Shown here piece by piece: positions 1 to 64,000 of a stretch of 64,000 nucleotides of DNA. Numbering within the stretch: position 1 is the first letter of the stretch; each line of letters begins with the position of its first letter. Both the position numbers and the translations under genes were made by a program. Below the pieces are notes generated by a model that saw only the letters and a program-made list of their open reading frames with translations, ran no database searches and had not been told where the DNA came from. This stretch comes from Pectinatus cerevisiiphilus (lineage in GTDB: Bacteria; Bacillota; Negativicutes; Selenomonadales; Selenomonadaceae): assembly GCF_004341685.1 (NCBI RefSeq), contig NZ_SMAA01000008.1, positions 1 to 64,000 on the forward strand, given 5' to 3'.

Positions 1-60
1 TGGCAGGCCAATAAAAAGCGCATTTATGCGCAGCCAGTGTAAAAGGGCTATGCCCGAAAA

Positions 61-86
61 AGAAAAACCACCCGCTATGCGGGTGG
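61..86. terminator. GC-rich hairpin, probable terminator of a gene left of the window
   Basis: A 7-bp stem (CCACCCG at 68-74, CGGGTGG at 80-86) with a 5-nt loop. It is flanked by an A-run on the left and an AT-rich tract on the right, so it could end transcription in either direction. The T-run is better for the minus strand, but the only gene on its right is on the plus strand. It most likely closes an operon lying left of the window. Confidence 0.5.
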
Positions 87-146
87 ATAGTTATTATTTA
101 TAAAATTTTTAAAGTATCAAAAGTATAACTAAAAGGCGGAGTTTAT

Positions 147-1508
147 ATGTCGGAAAATCAAAATTTATCAAGAGAATTAAAAAATCGTCATGTACAATTA
201 TTGGCAATTGGCGGGGCGATAGGTACAGGGCTTTTTCTTGGGGCGGGCAGATCAATCCATCTGGCGGGGCCTTCTATTCTTTTAGCTTACCTGTTGACAG
301 GTATAATTTGTTTCTGGGTTATGCGGGCATTGGGTGAGCTTTTGCTTTCAAATTTAAATTATCATTCATTTGTTGATTTTGTTTATGAGTACATGGGAGA
401 TAGGGCTGCTTTTATTACAGGCTGGACTTATTGGTTTTGTTGGATTTCCCTTGCTATGGCAGATTTGACGGCGGCAGGACTTTATATCCAGTACTGGTTC
501 CCCAGTATTGGACAGTGGGTACCAAGCTTTATACTGCTAATGGTTTTATTGATAATGAACCTTACTGCGGTGAAGATGTTTGGTGAGATGGAGTTTTGGT
601 TTGCCCTGATAAAGGTAGTAGCAATATTGGCCTTGATCGTTGTGGGTGCCGTTATACTTTTCCAAGGTTTTTCAACTAATGCCGGTGAATCAAGTTTTGC
701 CAATTTATGGAATAATGGAGGCTGGTTCCCAAATGGAATAACTGGTTTTATACTTTCTTTCCAAATGGTCGTTTTCGCTTTTACAGGTATTGAATTAGTA
801 GGTATAACTGCAGGAGAAACAAAAAATCCGAGCACTGTCATTCCCCAAGCGATTAATCATATTCCTATACGTATTATAATTTTTTACATAGGCGCGCTTG
901 CTATTATAATGAGTATTTATCCGTGGACAGTGGTAAGCCCAGACCAAAGCCCGTTTGTCCAAGTTTTTGCTGCGGTAGGTGTGGCGGCAGCGGCTGGAAT
1001 AGTAAACTTCGTTGTACTGACAGCAGCAGCATCAGCTTGTAATAGTGGGATTTTCAGTACGAGCCGGATGGTGTATTCTTTATCAAAAGAGGACAATGCA
1101 CCAAAATCAATGCAGACGCTTACTTCACATCAGATACCGGCAAATGCTACAGTGTTTTCTGTCGCAGTCATTTTGGTTTCAGTCATTCTCAATTACATAA
1201 TGCCTAAAGGTGTTTTTGTTTTGATTACCAGTATATCGACAATTTGTTTTATTTATATCTGGGCCATTATGGTTATCTGTCACATGAAATACCGCCGCTC
1301 AAAGGTTCAGTCCGCGGCAGCAAATAAATTCAGGATGCCATTTTATCCGTTGAGCAGTTATTTGATTCTGCTGTTTTTTGCTTTTGTTATAGTGATATTA
1401 GCCTTTAATGAAGAAACACGGGTCGCCTTATTCGTGACGCCGGTGTGGTTTGTTATGCTGGCTGTTATCAAAGCAAAAATGAAAGAAAAAAAGCTGTGTA
1501 CAGAGTAA
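147..1508 (+). CDS. amino acid permease, APC superfamily (AAT family, CycA/GabP-like)
   Basis: A 453-residue integral membrane protein with about 12 hydrophobic segments. The N-terminal motif GGAIGTGLFLGAG (residues 22-34) lies in the unwound first helix of amino acid-polyamine-organocation transporters. The conserved GIELVGITAGETKNP stretch of the proton-coupled amino acid transporter branch follows near residue 215. The length matches the family. The start is set by GGCGGAG at 135-141, six bases before the ATG. Similarity by eye is to D-serine/D-alanine/glycine and proline or GABA carriers; the substrate cannot be told from sequence. It stands alone, with a divergent-looking gap before the LysR gene, which may or may not control it. 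Confidence 0.85.
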   Translation: MSENQNLSRELKNRHVQLLAIGGAIGTGLFLGAGRSIHLAGPSILLAYLLTGIICFWVMRALGELLLSNLNYHSFVDFVYEYMGDRAAFITGWTYWFCWISLAMADLTAAGLYIQYWFPSIGQWVPSFILLMVLLIMNLTAVKMFGEMEFWFALIKVVAILALIVVGAVILFQGFSTNAGESSFANLWNNGGWFPNGITGFILSFQMVVFAFTGIELVGITAGETKNPSTVIPQAINHIPIRIIIFYIGALAIIMSIYPWTVVSPDQSPFVQVFAAVGVAAAAGIVNFVVLTAAASACNSGIFSTSRMVYSLSKEDNAPKSMQTLTSHQIPANATVFSVAVILVSVILNYIMPKGVFVLITSISTICFIYIWAIMVICHMKYRRSKVQSAAANKFRMPFYPLSSYLILLFFAFVIVILAFNEETRVALFVTPVWFVMLAVIKAKMKEKKLCTE

Positions 1509-1723
1509 ATTTGTACAATAAAATATATCTTTTGTTGTAGTTTATTAAAAAAACTTTTAAAAATATGCATACTACTATTGAATTAATCATAAAAATGCAA
1601 TAGAATTTTCTTTAGCTGTATATGAATTAAGTTTTGCTTTTGTGAGGTTTGAAATTGGAAAATTTTTCACAAAGACAAGGGCAAAAAATTTATATGGGGA
1701 AATAGGGCTATTGGAGGATATTA

Positions 1724-2617
1724 ATGGAACAATTGCCAAATATTCAGCAACTGGAAAATTTTATTATTTATGGCAAGGTCAGAAATTTTACGACAGCAGC
1801 AAAAAAGGCAAATATTACTCAGTCTGCATTCAGTTTTCAAATGAAAAAGCTGGAAGAACTTTTGGGCGTGAAGCTTATAGTTCGCTCAAACAGAGGCAGT
1901 GACCTGACAGAAACGGGTGAGAAATTTTTGCATCGCATTCAGAAAATTATGGGAGATTTATCTGATTGCGTTTATGAAATGAAGCAGATTAAAGAGAAGA
2001 TAGTGCCTTTAAATGTAGGCGCGCTGATGTCTTTGGGAGATGTGCTTATGAACCAGCATTTAGCATATTTTCAAAAACATAATACAGATTTGACAATAAA
2101 TGTCTATAATCTAGAGGCACACGAACTCTTTCACCAATTGGAAGAAGGCTCACTGGATATAATATCGACTTTTTATATGTCACAATTTGATTCAGCGAAA
2201 TATGGAAAAACTTTTTTCTGCAACGAAAAGATGGTTTTTTATGCACCTCATTTGCATCTTCAGCAAAAGAAGCTTGATATAAAGACCATTGCGGACTATT
2301 CTCTGGTGCAGTATGCACCACATTATTTAATGAATTCGATTATAAAAAATTATTTTATGGTGAATAAGGCAACACCAATTATTAAAGCGTGGCTATCTAC
2401 TCCTTATGCTATTATGAATTATTGCCAGCAAAATGAAACGGGGGCTGTCCTTTCTGAGCGTTTACTCAATGCAGTCGGCATTGATACTGGTTATTATAGT
2501 ATGGTACCTTCATTTAATTTGAAATGTTATTTAATGTACAAGAAGAATAATCCCAGATACAAGATTATGAAAATCTTTATTGATTATGTGCAAAATTTGT
2601 ATGCGAATAAGCAATAA
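1724..2617 (+). CDS. LysR-family transcriptional regulator
   Basis: A 297-residue regulator. Residues about 6-65 form the winged helix-turn-helix (FTTAAKKANITQSAFSFQMK, then LEELLGVKL), the classic LysR DNA-binding domain. The remainder is the periplasmic-binding-like effector domain, with a two-lobe pattern and the YXP-like segment near residue 160. GGAGG at 1713-1717 sits six bases before the ATG. The gene runs in the same direction as the amino acid permease upstream and the MFS transporter downstream, and either could be its target. The effector is unknown. Nothing is missing in length or motif. Confidence 0.88.
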   Translation: MEQLPNIQQLENFIIYGKVRNFTTAAKKANITQSAFSFQMKKLEELLGVKLIVRSNRGSDLTETGEKFLHRIQKIMGDLSDCVYEMKQIKEKIVPLNVGALMSLGDVLMNQHLAYFQKHNTDLTINVYNLEAHELFHQLEEGSLDIISTFYMSQFDSAKYGKTFFCNEKMVFYAPHLHLQQKKLDIKTIADYSLVQYAPHYLMNSIIKNYFMVNKATPIIKAWLSTPYAIMNYCQQNETGAVLSERLLNAVGIDTGYYSMVPSFNLKCYLMYKKNNPRYKIMKIFIDYVQNLYANKQ

Positions 2618-2851
2618 GGCAATATTGTAGTTGTTTTAGAGCACGAAAATGTGCCGATTCTTTCCTCTGGATATAACATAATTTTATGATAGGTATCTAT
2701 TTCTTTTGTTATACAAACCCATTTCCAAAGTATATAATAGGCGTTATCAGCTCATTCGGAAGTGTCAAAAGCCTTTAAAATAAGGCCTTTAAAACATATG
2801 CATGGCAGCTGTAAAGAGACGCAAAATGAAAATGGAGATGGAGTTATAGTT

Positions 2852-4057
2852 ATGAGCAAAAGTTCTTTATTCAACAAGGATTTTGTATTGGATACCGGTA
2901 TAAATTTTGTCGTGTATCTTATTTATTATTTATTAATGGTTATAATAGCGGTTGTAGCAAAAGAACAGCTAAATGCTTCATTGAGTGAAGCTGGATTGGC
3001 ATCTGGAATTTTTATTCTCGGTACATTGATAGCTAGGTTGCAGCTTGGGAAGGAAATAGAGTTATACGGAAGGAAAAAGGCTTTATATTTCGGCATTATA
3101 TTTTATTTAGTAACTACCTTGATGTATTTTTATATTCCTAGTTTAGCAGTTATGTTTGCTGTCCGTTTCCTTAATGGTATGGCATACGGTGTTATTTCTA
3201 CGGCAACCAATACAATTATTGCCAGCTGCATCCCAGAAGAAAGACGCGGCGAAGGTATTAACTATTACGGACTTAGCACAAGCCTCGCTGCTGCTATAGG
3301 GCCGTTCCTCGGTATGTTATTGATGCTCGTAGCAAACTTTAGTGTGATAATAATTACTTGTGTGGCATTAATTCTTTTATGTGTAGTAGGTTGTTTTGCA
3401 CTGACGATAAAAGAAATGGATCTTACGCATGAACAAAGAAAACAGATGAAAAAATATACCTTGGATAATTACGTGGAATCACGTGTTATGGTTATATCGT
3501 GTATTGGCTTTTTGATGGGCTTTGCGTATTCCAGCGTATTAAGTTTTCTGGCTGCCTATACACGAGAAATAAATTTGGTAGACGCAGGAACATTTTTCTT
3601 CGTAGTATATGCGGTTATCATTACTGTTACACGGCCGGTTACAGGTGTTATTTTTGACCGTAAAGGTGAAAATTATGTTTTATATCCATGCTATTTGTTC
3701 TTGGCTGCCGGCTTATTTTTACTGAGTGTAACCGGTTCTTCAGCTACTTTGCTGTTGTCAGGAGCATTGGTAGGTCTTGGCTATGGAACATTCATGTCGA
3801 ATGGGCAGGCCGTTTGTATAAAGCTGACGCTGCCACATCGCATCAGTGTTGCCTTGTCTACTTATTTCGTGGCGTTGGATTTAGGAATAGGTGTAGGCCC
3901 ATATGTTTTGGGGTCTTTGAGAGACTTTATGCCTTTTGAACAGCTTTATGCTGTAGCAGGTGGTATTGCGGTGATATGCTTTATATTGTACTTCCTCTTT
4001 TATGGAAGAAAAGCAGGTCGTCGTCCTATTACTGAAGAAACAATTAATACAGATTGA
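2852..4057 (+). CDS. MFS transporter (drug or sugar efflux type)
   Basis: A 401-residue major facilitator protein with about 12 membrane segments. The loop between helices 2 and 3 carries the MFS signature (LGKEIELYGRKKALYFG), and a related motif (TGVIFDRKG) occurs after the sixth helix. An in-frame GTG 90 bases upstream would add a polar stretch unlike the family N-terminus. I chose the ATG at 2852 because GGAGATGGAG at 2834-2843 precedes it. A -10-like TATAAT lies at 2733-2738. A strong terminator follows, so it is probably monocistronic, and the LysR gene upstream may regulate it. The substrate is unknown; the branch resembles multidrug and arabinose-type exporters. Confidence 0.82.
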   Translation: MSKSSLFNKDFVLDTGINFVVYLIYYLLMVIIAVVAKEQLNASLSEAGLASGIFILGTLIARLQLGKEIELYGRKKALYFGIIFYLVTTLMYFYIPSLAVMFAVRFLNGMAYGVISTATNTIIASCIPEERRGEGINYYGLSTSLAAAIGPFLGMLLMLVANFSVIIITCVALILLCVVGCFALTIKEMDLTHEQRKQMKKYTLDNYVESRVMVISCIGFLMGFAYSSVLSFLAAYTREINLVDAGTFFFVVYAVIITVTRPVTGVIFDRKGENYVLYPCYLFLAAGLFLLSVTGSSATLLLSGALVGLGYGTFMSNGQAVCIKLTLPHRISVALSTYFVALDLGIGVGPYVLGSLRDFMPFEQLYAVAGGIAVICFILYFLFYGRKAGRRPITEETINTD

Positions 4058-4075
4058 AAATTGAGATAGCTAAAG

Positions 4076-4106
4076 AGTCCAGTGCGATAATTGCACTGGA
4101 CTTTTT
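4076..4106 (+). terminator. intrinsic terminator after the MFS gene
   Basis: A perfect 10-bp stem (AGTCCAGTGC at 4076-4085 with GCACTGGACT at 4093-4102), 7-nt loop and a T-run directly after. It lies 18 bases past the MFS stop codon. Confidence 0.9.
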
Positions 4107-4146
4107 GTATTTCAATAGAAAAGTTTTCTCAATTAAACTGAATTTA

Positions 4147-4227
4147 TTGACATTTTTTGTTAAAAGTAATATAGTAAAAATGAATGGAAAAAGGAACCGT
4201 CTTTGTCAAGTATAAGGCGGCTTTTTT
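4147..4227 (+). promoter_or_regulatory. strong promoter followed at once by a terminator-like hairpin (attenuator candidate)
   Basis: TTGACA at 4147-4152 and TATAGT at 4170-4175 are separated by exactly 17 bases, a near-consensus sigma-70 promoter. About 22 bases after the -10 box a hairpin forms (CCGTCTT at 4197-4203 with AAGGCGG at 4214-4220), followed by C and six T. Transcripts from this promoter would end within about 45 nt unless the hairpin is overridden. It lies 520 bases before budA, so either it is an attenuated long leader or it makes a tiny RNA. Confidence 0.6.
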
Positions 4228-4483
4228 GTTAAAAGCTGACAAAACTGTTCCTGTTTCAGTTCGTGAAAATTGTTATGCTGAGGGGTCTGTTTTTGATGTT
4301 TATTTTATTGTTTAAATAGGAACATTATTAAAAGGCTGATGCATAACAATAATTGATAATGAAGGGAGCGATGAGAAACTGTATATTGCTTTATCCGTTT
4401 TATTCCATAATATTTATGAGCATATGTTTAACTGTTAATACGTATTGGAAAATTATGGGGCAATGTACGGGAATTTTTTATTT

Positions 4484-4747
4484 GCTAAGCGGCTGTTGCG
4501 GTTTTGCGTGAGAACGATGAGTGCGATCCTCAGGAGACACGTGAACGGGCAGACGTGCAAATGAAATTACCAAGCTAAGCTTGGTAGAGACAACTTAATA
4601 GGAATCCTGATGTTAAAAATGTACAAAATGAATGAAAATTTTGTAAGTAACGAAACATGTAATTGCTTTAGAGGAATTACAGACTAGTCGGATAAATTGT
4701 TTACCGGCAGGTCATACCACTAACACAAGGGAAATGAGGACAGAATA
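4484..4747 (+). other. structured leader region upstream of acetolactate decarboxylase, no gene
   Basis: The 640 bases between the MFS terminator and budA hold no plausible ORF. The right part is rich in self-complementary segments: CACGT/ACGTG around 4538-4557, a perfect TACCAAGCT/AGCTTGGTA pair at 4568-4586, and GTAATTGC/GGAATTAC near 4660-4680. The stretch 4490-4600 is more GC-rich than the flanking spacer. I compared it by eye with TPP, FMN, cobalamin, lysine, glycine, SAM, guanidine and cyclic-di-nucleotide riboswitch cores and saw no match. It could be an undescribed leader RNA or simply a degenerate gene. Confidence 0.35.
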
Positions 4748-5539
4748 ATGAAAGGAATCAATTTACAGAAAAGGATATTGCTGATATTTTTTTGTATGTT
4801 CTTTTTTGTAGCTACAGCCAAGGCACAGGTGGTACCAAATGCCATGTATCAGGTTTCCACAATAAATGCACTGATACAGGGTGTTTATGAAGGTGAGATC
4901 TCTGTTGGTGAGCTTAAAAAATATGGAGATTTCGGCATAGGTACTTATGATGGTTTGGATGGGGAAATGGTTGTACTGGATGGACAGGATTATCATGTAA
5001 CATCAACAGGGAATGTTGTTGCTGCTGACGATGAAGTAAAGACACCTTTTGCCAATGTCCTTTATTTCAAACCAGAATTATTTGGCGAAATTAATGATGC
5101 TAAGAGCTTTTCTGATATAGAAAAAGCGTTGGATTCTATCATTAAAGATACAAATTATATTTATGCTATTCGTATAGATGGTGTAATGAATTTGCAAACA
5201 CGTGCTATCCCGAAAAAAGGAAAACCTTATCCCACATTGGCCGAAGCAGCAAAAACTCAGTCGGTATTTGATCTTGAGAACGCACATGGCACAATAGTTG
5301 GAATTTGGTGTCCCCAATATATGAATGGAATCAATGTCCCCGGATATCATTTACATTTTATTTCGGATGACCGCAAATCGGGTGGTCATATATTAAACGG
5401 CGGAATTGTCCATGGTAAGGTGCAGGTGGCAAGAATAGCGGATTTCCGAATGGTCCTGCCAAATGGTGATGCTTTTAGAAATGCAGCACTTAATAGTGAT
5501 TACAGCAAAGAATTGAAGGCAGTAGAGCAGTCTAACTGA
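4748..5539 (+). CDS. budA: exported alpha-acetolactate decarboxylase
   Basis: A 263-residue protein of the acetolactate decarboxylase family, which converts (S)-2-acetolactate to (R)-acetoin. The family's three zinc-binding histidines are present as H201, H203 (in GYHLHF) and H214 (in GGHIL), with spacing identical to the known enzyme. Residues 1-26 form a clear signal peptide: a KR start, a long hydrophobic core and an AKA cleavage site. The mature enzyme should therefore be extracytoplasmic, as in Brevibacillus brevis, whereas most homologues are cytoplasmic. The start follows AATGAGGAC. It lies upstream of a chemoreceptor gene (37-base gap) and behind an unusually long leader. No acetolactate synthase gene is in the window. 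Confidence 0.9.
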
Positions 5540-5576
5540 ATACGGAAAATTTTTTGTACGACAATGGAGGGTTGTA

Positions 5577-7577
5577 ATGAAAAGTTTAAAGTTTCAATTA
5601 TTGGTGCCTCTCGGTATAACCATCACAGTTATTTTATTGTGTGTTATGGCTATATCATATTGGATCACATCTAAAATGGTAGAGTCTAATTTGGAGGAAC
5701 GCTTTCAAATCCAGGCACAGGAAATAGCCAATGCTTTTGATATACGGTTTCAAAAGGAAAAGACAGTTATAGATTCGTTCGGTAAGCAAGTTGCTGGTGA
5801 TTTTCCTGCTTATCAGGCAAATGACCAAGCACAGTTTGAGTTTACAAAACGCATGCATGACACTTATACAGAATGGAATCCTGTTAGTTTTATTGCGGAC
5901 TTGTCTGCTAAAAAAGTTGCTACCAGTGCCGGTAAATATGTTGATGCTTCTGCTTTGGCATACATAAAAAAGATACCGGAAGGCAAGACTTTTATGGATA
6001 GCCCGATTGTCGCGGTAACGACAGGAAAGGCTATAGTAGTAGGTGCAGCTCCCGTAACTGTAGGCAATAATGTTGCCGGTGCAGTAGTCGGCGGTATTCC
6101 TTTGGAAAAGTTTACTGATGGTTTCAGTGAAATGAAGATAGGTGCAGACGGGTACTGCATAATAACTGCTCCTGATGGTATAATTACGAGCCATCCGAAC
6201 GCGGAACTGGTAATGAAGACGAATATCAAGGACTTGCAAAATCAGGATTTGACAGATGCTATGCAAAATATTTCCCAAGGGAAAAAAGGGTTTATGATCA
6301 CATCCGTTAATGGGGTAGAATCTTTGGTGGCATACGTACCAACGGAAGATAAGTGGGGGGTATTTACCGTTGCTCCTGTAGCACAGGAATTCGCAGCCGT
6401 CAAAAAACTCACATGGATGTTTATTATATTGTTCGTTGTAGGATTGGGTATTGCTGTATTGGTGATTAATTGGCTGGCTGGCAGAGTAACGCGCCCAGTT
6501 AGGGAAATGTCCCAATATGTAGAGGCAATAGCAAAGGGTGATCTTTCAAAGGAAACATTAGAAAAAGCAGATCGCTCTAAATATAGCGCACAGGATGAAA
6601 TTGGTACTTTGCGCAAGGCAATGCTTGGTATGCGGGAGGAATTATGGAATTTGATGCATCACGTTGATGAGGCGTCAGGACATACAGCCAGCTCTTCTTT
6701 ACAGCTTAAAGAAAGTTCCAACCAGGCAGCGCAGACAGCAGCGCAGGTAGCAGAGTCAGTGACGAAAGTATCAGAACAGACTATACGCGGCCAGAAGGCA
6801 ATGAACGAAGTTAATCAGGTCTTTGATGGTTTTATGCAGGACATTGGCAAGATGAAGGACAATACTCAGGATGCTAATAGTTTTGCTGATACTGCAGTGG
6901 AAAAAACACAAAGTGGTACCCAAACTGTTCAAAGTGCCAGAGCGCAAATGGAAAATATAAATAATAGTTCTAAAAATGTTACCGATGCGGTAACAGAGCT
7001 GTCCAAGGGAACCGCAAAGATAGGTGAGATTGTAAACATTATTTCTGGGATAGCGGCCCAAACAAACTTGCTGGCATTAAATGCTGCCATTGAAGCGGCT
7101 AGGGCAGGTGAACACGGAAGAGGTTTTGCCGTTGTCGCAGATGAAGTGAGAAAGCTTGCTGAACAGTCACAGGATTCGGCAGGACAGATAATTTCACTTA
7201 TAGCGGAGATCAATCAGGATGTAGAAACTGCTGTAACGGCAGTAGAACATTCGGGCAGTGATGTCGGTGAAGGAATAGAAAATGTTGTCGCTGCTGAAAA
7301 GCAGTTCTTAGAAATAGCGGAATTGATTCAAAATGTCCAGAAAAAGACAGCAGAAGTTTTATCTTACGCGGATAAACTTGTTGATGATGGACGTAAAGTA
7401 GAAAAATCATCAGCAGAAATAAATCAGGCTATGAATGAAACTGCTGCCAGTTCACAAAGCGTTTCTGCTGCTACAGAAGAACAATCTGCGGCGATGCAGG
7501 AAATTGCTGCGTCAAGTGATGATTTGGCACAATTGGCAGAAAAACTTAAAACAAGTATTCAAAAATTTAAATTGTAA
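5577..7577 (+). CDS. methyl-accepting chemotaxis protein with Cache sensor domain
   Basis: A 666-residue transmembrane chemoreceptor. The first membrane helix spans about residues 8-30. An extracytoplasmic double-Cache-type sensor follows at about 35-275 ([18 protein letters not shown] is typical), then a second helix near 280-302, a HAMP linker to about 355 and a long coiled-coil signalling domain. The hairpin tip is conserved ([18 protein letters not shown], about residues 494-511). GGAGGG at 5566-5571 precedes the start. It transmits ligand binding to CheA/CheW. The ligand is unknown, though Cache receptors of this type usually bind amino acids or organic acids. It may be cotranscribed with budA, which would pair acetoin formation with taxis, but that is inference. 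Confidence 0.93.
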
Positions 7578-7605
7578 TGCTTGAAAAATAACATCAATTG
7601 ACAAA

Positions 7606-7656
7606 AGTACCCCCTATAGGCAGAGCTAATGCTTTACTGCCACATAGGGGGTACTT
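7606..7656. terminator. bidirectional terminator between the chemoreceptor and the HAD-NUDIX gene
   Basis: A 12-bp stem (7606-7617 with 7644-7655) encloses a second small stem (GCAG/CTGC). It lies between two convergent genes and can serve both. The T-rich tail is modest on either strand. Confidence 0.75.
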
Positions 7657-7695
7657 ATTATTAGATTGGGGTTTATTACTGGATTTACTGTGGTA

Positions 7696-8958
7696 TTAGT
7701 CGAAAATGACTTCCCAGTTTTTTTTATTATGTGCTTTGAAACAGAGGGCAAGTTGTTCTCTGGTATTTCTCTTTTCGGATAATGGTGGTAACTTGGCGAA
7801 AGAGAAATAGGCACTATCTGAGGTTTCGCTGTTCTTTTGGAATGAGCCATCAATAATGTCGCATTCGATAAAAATTTTGCAAACGGAATATGCATAAACA
7901 GGACGGTTATGACGGTTGCGTTCCTGTACAGCAATAATGCGGCGGGGGAAAACGGTCAGGCCGCTTTCTTCAAATGCTTCTTTAGCAGCATTCTCAGCTA
8001 TGGATTTATCAATATCTACCCATCCACCGGGCAGCGACCAATTGCCTTTTTCATCTTTTTCTTGGATCAGCAGTATTTCATTTTGTTTATTGAAAATAAC
8101 AGCACGCGTATCCAATTTAGGAGTTTGAAAGCCGTATTCGTTACAAAACAAAGTCTTTATTTTATCAGTGGAAATACCTGTTTTTAGATTAAGCATTTCG
8201 ACAGCTATTTCTGAAACACGTTCGAATCTTTCCAGATCAAATTGGTTTTTGGAATAATAAAGGCCGGCTTGGGCGATAAAACGCAGTTCCATTGCCCATT
8301 TAAGCCATGGTAATTCAAGCAATGGGTCAGTTTTCTGCTCTAAATAATATAAAATTTCAGCAGGCTTTTTGAAATAATAATCAGCCCTTATATGTTTTAT
8401 CGAGGTACAGCCCCATAATGCTAAACCAGAAGCTGTCTGTGCGGCAGCTGCACAGTTTATGTCATAAATAGTATCGCCTATATACAATACATCTTGTTTT
8501 TTGGTTCCTGCTTTTTCTATATATTTAAGTAACGGATCAGCAAATGGTTTGTGTTTTGCGGTATCATCGGCTGTAATTATTATGTCAAAATAAGCGGCGA
8601 TGCCTAAAGGAAAAAAGTCTGTCTGGCATTCGGTTTTTAATTTTGAGGTAACAATACCGAGCTGTATACCTTTTTCTTTTAAGGTCAGCAGCAATTCTTT
8701 GATTCCGTCAAAAAGTTTTATAGAACTATGATAATATTTCATGTATGTATGCCATTTTGCCATACCGTCCGCGATGTTGTCTATACCAAGACGACGCAGC
8801 CCTTCCGTTCCAGGGAGGCCGATAACACTGGAAAGCTCATCGTCAGTGAAATGACGCGCAGTCAGTTCTTTTAAAGCTTCCCGCAGTGTTGATACCAGAA
8901 AAGAGTGTGTGTCGAGCAAAGTCCCGTCCAGATCGAAAACAATATTTTTAAATTTCAT
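7696..8958 (-). CDS. fusion of a HAD-type phosphatase and a NUDIX pyrophosphatase
   Basis: A 420-residue two-enzyme protein. Residues 1-205 are a haloacid dehalogenase hydrolase of the phosphoglycolate phosphatase type: FDLDGTLLDT at 8-17 with the nucleophile Asp, IVTSK near 100, KHKPFADP near 135 and IGDTIYD near 158. Residues about 214-272 match the helical N-domain found before some Firmicute NUDIX enzymes, including Bacillus CDP-choline pyrophosphatase (LKWAMELRFIAQAGLYYSK). Residues about 278-412 are the NUDIX domain, with a box starting GGWVDID and ending KEAFEESG. That box keeps the metal-binding EES, but Lys replaces the usual Arg and the first box Glu is absent, as in that subfamily. 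GAGGGG precedes the start. The substrate could be CDP-choline, ADP-ribose or a similar diphosphate, the HAD half removing the phosphate of the product. Both halves look intact. Confidence 0.85.
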   Translation of the reverse strand: MKFKNIVFDLDGTLLDTHSFLVSTLREALKELTARHFTDDELSSVIGLPGTEGLRRLGIDNIADGMAKWHTYMKYYHSSIKLFDGIKELLLTLKEKGIQLGIVTSKLKTECQTDFFPLGIAAYFDIIITADDTAKHKPFADPLLKYIEKAGTKKQDVLYIGDTIYDINCAAAAQTASGLALWGCTSIKHIRADYYFKKPAEILYYLEQKTDPLLELPWLKWAMELRFIAQAGLYYSKNQFDLERFERVSEIAVEMLNLKTGISTDKIKTLFCNEYGFQTPKLDTRAVIFNKQNEILLIQEKDEKGNWSLPGGWVDIDKSIAENAAKEAFEESGLTVFPRRIIAVQERNRHNRPVYAYSVCKIFIECDIIDGSFQKNSETSDSAYFSFAKLPPLSEKRNTREQLALCFKAHNKKNWEVIFD

Positions 8959-9131
8959 AGTAAAAATATTACAGTCCCCTCATGAGTTTTATTGGCTGAT
9001 GAAACAGATAGTGCAATTTATTATACTATGTTTTAAGACGTTTTTTCAAAAAAAAACTTACTGCTCTTGCGGAAAAACAAACAAGATGTCATAATATGAA
9101 ATAAATTCACGTGAAGCAGGAGGTGTTTGAC

Positions 9132-10184
9132 ATGAAAAATTTTACTAATTTTAGAATAAAAGCTATCATTATTGGAATAATTTTAGCGGTAATATGTTGC
9201 AGCACATTATATTGGTATTTCGGTTATCACATAAAAACACCTGAATATGCATTAAAAATGATTAATGAATCAATTGATAAGCATGATGTAAATACATTTG
9301 ACAAATATGTAGATCGTAAGAAATTACTGGACGGATTGTCTGATGTAATTATAGCCAATATTACGCAGTCGGATCAACGCTCTACTGAAGATGCAGCATT
9401 TGCCCTGCAAGAATATTCAAAAATATTTAAAACGGCATTTACCAAAAATCTTGATGTCGCTTTGACCAGTTATTTGCAAAATGGTAAATGGGCGGACGAC
9501 GGACAGGCGTCAACTGATGATGAAACGACAAATTATATGAGTTTACTTGAAAATGCCGGATTGAATGAAATATCCTTTGTCGATTATAAAGTCGTATCGG
9601 TGGATAAAGCTGCCCAAACGGCGACTGTAGATGTTGATGTCATGCAAAATGAGATAGACAAACCATTCACCTTTGAAGTGCTCTTGGCGCAGCAGGATGA
9701 TGGACATTGGATGGTAGAAAAAATAAATAATTTTTCGGATTTTTTAACGATGGTTAACGGGGAACGGAAAAAATACCTGTTGTCTTATGTACAAAAAACA
9801 GATGCATTGATGACTGAACACAAAAAGACTTTTAATAACATTGACGGACAATTGCAGCAGATAATAACTTCAAGCAACATTGGCAGTGATTCTGTGCGAA
9901 ATGACTTGAAAAAAATCATAAATGAAAATATGCTCCCGCATTGGCATATGCTCAAGGAAGCCTTGACGGCAATAAATCCACCTAAATCAGTGGAAACGTT
10001 GCAGACTCTTCGGCTTCAAATTTGTGATGCTTATATAGCTTATTACGAAAATTATGCAAAATGGCTTGATGATAAGGACATAAAAAGTCTGCGTGAAGCC
10101 AATGAAAATTTGAAAAAAGCTAAAACTTTAACGGCTAATGAAAGTAATCTTACTAATATTATCAAAAGGGATTTAGCTAAATGA
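9132..10184 (+). CDS. membrane-anchored protein of unknown function (DUF2939-like)
   Basis: A 350-residue protein with one N-terminal membrane segment (about residues 10-32) followed by TPEYALKMINESIDKHDVNTFDKYVD, which resembles the start of DUF2939/DUF4878-like extracytoplasmic domains. The remainder is polar, mixed alpha/beta, then mostly helical after residue 215. A GTG at 9111 is in frame but overlaps the ribosome-binding site GCAGGAGGTG (9116-9125), so the ATG at 9132 is the start. The ordered Cys-free exterior suggests a surface-exposed or periplasmic role. The protein at 40277 has a similar plan (signal anchor, then a domain with DASE-like repeats), so they may be distant relatives. 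I do not recognise its function. Confidence 0.7.
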   Translation: MKNFTNFRIKAIIIGIILAVICCSTLYWYFGYHIKTPEYALKMINESIDKHDVNTFDKYVDRKKLLDGLSDVIIANITQSDQRSTEDAAFALQEYSKIFKTAFTKNLDVALTSYLQNGKWADDGQASTDDETTNYMSLLENAGLNEISFVDYKVVSVDKAAQTATVDVDVMQNEIDKPFTFEVLLAQQDDGHWMVEKINNFSDFLTMVNGERKKYLLSYVQKTDALMTEHKKTFNNIDGQLQQIITSSNIGSDSVRNDLKKIINENMLPHWHMLKEALTAINPPKSVETLQTLRLQICDAYIAYYENYAKWLDDKDIKSLREANENLKKAKTLTANESNLTNIIKRDLAK

Positions 10185-10227
10185 TAAATTGAAGTATGCA
10201 GCTTTTAACTGGGAATAAGAATATGAG

Positions 10228-10253
10228 AGCCTGCCATGAAAGGCAGGTTCTTT
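10228..10253 (+). terminator. weak terminator-like hairpin
   Basis: An 8-bp stem (AGCCTGCC at 10228-10235 with GGCAGGTT at 10242-10249) and a 6-nt loop, followed by CTTTG rather than a clean T-run. It lies 44 bases after the DUF2939-like gene and may end its transcript. Confidence 0.45.
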
Positions 10254-10326
10254 GCGTACAAACAGAAATAACACTATTGAGCGATTAGATATTATCACGT
10301 ATAATAATAATATGAGGTGTAATGCG

Positions 10327-10740
10327 ATGAGAAAGATAAAAAATGAAGAGGTTTTGTTGTATAATTTTGTTGAAGAGCAGGAGCGACAGGAGGTACAACA
10401 ATTTTTTACGGCACTGCATATAAACCCAATTGTAGTGAAACAGGAAGATTATTGCCAGAAGGTTGGTTATTTGCTAGGACTCACAGGTTTCTCCGTAGTG
10501 GAAAAAAATAATGAGGGCGATTTTGATTTTAGCCATAAGGTAATGGTTTTCCACAATATAAAAAATAAACGGCTTGATGATGTATTGGCAAAATTACATA
10601 ATGCTAGTATAGCTACTCCGTATAAAGCAGTAGTTACACCGCTAAATAGATTTTGGTCGCTAAAGAGGCTCTGCCTTACCATGTACAAGGAACATGGGGC
10701 AGTTATTGAACAGAAAAAGAAGCAGGAAAAAAATGTATAA
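10327..10740 (+). CDS. DUF3783-like small protein of unknown function
   Basis: A 137-residue cytoplasmic protein. The region EEVLLYNF at the start and VMVFHNIKNKRLDDVLAKLH near residue 75, followed by a positively charged tail, resemble DUF3783 proteins of Firmicutes, whose function is unknown. The hallmark is a core that reads like a small alpha/beta fold ending in ATPYKAVVTPLNRFWSL. The ATG at 10327 is preceded by AGGTG at 10315-10319; an in-frame upstream start 75 bases earlier lacks a ribosome-binding site. Its stop codon overlaps the start of the next gene, so the two are probably translationally coupled. Confidence 0.7.
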   Translation: MRKIKNEEVLLYNFVEEQERQEVQQFFTALHINPIVVKQEDYCQKVGYLLGLTGFSVVEKNNEGDFDFSHKVMVFHNIKNKRLDDVLAKLHNASIATPYKAVVTPLNRFWSLKRLCLTMYKEHGAVIEQKKKQEKNV

Positions 10741-11416
10741 TAACCGTGATAATGAATTGGATAAAACCCGTAAAATGGATCCTGTTACCCCCAATGATTT
10801 TGTCGGCAGTGATCGTTCTGATATCGAAATAAAAGATGTTAAGCCAAAAGAAAAGACAACGCATGGAGTTATGCGGTTCTTTCAAAAAAAGCAGACAAAA
10901 ATATGCTTATTGGTGATTGTTTTTATTCTTGCATTAGCGGGTGGATTCTCTTTATCATCTTATTATAATGACAAAGAACAGCTCGCAGAGAATGAAAGTA
11001 TCCACCAACAGCAAGAATTAAAAAGACAGCAGGCTGATTTGGAGCAGCAAAAAAAAGACTTAGAAACACAGCGTAAGCAGCTTGAACAGGAAAAAGAAGC
11101 ATTAAATGCCAGCAAGAACGCTCCTGACCAGTCTGCCTCATCATGGTTGGGCAGTGTGCTTGATTCTGTGACGGGAGAAAAAGGGCAAAAGGCAGAACAA
11201 GGACAGGGTAACAATAGTAGCGATAATAATGTGCAAATTGATAAAAAAATAGCGCAGGCGCAGGAAAAGATTGATGAAATCAATAATAATCTGGGAAAGT
11301 TTGAAAGTATGAAGCAGGGGGTTTCCCATCTGCAAGGAAAACTAGAGGAAACATACCAGAATAATCAGGAACTGTTTGATACCATAAAATTTAATTTGCA
11401 AAAAATTTTGCAGTAG
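10733..11416 (+). CDS. single-pass membrane protein with coiled-coil domain, unknown function
   Basis: A 227-residue protein with a polar cytoplasmic head (residues 1-55, KEKTTHGVMRFF before the membrane) and one hydrophobic helix (about 60-80, ICLLVIVFILALAGGF). A long Gln/Glu/Lys-rich coiled coil follows (about 88-135), then a low-complexity linker and a second helical stretch. The ATG lies 8 bases upstream of the preceding gene's stop and is preceded by AGGAA, so the pair looks like one operon. The layout suggests a type II membrane protein with an extracytoplasmic coiled coil. I recognise no family. Confidence 0.65.
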   Translation: MYNNRDNELDKTRKMDPVTPNDFVGSDRSDIEIKDVKPKEKTTHGVMRFFQKKQTKICLLVIVFILALAGGFSLSSYYNDKEQLAENESIHQQQELKRQQADLEQQKKDLETQRKQLEQEKEALNASKNAPDQSASSWLGSVLDSVTGEKGQKAEQGQGNNSSDNNVQIDKKIAQAQEKIDEINNNLGKFESMKQGVSHLQGKLEETYQNNQELFDTIKFNLQKILQ

Positions 11417-11625
11417 GTTTTGAAAGTTTGATTCTGTGCTAAGTTTTATTTTAAACGGAAAATACCACTTGGTTATTACAACTTCATTCGTAACTAAATT
11501 TTAGATTAAATGAGATATTTATTTTTCCGTTTGCATAAATCGGAAAATTAAATTATAATAGCTAATGGGAAGCATTTTATCTTGGAGATACTTAAGTTTA
11601 CTTTAGTTTTTTAGAAGGGACGGTA

Positions 11626-12493
11626 ATGTTGGAAAATCAGAAACTATCTCATAAACGTCGATATATACATTGCATACGCAAATACGTGCAGTTATTTATA
11701 GGCACGATAATCACGGCGGCAGGTTTGGAACTGTTTTTGGTTCCTAATAATATTATTGACGGAGGTGTTGTTGGTATTTCCATAATGGGAAGTTATCTCT
11801 CCGGACTGCCTTTAGGTGTTTTCCTAACAGTTTTGAATATACCTTTTCTGTGCTTAGGATATCGTCATATTGGCAAATCTTTTGTCATTGCCAGTATTTT
11901 TTCCATCGTTTGTCTTTCAGGATGGACTAGTGTGTTTTTACCAATAAAAGAAGTTACTGAAACTCCTTTTTTGGCTGCTGTCTTTGGCGGGTATAGTAAC
12001 AGGGCTTGGCGTCGGCTTTATAATCAGGAATGGCGGCTCCCTTGACGGTACAGAAATGGTAGCGATTATCTTAGACAAAAAAAGTGTGTTTTCTGTCGGC
12101 GAAATAGTAATGTTTATTAACTTATTTATTTTGAGCAGCGCAGGGCTTGTTTTTGGCTGGGATAATGCTATGTATTCATTGATTGCTTATTTTATTATTG
12201 CGAAAACGATTGATGTGGTTATTCAAGGCTTGGATGAATCGTACGCGGTAATGGTTGTTACCTCCAGTTACGAAAAAGTCGCCAATAAACTGATGAATGA
12301 ACTGGGCAGAGGTGTTACTTTGCTGCACGGGGAAGGCGGTTATTCGGGAGAAACACGCAAGATATTATACTGCGTGGTGACACGGCTGGAAATAGACAAG
12401 CTTAAGACCACTGTTTTAAAGATTGATGAAATGGCCTTTGTAACTATTTATAAGGTTAACGATATAATAGGAGGCCGCTTAAAGAGACGATAG
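11626..12493 (+). pseudogene. YitT-family membrane protein gene with a single-base frameshift
   Basis: Two overlapping reading frames together make one YitT family protein of about 289 residues, the normal length. The first frame (from ATG 11626) supplies the membrane half and is in register up to AAVFGG. Past GGCGGG (11986-11991) an extra T at about 11992 throws it out, and it ends at 12045. The second frame picks up IVTGLGVGFIIRNGGSLDGTE and continues through the C-terminal cytoplasmic domain (DUF2179-like, GVTLLHGEGGYSG) to 12493. Removing one T restores the family sequence exactly. The downstream half has a possible TTG at 11984 but no ribosome-binding site. The cause may be a real mutation or a sequencing error. 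The function of YitT proteins is poorly defined. Confidence 0.85.
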
Positions 12494-12828
12494 GCAGGGA
12501 GCTTTTTCAGATATTCTGTACAGGCTCATACATATTTATTGTAAGTGGCTAGTTAGTTTTATATGAACACTTTCCGGCTGTGCTCGGGTTCTCATATATG
12601 GCATAAGAGCAGGGCACATTTATAAAAGCAGGGGTGAAATTCTTTCTCTTTTATAAATGCGCGACTGCTTAGAGAAATAAAGGTTAAGAAAATTTCAACA
12701 ATTATGCTTACTATAAATATTGTATATGCTTATATAATTTAATACAATGTTGTTAAATCTTTGGGAAGGAGGTAAGGAGAAGACCGTCACGCAGAAAAAT
12801 TTTATATTTATTTTAGGAGGATTCATAA
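12494..12828 (+). promoter_or_regulatory. glpF upstream region: long inverted repeat and promoter
   Basis: This 335-base gap has no gene. A perfect 12-bp inverted repeat (CATTTATAAAAG at 12617-12628 with CTTTTATAAATG at 12648-12659) stands out and could be a terminator-like hairpin or operator. A promoter candidate follows: TTGTAT at 12720-12725, a 17-base spacer and TACAAT at 12743-12748. A purine-rich GGGAAGGAGGTAAGGAG lies at 12763-12779, 50 bases before the true glpF ribosome-binding site (AGGAGGA at 12815-12821). It has the look of a Shine-Dalgarno sequence but serves no visible ORF. Confidence 0.55.
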
Positions 12829-13554
12829 ATGGATAATTTGTTTGGCGAATTTTTAGGAACGGCAATACTGGTCATTTTCGGGTGCGGTGTTGTGGCAGAT
12901 GTTTGCTTGAAAGGTTCTAAAGGAGAAAACAGCGGCTGGATAGTAATAACGGCAGGATGGGGATTTGCTGTTATGCTGGGTGTATTTACTGCTACTTCAT
13001 TAGGAGCTCCGCAAGGGGATCTGAATCCTGCGGTGACTTTAGCGAAGGCCATGAACGGTGTATATACACCAACCCAGGCAGTAGCAACAATGGTGTCACA
13101 GCTTATAGGCGGTATTGTCGGTGCTATAGTTGTCTATCTTGCTTATCTGCCACATTGGGAAGCTACTGAAGACAAAGCTAGCAAATTGGGTGTATTCTCA
13201 ACCATCCCAGCAATAAGAAGTTATGCAAGTAATTTTTTATGCGAAGCAATTGGTACCTTCCTTCTTGTTTTAATGATTTTTGCAATGTTCCATGCTAATA
13301 ACGGTAAATTCCCTGCTGGTGTAGGACCTTATCTTGTCGGTGTATTGATCTGGGCTTTAGGTTTGAGCATTGGTGGGCCTACCGGATATGCTATTAGCCC
13401 TGCCCGTGACCTTGGCCCTCGTATTGCACATGCTATATTGCCGATAGCAGGCAAAGGTACTTCTGACTGGGCATATAGCTGGGTACCTGTAGTAGGACCT
13501 ATGGTTGGCGGTGCTGTGGCTTATATATTTGCTAAGCTTGTCGGGATAATCTGA
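12829..13554 (+). CDS. glpF: glycerol uptake facilitator (aquaglyceroporin)
   Basis: A 241-residue major intrinsic protein with six membrane helices that lets glycerol diffuse into the cell. The first pore loop carries NPA at residues 66-68 (in LNPAVT). The second reads SPARD (190-194) where classical GlpF has NPARD, so the second Asn of the pore is replaced by Ser. The flanking Asp and the GPR after it keep the glycerol-type selectivity sequence. I believe some other Firmicute facilitators share this substitution. TAGGAGGA precedes the start. It is followed after 68 bases by glpK, the usual pairing, so transport and phosphorylation are coupled. Confidence 0.93.
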   Translation: MDNLFGEFLGTAILVIFGCGVVADVCLKGSKGENSGWIVITAGWGFAVMLGVFTATSLGAPQGDLNPAVTLAKAMNGVYTPTQAVATMVSQLIGGIVGAIVVYLAYLPHWEATEDKASKLGVFSTIPAIRSYASNFLCEAIGTFLLVLMIFAMFHANNGKFPAGVGPYLVGVLIWALGLSIGGPTGYAISPARDLGPRIAHAILPIAGKGTSDWAYSWVPVVGPMVGGAVAYIFAKLVGII

Positions 13555-13586
13555 TAAGATTTTTGCAAAAAGATAATATTATATAA

Positions 13587-15116
<1,530 letters not shown>

Positions 15117-15140
15117 TTAGTAAGCAATATATGTAATTTT

Positions 15141-15195
15141 AGATAATAACAGAGGTCGCAGATGTCTTTTGAATCTGCGGCCTCTATTATTATCT
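15141..15195 (+). terminator. intrinsic terminator after glpK
   Basis: A very long stem, 15141-15163 pairing with 15173-15195 (core AGAGGTCGCAGAT/ATCTGCGGCCTCT), with an AT-rich outer stem and a short loop. It lies 24 bases after the glpK stop and separates glpFK from glpABC. Confidence 0.88.
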
Positions 15196-15260
15196 ATTTC
15201 ATACGAAAAATAGTAAACTTCATACGAAATAAATACTTTTATTAATGCATTCAAAAAATA

Positions 15261-15423
15261 TTGCTATAAACTGTCACATGCTTTATAATAATAATTAAGT
15301 AATCTTATTTGTCAGGCGTACATGGGCACTATTTGAAAATAGATAGAACAAATAACGAAGGTTTATATATACAAAGGGATTACATTTATATAAGTTATAT
15401 TTATGAAATGAAAGTGCCTGACA
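15261..15423 (+). promoter_or_regulatory. glpABC promoter and structured leader
   Basis: TTGCTA at 15261-15266, a 17-base spacer and TATAAT at 15284-15289 give a good sigma-70 promoter, leaving a 5' leader of about 245 nt. Just inside the transcript, TGTCAGGC (15310-15317) and GCACT (15326-15330) pair with AGTGCCTGACA (15413-15423). This closes an 80-nt domain over an 11-bp stem with an 8-nt bulge. The rest of the gap (15424-15540) is AT-rich with no ORF, ending in the ribosome-binding site GAGGGGG. The closed domain may be a leader RNA or the target of an antiterminator such as GlpP, which acts on glp leaders in Bacillus. Confidence 0.55.
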
Positions 15424-15540
15424 ATTAAGTATTAAATTTAAATCCTAATGTAAAAGAATATGTATTGTTAAAAGAAGATTATTGAGTTATAATCTGAAAT
15501 CTGACAATATATAAGTCTCGAGGGGGAAAAGGAAAGAGCT

Positions 15541-17148
15541 ATGTTAAAAACAACAGTAGTAGTTATCGGCGGTGGTGCTACCGGCGTCGGTATTCTGCGT
15601 GACTTGTCAATGCGCGGAGTAGATGCGATTCTGGTAGAACGTGATGACCTTGGTTATTGGACCAGCTCAAGATTTCACGGATTGCTTCATAGCGGCGGCC
15701 GTTATGCTGTAAAAGATAAAGAGGCTGCGAAAGAATGTATTCAAGAAAATACTATTTTGCGCAGGATTGGGCGGCATTGTGTGGAAGCTACCGAAAGTCT
15801 TTTCGTACGTGCACCTGAAGATAGTGAAGAATTTGAACAAGAATGGGTAAAATCCTGTGGCGAATGTGGTATTTCAGCAATCCCTATTTCTATGGATGAA
15901 GCTTTTAAATTAGAACCTAATTTAAGCCGTAAGTTATTATCAGCGTATCGCTGTCCAGGGGCTGCCATTGATGGGTTCCGTTTATTGTGGCAGACTGTCG
16001 CTTCAGCAAATAAATACGGCGGCAAGGCAATGACTTATAAAGAAGTTACTGCTATCGAAACAGAAAATGGTACCGTTGTTGGCGTAAAGATTCGTGATAA
16101 ATGGACAGGTGTGGAAGACAAAATTGCTTGTGATTTTGTTATTAGCGCAGCAGGTTCTTTTGCTGGAGAAGTTGCCCATATGGCAGGCCTTACTGTTAAT
16201 GTAAAACCAAGTAAGGGGACATTGATAGCTTTCAATCATCGTATTTGCAACCGTGTAGTACATAGACTGCATAAATCATCTGATGCAGATATTTTTGTGC
16301 CGCATGGTTCAATAACAATATTGGGCACTACTTCTATTGATAGTGCACCTGATGATACAAGCACTGAAACTGCAGAAGTTAAGGCAATGTTGGAAATCGG
16401 CAAGATAACATTTGAAGAAATTTATGATTATCGCATCTTACGTGTTTTCGCGGGAACACGTCCTTTATATAGTGCTGATCCGAATGCGAAAGGCCGCAGT
16501 GCATCACGTGGATTCGTCGCACTTGATCATGCACATGACGGAATTAAACACTTTATGAGCGTCTGCGGTGGTAAATTTACAACCTACCGTTTGATGGCTG
16601 AAAAGGTTTGTAATATAGTTTGTGAACAGCTTGGTGTCAATGAAAAATGCCATACTGCGGAAGAAAATCTGGTGGATGACCCATCCCCTGAATTGATGAA
16701 CAGAGCGAAGGCTGTGTTCCCAAGCTATGGGGCTGAACTGGCATCTTCACGTTTAGGCAATGAAAAACTGGAACGAGTTATCAAACATATTGAAACCGAT
16801 CCGGAAATGAAAGAACTTGTCTGTGAATGCGAAAACGTTACTTTGGCGGAAATCGATGAAATAGCGGCTGAACCAACAAGCCATACTGTAAGTGACGTAA
16901 GACGGCGCACGCGCTTGGGCATGGGAACATGCCAGGGAACTTTTTGCGCTTACCGCAGTGTTGGGGCAATAAACAAAGAAAATATGCCGTGGGCTAAGGA
17001 TTCAGTAGATTTGCTAAAAGACTTTTTAGAAACGCGTTGGAAGGGAATCCGTCCCGTATTGTGGGGCAACATGCTTCGGGATATTGAACTCACACGTGCA
17101 ATTTACGATGCAGCCTTAAACTTGAGCGGGGTGGAAGATATAAAATGA
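15541..17148 (+). CDS. glpA: anaerobic glycerol-3-phosphate dehydrogenase, catalytic FAD subunit A
   Basis: A 535-residue flavoprotein oxidising sn-glycerol 3-phosphate to dihydroxyacetone phosphate. The N-terminal dinucleotide fold (VVIGGGATGVGILRDLSMRG) binds FAD, and the DAO-type domain runs to about residue 350 (SVCGGKFTTYRLMAEK). The C-terminal region carries a BFD-like [2Fe-2S] domain (CECENVT near 415, CQGTFC near 463) that distinguishes GlpA from aerobic GlpD. Its stop overlaps the glpB start by four bases. With GlpB and GlpC it forms a membrane-associated complex that passes electrons to menaquinone, suiting anaerobic respiration or fumarate-linked fermentation. Leader and promoter are described separately. 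Confidence 0.96.
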   Translation: MLKTTVVVIGGGATGVGILRDLSMRGVDAILVERDDLGYWTSSRFHGLLHSGGRYAVKDKEAAKECIQENTILRRIGRHCVEATESLFVRAPEDSEEFEQEWVKSCGECGISAIPISMDEAFKLEPNLSRKLLSAYRCPGAAIDGFRLLWQTVASANKYGGKAMTYKEVTAIETENGTVVGVKIRDKWTGVEDKIACDFVISAAGSFAGEVAHMAGLTVNVKPSKGTLIAFNHRICNRVVHRLHKSSDADIFVPHGSITILGTTSIDSAPDDTSTETAEVKAMLEIGKITFEEIYDYRILRVFAGTRPLYSADPNAKGRSASRGFVALDHAHDGIKHFMSVCGGKFTTYRLMAEKVCNIVCEQLGVNEKCHTAEENLVDDPSPELMNRAKAVFPSYGAELASSRLGNEKLERVIKHIETDPEMKELVCECENVTLAEIDEIAAEPTSHTVSDVRRRTRLGMGTCQGTFCAYRSVGAINKENMPWAKDSVDLLKDFLETRWKGIRPVLWGNMLRDIELTRAIYDAALNLSGVEDIK

Positions 17149-18410
17149 AGAAATGTGATATTTTAATCATCGGCAATGGTGTCGCGGGTTTGTTTGCAGC
17201 CTGTGTTGCCGCTGACAGAGGGAAAAAAGTACAGATACTATCTTATGGTGCCGGTACATTGACAATAGGCGGGGGCATCATTGATGTCTTGGGATATGAT
17301 GACCAGGGAAAATTCGTTAGTGATCCCCTAAAGGGAATGGAAAGCATGTCTCCAGAACATCCGTATGCAAAGACCGGCCCTAAAATAGCAAAAGAAGCAA
17401 TTGACAGCTTTTTGAAAATAACAGAAGCAGAAGGTTATCCTTATTTAGGATCTGCTGATAAAAATATGTGGCTACCGACAGCTATGGGAAACTTTAAGCC
17501 GACTTGTTTGGTGCCACGTACTATGGATGCAAGTGCTTTGTTTAAAGCAAAAAATATCTTAGTAGTTGGTTTTGACACAATGAAGGATTTTTATGCTGAA
17601 ATGGCAACCAGAAATTTACGTGAACGTTTTGGTGCTGATAAAAGTGTTGAAGAATTTGTTGTCAAGCTTAATTTTGAATATGGGCGTGATTTACGTGATA
17701 TTTCTGCTATGGATGTGGCTAGATGGTTGGAAACAGATGAAGGCCACCAGGCTTTTGTCGCACAGGTTAAAAGCCATGTAAAAGCTGATACAGCAATTGT
17801 TTTACCGCCTGTTTTGGGATTGGAACCAAATTATGAAGTGCTTGATTCCCTGCAAAAAGAATTAGGGTGTCCGTTGGTGGAAATGTCATCTTTGCCACCG
17901 GCAGTGACAGGGACACGTTTGAACAAAATGCTCCATTCGTATGCAAAAAAACATGGTGTGCAGATAATTGAAAAGGCACGTGTTGTGGGTTCTGAAATCG
18001 TAGACGGGAAATGCCTTGCTGTCATAACAGAAGGTTTTGACCGCCAGAGAAAATTCTATGCAGATCAATTTATCCTTGCTACTGGCGGGGTTTATGGTGG
18101 TGGTATCACCACCCAGATCGGTACCATGACAGAACCTATTTTCAATATTTCTATAAAAGTTCCAGAAGTACAGACAGATTGGTCGTACAAGCAGTTATTT
18201 GCGGATAAAAAGCAAATTTTTGCCCAATATGGGGTCAAGGTTGACGAAAACCTGACACCGGTTGCGGCAGACGGCAGTAAGCCTGCTTCCAATGTAAAAG
18301 TTGCGGGCAGAAGTCTGGCAGGATATGATTTTTGTTATGAAAAGTCAGGCAATGGCGTGGCTTTAATTACAGCTTATAAGGCAGCTGCCGCATTTTGTGG
18401 GGAGGCATAA
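17145..18410 (+). CDS. glpB: anaerobic glycerol-3-phosphate dehydrogenase subunit B
   Basis: A 421-residue flavoprotein of the GlpB family. The N-terminus has a dinucleotide-binding fold (DILIIGNGVAGLFAACVAADRG), and the C-terminus has the family's ATGGVYGGGI segment. It shares the complex with GlpA, taking electrons from its FAD, and is thought to bind FMN. The ATG overlaps the glpA stop (ATGA), indicating translational coupling. The length is as expected and no key segment is missing. Six bases later glpC starts, with its ribosome-binding site inside the end of this gene. Confidence 0.94.
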   Translation: MKKCDILIIGNGVAGLFAACVAADRGKKVQILSYGAGTLTIGGGIIDVLGYDDQGKFVSDPLKGMESMSPEHPYAKTGPKIAKEAIDSFLKITEAEGYPYLGSADKNMWLPTAMGNFKPTCLVPRTMDASALFKAKNILVVGFDTMKDFYAEMATRNLRERFGADKSVEEFVVKLNFEYGRDLRDISAMDVARWLETDEGHQAFVAQVKSHVKADTAIVLPPVLGLEPNYEVLDSLQKELGCPLVEMSSLPPAVTGTRLNKMLHSYAKKHGVQIIEKARVVGSEIVDGKCLAVITEGFDRQRKFYADQFILATGGVYGGGITTQIGTMTEPIFNISIKVPEVQTDWSYKQLFADKKQIFAQYGVKVDENLTPVAADGSKPASNVKVAGRSLAGYDFCYEKSGNGVALITAYKAAAAFCGEA

Positions 18411-18416
18411 AAAAGA

Positions 18417-19631
18417 ATGGCAATAAATAAGCAACATGCGATAGATCCTGATAAATGTACCGCTTGTACTATATGTGTCACTGCATGTCCAGTTACTGCA
18501 GCGACAAGAAAATTTCGTGGACCGAAAATGACTGGCCCAGCACTTACTCGTTTAAGAAAATTGGTTTCTGATGATGACCCGATGCTGGATTATTGTTCTA
18601 ATTGTAAGACGTGTGATTTGGTTTGCCCATCAGGGGTGCCTATTTCTACACTGAATATGATAGCCAAAAATGAATATTATAAAACGCATCCGCGAAAATC
18701 AAAAGCTGATGATATGCTTGCACATAGTGAAAAGATGGGAAAACTCATAACGTCATTACCGCTTGGTTCGACTTTTGCCAATATGGGAATGTCAATTGGT
18801 AAAGCTTTTAATGTTATGGGTGCTATGGGGATTGCGCAAAGCGCAAAGATGCCGGCTTATGCCAGCGAATCATTCATTAGCAAGTTTAAGAAAATAAAGC
18901 AGAATCCATATCTGCGTAAAGTAGTCTTTTTCTCAGGCTGCTATATTAATTACAATCAACCTGAAGTTGGTGTAGACCTCGTTAAGGTATATCAGAAAAA
19001 CAAAATAGAAGTTGCTATTGATGAAAATTTTGTTTGCTGTGGTTCACCAATGGTGGCCGGTGGATATATTGATGACGCACGGGTTAATGCAGCGAAGAAT
19101 GCAGCATTGCTGAAGAGCTGGGTAGACAGGGGTTATGATATAGTTACCGCATGTACAAGCTGTGGGCTTATGCTCAAACAGGAATATCAGGAACTGTTTG
19201 ATTTTGCAGGAATGGCAGAATATGCGGCACATATGTATGATTCCATAGAATATCTGGCAAAATTAAATGATGCTGGTGAATTTGATACAAATTTTGTAAA
19301 TGATAATACGAAATATATTTATCATGCACCGTGCCATTTGAAGGTACAGGCTATTGGCCGGCCTTCCATGGAACTATTGCCTTTGATTCCGGGAATTGAT
19401 ATTGAAGAAGCAGATGCAGGTTGCTGCGGTATTTCGGGCAGTTATGGTTTTAAGGCAGACAAGCACGAAATAGCGATGAAAGTCGGCTCTAAGTTATTCA
19501 ATAGAATAAAGAATTCCCATGCGGAATTAGGGGTTTGTGAATGTGGTACCTGCCGCCTGCAGATGGAAAACGGCAGCGGTGTAAAGGCAATCCATCCACT
19601 TACCGTTTTGCGTAAAGCATACGGATTATAA
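18417..19631 (+). CDS. glpC: anaerobic glycerol-3-phosphate dehydrogenase, iron-sulfur subunit C
   Basis: A 404-residue protein with two [4Fe-4S] ferredoxin motifs near the start (CTACTICVTACP and CSNCKTCDLVCP, residues about 14-70). Two CCG (heterodisulfide reductase-like) domains follow, VCCGSPM near 205 and GCCGISG near 340, which bind further clusters or haem. It anchors GlpAB to the membrane and hands electrons to the quinone. GGAGG at 18401-18405 gives a 12-base spacing to the ATG. A terminator follows directly. All signature cysteines are present. Confidence 0.96.
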   Translation: MAINKQHAIDPDKCTACTICVTACPVTAATRKFRGPKMTGPALTRLRKLVSDDDPMLDYCSNCKTCDLVCPSGVPISTLNMIAKNEYYKTHPRKSKADDMLAHSEKMGKLITSLPLGSTFANMGMSIGKAFNVMGAMGIAQSAKMPAYASESFISKFKKIKQNPYLRKVVFFSGCYINYNQPEVGVDLVKVYQKNKIEVAIDENFVCCGSPMVAGGYIDDARVNAAKNAALLKSWVDRGYDIVTACTSCGLMLKQEYQELFDFAGMAEYAAHMYDSIEYLAKLNDAGEFDTNFVNDNTKYIYHAPCHLKVQAIGRPSMELLPLIPGIDIEEADAGCCGISGSYGFKADKHEIAMKVGSKLFNRIKNSHAELGVCECGTCRLQMENGSGVKAIHPLTVLRKAYGL

Positions 19632-19650
19632 GTAAATGGGATTTTGTGAT

Positions 19651-19685
19651 AAAACGGCATTTTGATCTTAAATGCCGTTTTTCTT
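19651..19685 (+). terminator. intrinsic terminator after glpC
   Basis: A perfect 12-bp stem (AAAACGGCATTT at 19651-19662 with AAATGCCGTTTT at 19670-19681), a 7-nt loop and a T-run. Confidence 0.9.
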
Positions 19686-19774
19686 TTATAGTTATATAGT
19701 ATGATTTTGATAGAAGTTTGACAGGCTTTATAGTATAATTATCATAAGTTATAAATAATAAAGGAGAAAATTAT

Positions 19775-20770
19775 ATGAAAAAAATTATTAATAATCCGGA
19801 TAATGTCGTAGAAGAAATGTTAAATGGGATGACAGCATCCCAGCCGCAGTATTTAAAGAGATTGAAGGGCTTTGATGTCATTGTCAGAGCAAATAAAAAG
19901 ACGGATAAGGTTGCACTGGTCAGCGGCGGTGGCAGCGGACATGAACCAGCCCATGCTGGTTATGTAGGCCGTGGAATGCTTGATGCCGCAGTAGCTGGAC
20001 CTGTTTTCACTTCGCCTACGCCTGATCAAATTTATGAAGCCGTAAAGGAAGTTAATACCGGTAAAGGTGTGCTGCTGATAATAAAGAATTACAGTGGTGA
20101 TGTTATGAATTTTGAAATGGCAGCTGAAATGGCAGCGGCAGATGGCATTGAAGTGGAAAAAGTAGTAACAAATGATGATGTTGCTGTAGAAAACAGCACT
20201 TGGACAATAGGCCGCCGTGGTATAGCCGGCACTGTCCTTGTCCATAAGATTGCCGGAGCTAAAGCAGAAACAGGAGCAGCACTCGCTGATGTAAAGAAGG
20301 CAGCAGAAAAAGTAATTGCCAATGTACGTTCGATGGGAATGGCTTTGTCACCGTGTACTGTACCAGCAGCGGGAAAACCAAGCTTTACATTGCCCGATAA
20401 TCAGATGGAAATCGGTATAGGGATACATGGTGAACCAGGTACCCATCGCGAAGCTATTCGGAGTGCTGATGAAATCGCACAACAGCTTGTCGATAAAATT
20501 TTAGCTGAAAATATTTACAACAGCGGTGATGAAGTTGCTGTTATAATCAACGGCTTGGGAGCAACACCGTTGATGGAACTTTATATACTCAGTCACAAAG
20601 TACAGGCTATTTTGAAAGAAAAAGGCTTAAAGATGGTTAAAACATATGTAGGTAATTATATGACCTCTTTAGAAATGGCAGGCTGTTCAGTAACACTTCT
20701 AAAGCTTGATGATGAACTGAAAGAACTTTTACTGGCACCGGCTGATACGCCAGCGCTTGTCCAGTTTTAA
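19775..20770 (+). CDS. dhaK: PTS-dependent dihydroxyacetone kinase, substrate-binding subunit
   Basis: A 331-residue DhaK that binds dihydroxyacetone covalently as a hemiaminal. The catalytic His is H218 in GIGIHGEPG. The substrate-binding GGGSGHEPAHAGYVG segment (about 51-65) and the NYSGDVMNF loop are conserved. It works with DhaL and DhaM, converting dihydroxyacetone to its phosphate with phosphoenolpyruvate as the donor via HPr. AAAGGAGAAAA lies eight bases before the ATG. A TATAAT at 19734-19739 may be the -10 box. A large hairpin and a 164-base gap separate it from dhaL, which is unusual for this operon. Confidence 0.96.
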   Translation: MKKIINNPDNVVEEMLNGMTASQPQYLKRLKGFDVIVRANKKTDKVALVSGGGSGHEPAHAGYVGRGMLDAAVAGPVFTSPTPDQIYEAVKEVNTGKGVLLIIKNYSGDVMNFEMAAEMAAADGIEVEKVVTNDDVAVENSTWTIGRRGIAGTVLVHKIAGAKAETGAALADVKKAAEKVIANVRSMGMALSPCTVPAAGKPSFTLPDNQMEIGIGIHGEPGTHREAIRSADEIAQQLVDKILAENIYNSGDEVAVIINGLGATPLMELYILSHKVQAILKEKGLKMVKTYVGNYMTSLEMAGCSVTLLKLDDELKELLLAPADTPALVQF

Positions 20771-20784
20771 GCAGTAAAATTGTG

Positions 20785-20844
20785 TGGTAGGAAGGTTACT
20801 TATCTAGGGACATATATTTATATAAGATAAGTAGCCTTCTGCCA
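20785..20844 (+). repeat. large intercistronic hairpin between dhaK and dhaL
   Basis: GAAGGTTACTTATCT (20791-20805) pairs with AGATAAGTAGCCTTC (20825-20839) over 15 bp with a single G-U. An outer TGGTA/TGCCA extension brings it to about 20 bp. No T-run follows, so it is not a clean terminator. It fits an RNA processing or stability element, or a partial terminator lowering dhaLM relative to dhaK. Confidence 0.65.
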
Positions 20845-20934
20845 AATCCATCGACTAGAAGATGGCAGTAATAATATGCCGTTATTTAGATTTTGCTTGA
20901 TAAAAATTAGTGCAACGAAGGGAACGGATTATTA

Positions 20935-21561
20935 ATGACTGTAAAAGATGCTATAAAAGAAGTTGGCCAGGCTGTTATTAAAGATAAAGTATTTTTGACA
21001 GATCTTGACCAGGCAATCGGCGATGGTGACCATGGTATCAATATGGCACGCGGTTTTGAAAGTGTATTGCCTAAAATAGCAGCGCTTGCCGATGATAATG
21101 ATGTGGCGGCTGCTTTGAAGGCCGTAGGTATGGGACTTATCTCAAGCGTAGGTGGAGCGGCTGGTCCATTGTACGGCACAGCTTTTCTACGGGCGGCAGG
21201 GGCATGTAAAGGAAAAACGGCTATTGATGCTGCTACAGCTAAAGCGATGCTTGATGCGGCAATAAAAGGTATCCAAGATCGGGGCAAAGCACAGCAGGGT
21301 GAAAAGACGATGCTTGATGCGTTGATACCGGCGTCAGATGCATTTGCCGATGGAATAAAGGCAGGAAAAAACGCTGTTGAATGTTTAGGTGATGCTGTAC
21401 AGGCAGCTGAAAAAGGCGTTGAATATACAAAAAAAATTAGTGCGACAAAAGGAAGAGCAAGCTATTTGGGGGAACGCAGTATCGGTCATCAAGACCCAGG
21501 CGCTACATCTTCTACAATTATGCTGACAGCACTTTATAAATATTTGAAGCAAGAGAGGTAA
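20935..21561 (+). CDS. dhaL: dihydroxyacetone kinase, ADP-binding subunit
   Basis: A 208-residue DhaL, the subunit that holds ADP as a tightly bound cofactor and passes the phosphate to dihydroxyacetone on DhaK. The magnesium-binding aspartates are D25, D30 and D32 in DLDQAIGDGDHG. The central GGAAGPLYGT loop and the C-terminal RASYLGERSIGHQDPGA signature are also present. GAAGGGAAC precedes the ATG. It is followed three bases later by dhaM, so L and M are certainly coupled. A degraded copy of the C-terminal part of a second dhaL occurs at 50192-50340. Confidence 0.95.
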   Translation: MTVKDAIKEVGQAVIKDKVFLTDLDQAIGDGDHGINMARGFESVLPKIAALADDNDVAAALKAVGMGLISSVGGAAGPLYGTAFLRAAGACKGKTAIDAATAKAMLDAAIKGIQDRGKAQQGEKTMLDALIPASDAFADGIKAGKNAVECLGDAVQAAEKGVEYTKKISATKGRASYLGERSIGHQDPGATSSTIMLTALYKYLKQER

Positions 21562-21564
21562 AAA

Positions 21565-21957
21565 ATGGTAGGTATTGTTATAGTTTCGCATAGTAGTAAA
21601 ATTGCCGAAGGGGTAAAAGAGGTAGCTTTACAGATGGCGAAAAACCATCCTGTATATACTGCTGGTGGAACCGCGGACGGCGGGATAGGAACAGATCCAG
21701 TGCGCATTCAAGAAGCTATAGAAGCAGCCAATACTGGAGATGGTGTGGTCGTTTTGGCGGATTTGGGCAGTGCCGTCATGAGTGTGGGACTGGCAAAAGA
21801 AATGATTGATCCTGCTTTGGCAAAATCGGTGAAGCTGGCTAACGCACCGCTGGTTGAAGGAGCTATTGCGGCTACTGTTGAAGCTTCTATGGGCAGCCCA
21901 TTGGCAAAAGTACTGCAAACTGCGCATGATGCCCGCAATATGGATAAAGTTGAATAA
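21565..21957 (+). CDS. dhaM: PTS-dependent dihydroxyacetone kinase, phosphotransferase subunit
   Basis: A 130-residue EIIA-Man-like DhaM. The active His is H9 in VIVSHSSK, which accepts phosphate from HPr and re-phosphorylates ADP on DhaL. Only the EIIA domain is present, unlike the E. coli protein with fused HPr and EI-like domains, so the general PTS must supply phosphate. The GGTADGGIGTDP and VVLADLGSAVMS segments are conserved. The gene starts three bases after dhaL and is followed by a terminator. It identifies the kinase as PTS-dependent rather than ATP-dependent. Confidence 0.93.
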   Translation: MVGIVIVSHSSKIAEGVKEVALQMAKNHPVYTAGGTADGGIGTDPVRIQEAIEAANTGDGVVVLADLGSAVMSVGLAKEMIDPALAKSVKLANAPLVEGAIAATVEASMGSPLAKVLQTAHDARNMDKVE

Positions 21958-21973
21958 TATTTTATTAATGCTG

Positions 21974-22020
21974 AAATAAGTATCCAAGCTGCCAGAAGCA
22001 GTGAGGGTACTTATTTTTTT
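21974..22020 (+). terminator. intrinsic terminator after dhaM
   Basis: A 12-bp stem with one G-U (21974-21985 with 22006-22017), an inner CTGC/GCAG stem and a T-run. Confidence 0.85.
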
Positions 22021-22221
22021 ATATTTTAATAAATGGGTAGTTAAGGCTTTTTTTTCAAAGCATATGCGGATATAATATAGGTAATATTAAAATGAGGTAT
22101 TTTTTAGTAAATATAGACATTTATTGATATATATGTTGCTTTAAATTTTCAAGAATATTTTCAATAATATGCTAAGCAAAAAAATATTTTGTATATAGAT
22201 AATAAATACTATTTCTCCTTC

Positions 22222-22293
22222 TTGACGAACAAAATAAATAGGGCTTATAATAGGCCTAGAATATACAGTTATCAATATTATAATATATGATAA
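22222..22293 (+). promoter_or_regulatory. hydrogenase operon promoter and palindromic operator candidate
   Basis: TTGACG at 22222-22227, an 18-base spacer and TATAAT at 22246-22251 form a promoter for the hydrogenase genes. About 18 bases downstream lies an inverted repeat, TTATCA (22269-22274) and TGATAA (22288-22293), centred in AT-only DNA. It would be transcribed and could be a repressor site. It does not match the FNR consensus. The remainder of the 354-base gap (22021-22221) is AT-rich with no ORF seen. Confidence 0.55.
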
Positions 22294-22311
22294 AATTGTG
22301 GGAGGGTCATT

Positions 22312-23436
22312 ATGGAAGGATACGATTCTATTTGGGACATGTATAAGAAGAAAGGCATAAGTCGGCGTAGTTTTATTAAAACTTGTACAGCAATGACCGC
22401 ACTGTTGGGATTGGCTCCGGCAATGCTGCCAGAAGTTGTCAAAGCCGCAGAAAAAAGATTACCTGTAGTTATTTGGCTGCATGGCCATGAATGCACAGGT
22501 TGCAGTGAAGCCTTTTTGCGTTCAGGTGCACCGCTGACATCTGATGTTGTCCTCAATATGATTGCGTTGGAATATGATGATACGCTGGGAGCTGCTTCTG
22601 GGGAACCCTTTGAAAATCATTTACAGGAAATTATGAAAACTTATAAGGGGCAGTACATTTTAGCCGTTGAAGGAGCCGCACCACCTGATCCCAAAGGTGG
22701 TTTTTGTATGGTCGGTGGCCGGTCATTTGTTGAAGAAGTCAAAGAAGCGGCTGCTGGAGCGGCTGCTATTATCGCCTATGGGAGTTGTGCTGCATGGGGC
22801 GGTATACAGGCGGCGCGCCCTAATCCGACGCAGGCGGTATCACTGAATGAAATTATTGATAATAAACATATTGTAAATGTACCGGGTTGTCCTCCTATTC
22901 CTGAAGTAATGACGGGTGTTATTGCCCATTATGCAATGTTTGGTAATTTACCACCGCTTGACAATAGAAATTGTCCTAAGCAGTTCTTTGGTAATCGTAT
23001 ACATGATACATGTTATCGTCGGCCGTTTTTTGATGCGGGTATGTTTGCTAATGATTTCAATGATGCTGGTGCTAGGGCTGGTTGGTGTCTTTATAAACTT
23101 GGCTGCCGGGGACCAGAAACATATGCGTCTTGCGGTAATATGCGTTGGTGGAATGGATTGTCTTATCCTATTCAATCTGGTCATGGCTGCATTGGCTGCA
23201 CAAGTAAGAATTTCTGGGATAATGATCCTTTTTATACAAGACTGCCTGAAGTCGCAGGACTTGGGCTTGGCAATATAGATAAAATAGGTGCTGTCGCAAC
23301 AGGGGCTTTGGCTGTTGGCATAACAGCGCATTTGGCCACATCAGCTGTCCAGAAAAGAAGACGCGATCAAAAGGAATTAGAAGATGAAAAGAAAGCTGCA
23401 GAAGAAGCTGAAAGAATGAGTAGAGGAAAGGATTGA
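22312..23436 (+). CDS. periplasmic uptake NiFe hydrogenase, small subunit (group 1)
   Basis: A 374-residue electron-transfer subunit. A Tat signal with SRRSFIK (about residues 18-24) directs folded export of the dimer, and a C-terminal membrane anchor ends in a charged tail. Three FeS clusters are ligated by conserved Cys/His: HECTGCSEAF, GSCAAWGG and GCPP for the proximal cluster, and HDTCYRR, the WCLYKLGC region and GCIGC for the others. The proximal site has CTGC and WGG, not the extra cysteines of oxygen-tolerant enzymes (CTCC, WGC), so a standard oxygen-sensitive cluster is predicted. GGAGGG precedes the start. It opens the hydrogenase operon. Confidence 0.95.
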   Translation: MEGYDSIWDMYKKKGISRRSFIKTCTAMTALLGLAPAMLPEVVKAAEKRLPVVIWLHGHECTGCSEAFLRSGAPLTSDVVLNMIALEYDDTLGAASGEPFENHLQEIMKTYKGQYILAVEGAAPPDPKGGFCMVGGRSFVEEVKEAAAGAAAIIAYGSCAAWGGIQAARPNPTQAVSLNEIIDNKHIVNVPGCPPIPEVMTGVIAHYAMFGNLPPLDNRNCPKQFFGNRIHDTCYRRPFFDAGMFANDFNDAGARAGWCLYKLGCRGPETYASCGNMRWWNGLSYPIQSGHGCIGCTSKNFWDNDPFYTRLPEVAGLGLGNIDKIGAVATGALAVGITAHLATSAVQKRRRDQKELEDEKKAAEEAERMSRGKD

Positions 23437-23444
23437 GTTTTTTT

Positions 23445-25340
23445 ATGAAAAGAGTTGTGGTAGATCCAGTTACTCGAATAGAGGGGCATTTGCGTTTAGA
23501 GGTTGAAGTCGATGAAGCTTCAGGGAAAGTCAATGACGCACTTTCCAGTGGAACAGCATGGAGAGGTATTGAAACAATAGTAAAAAATCGTGATCCGCGC
23601 GATGTATGGGCTTTTGTACAGCGTATCTGCGGGGTGTGTACCAGTGTCCATGCATTAGCTGCAGTCCGTGCTGTCGAAGATGCACTTGGTATAAGAATAC
23701 CTAAGAATGCACATTATATTCGTAACATCATGGCGGGAACAATAACAGCACATGACCATATAGTACATTTTTATCATCTGCATGCTTTAGACTGGGTAAG
23801 CCCTGTTGAAGCATTGAAAGCAGACCCTAAAGCAACAGCGGCTTTACAGGAAACTGTTTTGGACACATATACTATACCGGTTGAAGATACTGGTAAGTTT
23901 GATTTCAGTGCATATCCAAAGTATTTTCCTAAGGCTACAACGGCTTATTATAAAGAAATTCAAGGTAAAATAAAACAACTTGTTGACAGTAACCAGCTAG
24001 GAATATTTGCGGCTAACTGGTGGGATCATCCTGCATACCAAGTATTGCCACCGGAAGTACATTTGATGGCTGTAGCGCATTATTTGGAAATGCTTGATAA
24101 GCAGCGTGAAATAGTAATTCCCCATGTTATATTTGGCGGCAAGAATCCGCATCCCCATTATGTGGTTGGTGGCATGTCCTGCGCTATCTCCATGAATGAC
24201 ATGAATGCACCAGTTAACAGCCAGCGGCTGGCCGCAGTGGAAACGGCAATTTCTCTGACTGAAGCTGTAGTTAATTATTTTTATGTGCCTGATGCGTTGG
24301 CTATTGCGCATATCCATGCACAAAAAGGCAGTGCTATAGATGGTGGCGGTCTGGCAGGTGTACGTGTAATGGGATTTGGCTCGTATCCTGATGAACCTTT
24401 TGCTGGACATGCTGACTTTGCTTCTGCAGCGCTTGTACGCTGTGATGGTGTAGTAGAAAATTTTGCGCAAGGACTCAATAATGCCCGCTATACGGCATTG
24501 ACAGGTAAAGATCTTGAAGACAGCGCAGTTATAACAGAAAATGCCAAGCATTCTTGGTATGAAAATGATGATGCGCTTCATCCGTGGGATGGGGAAACTA
24601 ATCCTAATTATACGGGTGACAAAAATGGCAATAAAGATAGATGGGAAACCCTTGATAAGGATAATAAATATTCTTGGGTAAAAACACCGAGATGGCGTGG
24701 TAAGGTTTGCGAAGTAGGACCTTTAGCACGGTATATTGTCGTTTATACTAAAATAAAAAAAGGCATTGTCGCACCGACCTGGGCAGAACAAATGATGGTT
24801 AACCAGATTGACCATGTATCTAAGCTGCTCAATCTGCCACCGGAAAAATGGCTGCCATCAACAGCCGGCCGTACTTTAGCCCGTGCCCTTGATGCCCAAG
24901 TGGCAGCGAAAATGGAAAAATATTTCTTTGAAAAATTAGTGGAAAATATAGGTACTGGCGATACTAATATTGCTAATACGCTTAAATGGGAACCGTCTTC
25001 ATGGACTGACGGCGAAATAAAAGGCGTTGGCCTTTATGAAGCACCTCGTGGCTCTTTATCACATTGGATAGTGATTCAGAACAAAAAGGTAAAAAATTAT
25101 CAGGCTGTAGTACCGACAACATGGAATGCTTGCCCACATGATGATGAAGCGGGAAATGGGGCATATGAAATGTCTATGATGGATACGCATGTGGCGGTAC
25201 CTGATAAACCGTTAGAGATTGTGAGAGCCATTCGTTCCTTCGATCCATGCCTTGCTTGTGCGGCGCATGTATATGATAGTAAGAAGAAAACCCTTAGTAT
25301 AGTTAGTACCGATCCATATATAGGGAGTGGTAAAGTATGA
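23445..25340 (+). CDS. periplasmic uptake NiFe hydrogenase, large subunit
   Basis: A 631-residue subunit holding the NiFe(CN)2CO centre. The N-terminal ICGVC (RxCGxC motif) and the C-terminal DPCLACAAH give the four Ni-ligating cysteines. The maturation protease should cut after that His, removing a 23-residue tail, longer than the roughly 15 residues usual in group 1 enzymes. A TTG overlapping the previous stop is in frame, but AGGAAAGG before the ATG at 23445 gives MKRVVVDPVTRIEGH, the typical start. It oxidises hydrogen in the periplasm, with electrons leaving through the small subunit and cytochrome b. All four motifs are intact. Confidence 0.95.
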   Translation: MKRVVVDPVTRIEGHLRLEVEVDEASGKVNDALSSGTAWRGIETIVKNRDPRDVWAFVQRICGVCTSVHALAAVRAVEDALGIRIPKNAHYIRNIMAGTITAHDHIVHFYHLHALDWVSPVEALKADPKATAALQETVLDTYTIPVEDTGKFDFSAYPKYFPKATTAYYKEIQGKIKQLVDSNQLGIFAANWWDHPAYQVLPPEVHLMAVAHYLEMLDKQREIVIPHVIFGGKNPHPHYVVGGMSCAISMNDMNAPVNSQRLAAVETAISLTEAVVNYFYVPDALAIAHIHAQKGSAIDGGGLAGVRVMGFGSYPDEPFAGHADFASAALVRCDGVVENFAQGLNNARYTALTGKDLEDSAVITENAKHSWYENDDALHPWDGETNPNYTGDKNGNKDRWETLDKDNKYSWVKTPRWRGKVCEVGPLARYIVVYTKIKKGIVAPTWAEQMMVNQIDHVSKLLNLPPEKWLPSTAGRTLARALDAQVAAKMEKYFFEKLVENIGTGDTNIANTLKWEPSSWTDGEIKGVGLYEAPRGSLSHWIVIQNKKVKNYQAVVPTTWNACPHDDEAGNGAYEMSMMDTHVAVPDKPLEIVRAIRSFDPCLACAAHVYDSKKKTLSIVSTDPYIGSGKV

Positions 25341-26098
25341 CGGTCAAGGAAAGCCAGTTTATCGAAATATCTATGGACAGTGGCAAGGAAATGCATTTAA
25401 CAAGGTACTATATTTTTAGTCCTTTCCTGCGCATTTTCCACTGGTTGATGGTTGTTTCCATAATAGTTTTGTTTGCCAGCGGTATAGTTATAATGACACC
25501 TATGTCTATGGGAGAAGGACAGTATGTAGTACTGAATAATTGGCATTTGTCAGTTGATTGGATAAGGAATCTTCATTTCGTGGCAGGTTTTGTGTTGACT
25601 GCATCATTCTTATTTAGAATATATGGTTATATAATAAATAAAGGGGACAGACTTTTACCTAATATCTTTCGGATGAAGTTCTGGGATGATCTGGTAGAAG
25701 TAATGATGCATTATTGCCTGCTCAAATATTCGCATAAGCAATTTTTGCGCAACCCGATGGCGCGCATGTCTTATGTGGCAATTTATGGTCTGATCGTAGT
25801 TGAAATGTTGACAGGTTTTGCAATGTATTTTCAGGTGAACCCAAACGGTGTGGGCAGTTTTCTCTTTGGTTGGCTTGTCATTCCGTATGGAGAAATGTTC
25901 CTTCATGTCGTTCACCATATTGTGGCATGGTGTATTTTCCTTTTTGCTGCTATTCATGTATATATGGTAGTACGTGCCGACTTTATGGAACGTGAAGGTG
26001 AAATATCCAGTATGATTTCAGGAACGAAGGTATTGGCTCATTTACCGGATGACATAAATGATATAAGGGATAAACGCGGTAGAATTATTAAAGGATAA
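25337..26098 (+). CDS. NiFe hydrogenase b-type cytochrome
   Basis: A 253-residue protein with four or five membrane helices. The His residues spaced across helices (RIFHWLMV, HFVAGFV, LHVVHHIVAW, AIHVYMVV) are the haem b ligands of the HyaC/HydC family. It links hydrogen oxidation to the menaquinone pool. The start overlaps the large-subunit stop (ATGA), so the two are translationally coupled. The first 20 residues are polar and longer than in some homologues. It completes the membrane-bound respiratory hydrogenase. Confidence 0.93.
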   Translation: MTVKESQFIEISMDSGKEMHLTRYYIFSPFLRIFHWLMVVSIIVLFASGIVIMTPMSMGEGQYVVLNNWHLSVDWIRNLHFVAGFVLTASFLFRIYGYIINKGDRLLPNIFRMKFWDDLVEVMMHYCLLKYSHKQFLRNPMARMSYVAIYGLIVVEMLTGFAMYFQVNPNGVGSFLFGWLVIPYGEMFLHVVHHIVAWCIFLFAAIHVYMVVRADFMEREGEISSMISGTKVLAHLPDDINDIRDKRGRIIKG

Positions 26099-26112
26099 GG
26101 GGATGTTTTTAT

Positions 26113-26355
26113 ATGTGTTCAACATGCGGTTGCACGGGACATGGACAGGGAACGCAGATTCAATTTTTTGTTACTGGTTATGATGAAAAAAATTCTAAAG
26201 AAGTAGAAGAAAAACTCTTGGGTTTACCTGGCGTATTGTATGTACATATCCATACGCATGACGGAGAAACAACGATAAATTATAATCCCGCCAAAACACG
26301 TTTAAGTGAATTGACAGCTGTTTTTGAACAGAGGGGTCTGCAAGCAGCTATTTAA
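26113..26355 (+). CDS. small Cys/His-rich HMA-like protein, candidate nickel-handling factor
   Basis: An 80-residue protein starting MCSTCGCTGHG (cysteines at 2, 5 and 7, His 10). The CxxCxC start is the same as the high-affinity nickel motif at the N-terminus of E. coli HypB (MCTTCGC). From residue 14 on it reads like a ferredoxin-fold heavy-metal-associated domain (beta-alpha-beta-beta-alpha-beta, EVEEKLLGLPGVLYVHIHTH, then LSELTAVFEQRGL). It lacks that family's CxxC in the first loop but has HxHxH at 45, 47 and 49. AAGGGG precedes the ATG. It lies between the cytochrome and a terminator, before hypA. The HypB gene downstream lacks the motif, so a nickel chaperone or store is my inference. 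I do not recognise a named family. Confidence 0.75.
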   Translation: MCSTCGCTGHGQGTQIQFFVTGYDEKNSKEVEEKLLGLPGVLYVHIHTHDGETTINYNPAKTRLSELTAVFEQRGLQAAI

Positions 26356-26370
26356 GTGAATAATAAGAAT

Positions 26371-26407
26371 AAAAGCTGCTGCAGTATGGGATTGCAGCAG
26401 CTTTTTT
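26371..26407 (+). terminator. intrinsic terminator between the structural and hyp genes
   Basis: A 13-bp perfect stem (26371-26383 with 26393-26405), a 9-nt loop and a six-T run, ending only 18 bases before the hypA start. It would cut most transcripts from the hydrogenase promoter before the maturation genes. The hypA ribosome-binding site (AGGAG at 26414-26418) follows immediately, with no room for a separate promoter. Confidence 0.88.
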
Positions 26408-26424
26408 GATTGCAGGAGTGGCTT

Positions 26425-26766
26425 ATGCACGAAATGGCAATGGCACAAGGCGTAATGGAGATCGTAGAGGATTACGCACAAAAAAGTAAGGCAAAAAAAG
26501 TTTGCACTGTGGCTCTTTTAATTGGTGAAATGACAGGGGTAGTTCCTGAATCGTTGGAATTTTGTTTTAAAGCCGTGGCCAAAGGTACTGTTGCTGAGGA
26601 TGCCAAAATAAAACTTACAAATGTGCCGTTGATGGGACATTGTAATAATTGTGGCAATGAATGGCATATTGAAAATTATAACTTTTTTTGTCCGCAGTGC
26701 AGCAGTGCTAAAGTGGATATAATTTCAGGCAGGGAACTACGTGTTGAGTATTTGGAGGTAGATTGA
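26425..26766 (+). CDS. hypA: hydrogenase maturation nickel metallochaperone HypA
   Basis: A 113-residue HypA, which delivers nickel to the hydrogenase large-subunit precursor together with HypB. The N-terminal MHE gives the nickel-binding His2. The zinc site is formed by two CxxC pairs, CNNC and CPQC, near residues 74 and 91. A TTG 15 bases upstream is in frame but lies inside the terminator tail; AGGAG before the ATG at 26425 fixes the start. Its stop overlaps the hypB start (TGATG). It is the first gene of the maturation block. Confidence 0.95.
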   Translation: MHEMAMAQGVMEIVEDYAQKSKAKKVCTVALLIGEMTGVVPESLEFCFKAVAKGTVAEDAKIKLTNVPLMGHCNNCGNEWHIENYNFFCPQCSSAKVDIISGRELRVEYLEVD

Positions 26767-27443
26767 TGGAAGTTCAAGTAATGGAAGATATTTTGGGGAG
26801 CAATGACAAACAGGCTGCCGAAAATAAAAAAATTTTTGATAAATACGGGATTTTGGCACTTAATCTGATCGGCTCACCAGGAGCAGGTAAAACTTCGTTG
26901 CTGGAAAAAACCATAGGTTCATTAAAAGGTTGCATGCGTTTAGCAGTGATAGAAGGGGATTTATTCACGAGTAAGGATGCTGACCGTATAGCAGATAAGG
27001 ATATCCCTGTCATTCAAATAAATACAAGCGGTGGCTGCCATCTGGATGCAATGATGGTGCAAAAAGTCCTTAACAAATTGGATTTAGCAAATTTGGATCT
27101 TATTATTATAGAAAATGTAGGAAATCTTGTGTGTCCCGCGGAATTTAATATTGGAGAAGATGCCAAGGCTGTAGTTTTGAGTATTACCGAAGGCGATGAT
27201 AAACCGCTTAAATATCCGTTGATATTTAAAGAGGCTGCTGTGGCAGTACTCAATAAGATAGATATACTGCCTTTTACTAATTTTGATATGGCAAATGCCA
27301 AACATGATATGAATTGCCTGAACCCCGGAATCAGTATAATCGAAGCCTCCTGCCGTACCGGTGACGGGCTTGAAACATGGTGCAACTGGCTTAAAAATAC
27401 CGTCCAGATAAAAAAAGAACGGATGAAAAAAACTAATGGGTAA
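26766..27443 (+). CDS. hypB: hydrogenase maturation GTPase HypB (lacking the N-terminal nickel motif)
   Basis: A 225-residue SIMIBI-class GTPase needed for nickel insertion. The P-loop GSPGAGKT (about residues 36-43), the EGD switch, GGCHLDAMM with the conserved Cys-His metal site at the dimer interface, ENVGNLVCPA and NKID are all present. The N-terminus (MEVQVMEDILGSNDK) has neither the CxxCGC nickel site of E. coli HypB nor a His-rich stretch. That motif is instead found at the start of the small protein at 26113. The ATG overlaps the hypA stop, and the end overlaps the protease gene by eight bases. Confidence 0.94.
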   Translation: MEVQVMEDILGSNDKQAAENKKIFDKYGILALNLIGSPGAGKTSLLEKTIGSLKGCMRLAVIEGDLFTSKDADRIADKDIPVIQINTSGGCHLDAMMVQKVLNKLDLANLDLIIIENVGNLVCPAEFNIGEDAKAVVLSITEGDDKPLKYPLIFKEAAVAVLNKIDILPFTNFDMANAKHDMNCLNPGISIIEASCRTGDGLETWCNWLKNTVQIKKERMKKTNG

Positions 27444-27906
27444 TATAACTGTTTTAGGTGTAGGCAATATTCTCATGCAGGATGACGGTTTCGGCGTTAG
27501 GCTTGTCGAAAGATTGCAGAAAATGAATTGGCCGGCCAATGTGAAGCTCCTTGATGGAGGGACACTGGGCATGATTCTTTTGCCGTATTTAGAAGGAACG
27601 GAGAAACTGCTTGTACTTGATGCTATAAACGCTGAAGGAGAAGCAGGAGACTTTTTCTGTTTTACGGGAAATGAAGTAAATGCTTATTTTTCCGCTAAAA
27701 TATCTGTACATGATTTGGGAATAAACGATCTGCTAGCGGCTTTGACGATAACCAATGAACCAATCAAAGAAACCGTAGTCATGGGCGTTAAGCCTGCTGT
27801 TGTTGAATTGGGAACAGAAATGACGGAAACGGTGGAGAATAAAATGGACGAGACTTTGGACAAGGTTCTTGCCCAATTGAAAAAATGGGACACAGCGCCC
27901 CTTTGA
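27436..27906 (+). CDS. hydrogenase maturation endopeptidase (HyaD/HybD family)
   Basis: A 156-residue peptidase that removes the C-terminal tail of the large subunit after nickel insertion. The nickel-recognising acidic residue is in LMQDDGFGV (about 14-22), the second is in LVLDAIN (about 60-66) and the His is in VHDLG (about residue 93). The order and spacing match the HyaD/HybD/HycI family. GNILMQDDGFGVRL is the usual fingerprint. It overlaps hypB and is 12 bases from hypF. Its place beside a group 1 hydrogenase makes it the dedicated protease for that enzyme. Confidence 0.93.
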   Translation: MGNITVLGVGNILMQDDGFGVRLVERLQKMNWPANVKLLDGGTLGMILLPYLEGTEKLLVLDAINAEGEAGDFFCFTGNEVNAYFSAKISVHDLGINDLLAALTITNEPIKETVVMGVKPAVVELGTEMTETVENKMDETLDKVLAQLKKWDTAPL

Positions 27907-27918
27907 CGGTGAAATATT

Positions 27919-30186
27919 ATGAAAAGATTAGCAGTACGGATCAAAGGTATCGTGCAGGGAGTGGGTTTTCGGCCCTTTGTCTATCGCTTGGCACGGCAAA
28001 ATTCCCTTACCGGTTTTGTTTTCAATGATGATGAAGGCGTTTTGCTGGAAATACAGGGAGAGCAGGATTCCCTTGCTAAAATGACGGCAGCACTTCGCAC
28101 TGAGGCACCGCCGGCAGCTTCTGTTACGGAAGTAATTGTGCAGGCAAAAAAAGTTTTAACAGCAGATAAAATTTTTACAATAAAAAAAAGTCCACCTGCT
28201 ATAGCCAGAAAGACATTTATATCTCCTGACCTGGCTATATGTCCTGACTGCCATCGGGAGATGATGGATAAGCATGACCGCAGATATCATTATCCGTTTA
28301 TTAATTGCACTAATTGCGGTCCGCGTTTTTCTATAGTGGAGGATGTTCCCTACGACAGACAAAATACCACAATGAAAAAATTTTCAATGTGCAGTAAGTG
28401 TCAAAAGGAATACACTGATCCGCAGGACAGGCGTTTCCATGCCCAGCCAAATGCTTGTGCCGAATGTGGCCCGCATTATACTTTATTGGACAATAAGGGA
28501 TGTTTGCTGGAGGATGACAGTGAAAAGATACTGGTTTTAGCACACAAGGCTATAAAACAAGGGAAAATAATTGCGCTGAAAGGGATCGGCGGCTATCATC
28601 TTGTCTGTGATGCATATTCTGACGGCGCCGTAATGGCACTGCGCAATAGAAAAAAACGTTTTGCCAAAGCTTTAGCAGTAATGGCAGGTTCTATAGAGGC
28701 GATAAAGAAGATATGTAAAGTCAGCGCTGAAGAAGAAATGCTGCTCAAAAGTCCGTCGGCACCTATTGTATTACTAAATAAGAATGAGGATTGCCAGCTG
28801 TCTGTAAATGTGGCTCCAGACAGTGACTGCATAGGTGTCATGCTGCCATATGCACCAATACATTGCTTGCTTTTTCATAGTGATGATGTTTTTGTGATGA
28901 CCAGCGCCAATATGAGTGAGGAACCTATTGCTTATGACGATGCAGATGCACAAAAACGACTTACGAATATTGCTGATTATTTTTTGGTGCATGACCGCCG
29001 TATCAATATGCGTGTGGATGATTCTGTTATGCGGGTATTCAGGAAAGTACCTTGTTATATCAGGCGCAGCAGAGGTTTTGCCCCGGCACCGCTCCCCTTT
29101 GTTGCCAATAAGAAGAATTTGGCCATTTTTGCCGCCGGCAGTCAGCTCAAAAATACTTTTTGCCTGACTAAAGATGATAAAGCTTTTATGAGTCAGCATA
29201 TCGGGGATTTAGCAAATAAAGCTGCCTATGATTCCTATAAAAAAGCGATTGAACATTATCAAAGGATTTTTGACATACAACCACAATTAGCTGTCTGTGA
29301 TTTGCATCCTGAATATTTTTCCACCAAATATGCTTTGGCAACGGGATTGCCGGTTATTAAAGTGCAGCATCATCATGCGCACATTGCTTCTGTTTTGGCG
29401 GAAAATAATATTAGCGAAAAAGTGATTGGTATTGCGCTTGACGGTACAGGCTATGGTGCTGATGGGCATTTATGGGGCGGCGAATTTTTATTATGTGACT
29501 GTACTTCTTATGAACGGATGGCACATTTTGCTTATTTGCCTTTACCGGGAGCTTCCGCAGGAATAAAGGAACCATGGCGCATGGCGGCTTATATAATGCA
29601 TTTGCTTTATGGTGGGCAAATGCGTAAAATGGAATGTGATTTATGGAAAATAATACCGGGTAACTGGCCTTTGGCAGTGCAGATAGCGGAAGCAGGCCTA
29701 AATTCACCGCTTACTTCGAGTGCTGGCAGGCTTTTTGATGCGGCAGCAGCGGTTTTGGGAATAAGGGGAAAGATAAATTATGAAGGACAAGCTGCTGTTG
29801 AACTTGAGCAAGTAGCCGCTTCGGGACAAGGAAAAATTCTGCCTTACGAAATACAGCAACGGCAGGGAATGCGATCGATAAATTTTTTACCGATGTTTAA
29901 AAGCCTGATCGAAAATAATGATACATTAGCCGACAAGGCAGCGTCTTTTCATCTGACAATAGCTGCTGCTGTTGTGCAGACAGCACAGCTGCTAAGCAGG
30001 CAGACAGGTGTCAAAAAGATTGTATTGTCCGGTGGTGTTTTCCAAAATTTAATTTTATTAAAAAATGTTTTGACTATGCTGGAAGGTGGATTTTCCGTTT
30101 ATATAAATAGAAAAGTACCAGTGAATGATGGCGGTTTGGCATTTGGCCAGGCTGCAGTAGCATGTGCGCTCATAAATGAAAAATAG
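27919..30186 (+). CDS. hypF: carbamoyltransferase HypF
   Basis: A 755-residue enzyme that turns carbamoyl phosphate into the thiocarboxamide donor for the cyanide ligands of the NiFe centre. Domain order is standard: acylphosphatase (GIVQGVGFRPFVYRLA, about 10-90), two zinc-finger pairs (CPDCHREM, CTNCGPRF, CSKCQKEY, CAECGPHY, about 108-185), a YrdC-like adenylation domain (about 200-385) and a Kae1-like carbamoyltransferase domain with HHHAHIASV near 488. Length and motifs are complete. It passes the carbamoyl group to the C-terminal Cys of HypE. Confidence 0.96.
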   Translation: MKRLAVRIKGIVQGVGFRPFVYRLARQNSLTGFVFNDDEGVLLEIQGEQDSLAKMTAALRTEAPPAASVTEVIVQAKKVLTADKIFTIKKSPPAIARKTFISPDLAICPDCHREMMDKHDRRYHYPFINCTNCGPRFSIVEDVPYDRQNTTMKKFSMCSKCQKEYTDPQDRRFHAQPNACAECGPHYTLLDNKGCLLEDDSEKILVLAHKAIKQGKIIALKGIGGYHLVCDAYSDGAVMALRNRKKRFAKALAVMAGSIEAIKKICKVSAEEEMLLKSPSAPIVLLNKNEDCQLSVNVAPDSDCIGVMLPYAPIHCLLFHSDDVFVMTSANMSEEPIAYDDADAQKRLTNIADYFLVHDRRINMRVDDSVMRVFRKVPCYIRRSRGFAPAPLPFVANKKNLAIFAAGSQLKNTFCLTKDDKAFMSQHIGDLANKAAYDSYKKAIEHYQRIFDIQPQLAVCDLHPEYFSTKYALATGLPVIKVQHHHAHIASVLAENNISEKVIGIALDGTGYGADGHLWGGEFLLCDCTSYERMAHFAYLPLPGASAGIKEPWRMAAYIMHLLYGGQMRKMECDLWKIIPGNWPLAVQIAEAGLNSPLTSSAGRLFDAAAAVLGIRGKINYEGQAAVELEQVAASGQGKILPYEIQQRQGMRSINFLPMFKSLIENNDTLADKAASFHLTIAAAVVQTAQLLSRQTGVKKIVLSGGVFQNLILLKNVLTMLEGGFSVYINRKVPVNDGGLAFGQAAVACALINEK

Positions 30187-30212
30187 AACGCAGTTAAAAA
30201 GGAGCGATATAG

Positions 30213-30437
30213 ATGTGTCTTGCTGTTCCCGCAAAGATTATAGAAAAAGATAATATGATGGCTACTGTGGATGTTGAAGGTATACAGCGGCAAATAAGCT
30301 TAATGCTTTTACCTGATGCGCAGCTGGGGGATTTCATTCTCATGCATGCCGGTTTTGCCATTCAGAAAATTGATGAAGAAGAAGCAAATTATACAGCACA
30401 GCTGCTGAAAGAGGTCGCGCAAGATGGTGAAGGCTGA
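30213..30437 (+). CDS. hypC: hydrogenase maturation chaperone HypC
   Basis: A 74-residue protein starting MCLAVPAKI, where Cys2 is the invariant residue that binds the iron intermediate with HypD. It then chaperones the large-subunit precursor. The GDFILMHAGFAIQKIDEEEA segment is the family's other hallmark. AAGGAG at 30199-30204 precedes it. Its end overlaps the hypD start by 14 bases, indicating tight coupling. Only one HypC paralogue is present, in keeping with a single hydrogenase here. Confidence 0.95.
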   Translation: MCLAVPAKIIEKDNMMATVDVEGIQRQISLMLLPDAQLGDFILMHAGFAIQKIDEEEANYTAQLLKEVAQDGEG

Positions 30438-31521
30438 GATAAGTAGAAAAGCAGCAGATTTTTTTTTGAAAAATATTGATATGCTCATAGAAAAACCTGT
30501 GCGTTTTATGGAGGTCTGTGGTACCCATACGGTATCTATTTTCCGGTCAGGAATAAGGCAGATGCTGCCAGAGAAAGTGGAACTGGTCAGCGGCCCGGGC
30601 TGTCCTGTATGCGTTACCCCTAATGACTATATGGATACGGCTATTGCTTATGCTAAAAATGAAAACGTAATTATCGCTACCTTTGGCGATATGTTAAAAG
30701 TGCCGGGAACAAGTACGAGTTTATATGCTGTAAAAGCAGCGGGCGCGGATGTACGTATTGTTTATTCACCGCTTGACGCTTTACAGTTAGCGGTGGGCGA
30801 ACCTGCTAAAAAAGTAATTTTTCTTGCTGTCGGTTTTGAAACGACGGCGCCTTTAACAGCAGCTACTATTCAGGCGGCACAAAATCAGGCAATAGAGAAT
30901 TTTTTTGTTTTGTCTGCACATAAATGGACAAATGAAGCCTTAAACGCATTATTAAGTGATCCAGAGATAAAGGTGGACGGTTTTTTGCTGCCGGGCCATG
31001 TTTGTGTGATAACAGGCGAAGAACCTTTTCATTTTGTTGCTGAAAAATACAAAAAACCAGCGGTGGTAGCCGGCTTTGAGGCGTTGGACATCCTTCAGGC
31101 TGTCTATATGCTTGCTAAACAGGTACATGCTGGACAGGCGAAAGTAGAAAATGCGTATAAGCGTGTGGTAAAAACGCAGGGAAATCCTGCCGCCCAGGAA
31201 ATGATGGCCGCAGTTTTCCAAAAAACGGCGGCTAATTGGCGTGGTCTGGGAAAAATAGAAAATTCTGGCATGGCAGTAAATGAGAACTATGCAAGATATG
31301 ATGCATTGCGCAGTATTCCTGTGCAAAAAGAGTTGTCGAAAGAAAATCCGGCTTGCCGCTGTGGTGAAGTATTAAAGGGCAATATCCGACCTGTGCAATG
31401 TCCTTTATTTAAAAAAATATGTACGCCGGAGCACCCGGCTGGAGCCTGTATGGTTTCTGTCGAAGGCACATGCCATGCATGGTATAAATATGGACAGGGG
31501 AGGTATCACTATGGAAGATAA
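30424..31521 (+). CDS. hypD: hydrogenase maturation factor HypD
   Basis: A 365-residue iron-sulfur protein on which the Fe(CN)2CO group is assembled with HypC. Conserved MEVCGTHTVSI (about 34-44), SGPGCPVCVTP (about 59-69), TFGDM and GFETTAP segments surround the iron-binding Cys. The C-terminal Cys cluster (CRCGEVLKG, CPLFKKICTPEHP and GACMVS, CHAWY) holds the [4Fe-4S] cluster. The start overlaps hypC and the end overlaps hypE by 11 bases. Complete in all motifs. Confidence 0.96.
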   Translation: MVKAEISRKAADFFLKNIDMLIEKPVRFMEVCGTHTVSIFRSGIRQMLPEKVELVSGPGCPVCVTPNDYMDTAIAYAKNENVIIATFGDMLKVPGTSTSLYAVKAAGADVRIVYSPLDALQLAVGEPAKKVIFLAVGFETTAPLTAATIQAAQNQAIENFFVLSAHKWTNEALNALLSDPEIKVDGFLLPGHVCVITGEEPFHFVAEKYKKPAVVAGFEALDILQAVYMLAKQVHAGQAKVENAYKRVVKTQGNPAAQEMMAAVFQKTAANWRGLGKIENSGMAVNENYARYDALRSIPVQKELSKENPACRCGEVLKGNIRPVQCPLFKKICTPEHPAGACMVSVEGTCHAWYKYGQGRYHYGR

Positions 31522-32518
31522 GTTTATCACTATGGCTCACGGGGCAGGTGGCGCTAAAAGCCAAGAGTTGGTTGCGGAGATAATGATGCCTGCCTTTGAT
31601 AACAAATATCTGCGGCAAATGCACGATGGTGCTAAGCTTTCTGTCAAAAATAATATCGCTTTTACTACTGATTCTTATGTAGTGGAACCTTTGTTTTTCA
31701 ATGGTGGCAATATCGGTAAGCTGGCTGTTTGTGGTACAGTAAACGATTTGGCGATGACAGGGGCTGTGCCGAAATACATATCTGTGGGAATGATTTTGGA
31801 GGAAGGCTTTCCTGTAAGTGAGCTGCGTTCTATTGTTGATACGATGCGGCAGGCAGCAGATGAGGCCGGTGTTTATATTGTCACAGGTGATACAAAGGTA
31901 GTAAATAAAAATAACGGCGATGGTATTTTTATTAATACGGCAGGTATTGGTGAATTGATTGAGGGGTGTGATATTGCACCGCAGAATGTGAAGCCGGGGA
32001 TGGATATTATAGTCAGCGGGTATCTGGGTGACCATGCGGCGGCAATTATGGCATTAAGGCATAAATTGCAATTACCGGATACGTTGAAAAGTGATTGTGC
32101 CCCTTTAAATAAACTTGTAGCTAAAATACTAAAAGCCGCACCTGGTATTGCGGCCTTGCGCGATGCTACCCGCGGTGGAGCCGCAGCAGTGCTTAATGAG
32201 ATCGCCGGGCAGGCAGGAGTAGGTATGCTTATCGACGAGGAATGCCTGCCTGTTCGTAGGGAAGTAAGGGGGTTTTGCGATATTTTGGGATTTGATCCAA
32301 TGTATCTTGCCAATGAAGGCAAGATGCTTATCTTTGCCAATAAAGCTGACACTGCTAAAATACTTGCTGTTATGCATGCGGACGAATACGGTAAAAATGC
32401 ATGCGTAATAGGCAGCACCAATGATACTGCTCCGGGTGAGGTAGGCTTGCGTACAAACATTGGCGGCATCAGGATTATTGATATGCCTGCCGGTGAGCAG
32501 ATACCGCGTATTTGCTAA
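31511..32518 (+). CDS. hypE: hydrogenase maturation factor HypE
   Basis: A 335-residue PurM-like ATPase that dehydrates the carbamoyl group carried on its C-terminal Cys to a thiocyanate for transfer to iron. The C-terminus ends PRIC, the invariant site. AHGAGGAKSQEL near the start, GNIGKLAVCGTVNDLAMTGA and DATRGGAAAVLNE are the family signatures. An in-frame ATG 36 bases upstream lacks a ribosome-binding site; GGGGAGG before 31511 sets the start. It closes the maturation operon and is followed by a terminator. Confidence 0.96.
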   Translation: MEDKFITMAHGAGGAKSQELVAEIMMPAFDNKYLRQMHDGAKLSVKNNIAFTTDSYVVEPLFFNGGNIGKLAVCGTVNDLAMTGAVPKYISVGMILEEGFPVSELRSIVDTMRQAADEAGVYIVTGDTKVVNKNNGDGIFINTAGIGELIEGCDIAPQNVKPGMDIIVSGYLGDHAAAIMALRHKLQLPDTLKSDCAPLNKLVAKILKAAPGIAALRDATRGGAAAVLNEIAGQAGVGMLIDEECLPVRREVRGFCDILGFDPMYLANEGKMLIFANKADTAKILAVMHADEYGKNACVIGSTNDTAPGEVGLRTNIGGIRIIDMPAGEQIPRIC

Positions 32519-32561
32519 GATTGAATAACAGAGAATCTTTGCCCATAAAATTTAAGAGAAG

Positions 32562-32605
32562 CCACTTCGTTTATCTATAATTGTTTGGTAAACGAAGTGG
32601 TTTTT
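32562..32605 (+). terminator. intrinsic terminator after hypE
   Basis: A perfect 12-bp stem (CCACTTCGTTTA at 32562-32573 with TAAACGAAGTGG at 32589-32600) with a 15-nt loop and a T-run. It ends the hyp gene block. Confidence 0.9.
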
Positions 32606-32712
32606 GTTTTAGTTTTACTTATTAGCAAGTCATTTTTAAATTATTACCATTTTTTTACCGGTAATAACTAAAGTCCGAATATGATATAATAAACTAAATA
32701 AAGGAAAATGAG

Positions 32713-33342
32713 GTGAAAAGTAAAAAAATGCCCGATAATATATATGGAAAATACTATCCGATTTTGAAAAACGTTTTAGACGATCTTGTTGGGCGTATTC
32801 AGCAGTATAATAAAGAAGAAAAAGAAAAAAGTGGAGAAATGGCCTATGAACATTTACTCTACCGTATTAAAACGCATGACAGTATGGTAGAGAAATGCAA
32901 TCGCAAGGGACTGCCTGAAATACCTTGCTCGGCTCTTCGTGATATAAGGGATGCTATCGGCATCCGTATTGTCTGTCGTTTTATTGATGATATTTATGTG
33001 AATGTAGCACGTATAAAAGAAATGCAGGACTGCCGCGTTATACAGGAAAAAGATTATATTAAGCATGTGAAACCAAACGGCTATCGCAGTTACCATATGA
33101 TTGTTGAACTTACAGAACCTTATGAAGATGTGAACGGAATTAAACCAGGACATTTTTTTGCAGAGATCCAGATACGGACTATTGCCATGGATTCATGGGC
33201 TAGTCTGGAACATCAGATGAAATATAAGCATGATATAAAAAACCAGGAAATGATAGTGCGGGAATTGAAACGTTGCGCCGATGAACTGGCGGCTTGTGAT
33301 GTATCAATGCAGACTATCCGAAATTTTATTCACGCTAAATAA
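32713..33342 (+). CDS. small (p)ppGpp synthetase, RelQ/YjbM-type
   Basis: A 209-residue protein made of a single RelA/SpoT nucleotidyltransferase domain, without the hydrolase and TGS parts of the long enzymes. Recognisable parts are HLLYRIKTHDSM, the G-loop, RDAIGIRIVCRFIDDIY with the catalytic Asp region, NGYRSYHMIVE and EIQIRTIAMDSWASLEHQ. It makes ppGpp or pppGpp from ATP and GDP/GTP. GTG at 32713 (AAGGA seven bases before) and ATG at 32728 (AGGTG 12 bases before) are both possible starts. It is followed after 20 bases by a response regulator; a shared transcript is likely, which would link this alarmone enzyme to a signalling pair. Confidence 0.9.
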   Translation: MKSKKMPDNIYGKYYPILKNVLDDLVGRIQQYNKEEKEKSGEMAYEHLLYRIKTHDSMVEKCNRKGLPEIPCSALRDIRDAIGIRIVCRFIDDIYVNVARIKEMQDCRVIQEKDYIKHVKPNGYRSYHMIVELTEPYEDVNGIKPGHFFAEIQIRTIAMDSWASLEHQMKYKHDIKNQEMIVRELKRCADELAACDVSMQTIRNFIHAK

Positions 33343-33362
33343 TATTTTGAGGAGAGTGAACA

Positions 33363-34031
33363 ATGAAGATATTGCTGGCAGAAGATGAACATGACATGTC
33401 GTCTGCGCTAGTTGCTGTTTTGAACCATTCTGGTTATGAGGTGGATGCAGTATATGATGGAAAAGCAGCAGTGGCAAAGGCACAGCAAAATATTTACGAC
33501 TGCATGATTTTTGATATTATGATGCCTAAGATGGATGGCGTTGATGCATTGAAATATTTGCGCGGCAGTGGAGATGTGACGCCTGTTATCATGTTGACGG
33601 CAAAAGCAGAAATAGACGACCGCATAACAGGCCTTGACGCAGGCTCAGACGATTATTTGACAAAGCCTTTTGCCATAGGGGAGTTGTTGGCTCGCATACG
33701 CTCGATAGTGCGGCGTACTAATACTTTTACACCGCAGAAACTTTCTGTCGGTGATGTTGTGTTGGATTTAGAGGAACAGGAGCTGTCCTGTAAAAATTCT
33801 ATTCGGGTAGGTAACAAAGAAACAAAACTGATGAAGTTTTTTATGCTTAACTTTGGTAAAGAGCTAGATATAGATACGATTTTCACACATATTTGGAAGA
33901 ATGAAATAAATGTGGATAAGACTATTGTACGTATCTATGTGTCTTATTTACAGGAAAAGTTAGAATCCATAAACGCTAATATTCAGATTAAAGAAAATAC
34001 GGGAGAAAAATTTTTATTGTTAAAATTATAG
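33363..34031 (+). CDS. OmpR-type response regulator
   Basis: A 222-residue regulator. The receiver domain (residues 1-120) has the acidic pocket E7, D8, the phosphoacceptor D51 in FDIMMPKMDG and the conserved Lys in LTKPF. The C-terminal part (about 128-220) is a winged-helix DNA-binding domain, a short variant of the OmpR/PhoB fold (VNKTIVRIYVSYLQEKL-like segment near 185). GAGGAGAG precedes the ATG. The partner kinase follows after 22 bases. The regulon is unknown. Confidence 0.93.
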   Translation: MKILLAEDEHDMSSALVAVLNHSGYEVDAVYDGKAAVAKAQQNIYDCMIFDIMMPKMDGVDALKYLRGSGDVTPVIMLTAKAEIDDRITGLDAGSDDYLTKPFAIGELLARIRSIVRRTNTFTPQKLSVGDVVLDLEEQELSCKNSIRVGNKETKLMKFFMLNFGKELDIDTIFTHIWKNEINVDKTIVRIYVSYLQEKLESINANIQIKENTGEKFLLLKL

Positions 34032-34053
34032 TGTTAAATATTAATGAAGGCGG

Positions 34054-35330
34054 ATGGTATGGTTCATGAATATGATAAAGAATCTGCGCCGGAAATTTAT
34101 TCTGGCGGCCACGGCGGCTGTTGTTATTATTGTTGTGGGCGCATTAGGCTTGATTAATACAATTGTATATATGCGTATGCATGTTCAGATCGAATCAATC
34201 CTTTCCTATATTTCCCAAAATGGTGGGCGGGTTCCGCTGGAAAAGACACCGCATGGCAGCAGTTGGTTTGGCGATACGGACTGGTCGGACGACACACCAG
34301 AATTTTCATACCAAACTCGTTTTTTTAGTGTTTTGGTAAATCCAGAAGGCTATGTAGAGAACATTAATATCAAAAACATTGCCGCTTTCACAGAGGACGA
34401 GGCTATTCAATATGCACGTTCTACCGTCCAGGAGGGAAAGTCCAGAGGTTTTTTTAAAAAAGGGCGAGCCAGTTATGCTTATATGATTACAAAGGACCAG
34501 ACGGGCAATTTCCTTATCGTCATCATGGATTATACCCGTGATATAGGTGCCGTTGCGTCTTTTGTACGCTATTCGGTTTCCTTTGGCTTTATTTGCATCT
34601 TGTTGTATATTTTTGTTTTCGTTGCTTTATGTAATATGGCAGTTAAGCCTTTTGTCCGTAATATGGAAAACCAGAAACGTTTTATTACTAATGCGGGACA
34701 TGAATTAAAGACACCTATTGCCATTATTTCGGCCAATACTGAGGCCATGGAATTTATCAATGGGAAAAATCAGTGGACTGGTAATATTTTAAAACAAGTC
34801 CAACGTTTGTCAAAATTGATAAATGACCTCATCATGTTGTCCAAAATGGAGGAACGCTCTCAACTTGACCTTACTATTACCAAAATCAATATGGCTGAAA
34901 CAGTAACCGCTGTGGCAGAGTCATTCCGACAAATGGCAGCTGACCAGGGGAAGAAGTTGGTTTGTCATATCACGCCGATGGTTTATGTCAATGCTGATGC
35001 AAAATGTGTCTACGAACTTGTGAACATCCTTGTGGATAATGCCGTAAAATACTGCGATGACAAAGGAGTTATAGATATAAACCTCAAGAAGGGGAAAAAA
35101 ATACTGGCGCTATTATTGCCATTACCAATACTTATGCAGAGGGAGCAGCTATAGATTATTCCCGCTTTTTTGAACGGTTTTATCGCGGTGATACATCACA
35201 CAGCAATGAAAAAAAGGGATATGGTATAGGTTTATCCATGGCAGAAGAATTGGTACACCTCATCAAAGGAAAAATAGGTGTATCTTATGCAGCTGGCATG
35301 ATTACCTTTACTGTAAAAATCGAATGCTAG
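34054..35330 (+). pseudogene. sensor histidine kinase with a frameshift in an A7 tract
   Basis: A two-transmembrane kinase partner of the response regulator. The first frame covers two membrane segments, the extracytoplasmic domain, the HisKA site (phospho-His about residue 216 in NAGHELKTPIAII) and the N box (ILVDNAVKYCDDKG). At GGGGAAAAAAAT (35091-35102) it leaves the family frame and stops at 35154. From 35103 the -1 frame continues with TGAIIAITNTY, RFFERFYRGD and GYGIGLSMAEELV to a TAG at 35330, the rest of the ATPase domain. One extra A, or a -1 slip on A7, restores the whole protein. The ATG at 34066 is an alternative start with better spacing to AAGGCGG. This could be a mutation, a sequencing error, or phase variation by slippage. 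Confidence 0.85.
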
Positions 35331-35440
35331 CGTATTTTTATAAAATAAATGGTTCCAATTATTCTCACCACATTTGTAAAAAAATAATGTCAGAGTAAGC
35401 TTGAATTTTTGCTTACCCCAACATTTAGTATAGAACCAAT

Positions 35441-35470
35441 AAAAAAGCAGCAGGATTAATTTCCTGCTGC
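35441..35470 (-). terminator. intrinsic terminator of the sulfhydrylase gene
   Basis: A 9-bp stem (GCAGCAGGA at 35447-35455 with TCCTGCTGC at 35462-35470) and a six-T run on the minus strand. It lies 46 bases past the metY-type gene's stop. A smaller GTAAGC/GCTTAC hairpin at 35395-35416 may serve the kinase gene. Confidence 0.85.
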
Positions 35471-35515
35471 GGGAGATTTGGGAATTTACATTAACTATCG
35501 ATAATGAAGAATATT

Positions 35516-36805
35516 TTAGACAGCGTCGAAGGCTTGACTCAAATCCCAGATAATATCGTCAATATGTTCAGTACCTATTGATAAACGAACGGTAGAAGGT
35601 GTAATACCGCTTTGTGCCAGTTCTTCAGCACTCATTTGTGAATGTGTGGTGCTTGCAGGATGGATGACGAGTGATTTTACGTCAGCTACGTTAGCAAGCA
35701 ATGAGAAAATTTTTAAATGATCGATGAATTTGCGGGCTTCCTTTTCTCCACCTTTTATTTCGAAAGTAAAGATTGATATACCACCGTTAGGAAAATATTT
35801 TTTATAAAGCGCGTGATCTGGATGGTCAGGAAGGGAAGGATGGTTAACTTTTGCAACTTTAGGATGCTTGCTTAAAAAGTCTACTACCTTGAGTGAATTT
35901 TCTACATGACGTTCTACACGTAATGATAAAGTTTCTGTACCCTGTAATAATAAAAATGCATTAAATGGTGAAAGTGTTGCACCTGTATCGCGCAGAAGTA
36001 AAGCACGTAAATAAACGGCAAAAGCTGGAGCACCAATATCTTTAGCAAAACTTATACCATGATAGCTGACATTTGGTTCAACTAAATGCGGGAATTTACC
36101 AGAAGCTGCCCAGTCAAATTTACCGCTGTCCACTACAACACCACCTAATGTAGTACCATGACCGCCAATGAATTTTGTGGCAGAATGTACAACTATATCA
36201 GCACCATAATCGAAAGGTTTTACTTGATAAGGTGTAGCAAATGTACTATCAACAACGAGAGGAATTTTATGTTTATGAGCTACAGCAGCTAATTTTTCGA
36301 TATCAATAAGATTAGCATTAGGATTACCTACTGTTTCGATAAATATTAAACGGGTATTTTCTTTAACAGCAGCATCAAAAGCATCTATTCCCTTTGTTGG
36401 GTCAACGAAAGTTGTTGTTATACCGCGATCTGGTAAAGTATGTTCCAAAAAGTTATATGTACCGCCATAAATAGTGGTGGCAGCTACGATATGATGTCCT
36501 GCATGTGCTAATCCTTGAAAAGCATATGCTACGGCAGCAGCACCTGATGCTACTGCAAGAGCAGCTACACCGCCTTCTAAAGCAGCTATACGTCTTTCAA
36601 ATATATCTTCAGTAGTGTTTGTCAAACGGCCATAAATGTTTCCTGCATCCCTGAGACCAAAACGGTCACTTGCATGTTGGCTGTTTTTAAAAACATAAGA
36701 TGTCGTTTGATAAATAGGTACGGCTCTCGAGTCTGTTGCCGGATCTGCTTCTTCTTGTCCTACATGAAGCTGTAATGTTTCAAATTTATACTGATGCTCA
36801 CTCAT
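35516..36805 (-). CDS. O-acetylhomoserine sulfhydrylase (PLP-dependent, MetY type)
   Basis: A 429-residue Cys/Met-metabolism PLP enzyme. The Lys that carries PLP is in VVHSATKFIGGHG (about 210), with DSTFATPY before it and YGRLTNTTEDIFERRIAALEGG near residue 59. The roughly 430-residue length and the GGVVVDSGKFDW insertion point to O-acetylhomoserine (thiol)-lyase rather than the shorter cystathionine synthase. It makes homocysteine from O-acetylhomoserine and sulfide in methionine biosynthesis. GAGGTAATTAAT precedes the ATG. I looked for a SAM riboswitch or T-box in its 730-base upstream region and saw none. Confidence 0.93.
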   Translation of the reverse strand: MSEHQYKFETLQLHVGQEEADPATDSRAVPIYQTTSYVFKNSQHASDRFGLRDAGNIYGRLTNTTEDIFERRIAALEGGVAALAVASGAAAVAYAFQGLAHAGHHIVAATTIYGGTYNFLEHTLPDRGITTTFVDPTKGIDAFDAAVKENTRLIFIETVGNPNANLIDIEKLAAVAHKHKIPLVVDSTFATPYQVKPFDYGADIVVHSATKFIGGHGTTLGGVVVDSGKFDWAASGKFPHLVEPNVSYHGISFAKDIGAPAFAVYLRALLLRDTGATLSPFNAFLLLQGTETLSLRVERHVENSLKVVDFLSKHPKVAKVNHPSLPDHPDHALYKKYFPNGGISIFTFEIKGGEKEARKFIDHLKIFSLLANVADVKSLVIHPASTTHSQMSAEELAQSGITPSTVRLSIGTEHIDDIIWDLSQAFDAV

Positions 36806-37555
36806 ATTAATTACCTCTTTTTTAGTATTTTTAATAATTATTATTAAACAATGGGAAATGGAAATAACCAGAAATCAATAGAATAAATAGATTTGTTTAT
36901 TTTAACCTCCCTCATTGGACATACGTGATTGGATAATATGCATAATAGGAATATATTTTCTGGCCGAGAGAAAATATTTTAGAAGGACAATGCCATTATC
37001 CCATCAATTAATTTTAGTAAAACATTTAAGATCATAATAACTGACTAAAACACATTATATAAATATTATAATAAAGAATACCCTGTGTTACAAGAAAAAG
37101 GTCAAAGTATGCCGTCTGCACACTTTGACCTTTAGTTTTCTAATTAGTCAGATGTAATCATGTAAGAATATGCTAACATACATTTGGGAAGCTGTCAATA
37201 GAAATATGAATTCAAAGTATATCAGTTGCATAAGGATTAAAAAAAATGTAGTTTCGGTATTATGCAAATGTTTTATTGAAGATTAATTTTTTAGAAAGTA
37301 TATTACTAATCTTGACAAAAACAAGAGTAATTATCTTAAAACTACTATAGGACGTTATGATTACAGTCCAGCTTTTAACATAGATAAAGCCACTTATACT
37401 TATTTTTGTTTGAATGTCGTTCTCAGTTTTATAAGGCATCACATACATTTCTGTGAAATAATTGTTGCATAAAGGATAAATAATTAGTAAGATTTTATAC
37501 ATAGATTTAGAAATTATGGCAATCAATAATTGTAATGCAAAAGGAAAGACAATAT
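36806..37555. other. long non-coding gap with an orphan terminator-like hairpin
   Basis: Seven hundred and fifty AT-rich bases between divergent genes. An AT-rich inverted repeat (ATATTTTCT at 36952-36960 with AGAAAATAT at 36969-36977) encloses GGCCGAG. A perfect 12-bp hairpin (AAAGGTCAAAGT at 37097-37108 with ACTTTGACCTTT at 37122-37133) has T-rich tails on both strands and looks like a terminator, but no gene lies upstream of it on either strand. An 88-codon minus-strand ORF at 37260-37526 has poor codon use and no ribosome-binding site and is not annotated. A lost gene or a small RNA is possible. Confidence 0.5.
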
Positions 37556-38878
37556 ATGCTCACAATAGGTGTTATCAGCGCATCTGCCGCGTCTGCGCTG
37601 CATATGATAGCAGTTGCTGAAAATATGCTGGGGAAAAAGACGTATATATATAAACCATATATTTATAAAAATTTAGAAGAGCTTAAAAATATTTTTAAGC
37701 AGCACTGTGTACATATTAGCGGTTGGCTTTTTACAGGGCCTAATCCCTATTATGTGGTAAAAAAATACCTCAAACCAGATTATAATGCAGTTTGCAGTAC
37801 AATTTCCGGCAATGAAATATATAAATATTTACTTGAGTATTTATATCAAAATATGGGTAATTCTTTAAGAATATCTATAGATTGTCCTATACAGGATTTT
37901 CAGATTTTTAGGGAAGCTTTGGAACAACTCAGTATTCCCCATAAGGATTTATTTTTGCAACAATATGCATTGGATGACAATATTAGTAAAATTGTAAAAA
38001 ATCATCAACAGTTATGGGATTCTCATAAAATAGATATAGTTTTTACTACGCTGCACGCTGTCCATGTTGAAATGAACAAACTGGCTATTCCCTGTACGCG
38101 CATAGAAGTCGGCATAAATTCATGGCGTCAGGCGATAATGCTTTTGGAAGAAAAATTGACTGGATTTCATTTTCGTGAAAGCCAGCTTGGTATTATCTGC
38201 ATAAAAATAAGAAATTATGATAATTTTGTAAGTGATTTAGGCAATTATTATAAAGTGCAAAAAATAGAGTTATTACTCAAGAGTAACATAATTGATCTCT
38301 GCCAAAAAATAGATGGTTATCTTGTAGAAAAGGGTAATGGTTTTTATGAGATATTTACTTCCCGCGGTTCTATTGAAAGATACAATGAGGAAATAAAAAG
38401 TTTTGTAGATGAAGTTTGTATTACTCATCGTATTCATATTCTCTGTGGTATTGGTTTAGCTGCTACAGTTTTTGATGCACAGTTAAATGCCCATAAAGCA
38501 CTTGCCAATGAATGTATTAGTGATAAAAATTCTATTTGTATTATTGACGAGGGAAATATAATAGAACACTTTGCTACAAAAAATGAATTGCATTATGCGG
38601 TAGAAACGGATAGACCTTTTCTCACAGAAAAATTAAAGGAAGCAGGAGTGAGTATCCAAACTTATAACCGCATTATTTTCATCATGGAAAAGATGGCTAT
38701 AACGACTTTTTCCGCAATGCAGCTTGCCCAGCATTTAAACGTGACAATTCGCAATATCCAAAGAATCCTTACTGGCCTGAAAAAAGCTGGTCTCATAATT
38801 GAAGTTGGGCAGGAAACACTGAATAAACGAGGCAGGCCAACAAAAATATATCGTTTTGTTGAATGTAAAAATCTGTAA
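37556..38878 (+). CDS. transcriptional regulator with PrpR-N-like, degenerate GGDEF-like and winged-helix domains
   Basis: A 440-residue protein. Residues about 1-190 resemble a PrpR-N-type ligand-binding fold (LTIGVISASAASALHMIAVAE, IDIVFTTLHAVHVEMNKL). Residues about 205-345 look like a nucleotidyl cyclase-type fold (LGIICIKIRNYDNFV, then GIGLAATVFDAQLNAHKALANE) without a GGDEF catalytic motif. Residues about 375-440 are a winged helix (MEKMAITTFSAMQLAQHLNVTIRNIQRILTGLKKAGLI, split by a turn). AAAGGAAAGAC before ATG 37556 sets the start. I do not recognise an exact family. Degenerate cyclase domains often bind nucleotides or sense oligomer state, so a ligand-responsive regulator is likely. 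The target is unknown and no neighbour is closely spaced. Confidence 0.7.
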   Translation: MLTIGVISASAASALHMIAVAENMLGKKTYIYKPYIYKNLEELKNIFKQHCVHISGWLFTGPNPYYVVKKYLKPDYNAVCSTISGNEIYKYLLEYLYQNMGNSLRISIDCPIQDFQIFREALEQLSIPHKDLFLQQYALDDNISKIVKNHQQLWDSHKIDIVFTTLHAVHVEMNKLAIPCTRIEVGINSWRQAIMLLEEKLTGFHFRESQLGIICIKIRNYDNFVSDLGNYYKVQKIELLLKSNIIDLCQKIDGYLVEKGNGFYEIFTSRGSIERYNEEIKSFVDEVCITHRIHILCGIGLAATVFDAQLNAHKALANECISDKNSICIIDEGNIIEHFATKNELHYAVETDRPFLTEKLKEAGVSIQTYNRIIFIMEKMAITTFSAMQLAQHLNVTIRNIQRILTGLKKAGLIIEVGQETLNKRGRPTKIYRFVECKNL

Positions 38879-39125
38879 TTTAAAAAAATTTAGCGTTACC
38901 AAGAAGATTATTTATTTTCATTTGTAAATTTATTTAATGTCATTAATTATTATAGAAAGATATATATTTTACTAGGCCGTATATGTTGAATTGGGTTATA
39001 AGAGACTGTATAATTTATGTAAAGATTGATTTAAAATAGCGTAAATATTTAGCTATATTTAGATTATACATATGCATTATGAACTGGATTATTTTTTGAT
39101 GCAGAATGCCAAGGAGGTTTATATT

Positions 39126-40229
39126 ATGCATTGGAAAAAAGAAATGAAAGTGAAGAGGGCATTAGTTTTTACAGCATTTTTTGCATTGTCTGTTAATTTT
39201 GCGGCGATGCCTTCTGTCCATGCACTTGATCTCAATAATTTGGGCGGGGCGCTCATCGGAGTGGCAGCCCAATATGCTAAACTCAACAGCACTGTGAATT
39301 ATTGTGATGATCAGGGGCGGGGTGAATATTTTGATCAAATGAAAAATCAATACGGTGTTGATCCTGATCCTACTAAGAATGCTATTTTAGATGATATAAT
39401 GACTAGATTATCAGCATCAATTGCGCAAAGTGATCCTAGTATAAATGAAAAGCCATATAATTATTTTGTTAATCCTGATAAGACGTTTAATGCTTTTTGT
39501 TCACTGGGACATAATCTCAGTGTAAATTCGGGACTTTTTGATCTGCTGAATAATAATGAAAATGAAATAGCTTTTGTTGTAGGACATGAAATGACACATG
39601 GGCAGAAAAATCATGTAAAAAAAGGAATACAAAAATCATTGCCGATAAGTCTAATTGCCAGTATTTGGGGCTCACAAGCTGGTAGTACATTGGAAATAGT
39701 GGGTATAGACATATTGGCTAAACAGGCTGATGCTAGTATTGTTACTAAACCACAGGAATGGCAGGCTGATAATACGGGCTTTGAGTATGCTGTTGGTGCC
39801 GGATATAATCCGGGAGCTGGGGCTGCTGTTTGGCAAAGGTTTATAGAAAAGATGGGGCAGGATAGATCAAATTTTGTCGGCGAAATTTTTTCACCGTCTG
39901 ATCATCCTTCTGAACCAGATCGGCGAGATAATTATGCAAAAAAGATTACGTCTTTTAGTAATAACCATATAGTTGTCACTGATGGGGTCGTCAAGGTGAA
40001 TGGCAAGGAATTTATGCATGCAGCTGATTCTGATACAATGAGTGCGCAAGAACGCGCGTATTTAATAGGCGGTGCATTAGCGGCAGTATATCACAATAGT
40101 GCTACTGCACCAAATGCGTATGCTGGTTCAAATGGGTATCTTTATATGGGAAACCAGGATATATGTCTGCCTATAGCAGGTGAGGATAATGTGTGGGCAT
40201 TAGCTGATAGGTTGAATACGTTAAAATAA
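39126..40229 (+). CDS. secreted M48-family zinc metallopeptidase
   Basis: A 367-residue exported peptidase. The signal peptide runs to about residue 34 (long hydrophobic core, SVHA cleavage site). The catalytic zinc site is HEMTH (His154, Glu155, His158), with a third ligand in EWQADNTGFEYA downstream, the M48 pattern. It has no membrane helices beyond the signal, so it is a BepA/YcaL-like periplasmic or secreted protease. AAGGAGG precedes the ATG at 39126; a start 54 bases upstream would spoil the signal peptide. Its job is probably envelope protein quality control. It is followed after 47 bases by another exported protein. Confidence 0.88.
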   Translation: MHWKKEMKVKRALVFTAFFALSVNFAAMPSVHALDLNNLGGALIGVAAQYAKLNSTVNYCDDQGRGEYFDQMKNQYGVDPDPTKNAILDDIMTRLSASIAQSDPSINEKPYNYFVNPDKTFNAFCSLGHNLSVNSGLFDLLNNNENEIAFVVGHEMTHGQKNHVKKGIQKSLPISLIASIWGSQAGSTLEIVGIDILAKQADASIVTKPQEWQADNTGFEYAVGAGYNPGAGAAVWQRFIEKMGQDRSNFVGEIFSPSDHPSEPDRRDNYAKKITSFSNNHIVVTDGVVKVNGKEFMHAADSDTMSAQERAYLIGGALAAVYHNSATAPNAYAGSNGYLYMGNQDICLPIAGEDNVWALADRLNTLK

Positions 40230-40276
40230 TTTTTTAGTTTTAAGCATGGTTAACCTAAGAGAAATGGGGCAAAATT

Positions 40277-40984
40277 TTGAAAAAATTTAATCGTAATGTA
40301 TTATTGGTAATGGTTATTCTTATCTGTGGAATATTTTTTTATTCGGCAAAGGGCTTCACTTTTTTTAATACTGATGTGCAGGAATCGTTGGTGCTTTTCA
40401 CACAAATAAATTTAAAGAATGATTTTACGGATGCTGCTAAAATCGGCATGGGTGACAGTACAGTACAGGCTGATTGGCAGAGTAATTACCAAAGATTAAA
40501 TCAGCAATATTTTAAAAATGAGTTTCGTGGTCAATTACCTGATGAAAAAATAAAGCAATTGATGGACGCGGAGCTTACCATGAATAAGCGAAGAAAAATA
40601 CAAGTGGATGATATAAAAGTAGATGGAGATACTGCTTCTGCGACTGTTTCGATAAGTAAAGTAAACTATAGTGATATTGTTGATAATGCCGTAAAAAATG
40701 TGAAGGATACAGAAGCCAGTAATGGTACGCTTTCGGCAGAAGACTTTTCCGCAGCTTTGGCAGATGAGTTAATTAAAGGGTTTAATGATGCAGCACCTAC
40801 GGACGATATGACAAGTTTTTCTGTGGATGTGAAAAAAGTTTTAATAAATAATTCAGCTGATAAGTCGGCTAATTCGGCAAATTGGCTGGCAATGTATGTT
40901 ATTCCTAAAATAGCGGGGCATTGCTGGTATCCGCAAGATGTGGATGATTTTTTTGGAAAGCTAAGTAAGGCAATAGAAAGTTAA
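40277..40984 (+). CDS. exported or membrane-anchored protein of unknown function (DUF5105-like)
   Basis: A 235-residue protein starting at a TTG preceded by GGGGC. Residues 6-28 form one hydrophobic segment. The rest is polar and helical, with LTMNKRRKIQVDDIKVDGDTASATVSISKVNY resembling the beta-sheet half of DUF5105/DUF4878-type extracytoplasmic domains. It lies directly downstream of the M48 peptidase, is probably cotranscribed, and may be its substrate or partner. A signal anchor rather than a cleaved signal is likely because no cleavage site stands out. I do not know its function. Confidence 0.7.
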   Translation: MKKFNRNVLLVMVILICGIFFYSAKGFTFFNTDVQESLVLFTQINLKNDFTDAAKIGMGDSTVQADWQSNYQRLNQQYFKNEFRGQLPDEKIKQLMDAELTMNKRRKIQVDDIKVDGDTASATVSISKVNYSDIVDNAVKNVKDTEASNGTLSAEDFSAALADELIKGFNDAAPTDDMTSFSVDVKKVLINNSADKSANSANWLAMYVIPKIAGHCWYPQDVDDFFGKLSKAIES

Positions 40985-40998
40985 ATGCAGGGAAAATA

Positions 40999-41037
40999 AA
41001 AAGACGAGGACAGCTTTAAGGCTGACACTCGTCTTTT
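40999..41037. terminator. bidirectional terminator
   Basis: A 10-bp stem (AAAAGACGAG at 40999-41008 with CTCGTCTTTT at 41028-41037), with a CAGC/GCTG inner stem. It serves the plus-strand gene and the convergent larB on the minus strand. Confidence 0.85.
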
Positions 41038-41083
41038 GGTATATAATACTATAATTGTCTTGTTAAACGGGTATACATTTTAA

Positions 41084-41830
41084 TTATTTATCGTAGGCCA
41101 TTTTATTGATTTGTGCCGATAGATAACCAGCTCCATAACCATTGTCGATGTTTACCACAGCAACTCCGTTCGCACATGAATTGATCATTGTTAGCAATGC
41201 CGAAAGACCGTGCATATTTGCACCGTAACCTACAGATGTGGGAACTGCAATAACAGGTTTAGCAACTAGGCCACCGAGAACGCTGGCCAGCGCCCCTTCC
41301 ATGCCAGCAACAGCTATAATGCAATTAGCTGCTTGAATGATATCAAGGCGCGCTAAAAGGCGGTGCAGTCCGGAGACACCAACATCGTAAATCCTTTCTA
41401 CCTGAGAGCCAAAGAATTCCGCTGTTTGCGCAGCTTCCTCAGCAACAGCAATATCAGCAGTTCCTGCTGTGCACACAGCAATATTTCCCAAGTGGGGTTT
41501 GTCGGTGCTTTCTATCTTAATTATTTTTGCTAAAGGATCATATTGAGCTTTTGGATAGCTTTTTTTGATTAAAGCGTACTGTTGCGCGGATGCTCTTGTA
41601 CCAAGTACTTCCCCCTCGTTTTCGTACAGCTGGGCGAAAATACTTTGTAAGTGTTCATCTGTTTTACCATTGCAAAAAATGACTTCAGCGAAACCAGTGC
41701 GCAATTTCCTGTGTGTGTCCAGCTTCGCATATCCCATATCTTCAAATGGTTTACGACGAAATATCTGCTCTGCTGCATCAACAGATATTTCCCCATTTTT
41801 TACTTTTGTTAACAATTCGTGTGTATTCAT
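41084..41830 (-). CDS. larB: nickel pincer cofactor biosynthesis protein LarB
   Basis: A 248-residue protein of the AIR carboxylase-like fold. LarB carboxylates and hydrolyses nicotinic acid adenine dinucleotide in the first step of the nickel-pincer cofactor, used by lactate racemase. ASVLGGLVAKPVIAVPTSVGYG and the NGYGAGYLSAQIN ending are typical, and the N-terminal DAAEQIFRRKPFEDMGYAKLDTHR segment is the family's. The ATG at 41830, preceded by GAGGAGC, is chosen over one 15 bases upstream that overlaps that ribosome-binding site. Neither larC nor larE is in the window, so larB stands alone here. It is a second nickel-linked gene besides the hydrogenase block. Confidence 0.85.
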   Translation of the reverse strand: MNTHELLTKVKNGEISVDAAEQIFRRKPFEDMGYAKLDTHRKLRTGFAEVIFCNGKTDEHLQSIFAQLYENEGEVLGTRASAQQYALIKKSYPKAQYDPLAKIIKIESTDKPHLGNIAVCTAGTADIAVAEEAAQTAEFFGSQVERIYDVGVSGLHRLLARLDIIQAANCIIAVAGMEGALASVLGGLVAKPVIAVPTSVGYGANMHGLSALLTMINSCANGVAVVNIDNGYGAGYLSAQINKMAYDK

Positions 41831-41886
41831 GATGTTGCTCCTCATTAAAAAGACAATTTCTGAATATATTTGAAGTAGTTTAGAGC

Positions 41887-42360
41887 TTAATATTTTTGTC
41901 TTTCTTTTAAGGCTCTGTCTATTTCACGTTTAGCTGTTTTTTCAGCTATGGCTTGACGCTTATCATAGTTTTTCTTACCGGAGGCGAGGGCAAGTTCTAC
42001 CTTCGCTTTACCCCGGGCAAAATATATTTTTAAAGGAATAAGCGTAAGTCCTTTTTCTTTTGTCTTGCTAAATAGCCGCGTAATTTCAGCTTTGTGAAGC
42101 AGTAGTTTTCTGGTTCGTAAGGGATCATGGTTAAAAATGTTACCATGTTCATAGGGACTTATATGCACATTTTCTAGCACAGCTTCCCCATTCCTTATAA
42201 AGGCAAAACTGTCTTTTAAATTTGCCCTTCCTGCGCGCAGCGATTTTACTTCTGTGCCCACAAGAGCCAAGCCTGCTTCGAATGTTTCATGAATGAAGTA
42301 GTCGTGGCGTGCTTTTCTATTTTCGCAGACTATTTTTATTTTAGAGTTCTTTTGACCCAT
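41887..42360 (-). CDS. smpB: SsrA-binding protein SmpB
   Basis: A 157-residue RNA-binding protein of the trans-translation system. It delivers tmRNA to stalled ribosomes. Recognisable are [39 protein letters not shown], broken by a turn, and the basic tail [14 protein letters not shown] that enters the decoding site. AGGAAAGGA before the ATG at 42360 is better than the start 21 bases upstream. Preceding genes rnr, est and secG form the usual Firmicute block. The tmRNA gene itself is not visible downstream, which is common when the block is rearranged. Confidence 0.95.
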
Positions 42361-42449
42361 TGTTATATTCCTTTCCTGCATTTATTAAGTTCCAGAACTA
42401 CCGAAAAGAGAACATAAGTAGGTTATTTCGGCAGCGGAAAGATTTTGTG

Positions 42450-44777
42450 TCATTTGTGCGTGGATTTTCTCTTGCCTTTTTTGAAGTTATTTGTACCGGA
42501 GCTGTGTCTTCTGGTATTTTTTTTATGCGAATTTGTGCTTTTAGTGGTTCCTGTTTTAGCAGTTCCCGCTTTGGCTTTTTCTGTTTTACTGGTTTTATGG
42601 TTATTGTTGACAGACTTGTAATTTACTTGGTTGTAAACGCCATTATCTTTTAAAATAAAATCTATCATACGTTCTTTTATATCGGCACGCATAAGGATAA
42701 CATTAACGACATCCCCAATTTTGTAAGATGTATTAGTCCGGCGTCCAATTAGAGCGTATTTTTTTTCGATATATTCGTAATAGTCGTTGACCATACTGGA
42801 TACATGAACCAATCCTTCTACGCCATTGTCTAGTTCTACAAATATACCAAAGGCCGTAACACCGCTTATAACACCGCTAAATTCATCACCAACAAAACGC
42901 GCCATATATTCGATCTTTTTCATGTCAACGGTATCGCGTTCCGCATCTGTAGCCACACGTTCACGAATAGAAGAACTCAGGGCAATTTCGGGAAGCAGCT
43001 TTTTTAGCTGTTCTGTACGGGCGGTTGAAATCTTTCCGGTAGGCAGAATCTCAGTGAGCAGCCTATGCACTATAAGATCCGGATAACGGCGGATTGGTGA
43101 AGTGAAATGGGTATAATATTTTGCCGCGAGACCAAAATGGCCAAAATTTTCTTCACAATAACGTGCTTGCTGCATTGTTCTTAGGGCTACTGAAGAAATT
43201 ATCTTTTCTTCTGGCTTGCCGCTGACTTTTTCTAAAACATGCTGTATAGCTTTGGGATTTATTGAATCAGTTTCCGTATCCTTATTTATATGCAGATTAA
43301 AGGCTGACAGAAGATCGTTGAGTGAATCAATTTTTTCTTTGTCAGGTTGTTCATGTATTCGATAAATAAACGGAGTTTTTTTCATAAACATATGTTTAGC
43401 CACTGTTTCATTGGCTGCGAGCATACATTCTTCTATAATGGATTCACCCAATGAGCCTGTACGTTTCAAAAGAGCAATAGGAAGTCCTTTGCTATCTAAT
43501 TTTACTTTAATTTCGGGAATATTAAAATCTATCGAACCACGGATATTACGCTGTTTTTTTAATATATTGCGTATTTCCAGTAATGGATTCAAAAGGGGCA
43601 GCAGATCAGCATTAGCATCGATTGTTTCTTTATCTTTGTCAACGAGGATTTTGTTGACAATATCGTAGGTGAGCCGTCTGTAAACGTGAATGACCGTTGG
43701 TAAAATTTTGTAAGAAACGATTTTACCATTGCTGTCTATTTCCATTTCTGCGGCCATTGACAATCTGTCTTCCCCGGCATTTAAGCTGCAGATGCCATTG
43801 CATAAACGGGTAGGCAGCATAGGGATAACCCTGTCTGCCAGGTAAACACTAGTACCTCTTTTGCGGGCCTCTAGATCTAGTGGCGAGTTTTCGCGTACAT
43901 AATGACTGACATCAGCGATATAAACGCCTAAGAAAAAATTCCCGTTATCAAGTTTTTTTGCATAAACACCATCGTCAAGATCTTTGGCATCTTCACCATC
44001 TACTGTGATAATCTTTAAATCGCGGCGATCTGTTCTTTGTTTATAATCCTTTTCTTGAACGGTAAGGGGAATTTTCTTTGCAGCTTTTTTAACTTCTTCT
44101 GGAAAGTCCAAGGGTAATTCATATTGGTGGATTACTGAAAGAATATCAATGCCGGGATCATCAATTTTCCCCAATACTTCTATAATTTTTCCTTCGGGAT
44201 TTTGTCTTTTTTTCGGCCATCTTGTTATTTGGACAACTACCTTTGTGCCAATAGCAGCACCATTGAAGTTGCGTTTGTGGATAAAAACATCCTGCGTTAG
44301 TTTTTTATCATCTGGCGTGACAAAACCGAAAGAGGTACTTTTTTCAAAGGTACCTACTATTTGTTTATTGGCATGTTCCAGGATGCGAATGACTTCTCCT
44401 TCGCGGGAACGTCCGTTGAGGCTGCTGTCATTCAAGCGGGCAATAACTTTGTCGTTATTCATTGAGCAGTTGAGCAGGGTGGGCGGAATAAAAACGTCTC
44501 CCTTTTCCGCTTCGCGCGGATCATCCGGTATAATGAAGCCAAATCCCTTGCTGTTCATAGACAGGTGGCCGACGACCAGATTCATTTGGGATGGAAGACC
44601 GCAAAGATCGTTGCGGTTGCGGACTATAAGCCCGCGGCTTTCCATGTCATCAAGTACAGAAAACAATTGTATTAATTCTTCATTGTTTAATGTCAATCCG
44701 TTGGCTATATCTTCTTCACTTACAGGGCGTGAGGCTTGATTTTCCATAAAGTCTAAAACACGTTCTTGTAGTTGCAT
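42450..44777 (-). CDS. rnr: ribonuclease R
   Basis: A 775-residue 3'-5' exoribonuclease. Order of domains: winged-helix start (residues 1-60), two cold-shock OB folds (about 75-215), the RNB catalytic domain (about 245-570, with the metal-binding DGEDAKDLDD near 260 and HFTSPIRRYPDLIVHRLL), an S1 domain (about 620-705) and a Lys/Ser-rich tail. It degrades structured RNA and, with SmpB-tmRNA, nonstop messages, explaining its neighbour smpB. The gap to smpB is 89 bases and to est 19 bases. It is full-length. Confidence 0.96.
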   Translation of the reverse strand: MQLQERVLDFMENQASRPVSEEDIANGLTLNNEELIQLFSVLDDMESRGLIVRNRNDLCGLPSQMNLVVGHLSMNSKGFGFIIPDDPREAEKGDVFIPPTLLNCSMNNDKVIARLNDSSLNGRSREGEVIRILEHANKQIVGTFEKSTSFGFVTPDDKKLTQDVFIHKRNFNGAAIGTKVVVQITRWPKKRQNPEGKIIEVLGKIDDPGIDILSVIHQYELPLDFPEEVKKAAKKIPLTVQEKDYKQRTDRRDLKIITVDGEDAKDLDDGVYAKKLDNGNFFLGVYIADVSHYVRENSPLDLEARKRGTSVYLADRVIPMLPTRLCNGICSLNAGEDRLSMAAEMEIDSNGKIVSYKILPTVIHVYRRLTYDIVNKILVDKDKETIDANADLLPLLNPLLEIRNILKKQRNIRGSIDFNIPEIKVKLDSKGLPIALLKRTGSLGESIIEECMLAANETVAKHMFMKKTPFIYRIHEQPDKEKIDSLNDLLSAFNLHINKDTETDSINPKAIQHVLEKVSGKPEEKIISSVALRTMQQARYCEENFGHFGLAAKYYTHFTSPIRRYPDLIVHRLLTEILPTGKISTARTEQLKKLLPEIALSSSIRERVATDAERDTVDMKKIEYMARFVGDEFSGVISGVTAFGIFVELDNGVEGLVHVSSMVNDYYEYIEKKYALIGRRTNTSYKIGDVVNVILMRADIKERMIDFILKDNGVYNQVNYKSVNNNHKTSKTEKAKAGTAKTGTTKSTNSHKKNTRRHSSGTNNFKKGKRKSTHK

Positions 44778-44796
44778 AATCTCTCCTATTAATATC

Positions 44797-45540
44797 TTAA
44801 GTACGCTTAAGCATGAATTTTTCTATTTCTTTGAAAACAGTTTCTTTTTCCATATCCAGAATCACCAGATGTCCAGATTTTTCTAACTGTAAAATTTTCT
44901 TATGAATGCTTTTTATTTTACTGTAAATATATTGTCCGCTCCTGTTATCAACTGTACGGTCATTTTTGCTTTGCACAATAAGTGTCGGGACAGTTACTTT
45001 GTCCAAGTTATTCTTTAAATGACGTATACAATCAAGCAATTCATGAACACATATAAGTGGCATTTTTTTGTAACTGATATTGTAATACTCAGGTATTGTT
45101 GGAAATTTACGCCGCATCTTAGGCACATATACATTCTTGGACAGCTGGCGTGAGGGTAGAAGGTTAAGACCTCTTTCTGCACTGATAAATACAGGGGTGC
45201 TTAGGGAGACAACTTTTTCAACAGGTAAATTTGTGCTTAAAATAAGAGCGAGCGCTCCGCCCATTGATAAGCCGATAACTGATATGGACGAGCAGCGTCC
45301 TTTTAAAAGATAATAGCCGTCGCAGACTGAGTGATACCAATCTTTCCAACTGGTACGTGCCATGTCTGAAGGAGTGGTACCATGTCCAGCTAAGCGGATT
45401 CCCATAACGGTGTAACCGAGACGGTTCAGATATTTTCCCAATAGCAACATTTCGGCAGGTGTACCGGTAAAGCCATGTATGAGGAGTACGCCGTGTTTTC
45501 CACCGGGAAGAAAGAAGGGCTCAGCACCATGTAAAATCAT
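44797..45540 (-). CDS. carboxylesterase, alpha/beta-hydrolase (Est30-like)
   Basis: A 247-residue hydrolase. LLIHGFTGTP (about 19-28) is the oxyanion-hole start. The nucleophile Ser is in VIGLSMGGALAL, with the acid in SKNDRTVD (about 195) and His in KSGHLVILDME (about 222), the standard triad order. It resembles the monoacylglycerol lipase-like carboxylesterase encoded between secG and rnr in Bacillus and relatives, and here it has exactly that position. GGAGGAT precedes the ATG. Physiological substrate unknown; short- to medium-chain acyl esters are likely. A strong terminator separates it from secG upstream. Confidence 0.88.
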   Translation of the reverse strand: MILHGAEPFFLPGGKHGVLLIHGFTGTPAEMLLLGKYLNRLGYTVMGIRLAGHGTTPSDMARTSWKDWYHSVCDGYYLLKGRCSSISVIGLSMGGALALILSTNLPVEKVVSLSTPVFISAERGLNLLPSRQLSKNVYVPKMRRKFPTIPEYYNISYKKMPLICVHELLDCIRHLKNNLDKVTVPTLIVQSKNDRTVDNRSGQYIYSKIKSIHKKILQLEKSGHLVILDMEKETVFKEIEKFMLKRT

Positions 45541-45634
45541 AATATATCCTCCAAAGGTTTTATTCTACGGAAGAACTTTTGTGATGTGTTTTTAGTAGTT
45601 AAATTGGTAAATAAGGAAATTTGGTTCTGTTAAT

Positions 45635-45672
45635 AAAAAATGTTCTCTATCACACGATAGAGAACATTTTTT
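45635..45672. terminator. intrinsic terminator directly after secG
   Basis: A perfect 17-bp stem (45635-45651 with 45656-45672) with a 4-nt loop and A/T flanks that give a T-run on either strand. It begins at the secG stop codon, so est and the genes after it need read-through or a separate promoter. Confidence 0.9.
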
Positions 45673-45901
45673 ATGCAGTCATCTTAGCTATTATTATCGT
45701 TAAGATGCCGAACAGAATAGCAAACAGCACGGTCACCTTCGCCATAAGAGCATCAAGACCTCTTGCCTTAGTGCTGAAGACTGTGTCTGTCTCACCGGAA
45801 AGACCGCCCATACCGGCACTCTTTCCTTCCTGCATAAGAACTGAAACGATCAGCCCAATCGCGATAATCGCATCTATTATCATTAAAATAGTTAATTTCA
45901 A
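45671..45901 (-). CDS. secG: preprotein translocase subunit SecG
   Basis: A 76-residue SecG, the small non-essential subunit of the SecYEG protein-export channel. Two membrane helices (residues about 5-25 and 53-73) flank the conserved loop LMQEGKSAGMGGLSGETDTVFS. GGAGGGTT precedes the ATG. It heads the secG-est-rnr-smpB gene order typical of low-GC Firmicutes. It stops right before a strong hairpin, so it is largely expressed by itself. Confidence 0.93.
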   Translation of the reverse strand: MKLTILMIIDAIIAIGLIVSVLMQEGKSAGMGGLSGETDTVFSTKARGLDALMAKVTVLFAILFGILTIIIAKMTA

Positions 45902-46025
45902 ACAATAACCCTCCTAATGAGCAATGTTTAATATCTATCACATAGTTATACTTTATTTTAGCATGTTGACATATATTTGTCTATAATAGGAAATTTTCTG
46001 CGGGCAACATGGAGAAAATAAAAAA

Positions 46026-46188
46026 GAACTGTCACACACATCACAAGCTTGATTGAAAATACAAACCATCTATTAAGTAGTATTAAAACGTTCTATAAGG
46101 GTTTACAGAATAAACGTTTTATAAGGGTTATATTACATAGTAGATACTTTTGCAAATTCATTAAGCGAAATGTTGTGTACGACAGTTC
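46026..46188. repeat. MITE-like interval with inverted ends and an internal tandem direct repeat
   Basis: GAACTGTC at 46026-46033, followed by ACACACA, pairs with GACAGTTC at 46181-46188, preceded by TTGTGTAC, giving about 15-bp imperfect inverted ends around 163 bases without a gene. Inside, a 19-base direct repeat with one mismatch, AAACGTTYTATAAGGGTTT or TTA (46086-46105 and 46112-46130), recurs 26 bases apart. The ends resemble a small non-autonomous insertion or the target of a regulator. No transposase, obvious target duplication or second copy was seen. It sits just after the aldehyde dehydrogenase stop. Confidence 0.45.
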
Positions 46189-46202
46189 CCTTTAGAAAAG
46201 AT

Positions 46203-47684
46203 TTAGTACAGACCGGAAGGTTTTTCCGTCATGCTTATAAAGATGTTCTTGGTCTGGCTATAATTTTTGAGAATCATCTTATGTGTTTCTCTGCCAATAC
46301 CTGATTTCTTATAGCCGCCAAATGGTGCATGGGCAGGAAGGTTGTTGTAATCATTTACCCACATTCTTCCTGTTTCGACTGCACGTGCCACGCGGAAGGC
46401 TTTGTTGATATCTTTAGTCCAGACGGCACCGCCTAGTCCATATTGGCTTTCATTGGCAAGTGCTACAACTTCATCTTCAGTATGGAATTTTATGAAGCAT
46501 ACTACTGGGCCAAAAATTTCTTCGCGTGCTACGCGCATATCATTAGTTACATTACCAAGTATGGTAGGCTGCATATAGGCACCCTTTTCAAGCCCTGGTT
46601 GGTTGACTCTTTTACCACCGGTAACGACGGTAGCTCCTTCTTCCTTAGCTATATCAATGTAAGAAAGAATTTTCTTCAATTGGCGCTGACTAACCTGGCT
46701 GCCAAGCATAGTATCCTTTTCCCACGGAAGGCCAATTTTCACAGCTTCAAATTTTTCCTTAACTGCTGCTAAGAATTTATCATAAACTGTGTCTTGGACG
46801 AATACACGTGAACCTGCGCAGCAAACCTGGCCCTGATTGAAGAGAATGCCTAGGCATACGCCTTCCACTGCTTTATCCCATGGCATATCAGCAAAGAATA
46901 TATTAGCTGACTTTCCGCCTAGTTCAAGTGTAGCAGGAATTAATTTTTCGGCTGCTGCTTTGGCAATATCATAGCCAACTTCAGTGGAGCCGGTAAAAGC
47001 TAATTTTTTAATATCTGGATGCTGGATAATGTAATTACCAGTAGTTGAACCTTTCCCAGTTAAAACATTTAAGACACCAGCCGGTAAGAGGTCAGCATCA
47101 TTAATTAGTTTTGCCAGTTCTAATACACTAAGTGATGTTTCGCTGGAAGGTTTGAAAACAATGCAGTTTCCGGCAGCCAAAGCAGGTGCCAATTTCCATG
47201 CAGCCATCAAAAACGGAAAATTCCAAGGAACAATCTGCGCAACTACACCAAGCGGTTCATCCGTGACGATACTTAATGTGTTTTCATCTAAAAAAGTTGC
47301 TGTTCCTTCATCGGCTCTAAGTACTCCGGCAAAATAACGGAAATGGTCACTTGCTGCTGGAACGTCTATATTTAAGGTTTCACGGATAGGCTTGCCGTTA
47401 TCCATACTTTCAACCATGGCCAGGTTTTCTTTATTAGCATCTATTAAATCAGCAATTTTCAGCAAGATATTAGAACGCTGGGCAGGGCTGGTTTTTTTCC
47501 ATGCAGGAAAAGCCTTCCATGCAGCCTTTACAGCGGCATCAACGTCTTGCTTTGAAGCTTCTGCACAATTTGCGAGAAGTTCACCAGTAGCCGGTGATAC
47601 AGTTTCATAAGTTTTGTTATCTTGGGCGGCAACCCATTTACCACCAATCCATAATTTATAATTCTTATCAATGAGTTTATTCAT
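46203..47684 (-). CDS. NAD-dependent aldehyde dehydrogenase
   Basis: A 493-residue ALDH-superfamily enzyme of the acetaldehyde or betaine-aldehyde type. The nucleotide-binding and catalytic parts are clear: VPWNFPFLMAAWKLAPALAAGN, the general base in LELGGKSANI (about 268), the catalytic Cys in QGQVCCAGSRV (about 302) and EEIFGPVV. AGGAGGATAT precedes the ATG. It is transcribed divergently from a TetR regulator whose shared operators overlap its promoter, so the regulator probably represses it. Induction by an aldehyde or related compound is my inference. The exact substrate cannot be assigned from sequence. Confidence 0.93.
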   Translation of the reverse strand: MNKLIDKNYKLWIGGKWVAAQDNKTYETVSPATGELLANCAEASKQDVDAAVKAAWKAFPAWKKTSPAQRSNILLKIADLIDANKENLAMVESMDNGKPIRETLNIDVPAASDHFRYFAGVLRADEGTATFLDENTLSIVTDEPLGVVAQIVPWNFPFLMAAWKLAPALAAGNCIVFKPSSETSLSVLELAKLINDADLLPAGVLNVLTGKGSTTGNYIIQHPDIKKLAFTGSTEVGYDIAKAAAEKLIPATLELGGKSANIFFADMPWDKAVEGVCLGILFNQGQVCCAGSRVFVQDTVYDKFLAAVKEKFEAVKIGLPWEKDTMLGSQVSQRQLKKILSYIDIAKEEGATVVTGGKRVNQPGLEKGAYMQPTILGNVTNDMRVAREEIFGPVVCFIKFHTEDEVVALANESQYGLGGAVWTKDINKAFRVARAVETGRMWVNDYNNLPAHAPFGGYKKSGIGRETHKMILKNYSQTKNIFISMTEKPSGLY

Positions 47685-47717
47685 CTTATATCCTCCTTAA
47701 TTATATTGCTAAATTAC

Positions 47718-47781
47718 TGACAACGTGTCATTAATTAAAATATAGCAAATAATTGACATAGTGTCAACTATAAATTAAAAT
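47718..47781. promoter_or_regulatory. two TetR-type operators and overlapping divergent promoters
   Basis: Two palindromes of the form TGACA-N3-TGTCA lie at 47718-47730 and 47754-47766, their centres 36 bases apart. The second, flanked as TTGACATAGTGTCAA, supplies a -35 box on both strands. On the plus strand TTGACA (47753-47758), 17 bases and TAAAAT (47776-47781) face tetR. On the minus strand TTGACA (47767-47762), 17 bases and TATATT (47744-47739) face the aldehyde dehydrogenase. Binding at this operator would shut both promoters together. Confidence 0.85.
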
Positions 47782-47844
47782 TTACAATTAGAAATCTAAC
47801 ATGCGCTGCGGTATAATAAGAAACTATAGAAAGTAGGGGAAAAT

Positions 47845-48498
47845 ATGGATTTTCAAAGGGCACGCACTGAAGAGCAGATAACCCATCGGCAAAAAGAGAT
47901 TATCAATGCTTGTGACGCACTTTATGGTAAATCAAATTTTGATAGTGTAACAATTAAGGATATTTCTGAACTTACATCATTTACTAGATCTGCCATATAT
48001 AATTATTACAAAACCAAGGAAGAAATATTTTTAGATCTTATGCAGCAGGAATACATGGATTGGTATATTGAAGTAAAAGTAAAATTTGAGGATACTGAAT
48101 CGATGACTAAAGAAGAGTTTTGCCGATTTCTTACAGAATCTTTGGTAAAGCGTGAAAAAATGCTGCGGCTTTTATCAATTCATCTTACAGCCATAGAAAA
48201 TAATTGCCGTATCGAAAAATTAGTAGATTTCAAAAAAAATGCGGCGGTTGTATTTAAGATATTTTATATGGGCATTGATAAATTCTTTCCTGATACGCCC
48301 ATACGTGTAAAAAAAGCCTTTCGGTCGGAATTTTTTATCTATATTTTTGGGATATATCCATTTACCCATTTGAGTAAGAAACAGAAAACGGCCATGAAAG
48401 AAGCACATGTCATATTTAACACAATGAGTTTTAGAAGATTATGTTTTCATGGTATGTGTCTGTTAGCTGCCAATTTGGTGGAAAAAGAGCCTGAATAA
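47845..48498 (+). CDS. TetR-family transcriptional regulator
   Basis: A 217-residue repressor. The helix-turn-helix is at about residues 15-62 (IINACDALYGKSNFDSVTIKDISELTSFTRSAIYNYYKTKEEIF, split by turns), the TetR family signature. The remainder is a helical ligand and dimer domain with no recognised similarity. It lies divergently to the aldehyde dehydrogenase, with two TGACANNNTGTCA palindromes in the shared gap, so it probably represses both genes. GTAGGGG precedes the ATG. The inducer is unknown, plausibly the substrate aldehyde or a related metabolite. Confidence 0.9.
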   Translation: MDFQRARTEEQITHRQKEIINACDALYGKSNFDSVTIKDISELTSFTRSAIYNYYKTKEEIFLDLMQQEYMDWYIEVKVKFEDTESMTKEEFCRFLTESLVKREKMLRLLSIHLTAIENNCRIEKLVDFKKNAAVVFKIFYMGIDKFFPDTPIRVKKAFRSEFFIYIFGIYPFTHLSKKQKTAMKEAHVIFNTMSFRRLCFHGMCLLAANLVEKEPE

Positions 48499-48522
48499 TA
48501 TGTGGGCGTTTTGTTACTATTG

Positions 48523-48661
48523 ATCATATTGAGAAAAAAATATTGATTTCTGTCTCAATATGATATAAAATAAAGATGCTTTAAATAAAGCTGCTACAAA
48601 AAAATAATCGGCAACGATGCCATAACTAAAATAGATATTTTAGTTATGGCATTTTTATTTT
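48523..48661 (+). promoter_or_regulatory. promoter with GTCTCA operator, then GGCAANGRNGCC leader-terminator (copy 1 of 3)
   Basis: TTGATT at 48543-48548, a 17-base spacer and TAAAAT at 48566-48571. GTCTCA (48552-48557) starts 4 bases after the -35 box and is part of a perfect 12-bp inverted repeat, ATCATATTGAGA (48523-48534) with TCTCAATATGAT (48553-48564). The leader carries GGCAACGATGCC (48610-48621), whose right half merges with the left arm of a perfect 16-bp stem (48617-48632 with 48637-48652) followed by T-rich DNA. The design matches copies at 54749 and 62589. Confidence 0.75.
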
Positions 48662-48706
48662 TTATTTAAAGCTAATTTAACCATATTTAGATTGAGGGGG
48701 AGCAAA

Positions 48707-50095
48707 ATGGTTGTAATATGGGGAATCTTTATTTTTTATATGATAGCAAACTTAGCTATTGGATTTTATAGTCGATCAAAGATCAGTAATAGTACTGATT
48801 ATTTATTGGCTGGAAGGAGGATAGGCTTAGTGATGACTGCCGGAACTTTAGCCGCTACAGAAATAGGCGGGGGCAGTACTGTGGGAGTAGCAGCAAAAGC
48901 TTATGGAAGTTGGGGCCTTTCTGCTGGATGGTATGTGACAGCAGCAGGATTGGGGATAATTCTAGTCTCTTTTATTGCTCCCAAGTTAAGAAGGGCAATG
49001 GCTACGACAATGCCCGAAATTATAGGACGTAGATTTGGCGTGTCCAGTTATGTGATTACATCGTTGCTTTCTCTTTTAGCTAATATAGCATTGGCGGGAG
49101 TGCAGATTACGGCATCTGCTACAATAATTAGTGTTTTGACAGGGCTTTCACAAAACGTTGGTATTTTAATTTCAGGTATTATATTAGTCCTGTACACTAC
49201 AGTAGGCGGTATGTGGAGTGTTACACTAACAGATATTATTCATTTTTTAGTATTGATTATAGGTTTTGCTTTAGCTGTTCCTTTTGCTATACATAGCGCT
49301 GGAGGATGGACTTATGTTGTTAGTCAGTTACCACCAGAACAGCTTGGTTTTACTAAAGTTGGTTGGAAAACTATTGTTGGATTAGTTGTAATGTATTTTA
49401 TGACTTTTTCCACAGGACAGGAAGCGGTACAGCGATATTATGCTGCTAAAGATGAAAAAACAGCTGTTTGGGGTTCAGTGCTATGTGGCGGGCTTATGGC
49501 ATTATACTCCTTTGTTCCAGCAATTCTCGGTCTAGTGGCATTAGCAGTATACCCACAAATAAATCCTAATGATGCAATAGCAACAGTATCTATTAATCTG
49601 ACTCCAGCGCTAATAGCCGGATTAGTTATGGCTGCGGTGATCTCTGCAACGCTTTCAGCAGGTTCGGGCGATTTATTGGGAGCCGCTACTGTGTTTACTA
49701 AAGACATATGGCAACGATATATACATAAAAATATGACAGATGGAGAAATTGTTAAGTTTAGTAAGAGTACTGTATTTATTTTTGGTATTATAGCCATTGG
49801 TATTTCTCTATATAGTAAACAAATAATACCAATGCTGGTATTTGCTTTTACTATGCGTTCTACAGGTCCATTTGCTGCATTTGTATTTGGTTTAAATTGG
49901 AGAGGAGCAACTCCTTATGCAGGAATATTTTCAATAATATTTGGAACTATAGCAGGTTTATATTGGCAATATATAAATGAGCCTTATGGAATAATGGCTA
50001 TTATTTTAGGTTCATTAGTGAGTTGCGTGACATTCATTATTGTCGTAGCTATAGAAAAATTACTTCATCATGAACCGGCTCCACCGGCACTTTGA
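48707..50095 (+). CDS. sodium:solute symporter (SSS family)
   Basis: A 462-residue transporter with about 13 membrane helices. GGGSTVGVAAKAYGSWGLSAGWY (helices 2-3) and TVGGMWSVTLTDIIHFLVLI are typical of the solute:sodium symporter family. The start at 48707 follows the GAGGGGG ribosome-binding site; a TTG inside it is in frame but unlikely. The substrate is not certain: the family carries sugars, proline, pantothenate, acetate and others. Its promoter and leader share operator and attenuator sequences with the purine genes at 54.7 and 62.6 kb, so a purine-derived or related nitrogen compound is a working guess. No gene follows it closely. Confidence 0.85.
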   Translation: MVVIWGIFIFYMIANLAIGFYSRSKISNSTDYLLAGRRIGLVMTAGTLAATEIGGGSTVGVAAKAYGSWGLSAGWYVTAAGLGIILVSFIAPKLRRAMATTMPEIIGRRFGVSSYVITSLLSLLANIALAGVQITASATIISVLTGLSQNVGILISGIILVLYTTVGGMWSVTLTDIIHFLVLIIGFALAVPFAIHSAGGWTYVVSQLPPEQLGFTKVGWKTIVGLVVMYFMTFSTGQEAVQRYYAAKDEKTAVWGSVLCGGLMALYSFVPAILGLVALAVYPQINPNDAIATVSINLTPALIAGLVMAAVISATLSAGSGDLLGAATVFTKDIWQRYIHKNMTDGEIVKFSKSTVFIFGIIAIGISLYSKQIIPMLVFAFTMRSTGPFAAFVFGLNWRGATPYAGIFSIIFGTIAGLYWQYINEPYGIMAIILGSLVSCVTFIIVVAIEKLLHHEPAPPAL

Positions 50096-50116
50096 TATTT
50101 TGGAAAATAATGTAAA

Positions 50117-50157
50117 AAATTGCTGCTTGGTTGATGTTATTTGCCAAGCAGCAATTT
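50117..50157. terminator. bidirectional terminator
   Basis: A perfect 14-bp stem (50117-50130 with 50144-50157). The T-run is strong on the minus strand, fitting its old role as the terminator of a dhaL gene whose remnant lies just to the right. It also closes the symporter gene. Confidence 0.85.
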
Positions 50158-50191
50158 AAATTAAAAGACATATTGAATTTTATAATGAGGT

Positions 50192-50340
50192 TTAACTTAA
50201 AGGAAATGTTTTAGCTATACCGCGAAAAATATACATTACAGCTGTTGCACCTGGATCTTGTTGATCAATTGATTTTTCATTATAATAGGCAGCACGACCA
50301 TGGACTGATTGAAGGTTTTTGGTATGCGAAATTCCGTAGT
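50192..50340 (-). pseudogene. C-terminal remnant of a second dhaL gene
   Basis: The minus strand translates to GISHTKNLQSVHGRAAYYNE followed by KSIDQQDPGATAV and a short end to a stop at 50192. It aligns with the C-terminal part of DhaL (RASYLGERSIGHQDPGA in the intact copy), including the KSI-x3-DPGA signature. Going upstream, similarity ends near 50335, exactly where the plus-strand regulator remnant begins. The expected terminator lies downstream at 50117. The first 160 residues of DhaL are missing. It is therefore a degraded relic of a second dihydroxyacetone kinase operon, not a working gene. The N-terminal residues of the plus-strand ORF through here are only its antisense. Confidence 0.8.
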
Positions 50341-51225
50341 ATGGCCATTTCCATTAATCGTAATAAAGGGATACTTTTGCTTGTGGATATGGGTTCGTTA
50401 TATGAATTTGGGAAACGGTTGCAACAAGAAATAGGGATATTAACTAGAGTTATTGATAATATTTCTACACCATTAGCCATTGAATTGTTGCGGAAAGTAC
50501 TTTATAAAACCAATGATCTTGATTCTATATATCAATTTACTATGATGGCAAACGAAACATATCCTAAAAAGAAAATAGCTGTTCTTTCTTTATGTATGAC
50601 TGGTAAAGGAACGGGGAAGGTAGCCTATGCTGTAATAAAGAATATTTTACCTAAGGAGTATAATGAAAAAATAGATATTGTTGTTACAAATTATTTTGAT
50701 ATAAAGGGCAATTATCATGAATTACAAAAATATAATAAATTTGTTGCTGTAGTCGGCAATGTTGATCCCCAACTTGATATTCCCTATTTTCCTATTGGAC
50801 AATTAATGGATGGTAATTGTCAAAAAAAATTTTTTAAGCTTATTGATGCAGAATATAACAATAATAATAAAGATAAACTATCATTAGATATTTATGAAAA
50901 AGCACGTCTTTTATTGGAGCAATATGTCAGATATCTTAATCCTAAAATGGCTATAAAGGACATAAAAAAATTTATGATACGTATTAATTATCCGATAGAG
51001 TCGGAGGAGAAAAAACTAAATCTTATTGTGCATATGGGATGTATGCTGGATCGTTGTATACATCAAGATTCAATTTATTTTGATAACATACGGACATATA
51101 TTCATGAACATATAACACTTTTTAAAATGATACGTGAGGCAGTTGATGTTTTAGCACAAAATTATGATACAAAAATAAATGATGATGAGGTATGCTATAT
51201 AATTAAGATATTGGAGACAAATTAG
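50341..51225 (+). pseudogene. 3' half of a LevR-type PRD regulator
   Basis: The ORF starting TTG 50245 has no ribosome-binding site, and its first 30 residues are antisense to the dhaL relic. True similarity begins at about 50341 with NKGILLLVDMGSLYEFGKRL, the end of the EIIA-Man-like domain of LevR-type, sigma-54-activating regulators. It continues with the EIIB-like segment (AVLSLCMTGKGTGK) and a PRD (LNLIVHMGCMLDRCIH) with its regulatory His. The DNA-binding helix and ATPase domain are gone, so it cannot act as a classical activator. The left edge is the breakpoint with the dhaL relic; both may descend from one lost dha locus with its regulator. Confidence 0.75.
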
Positions 51226-51279
51226 ATATAGTAGTTCAGTTATGTTATGAGTGTTATAGATAGGATGCGGTTAAGGATA

Positions 51280-53100
51280 ATGAATGAACTTATAGAGCAA
51301 AAACTGCAACAACTGCCTAAAAATCCCGGCGTATATATCATGAAAGATGCAAATAAGAGGATAATATACGTGGGCAAGGCAATCATCCTGAAAAATAGGG
51401 TACGGCAGTATTTTCAGAGCAATAAAAATCACTCGGCTAAGGTCATTTCGATGGTGAAGAGAATAGCTGATTTTGAAACGATAATAACGGGTTCTGAAAT
51501 TGAAGCATTGATTTTAGAATGCAATCTTATAAAAAAGCATCACCCGCGATACAATATAAGTTTACGTGATGATAAGACATATCCTTATTTGAAAGTTACA
51601 CTCGCTGAAGATTTCCCGAGGGTTTTGATTACAAGACGCGTAAAAAAGGATGGTTCACGTTATTTTGGGCCGTATACAAATGTTGGGGCTGTTAAGGAAA
51701 GCTTAAAATTATTGCGCAGATCTTTTCCTCTGCGCACATGCAAAAATATGAATGTAGACAGGCCGTGTCTGGAATACCATATAAAAAGGTGTTTTGCGCC
51801 TTGTGTTGGTAAAATCGGTAAAAAAGCATATGGCGAAATGGTCAATTCTGTAGTTTTATTTTTGGATGGCAAAAATGATATTTTAGAAAAGGCCTTGCAG
51901 CAACAAATGGAAAAAGCAGCGGCAAATCTCCAGTTTGAAATGGCGGCTTCATTGCGTGACCAGCTGGCCGCTGTCAGGAAAACAATTGAAAAGCAAAAAA
52001 TCATGACTGGCGAAGGTGACCAAGATGCCATTGGCATGGCGCGTTCGATCTGCGGAGCATGTATGCAGGTTTTTTATATTCGGAATGGCAAAATGATAGG
52101 ACGCAGTCATTTTATTCTTAAAAATAGTGAAGAGGAAACAGATGAGGCAGTCCTTACAGCTTTTTTACAGCAATATTACAATCAAGCCTCTTCGCTACCA
52201 AAAGAAGTTTTATTGCCCTGCCAAGTGGAAAATCAACTGCTGTTGGAAGATTGGCTGACAAAAGAGCGCGGTTCAAAGGTAGAAGTTATTGTTCCTCAGC
52301 GGGGACTGAAAAAAGATATAATAAAGATGGCTGAGGAAAATGCAGAAAAATATCTTAAAGATGAAGAAGAAAGAATTTTACATGAAAATGCCCAGACAAT
52401 TGGTGCTGTTGAAGATTTGGGAAAATATCTCCGTTTGCCACATTTGCCGAGGCGGATGGAATGCTTTGATATATCACATATACAAGGTTCGGAAACAGTG
52501 GCATCAATGGTGGTTTTTGAAAATGGTGAAGCTAAAAAATCTGACTACAGGCGTTTTAAGATAAAGTCGACAGAAGGAAAGCCAGATGATTTTATGTCTA
52601 TGCGTGAGGTCACGAAACGCCGCTATGAAAAACTTGCTGAAAATGAAATGCCGGATTTAATAATAATTGACGGTGGTAAAGGACAGCTCAGTTCAGCCCT
52701 GGAGATAATAAGGGGGGCGGGGCATTTGACGGTACCGGTAGTGGGACTTGCCAAACAATTTGAATATATTTTTACAGAAGGAGAAAGTGAGCCGGTGATT
52801 TTGCCACGACATAGTGAGGCACTTTATTTGGTACAGAGAATACGTGATGAAGCGCATCGCTTTGCGATTACGTACCATCGTAAATTACGCGGCAAACGCA
52901 ATCTGGTTTCCATTTTGGATCATATTAATGGTATCGGGCCGAAGCGGCGAAAGATTCTATGGGATCATTTTGGTAAGCTTGATAAGATAAAGGCCGCTTC
53001 CGTTGAAGAGATGGCATCTGTAAAGGGAATGACTAAAGCAGCAGCGCAGGCAGTGTATAATTTCTTCGCAGCGCAAGAATCATTTGTGCATAAGGAGTAA
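51280..53100 (+). CDS. uvrC: excinuclease ABC subunit C
   Basis: A 606-residue nucleotide-excision repair nuclease that makes the incisions on both sides of a UvrB-bound lesion. Residues 8-95 are the GIY-YIG nuclease (LPKNPGVYIMKD, IIYVGKAIILKNRVRQYF). The UVR motif is near 200-230 (LEKALQQQMEKAAANLQFEMAASLRDQL, in pieces), the RNase H-like nuclease follows (FDISHIQG, IIDGGKGQLSSALEI), and tandem helix-hairpin-helix motifs end it (ILDHINGIGPKRRKILWDHFG). The ATG at 51280, preceded by AAGGA, matches the usual N-terminus; two upstream starts would extend it. It is full-length. Confidence 0.95.
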   Translation: MNELIEQKLQQLPKNPGVYIMKDANKRIIYVGKAIILKNRVRQYFQSNKNHSAKVISMVKRIADFETIITGSEIEALILECNLIKKHHPRYNISLRDDKTYPYLKVTLAEDFPRVLITRRVKKDGSRYFGPYTNVGAVKESLKLLRRSFPLRTCKNMNVDRPCLEYHIKRCFAPCVGKIGKKAYGEMVNSVVLFLDGKNDILEKALQQQMEKAAANLQFEMAASLRDQLAAVRKTIEKQKIMTGEGDQDAIGMARSICGACMQVFYIRNGKMIGRSHFILKNSEEETDEAVLTAFLQQYYNQASSLPKEVLLPCQVENQLLLEDWLTKERGSKVEVIVPQRGLKKDIIKMAEENAEKYLKDEEERILHENAQTIGAVEDLGKYLRLPHLPRRMECFDISHIQGSETVASMVVFENGEAKKSDYRRFKIKSTEGKPDDFMSMREVTKRRYEKLAENEMPDLIIIDGGKGQLSSALEIIRGAGHLTVPVVGLAKQFEYIFTEGESEPVILPRHSEALYLVQRIRDEAHRFAITYHRKLRGKRNLVSILDHINGIGPKRRKILWDHFGKLDKIKAASVEEMASVKGMTKAAAQAVYNFFAAQESFVHKE

Positions 53101-53205
53101 TTGATAACTGGTAAAAAAGGGCACTACTGTTGTGTTTATTTGTAAATTGCTTTACAATAAATATATTATATAGGTTGATTCATTATTTACGAAAGGTGTC
53201 AAAAA

Positions 53206-54075
53206 ATGAAATTTGTTGATTTGCATGTTCATTCTACTATGTCAGATGGAACGTATACACCGCGAGGTATAATCCAGTTAGCAAAAGAACGTGGGATAAC
53301 AGCACTTACGCTGTCTGACCATGATACTATAGATGGTATTGACGAAGCTGAAGAAGAAGCCCAGCGACTGGGCGTGGAATTTATTCCGGGAATGGAAGTT
53401 TCTGTAGACTATAAGCAAAGAAAGCTGCACGTTGTTGCATTGGGTTTTGATAGAACACATCCTGCCTTTAAGAAGATTTACAAAAGTATACGTGATAATA
53501 AAGAAGATAAAATGGAGCGGGTAATTGAACGTATACGGGAAAAAGGGGTAGACATAAGCCTGGCAAAAGTAAAACCTTTTGTATATGGTAAAAAATTGGA
53601 ACGTTATGCTATAATGCGGTATCTGACAACATTGCATTTGACAGATACGATACAAATGCTATGGGACACATATTTGAATCCAACGATACAGGAATTGGGT
53701 TTAGATAAAAATGTGGAAGTAACCGAATTAGCTGAAGGCATTCATGGGGCGGGGGGAGTAATCTCACTTGCTCATTTTCATAAATTAATAGGGCTCAAAG
53801 GAATGTCTCGTGCAGAACAAGAAAAAACTATTGCTGAACTTCATAAATTAGGTCTTGATGGTATGGAAAAGTATTATACGAATTATAGTGAGGACGATAA
53901 AGCCTTTGCCGCGTCTATGATAGAAAAGTATGGTTTATTGCCAACAGGCGGCAGTGATTTTCATGGACAGAACCGCATAGGCGTAGAATTGGGAACGGGG
54001 ACAAATAATAATCTTTGTATTCCTTATAGTATATATGAAAATGTATTGAAGCATTGTGGCAAAAGAGTTGTTTAA
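53206..54075 (+). CDS. PHP-domain phosphoesterase (RNase AM/YciV-like)
   Basis: A 289-residue protein of the polymerase and histidinol phosphatase fold. The metal-binding motifs are DLHVHSTMSDGT (residues 5-16), LSDHDTIDG (about 37), SLAHFHK and TGGSDFHGQNR (about 247). It resembles the TrpH/YciV group, known to hydrolyse 3',5'-nucleotide bisphosphates (pAp) or trim RNA 5' ends. AAAGGTGTC precedes the ATG. It lies between uvrC and the GAF regulator, 26 bases from the latter, but no functional link is clear. Confidence 0.87.
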   Translation: MKFVDLHVHSTMSDGTYTPRGIIQLAKERGITALTLSDHDTIDGIDEAEEEAQRLGVEFIPGMEVSVDYKQRKLHVVALGFDRTHPAFKKIYKSIRDNKEDKMERVIERIREKGVDISLAKVKPFVYGKKLERYAIMRYLTTLHLTDTIQMLWDTYLNPTIQELGLDKNVEVTELAEGIHGAGGVISLAHFHKLIGLKGMSRAEQEKTIAELHKLGLDGMEKYYTNYSEDDKAFAASMIEKYGLLPTGGSDFHGQNRIGVELGTGTNNNLCIPYSIYENVLKHCGKRVV

Positions 54076-54101
54076 TATTATGTATTTTGAGGTTGATACC
54101 C

Positions 54102-54734
54102 ATGGAGAGTTTATTGCAGCAGATACGGCCAGTTGTACAAAAGACAGCACAGGCTATAGCAGGAGTAATCGGACTTGAAGTTGAAGTCGCGGATAAAAAC
54201 TTTATACGTATTGCCGGTACGGGAAAATACAGCGAAAACTGTGGTGAATTAATGAATGCAGGTTTCGTGTATAATCATGTATTGAAAACGGGAAAAATGA
54301 TAATGATAGAACATCCTGGCTTTCATATATTGTGCCAGCCTTGTCCCAATTACCAGAATTGTCCCGAATTCACTGAGCTTGCCGCCCCAATAATTTTTAA
54401 CGGAGAAACTGTTGGTGTAATTGGCTTGGTTAGTTTTGATGAAAAACAAACAAAGCACTTTATGGAGAATAAACCATGGATGGTACAATTTATCGGCAAA
54501 ATGGCTGAACTTATTGTTAGCAATATTGCTGAAGTTGCAGCAGAAGAAGAAAGCGCTGATAAAGATAAAGAATACAGTGAGCTTAATTTGGATGATTTAG
54601 AAAGGCGCACTATAAAAAAAGCTTTGGAAGAAGTGGCCGGTGAAGTTCGCAAAGCAGAAAAAGCCGCAAAAATGCTTGGCATAAGCAGGGCTACTTCATA
54701 TAGAAAAATACAAGAATATAATTTGATGGACTGA
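54102..54734 (+). CDS. GAF-domain regulator with Fis-type helix-turn-helix, lacking a sigma-54 ATPase domain
   Basis: A 210-residue protein. Residues about 10-150 are a GAF/PAS-like sensor, with cysteines in YSENCGE and a CxxCx5C pattern (CQPCPNYQNC), then ELAAPIIFNGETVGVIGLVSF, as found in clostridial sigma-54 activators of amino acid and purine catabolism. The C-terminal 45 residues (LERRTIKKALEEVAGE, AAKMLGISRATSYRKIQEY) are the Fis-type HTH_8 that ends such activators. The central AAA+ domain is absent, so it cannot open sigma-54 promoters and may instead be a repressor. GAGGTTG precedes ATG 54102. It lies just upstream of the ygeX operon promoter and could be its regulator. Confidence 0.8.
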   Translation: MESLLQQIRPVVQKTAQAIAGVIGLEVEVADKNFIRIAGTGKYSENCGELMNAGFVYNHVLKTGKMIMIEHPGFHILCQPCPNYQNCPEFTELAAPIIFNGETVGVIGLVSFDEKQTKHFMENKPWMVQFIGKMAELIVSNIAEVAAEEESADKDKEYSELNLDDLERRTIKKALEEVAGEVRKAEKAAKMLGISRATSYRKIQEYNLMD

Positions 54735-54748
54735 AAGCAAACTGCGTA

Positions 54749-54847
54749 TTGACATTTGTTTCAAAATAAGATACTATTAGTCTCATAAAGAGATTAAATT
54801 AATGGCAAAGGTGCCTGGAAAATAGAATTTTCCAGGCTCTTTTTTTT
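54749..54847 (+). promoter_or_regulatory. ygeX operon promoter, GTYTCA operators and leader-terminator (copy 2 of 3)
   Basis: TTGACA at 54749-54754, a 17-base spacer and TACTAT at 54772-54777. GTTTCA (54758-54763) begins 4 bases after the -35 box and GTCTCA (54780-54785) exactly 22 bases later. The leader has GGCAAAGGTGCC (54804-54815). Its last bases begin the left arm of a terminator (54813-54822 with 54828-54837), which ends in a T-run up to 54847. The ygeX ribosome-binding site GGAGGAAG follows directly. Same layout as copies at 48543 and 62589. Confidence 0.85.
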
Positions 54848-54866
54848 AGAGGAGGAAGTTTTATAA

Positions 54867-56063
54867 ATGCAGTTGACAGCATTTGCTAAAGAGAAAAAAA
54901 ACATTAATGGTATTGAGTTTTTGGACAGTGAACATGCCGAAAAAGTTTTGTCCTTTCATAAGTCTTTTCCTATGTATAAGGAAACTCCATTAGTGGAATT
55001 AAAACGAATGGCAAATTTTTTAGGTGTTAAGGATTTTTTTGTAAAAGACGAATCGTATAGATTTGGCCTGAATGCCTTTAAAGTACTTGGCGGTAGTTTT
55101 GCCATTGGCAGTTATATTGCTAAAAAATTGGGAATGGATATAAGTGAACTGCCTTTCAAGAAAATGATATCACCGGAAATACGGGAGAAACTGGGGAAAA
55201 TAACCTTTGTTACAGCTACGGACGGTAACCACGGTAGAGGTGTTGCCTGGACTGCCCGGCAATTAGGGCAAAAAGCTGTGGTATATATGCCTAAAGGAAG
55301 CAGCAAGGAACGTTTTGCTAACATCAAAGCTGAAGGTGCGGATGTAACAATTACAGATTTGAATTACGATGATGCTGTGCGGCTGGCAAATTCGAATGCT
55401 GATAAATATGGCTGGGTCATGGTGCAGGATACATCATGGGAAGGTTATCAGGACATACCTAAATGGATAATACAAGGATATGGGACGATGGCACTAGAAG
55501 CTTATAAGCAATTACCAAAAAAACCTACACATATTTTCATCCAAGCTGGTGTGGGGGCTTTAGCTGGTGCTGTTACAGGTTTTTTTGCTAATGTTTATAA
55601 GGGTGCGGATAAACCAGTTGTCACAATTGTAGAACCTAATACGGCTGCCTGCATTTTTGATACGGCAAAAGCGGCTGACGGAAAGCTGCATTTTGTAGGA
55701 GGCAGCATGAAGACAATGATGGCTGGGCTGGCCTGTGGGGAACCTTGTGATGTGGGCTGGAAAGTATTGGAAAGTTATGCTGATTTTGCTATATCGTGTG
55801 CTGACAGTGTATCGGCAAAGGGCATGAGGGCATTAGGGGCTCCTTTACTTGGTGATCAACGCATTATCTCTGGTGAAAGCGGAGCCGTACCGAGCGGTGC
55901 CGTTATGGAACTTTTATCGAAGCCGCAATATGCAGATTTGTGCAAACAGATCGGCCTTGATAAAAATTCAGTGGTTTTATGTTTTAGCACAGAAGGGGCA
56001 ACTGATCTATGTAATTATCGGGCAATTGTTTGGGATGGTAAGGAAGCAAGCTGCGCCGAATGA
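54867..56063 (+). CDS. ygeX: 2,3-diaminopropionate ammonia-lyase
   Basis: A 398-residue PLP enzyme of fold type II. It splits 2,3-diaminopropionate to pyruvate and two ammonia. The PLP Lys sits in FGLNAFKVLGG (about 69-79), the glycine-rich phosphate loop is represented by TDGNHGRGVAW and the end by FSTEGATDL. The gene family (ygeX/dpaL) recurs next to ygeY and hydA in anaerobic purine-degradation clusters, where it probably acts on a ring-opening product. GGAGGAAG before the ATG. It is the first gene of an operon running through moaA. Confidence 0.92.
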   Translation: MQLTAFAKEKKNINGIEFLDSEHAEKVLSFHKSFPMYKETPLVELKRMANFLGVKDFFVKDESYRFGLNAFKVLGGSFAIGSYIAKKLGMDISELPFKKMISPEIREKLGKITFVTATDGNHGRGVAWTARQLGQKAVVYMPKGSSKERFANIKAEGADVTITDLNYDDAVRLANSNADKYGWVMVQDTSWEGYQDIPKWIIQGYGTMALEAYKQLPKKPTHIFIQAGVGALAGAVTGFFANVYKGADKPVVTIVEPNTAACIFDTAKAADGKLHFVGGSMKTMMAGLACGEPCDVGWKVLESYADFAISCADSVSAKGMRALGAPLLGDQRIISGESGAVPSGAVMELLSKPQYADLCKQIGLDKNSVVLCFSTEGATDLCNYRAIVWDGKEASCAE

Positions 56064-56093
56064 AGATAGATAGAGAATGAAGGAGAAATAATT

Positions 56094-57278
56094 ATGTTGA
56101 AGCAAGAACGTAAAGATGAAGTTATTGATCTGTGCCGTGAACTAATTCAAAATAAAAGTTATTCGGGCGAAGAAGGTAATGTTGCCCAAGTGCTGAAAAC
56201 TTATATGGACAAAGCTGGTTTTGATGATATCCAGACGGATAAATACGGTAATGTGATCGGACATATAAAAGGTAAAGCTAAAGGTCCCAAAATATTATTT
56301 GACGGGCATATGGACACCGTTCCGGTAGAAGATGCAGGTAAATGGCAATATCCACCGTTCGCTGCGGAGATTCATGACAATAGAATTTATGGGCGGGGCG
56401 CTTCTGACATGAAGGGCGCTGTAGCTGCCATGGTTGCTGCCGCAAAATTTTTTACAAAAGATATGGATAGAAATTTTGCCGGTGATATTTATTTTGCAGG
56501 AGTTGTCCATGAAGAGTGTTTTGAAGGGGTCGCTGCCCGAGAAGTAAGTAAGATTGTGCATCCCGATTATGTGGTGATAGGCGAATCCTCAAATTTAAAT
56601 TTAAAAATAGGGCAACGCGGCCGTGCTGAAATTGTTTTGGAATCTTTTGGTAAATCCTGCCATTCGGCCAATCCGGAAAAAGGAATAAATGCTGTATATA
56701 AAATAGACCGGGCGATAGAAGCCTTGCGGCAAATAAAACCATTGCACCATGATGTTTTGGGCGATGGAATATTAGAACTGACGGATATAAAATCTGCACC
56801 TTATCCTGGTGCATCTGTTGTGCCGGATTACTGCCGGGCAACTTATGATAGGCGGTTGCTGACGGGAGAAACCAAAGAATCCGTATTGGAGCCGCTTAAG
56901 CGTGAATTGGCAAAAATTATGCATGAAGATAAGGAAGCAAAGTATAAAATATCTTATGCAGTTGGCGAAGAAAAATGTTATACGGACAATTCCATAAGGG
57001 GAGAACGGTTTTTCCCCGGCTGGCTTTATAAAAAAGAAGATGACTTCGTTAAAAATATTGTTGCAGAATTAAATACAGCTGGTTTTTCACCTGAAATAAC
57101 GCAGTATAATTTCTGTACAAATGGCAGTCATTATGCGGGTGAAGCAGGTATAAAAACGATAGGCATGGGACCATCAAAGGAAAATATAGCGCATACAGTA
57201 AATGAGTATATTGAAATAGAGCAGCTAGTTAAAGTAGTGGGTTGCTATACTGCAATTATGAAGGCACTGTTAAAGTAA
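56094..57278 (+). CDS. ygeY: M20-family peptidase/deacylase (YgeY-type, purine cluster)
   Basis: A 394-residue dizinc amidohydrolase of the M20 family. The metal-binding motifs are FDGHMDTVPV (about 64-73), GRGASDMKGAVAAM (about 100), HEECFEG (about 140) and a late His in NGSHYAGE. It belongs to the YgeY group tied to selenium- and molybdenum-dependent purine catabolism, and its order, ygeX-ygeY-hydA, is as in E. coli. It may hydrolyse a carbamoyl or acyl intermediate of the pathway. The exact substrate is not fixed. AAGGAG precedes the ATG. Confidence 0.88.
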   Translation: MLKQERKDEVIDLCRELIQNKSYSGEEGNVAQVLKTYMDKAGFDDIQTDKYGNVIGHIKGKAKGPKILFDGHMDTVPVEDAGKWQYPPFAAEIHDNRIYGRGASDMKGAVAAMVAAAKFFTKDMDRNFAGDIYFAGVVHEECFEGVAAREVSKIVHPDYVVIGESSNLNLKIGQRGRAEIVLESFGKSCHSANPEKGINAVYKIDRAIEALRQIKPLHHDVLGDGILELTDIKSAPYPGASVVPDYCRATYDRRLLTGETKESVLEPLKRELAKIMHEDKEAKYKISYAVGEEKCYTDNSIRGERFFPGWLYKKEDDFVKNIVAELNTAGFSPEITQYNFCTNGSHYAGEAGIKTIGMGPSKENIAHTVNEYIEIEQLVKVVGCYTAIMKALLK

Positions 57279-57308
57279 GCAGAAAATTTTTCGGGGCGGG
57301 GTTGTGTG

Positions 57309-58679
57309 ATGAAAATCGTTATTCAAAATGGAACTATTGTGACCGACCATGATATTTATAAAGCGGATATTTTGGTAGAAAAAGGAAAGATAGCTGCTAT
57401 TGGCAATAATTTTACTGGAGAGCAAATAAAAAAAATAGATGCTGCCGGTAAATATGTGATGCCGGGCGCAGTGGATGTGCACACCCATATAGATTTACAG
57501 GCGGGCAGTTACCATACGAGCGATAACTTTTTCACGGGAACCCGTGCTGCTCTTTGTGGAGGAACAACTACAATTGTCGAGCATCTTGCATTTGGTCCGA
57601 AAAACTGTCCTTTGCAATATCAAATAGATAAGTATAAGGTCGCAGCAAAAGATAATGCTGTTAGTGATTATGGGCTGCATGGCGTTATTCAGCATGTCGA
57701 TGCGGATGTTCTGCGTGATATGGGGAAGATCGTGGCTAAAGGGATTCCCAGTTTTAAGATATATATGACATATGATTTTGCGCTTACTGATGCCGAAATT
57801 TTACGTGTCTTAAAAAGGGGCAGAGAACTTCATGCAGTGGTTGCGGTGCATTGCGAAAACGATTCAATCATAAATTATTTGCGCAGTAAATTTGTTGCAG
57901 AAAATAAGAAAACTCCATATTACCATGCTTTAAGCAGACCTGCCGAATGTGAAGCAGAAGCTGTTGCCCGTGTATTACGTCTTGCCCATATGGCAGGTGA
58001 TGCGCCTATTTATATAGTGCATTTATCTACTGCCAGAGGATTGGCTGCGGTTAGAGCTGCACGGGCAGAAGGACAAAAGAATATTTATGCGGAAACTTGT
58101 CCGCAATATCTGCTTTTAGATGAGAAGTGTTATAACAAAAATGATGGCATAAAATACATTATGTCACCACCCTTGCGCAGCGCAGCAGATCAGACAGCTT
58201 TGTGGGCAGGGTTAGCTGACGGCAGCATCAATACTGTGGCAACGGATCATTGCCCATTTAGTACGGCTGATAAACTGCATGGCAAAGATGATTTTTCTCA
58301 ATGTCCTAATGGTGCACCAGGTATTGAAGAAAGAGTTATGGCTATGTTTTCGGCTGGTGTTGTAGAAAAGAAAATGACATTAAACAAATTTGTAGAAACG
58401 TTATGCACAAGCCCAGCCTGCATTTATGGGTTATATCCGCGCAAAGGGGTACTGTTGCCTGGCAGTGATGCCGATATAATGATTATTGATGGAGCAGGCG
58501 AAGAATACTTTCATATAGATAATTTACATGGGTTGGCCGATTATTCCCTTTATGAAGGAAAAAAGGTAAAGGGCAGGATGGATACTGTCATAAGACGCGG
58601 TGAAATAGTATATACAGACGGTAAGTTTCTGGGACGGAAGGGAACAGGGTTATTTATTGAAAGAAGGATAGGCCTATGA
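57309..58679 (+). CDS. hydA: dihydropyrimidinase/hydantoinase (HydA-type)
   Basis: A 456-residue cyclic amidohydrolase with the urease-like TIM barrel. The zinc His pair is in AVDVHTHIDLQA (residues about 57-68), the carboxylated Lys in SFKIYMTYDF (about 152) and others in AVHCEND and IVHLSTARG. It opens cyclic ureides such as hydantoins or dihydropyrimidines. In the ygeX-ygeY-hydA cluster it is thought to act on purine breakdown intermediates. GTG at 57306 and ATG at 57309 are adjacent; GGGGCGGGG precedes them and I chose the ATG. Its stop overlaps the next gene (ATGA). Confidence 0.9.
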   Translation: MKIVIQNGTIVTDHDIYKADILVEKGKIAAIGNNFTGEQIKKIDAAGKYVMPGAVDVHTHIDLQAGSYHTSDNFFTGTRAALCGGTTTIVEHLAFGPKNCPLQYQIDKYKVAAKDNAVSDYGLHGVIQHVDADVLRDMGKIVAKGIPSFKIYMTYDFALTDAEILRVLKRGRELHAVVAVHCENDSIINYLRSKFVAENKKTPYYHALSRPAECEAEAVARVLRLAHMAGDAPIYIVHLSTARGLAAVRAARAEGQKNIYAETCPQYLLLDEKCYNKNDGIKYIMSPPLRSAADQTALWAGLADGSINTVATDHCPFSTADKLHGKDDFSQCPNGAPGIEERVMAMFSAGVVEKKMTLNKFVETLCTSPACIYGLYPRKGVLLPGSDADIMIIDGAGEEYFHIDNLHGLADYSLYEGKKVKGRMDTVIRRGEIVYTDGKFLGRKGTGLFIERRIGL

Positions 58680-60265
58680 TAACGATATTGACAAATCTCA
58701 AAATTTTCGATGGCAGTGGTACAAAGCCATTTTATGGAAATATTCTTATAGAAAATGATAAGATAGAAAAAGTAGGCAGCTTTCTTGCCAAAAATGCTGA
58801 TGAAGTAATAGATGGGACGGGTTTATGTGCTGCTCCTGGTTTTATAGATACGCATAGCCATAGTGATTTAAACGTGCTGACAAAGCCGCAGTTGCTGCCT
58901 AAAATAATGCAGGGGATAACAACCGAAGTGTTGGGACAGGACGGTGTATCCATGGCGCCTTTACCACTAAAATACATAGATCCATGGCGAAAAAACCTGG
59001 CAGGACTTGATGGTGACAGCAATGAAGTAGACTGGCAGTATGAAACCACGGCAAATTATTTAAAGATGATAGAAAAAGCCCAACCTTCTATTAATGAATG
59101 TTATCTTGTACCACATGGCAATGTGCGCATGGAAGCGATGGGGCTTGTCAATAAAGCTGCTGACGCTGAAGAAATGCAAAAGATGAAAAGTGTTTTACGG
59201 CGTGAACTTGAAGCCGGTGCGTATGGTATGTCTACTGGTTTGATTTATATGCCGTGTGCTTATGCACCAACTGAAGAATTGATTGAGCTTTGTAAGGTAG
59301 TCGCCGAATATGACGGTGTTTTTGTCGTCCATCAGCGAAGTGAAGCAGATACTATCATAGATTCAATGAAAGAAATAATAGAAGTAGGCAGAAAGTCTAA
59401 GGTAAAAGTCCATTTTTCCCATTTTAAGGTATGTGGCAAGAAAAACTGGCATTATATAGATGCGATGGTGGATTTGTTGGATAAAGCAGAAGCCGAAGGC
59501 ATAAGAGTTTCTTTTGACCAGTATCCGTATGTAGCCGGAAGTACTATGCTGGGAGTTATTTTGCCACCGTGGGTACATGACGGTGGGACAAATAAAGTGT
59601 TGGAACGTTTGCAGGATAAGTCGGCACGGCAGAGAATGATTCATGATATAGAAAAAGGTATAGATGGTTGGGATAATTTCGTTGATTTTGCTGGCATGGA
59701 TAATATCTATATTACAAGTGTCAAATCAGATAAAAATAAAGATGCTGTAGGACTATCTTTGACTAAGTTAGCAAAATTGCGGCATAAAAATGTTTATGAT
59801 GCGGTTTTTGATCTTTTATATGAAGAAGAAAATGCTGTCGGTATGGTAGATTTTTATGGTACAGAAGATCATGTAAAATTGTTTATGCAGCGGCCTGAAA
59901 TGAATGTGTGCACTGATGGTCTCTTAGGTGGTAAACCGCATCCACGGGTATTTGGCGCTTTTCCGCGCGTGTTGGGAAAATATGCGCGCGAAGAAAAAGT
60001 TTTATCAATGGAGCAGGCAGTATATAAAATGACAAAAAAACCGGCTGCTGCTTTGGGCATAAAAAACAGGGGCGAACTTAAAGGCGGCTTTTTTGCCGAT
60101 ATTGTTATCTTCGATGAAGACCATATTATTGATAAGGGGACATTTATCGAACCTGCACAATACCCGGCAGGTATCAAATATGTCTTTGTAAACGGACAAA
60201 AAATGCTCGAAAAAGGGAAATACATCATGGAACAGGAACGCTGCGGCAAAGTATTGTATAAGTAA
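58676..60265 (+). CDS. amidohydrolase of the N-acyl-D-amino-acid deacylase family
   Basis: A 529-residue member of the D-aminoacylase/N-acyl-D-glutamate deacylase group. The metal site begins PGFIDTHSHSDLN (about 54-66), and GAYGMSTGLIYMP, VHFSHFKVCG and the C-terminal FADIVIFDE region are family features. It overlaps hydA (ATGA), so it belongs to the same operon. Such paralogues are commonly found in purine and D-amino acid clusters; the substrate may be an N-acyl or N-carbamoyl intermediate. Length is typical. No clear sign that it is specific for D-amino acids. Confidence 0.85.
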   Translation: MITILTNLKIFDGSGTKPFYGNILIENDKIEKVGSFLAKNADEVIDGTGLCAAPGFIDTHSHSDLNVLTKPQLLPKIMQGITTEVLGQDGVSMAPLPLKYIDPWRKNLAGLDGDSNEVDWQYETTANYLKMIEKAQPSINECYLVPHGNVRMEAMGLVNKAADAEEMQKMKSVLRRELEAGAYGMSTGLIYMPCAYAPTEELIELCKVVAEYDGVFVVHQRSEADTIIDSMKEIIEVGRKSKVKVHFSHFKVCGKKNWHYIDAMVDLLDKAEAEGIRVSFDQYPYVAGSTMLGVILPPWVHDGGTNKVLERLQDKSARQRMIHDIEKGIDGWDNFVDFAGMDNIYITSVKSDKNKDAVGLSLTKLAKLRHKNVYDAVFDLLYEEENAVGMVDFYGTEDHVKLFMQRPEMNVCTDGLLGGKPHPRVFGAFPRVLGKYAREEKVLSMEQAVYKMTKKPAAALGIKNRGELKGGFFADIVIFDEDHIIDKGTFIEPAQYPAGIKYVFVNGQKMLEKGKYIMEQERCGKVLYK

Positions 60266-60286
60266 TCTATACCTGTTTGGTGTGTT

Positions 60287-61516
60287 ATGGTGAGGCTTAT
60301 GAAATATCATAAATATATAGAAAAAGGACCCATGCCTTCACGTCAGTCAATGCGTGAATTATTGCGAAAGGCAGTCAGCTTTAACTGCTCAATAGAAGAA
60401 GTAGATTTACTGGATTCGTTGGACAGGGTTACTGCACAAGACATAAAGACTAAACGGGAATTGCCGAACCTGCCAACGGGGAAAATGGACGGGATAGGCG
60501 TCAAGGCAAAAGATTTTGCAGCAGGTATACCTGATACCCATTCATGGCGGGAAGGCTGCGAATATGTCTTTGTTAATACAGGTTGTAGCATCATACCACC
60601 ATATGATACCTTGATAATGATTGAAGATGTTGACTTTTCTAAAGGTCATTTGATTATAAAAAAATTGCCGAAGGCTGGACAGCTGGTAGACCTTCCGGGC
60701 AGTACCATTCGACGGGATGAGATACTGCTGCCGCGTTGTACACGCATAACACCGCCCTTGATGGGGCTTTTGGCTGCCGGCGGTATAAAAAAAATACCAG
60801 TGTTTGTTAAGCCTAAGGTCGCCTTTATACCTACCGGAGATGAGTTGTCTCCATGGCAGGAGGAGACGCTGCCGCCTGGTAAAAATGCTGAATCAAACAG
60901 TGTAATGGTATATGGATTTTTACAGAAATATCAAGCAAAGCCGTTAATACTGCCGATCGTTTCTGATGATAGGGAAGCTTTAAAAAAAGCTTTGCAGACA
61001 GCGGCGCAGAAAGCTGATATTATTATTATTAATGCGGGTTCATCAAAGGGAACAAAAGATTTTACGCTGGAAATTTTGGAAGATGAAGGCAATATACTTG
61101 TTTATGAATTGGGTTGCCGTCCCGGTAAGCATTCCAGTTTTTCTTTTTTTCGGGGAAAACCAGTTTTAGGTATGGCTGGGCCGCCTAATGGCGCTGAACT
61201 TGCTGCAAGGTTTTATCTGAGTGAATTAATTGACATCTACTATGGACAGAAAGAAAAAATTGTAGCAAGTATCACGGTCAATGCTGATTTTTCTTTTCAG
61301 CCGACAGGAAAGGCCGATTTTTGTATACAGGCGCATGTCTATAAAAAAAATAATGAGTATTATGCTGAATTGCTAAATGCCAAAACAGTAACACGTCCGT
61401 ATTTGTTGCAGAAGTGCAATTCTTTTATATATTTACCGGCAGGGCAAAGAATAGACGCAGGTGAAAAAGTAGAGGCTGAATTGTTGGAGGGCAGAGAAAC
61501 AATTGACTGGCGATGA
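60287..61516 (+). CDS. molybdopterin molybdotransferase-like protein (MoeA family)
   Basis: A 409-residue MoeA paralogue involved in inserting molybdenum into molybdopterin. Conserved parts are NLPTGKMDGIGVKAKDF (about 60-75), FIPTGDELS (about 182), NAGSSKGTKDFT (about 245), where classical MoeA reads GGVSVGDYD, and GMAGPPNGA. The variant core suggests one of the secondary MoeA types found beside molybdenum hydroxylase genes. Two starts, 60287 and 60299, are possible with only weak ribosome-binding sites. It supports cofactor supply for the hydroxylase expected beyond the right edge. Confidence 0.82.
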   Translation: MVRLMKYHKYIEKGPMPSRQSMRELLRKAVSFNCSIEEVDLLDSLDRVTAQDIKTKRELPNLPTGKMDGIGVKAKDFAAGIPDTHSWREGCEYVFVNTGCSIIPPYDTLIMIEDVDFSKGHLIIKKLPKAGQLVDLPGSTIRRDEILLPRCTRITPPLMGLLAAGGIKKIPVFVKPKVAFIPTGDELSPWQEETLPPGKNAESNSVMVYGFLQKYQAKPLILPIVSDDREALKKALQTAAQKADIIIINAGSSKGTKDFTLEILEDEGNILVYELGCRPGKHSSFSFFRGKPVLGMAGPPNGAELAARFYLSELIDIYYGQKEKIVASITVNADFSFQPTGKADFCIQAHVYKKNNEYYAELLNAKTVTRPYLLQKCNSFIYLPAGQRIDAGEKVEAELLEGRETIDWR

Positions 61517-61538
61517 CTTTTGGTAAAGGATGTTTTAT

Positions 61539-62498
61539 ATGCTGGATAAATGGGGACGCAGTATAGATTATCTGCGTGTTTCCTTAACAAATAAATGTAA
61601 TATGCGCTGCCTGTATTGCCGACCGGCAAGTGGGGATAAAACAGTATTGCAGACAGCAAAGCCCGAGGAGCTTTTGTACCTGCTTTCCATTTTTATCGAA
61701 GCTGGCATAAAAAAAATTAGACTGACAGGCGGAGAACCGCTCCTTTTTCCTGGAATAATTGATTTCATAAAACATATCGCTATTTTGCCGAAGCTTGAAA
61801 AGATTGCCATGACGACAAACGGTATTTTATTGCAGCAATATAGTGAATCCCTTATAAAAAGTGGTTTGGGTAGTATCAATGTGAGTATAGATGCGCTGAC
61901 GCCAAGTGTTTTTGCAGCAATAACACGCGGTGCTGATATTAATAAAGTCATTGCGGGAATTAATTCCGTATGTAAATACATTCCTGTAAAAGTAAATAGT
62001 GTTATCATAAAAGGACTTAATGAACAGGAAATAATTCCGTTGGTTGACTTTTCGCGTGAATATAATATAGCAGTGCGTTTTATTGAATTGATGCCATTTT
62101 CCCAGACAAAAACTTATGAGGGGATTTCTGAAGCGCAGATAAAGGCAGTCATATCATCCAAATATGGTAAGCTGTATGCTGAAAAAGATGATGCAAGTAC
62201 AGCCCATTACTATAGTTTTGCCGATAAGCGTGGTAAAGTCGGTTTTATATCAGCGATGTCGCATAAATTTTGCAGCAGTTGCAACCGTATTCGCCTTATG
62301 GCAGACGGAAGTCTGCGGCCGTGCCTATATTCTGATGCAGAATATAATTTAAAAGATATGCTGGAAAAAAATTATCCTAGAGAGAAAATAGCGGCAGCAG
62401 TTAAAGAAATTATTTACGAAAAACCTGCGCAGCATGCAATGCAAAAGAAAATCTTTTTTAATGTTAAACATAAATTTATGTCGGAAATTGGCGGCTAA
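61539..62498 (+). CDS. moaA: GTP 3',8-cyclase MoaA
   Basis: A 319-residue radical SAM enzyme for the first step of molybdenum cofactor biosynthesis. The N-terminal cluster motif CNMRCLYC (about 20-27) binds the SAM-cleaving [4Fe-4S]. The C-terminal cluster has CSSCNRIRLM and CLYS near residues 250-268, and the protein ends in GG, as MoaA should. RLTGGEPLL is the GGEP motif. AAGGA before ATG 61539 is preferred over an ATG nine bases earlier. It comes right after a MoeA paralogue in the same transcript. Confidence 0.95.
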   Translation: MLDKWGRSIDYLRVSLTNKCNMRCLYCRPASGDKTVLQTAKPEELLYLLSIFIEAGIKKIRLTGGEPLLFPGIIDFIKHIAILPKLEKIAMTTNGILLQQYSESLIKSGLGSINVSIDALTPSVFAAITRGADINKVIAGINSVCKYIPVKVNSVIIKGLNEQEIIPLVDFSREYNIAVRFIELMPFSQTKTYEGISEAQIKAVISSKYGKLYAEKDDASTAHYYSFADKRGKVGFISAMSHKFCSSCNRIRLMADGSLRPCLYSDAEYNLKDMLEKNYPREKIAAAVKEIIYEKPAQHAMQKKIFFNVKHKFMSEIGG

Positions 62499-62588
62499 CA
62501 GGGGTGTTTTTAGTAAAAGGGAAATTTCCCTGTGGTTGGCGGTTTAGGAGGGCGTTGAATAAATTTTGTGTGTAATTTATTTTACAGA

Positions 62589-62693
62589 TTGACAATTGTC
62601 TCAAAATGAGCTATGATATGTCTCATAATATATAAAAAATAGGCAATGGAGCCTGCGGACAGCTTTATTTAAGCTTGTCTGCAGGCTCTTTTT
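62589..62693 (+). promoter_or_regulatory. xanthine permease promoter, GTCTCA operators and leader-terminator (copy 3 of 3)
   Basis: TTGACA at 62589-62594, a 17-base spacer and TATGAT at 62612-62617. GTCTCA (62598-62603) starts 4 bases after the -35 box, inside a near palindrome TGTCTCAAAATGAG, with another GTCTCA (62620-62625) exactly 22 bases on. The leader carries GGCAATGGAGCC (62642-62653), continuous with the left arm of a long terminator (62649-62665 with 62671-62688, with one bulge) and a T-run. The permease ribosome-binding site (TGGAGGG) lies 38 bases beyond. Confidence 0.85.
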
Positions 62694-62744
62694 GTTTGAG
62701 TTTGAGAATTATTTGGTCTATGCATTAATTTGGAGGGAATAGAA

Positions 62745-64000
62745 ATGGAAAAATCTTTACATCCTGTGGATCAGAAACTACCGTTAGGACAAACTTTTTT
62801 GTACGGTTTGCAGCATGTTTTGGCAATGTATGCAGGGGCAGTAGCAGTGCCGCTGATTCTTGCCAGCGCTTTAGGACTTGATACAGAACATCTCATATAT
62901 TTGATAAATGCGGATTTATTTACTTGCGGAATAGCAACGCTGATTCAGACGTTAGGCCCGTGTAAAATAGGCAGCAAACTGCCTATCATCCAAGGTGTTA
63001 CTTTTGCGGCTGTGACGCCGATGATCATGATTGGCAAAAACGGCGGTTTGACAGATATATATGGAGCCGTAATAGTTTCTGGTTTGGTAGTATTTTTAAT
63101 CGCACCATATTTCAGTAATTTAATAAGATTTTTTCCTCCTGTTGTGACAGGATCAGTTATCACCATTATTGGTATATCATTGCTGCCTGTAGCAGTTAGA
63201 TGGGCGGGCGGTGGTAATCCTGCCGCTACTGATTTTGGTAATATACCGTCACTCCTTTTGGCATTGTTGGTATTGGCGATAGTAATAGTTTTTTACCGCT
63301 GCTTCACAGGTTTTTGGCGCAATATATCCGTATTATTGGGACTGGTTGCGGGAACGATTATTGCAGCATTTTTAGGACAAACTGATTTTTCGGCGATTGG
63401 TAACGCAGCATTAATTGGTATTACAACACCGTTTTCTTTTGGGCTGCCGACCTTTGATGCCTCGGCTATAGCTGCCATGATTTTAGTAATGCTGGTTGTT
63501 ATGACAGAAACAACGGGTGATTTTATAGCTGTTGGAGAAATAGTGGGCAAAGAGATAGATAAGCAAACGCTGACACGTGGTCTTAGGGCAGATGGTTTTT
63601 CTACTTTTCTTGGCGGTATATTTAATGCCTTCCCTTATACGGCATTTGCGCAAAATATAGGATTGATCAGTTTGACCAATGTAAAAAGCCGTTTCGTTGT
63701 CGCCGCCTCAGGTGTGATTTTGATTGCGCTGGGACTTTTTCCTAAATTGGCGGCATTGATCGCTTCGATACCGGCACCGGTGCTTGGTGGAGCAGGACTC
63801 GCCATGTTTGGGATGGTAGCGGCTAATGGCATAAAGACTTTGAGTAAGGTTGATTTTAACGGCAATTATAATGTATTGATAATAGGCGTAAGTTTGGCAA
63901 TGGGATTGATTCCTATGGCAATGCCTAATATTTATTCACATCTTACAGGAACTATGCAGGTTATTTTCGACAGCGGTATTACTGTGGGAAGTTTAACAGC
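62745..64000 (+). CDS. xanthine/uracil permease (NCS2 family), cut by the window end
   Basis: A transporter whose reading frame stays open from ATG 62745 to the right edge, 418 residues so far; full members have about 440-460. LYGLQHVLAMYAGAVAVPLIL (first helix), PIIQGVTFAAVTPMI, the ETTGDFIAVGEI motif around residue 263 and NAFPYTAFAQNIGLISLTNV are hallmarks of the NCS2/NAT family, xanthine/urate branch. TGGAGGG precedes the start. Its promoter shares operators with the ygeX operon, so it likely imports the purine that the cluster degrades. Substrate could be xanthine, urate or hypoxanthine. Confidence 0.93.
   Translation, partial: MEKSLHPVDQKLPLGQTFLYGLQHVLAMYAGAVAVPLILASALGLDTEHLIYLINADLFTCGIATLIQTLGPCKIGSKLPIIQGVTFAAVTPMIMIGKNGGLTDIYGAVIVSGLVVFLIAPYFSNLIRFFPPVVTGSVITIIGISLLPVAVRWAGGGNPAATDFGNIPSLLLALLVLAIVIVFYRCFTGFWRNISVLLGLVAGTIIAAFLGQTDFSAIGNAALIGITTPFSFGLPTFDASAIAAMILVMLVVMTETTGDFIAVGEIVGKEIDKQTLTRGLRADGFSTFLGGIFNAFPYTAFAQNIGLISLTNVKSRFVVAASGVILIALGLFPKLAALIASIPAPVLGGAGLAMFGMVAANGIKTLSKVDFNGNYNVLIIGVSLAMGLIPMAMPNIYSHLTGTMQVIFDSGITVGSLT

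Follow-up and report, generated by a model that had tools for sequence, protein, structure and literature searches.

An 80-residue protein (here p80), encoded in the [NiFe]-hydrogenase locus of Pectinatus cerevisiiphilus, is probably a small, CopZ-derived cytoplasmic carrier or buffer of nickel, made with the hydrogenase structural subunits and holding Ni(II) for HypA and HypB. This reading draws on its fold, its conserved residues, a phylogenetic split within its family, the nickel genes found around it and its co-occurrence with [NiFe] hydrogenase; from these we infer that the metal is nickel, that both candidate sites are used, which way descent ran and which partner receives the nickel.

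Sequence and predicted fold of p80

The window, which is the whole stretch of 64,000 nt analysed here, carries the gene order small subunit, large subunit, cytochrome b, p80, hypA, hypB, protease, hypF, hypC, hypD and hypE. HypC and HypE were recognized from their translations, and the two subunits, the cytochrome, HypA, HypB, the protease, HypF and HypD by family scans. The features considered below are the following.

22312..23436, + strand: [NiFe]-hydrogenase small subunit with Tat signal (TIGR00391, E 2.9e-135)
23433..25340, + strand: [NiFe]-hydrogenase large subunit (PF00374, E 2.4e-184)
25337..26098, + strand: hydrogenase b-type cytochrome, immediately 5' of p80 (TIGR02125, 137 bits, above cut-off)
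26113..26355, + strand: p80, 80-aa CxxCGC and HMA-like protein (ORF, homologues, predicted fold)
26113..26133, + strand: MCSTCGC of p80, candidate metal site of Cys2, Cys5, Cys7 and the N-terminal amine after Met loss (conservation; E. coli HypB spacing)
26152..26349, + strand: HMA-like domain of p80, beta-alpha-beta-beta-alpha-beta, residues 14-79 (AlphaFold2, match to CopZ 2qif)
26245..26265, + strand: HIHTHDG of p80, residues 45-51, beta2-beta3 turn, candidate second metal site (conservation, model strands)
26371..26405, + strand: 15-bp stem-loop followed by a T run, terminator-like, in the gap between p80 and hypA (-22.3 kcal/mol, z -2.84)
26425..26766, + strand: hypA, ATG at 26425, MHE start (TIGR00100, 104.8 bits, above cut-off)
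26766..27443, + strand: hypB without N-terminal CxxCxC, with G-domain CH...C (TIGR00073, 269 bits, above cut-off)

The full sequence of p80 is MCSTCGCTGHGQGTQIQFFVTGYDEKNSKEVEEKLLGLPGVLYVHIHTHDGETTINYNPAKTRLSELTAVFEQRGLQAAI (80 aa), and its closest named relative is found in Pectinatus haikarae (93%). It begins with MCSTCGC, carries HIHTHDG at residues 45-51 and lacks the CxxC of HMA domains. The initial annotation had described just such a protein, with a CxxCxC start and an HMA-like fold in which HxHxH occupies residues 45-49; the reading frame and its conservation confirm the former, and a profile search and the AlphaFold2 fold match the latter. The AlphaFold2 model, built with 40 relatives in the alignment, has a mean pLDDT of 87.5 and consists of E14-21, H25-36, E41-46, E52-57, H64-73 and E77-79. 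Its best structural matches are CopZ (2qif) and CsoZ (6ff1), with Z 12.8 and rmsd 1.3 over 68 residues, in agreement with the profile search, which matches p80 to CopA/CopZ domains; both the ferredoxin-like fold and sequence homology thus place p80 among the HMA proteins. The first ten residues are modelled with low confidence (mean 49), and the Cys tail is predicted to be probably flexible. HIHTHDG falls in the beta2-beta3 turn of the model. In HMA structures this turn and the CxxC loop of the copper chaperones share one end of the domain, so the new site of p80 may stand near the old one.

Against curated models, p80 scores 17.5 bits for Pfam HMA (PF00403; gathering score 24.8), 20.2 bits for NCBIfam CopZ (NF033795; cut-off 91) and 14.2 and 14.7 bits for HypB_prefix_1 and HypB_prefix_2 (NF053667 and NF053668; cut-offs 30 and 35). 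With all HMA-type scores below the curated cut-offs, p80 lies outside every curated Pfam and NCBIfam family scanned. It does possess the defining feature of the HypB prefix, a CxxCxC with Cys2, Cys5 and Cys7 at the N-terminus. The MxCxxC metal site of HMA loop 1 is absent from 100 distinct sequences of the HIH type, to which p80 belongs, and the window protein has GYDEKNSK in its place.

Matches to the wider family, with MC at the N-terminus and CxxC-type sisters included, occur in 145 of 300 Negativicutes genomes. Among the 100 distinct HIH-type sequences M1, C2, C5, G40, V44, H45 and H47 are invariant, and G6 (99%), C7 (99%), G51 (98%), H49 (95%) and D50 (89%) nearly so; conservation on this scale rules out a chance motif. 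The Cys motif of these sequences always starts at residue 2, which is consistent with recruitment of the N-terminal amine as a ligand, as in E. coli HypB. Removal of Met before Cys is expected.

In one genome (G236; L101:7254-7709) p80 is internally deleted, and the remnant MCKECGCGHRERTIHIHS continues in frame into hypA, so that HypA may gain an N-terminal extension that bears CxxCGC. In the genus of the window, p80 lies apart from the hydrogenase operon in one genome (G275; L117, L031), and Pectinatus brassicae (G227; L003, L032) has two copies.

Clades and gene neighbourhoods across Negativicutes

The wider family comprises HIH-type members, members that keep CxxC (16 read) and a few with neither. 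In a tree of 44 rows and 81 columns, in which the root is not fixed and most other forks are unresolved, a 98/93 branch parts the HIH-type members (plus the L036-type and L055, both without HIH) from the CxxC-keeping, CopZ-like rows. A phylum-wide profile search returned mostly ordinary HMA domains of P-type ATPases. MCKxCGC was observed on CxxC-keeping HMA proteins at L048, L049, L054, L057, L061 and L065 (family f25) and at L041, L056 and L059; some have a His-rich C-terminal tail, and their neighbours are copA or unrelated genes.

Nickel genes lie within 4 kb at 66 of 99 HIH-type loci and at none of the 16 CxxC-type loci; about a third of the former (32/99) have no nickel gene at this distance. 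Counted per locus by clade, nickel neighbours occur at 71/104 in the HIH clade versus 0/18 in the CxxC clade. Similarity to the window protein was in part the basis on which the loci were collected, which inflates the share of the hydrogenase arrangement, and the count by host family, grouped by hand from the locus tables, is the fairer one: genes for nickel enzymes or for nickel import neighbour the p80 clade in 10 of the 12 families and the CxxC clade in 0 of 7 (p 0.0007).

The same loci bear on a further possibility, in which p80, like the CopZ proteins to which it is related, would act as a chaperone of copper (or zinc) and afford copper protection in the hydrogenase operon, not nickel delivery. 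CopZ and CsoZ are indeed the closest folds, CxxCxC is able to bind Cu(I) or Zn(II), and copA lies within 4 kb of 4 of the 16 CxxC-type genes, but it does so at 0 of the 99 HIH-type loci, where nickel genes predominate, and the HMA CxxC has been lost in all HIH-type members. Additionally, paralogues with an intact CxxC share some genomes with p80 (G074, G095), so that the copper role may already be filled in these; we consider a copper or zinc role for p80 unlikely.

The arrangement cytochrome-p80-hypA was counted at 49 distinct loci, and HIH-type proteins account for 47 of these. Other settings are also found. At L166, an ABC operon has p80 inserted between its two ATPase genes; the permeases of this operon score above the NCBIfam nickel-permease cut-offs (352 vs 350 and 317.9 vs 300 bits), and its binding protein is NikA-like, below cut-off. 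At L043 it follows a Nik/Opp-type operon and at L045 it is near one; both operons score below the nickel cut-offs and could encode peptide importers. In two families (L044, L055) p80 is directly downstream of hypE. It stands beside LarC at L035, and relatives stand beside a group 22 nickel-pincer isomerase at L036 and L042, in each case convergently and hence without co-transcription. FISINN replaces HIHxH at L036, L039, L040 and L042, all of which lie at most 4 kb from a group 22 nickel-pincer-dependent isomerase. An [FeFe]-hydrogenase operon at L037 (6383-9065), which encodes a short second subunit of the Tat type, has a p80-type gene after its cytochrome b; the genome also carries [NiFe] hydrogenases and LarC. 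Orphan copies in a rumen clade have no nickel gene beside them, and their common neighbours, judged by eye, are a CrcB-like membrane protein, an isochorismatase-like protein and a metallo-hydrolase-like protein.

The stem-loop at 26371-26405 is not listed by a simple terminator scan of the window, so the terminator call is based on folding and on comparison with relatives. Every one of the 28 distinct p80-hypA gaps of at least 35 nt among the relatives contains a strong stem-loop (z -2.2 to -9.5, median -5.0); the stem-loop sequences differ, and a T tail follows many but not all of them. The gap is 1-6 nt in eight Selenomonas-type loci. The stem-loop between p80 and hypA suggests that p80 probably belongs to the structural operon, and in Pectinatus it most likely closes the structural transcript, with lower read-through predicted into the hyp genes. 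The initial annotation had pointed to the placement of p80 between the cytochrome gene and hypA; because of this stem-loop, expression of p80 as one unit with hypA is doubtful in the window.

A further alternative assigns p80 to the cytochrome in the membrane or to electron transfer (heme, iron or assembly) instead of nickel insertion. Its position directly 3' of cytochrome b in almost all hydrogenase loci, even without hypA behind it, the strong stem-loop that parts it from hypA and the single [FeFe]-hydrogenase operon at L037 are in keeping with such a role; yet the Nik-operon, hyp-end and lar-type contexts contain no such cytochrome, the gap to hypA shrinks to a few nucleotides in the Selenomonas-type loci, and an HMA fold with soft ligands suits metal-ion binding, all of which renders a cytochrome-side role decidedly improbable.

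The distribution of p80 also follows that of [NiFe] hydrogenase. Within the window's family, HypB is found in 71 of 72 genomes that have p80, and the remaining one (G258) has a [NiFe] large subunit. Among the 15 genomes without p80, 12 have neither HypB nor a full-length [NiFe] large subunit; as 11 of these 12 belong to one genus (g7), the co-occurrence is weaker than its p of 3e-11 suggests. The other three, including the genome with the p80 remnant described above (G236), keep both HypB and the large subunit, so p80 appears dispensable there. Two genomes (G074, G258) first looked like cases of p80 without [NiFe] hydrogenase, as TIGR00073 found no HypB above cut-off; this was rejected, since the large subunit is present in both. 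Together, the recurrent nickel-gene neighbourhoods and the co-occurrence, both read from genome sequence, support the role in nickel handling that the initial annotation had proposed for p80.

HypB and the origin of the cysteine motif

The HypB of the window starts with MEVQVMEDILGSND and lacks CxxCxC, as had been stated at the outset, with the G-domain CH (GGCHLD) and a Cys further on (NLVCP) both retained. The same is true more widely. Among 83 distinct HypB N-termini read in Negativicutes, genomes without p80 included, none has CxxCxC, and the G-domain CH is kept in 127/127 HypB frames. The MCxxCGC DNA pattern ATGTGYNNNNNNTGYGGNTGY, which is blind to GTG and TTG starts, never fell at a HypB start in 80 Negativicutes genomes, where its matches were HMA proteins of the p80 and CxxC types along with unrelated ORFs; of 30 loci retrieved with the MCxxCGC pattern from 299 Bacillota genomes, none was HypB. 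HypB without the N-terminal region is already known as type 1 (PMC10134865). Because the motif is absent with or without p80, p80 does not track a recent loss, and its absence is a trait of the sampled Negativicutes HypB that gives no sign of relocation from the local protein. No HypB of the E. coli type turned up in the Negativicutes sample, and hence no genome that combines one with p80. Apparent CxxCGC-HMA-HypB fusions, such as the long open frames at L029 (327 aa) and L008 (170 aa), proved to result from read-through 5' of the MC start.

MCxxCGC is likewise the start of the Negativicutes sisters that keep CxxC. The Cys motif thus either predates the association with nickel or is independent of it, and need not derive from HypB; it probably arose within the HMA chaperones and does no more than resemble the HypB site. 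The idea advanced in the initial annotation, that the N-terminal nickel motif of HypB was transferred to, or became, a separate protein that stands in for it functionally with this HypB, has in its favour the identical C2xxC5xC7 spacing and N-terminal placement, a HypB without the motif at all 83 distinct loci read and the weak HypB_prefix matches of p80 (14-15 bits vs cut-offs of 30-35), but it is very improbable given that Negativicutes HypB lacks the motif even where p80 is missing, that copper-type HMA sisters have MCxxCGC, that no fused CxxCGC-HMA-HypB form was seen among the loci read and that copies of p80 also lie within Nik operons and at sites apart from hydrogenase genes.

Proposed nickel carriage and comparison with known systems

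As a nickel carrier, p80 would have descended from CopZ-like copper chaperones with loss of the HMA CxxC, and would offer nickel two candidate sites: C-x-x-C-G-C together with the free amine in the flexible N-terminus, and the HxHxHDG turn on the folded domain. Probably co-produced with the hydrogenase structural subunits, it would most likely capture Ni(II) through the Cys tail (thiolates and amine, planar), the His turn or both, and would then hand it over to HypA or HypB. Importer-linked members, in Nik operons, may take up nickel at the point of entry. Put forward more tentatively, as a possibility, is the broader proposal that p80 represents an undescribed and widespread group of Negativicutes HMA-fold nickel chaperones, formerly of copper, that have lost CxxC, bear a CxxCGC tail and an HxHxH turn, and link import to hydrogenase and nickel-pincer enzymes.

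Compared with CopZ and CsoZ (PF00403; 2qif, 6ff1), p80 shares the beta-alpha-beta-beta-alpha-beta fold over residues 13-80 and homologous sequence, but it has no loop-1 CxxC, adds the N-terminal CxxCGC and the HxHxHDG of the beta2-beta3 turn, and is surrounded by nickel genes and not copA. The HypA/HypB insertion pair, encoded just 3' of p80 in most hydrogenase loci, is its presumed recipient; unlike these, p80 has neither a GTPase nor a zinc-ribbon domain. CooT, which acts in CODH maturation, is also a small accessory protein with a nickel site that involves Cys2 near the N-terminus, and belongs to a different protein family from p80. The high-affinity nickel site of E. coli HypB is formed by Cys2, Cys5 and Cys7 with the N-terminal amine, and its role is described as yet to be elucidated (PMC7055735). 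p80 has the same three cysteines at its extreme N-terminus; it differs in carrying an HMA domain, not a GTPase, and no sequence relation was found outside the motif. SCO4226 of Streptomyces coelicolor, compared by description, resembles p80 in its length of about 80 residues and its ferredoxin-like fold and binds nickel, but does so weakly (10 uM) at His/Asp/Glu sites of a dimer interface and has no CxxCxC (PMC4186839). The described HypA-F set includes no p80 (PMC12134894), and no HMA nickel chaperone in hydrogenase operons was found in the open-licence literature. The HMA fold and the Cys2/Cys5/Cys7 nickel motif are both known; what is new, to judge by the curated families and that literature, is that an HMA family tied to nickel genes combines the two.

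Where HypB has no high-affinity site, a chaperone family of this kind, if real, would supply HypA and HypB with the intracellular nickel source that is otherwise missing. As a separate protein with the Cys2/Cys5/Cys7 arrangement, p80 lets a HypB-type site be tested alone. It would also be a case of the HMA copper-carrier fold switched to another metal, for which paralogues of the copper type, present alongside p80 in some genomes, are natural controls.
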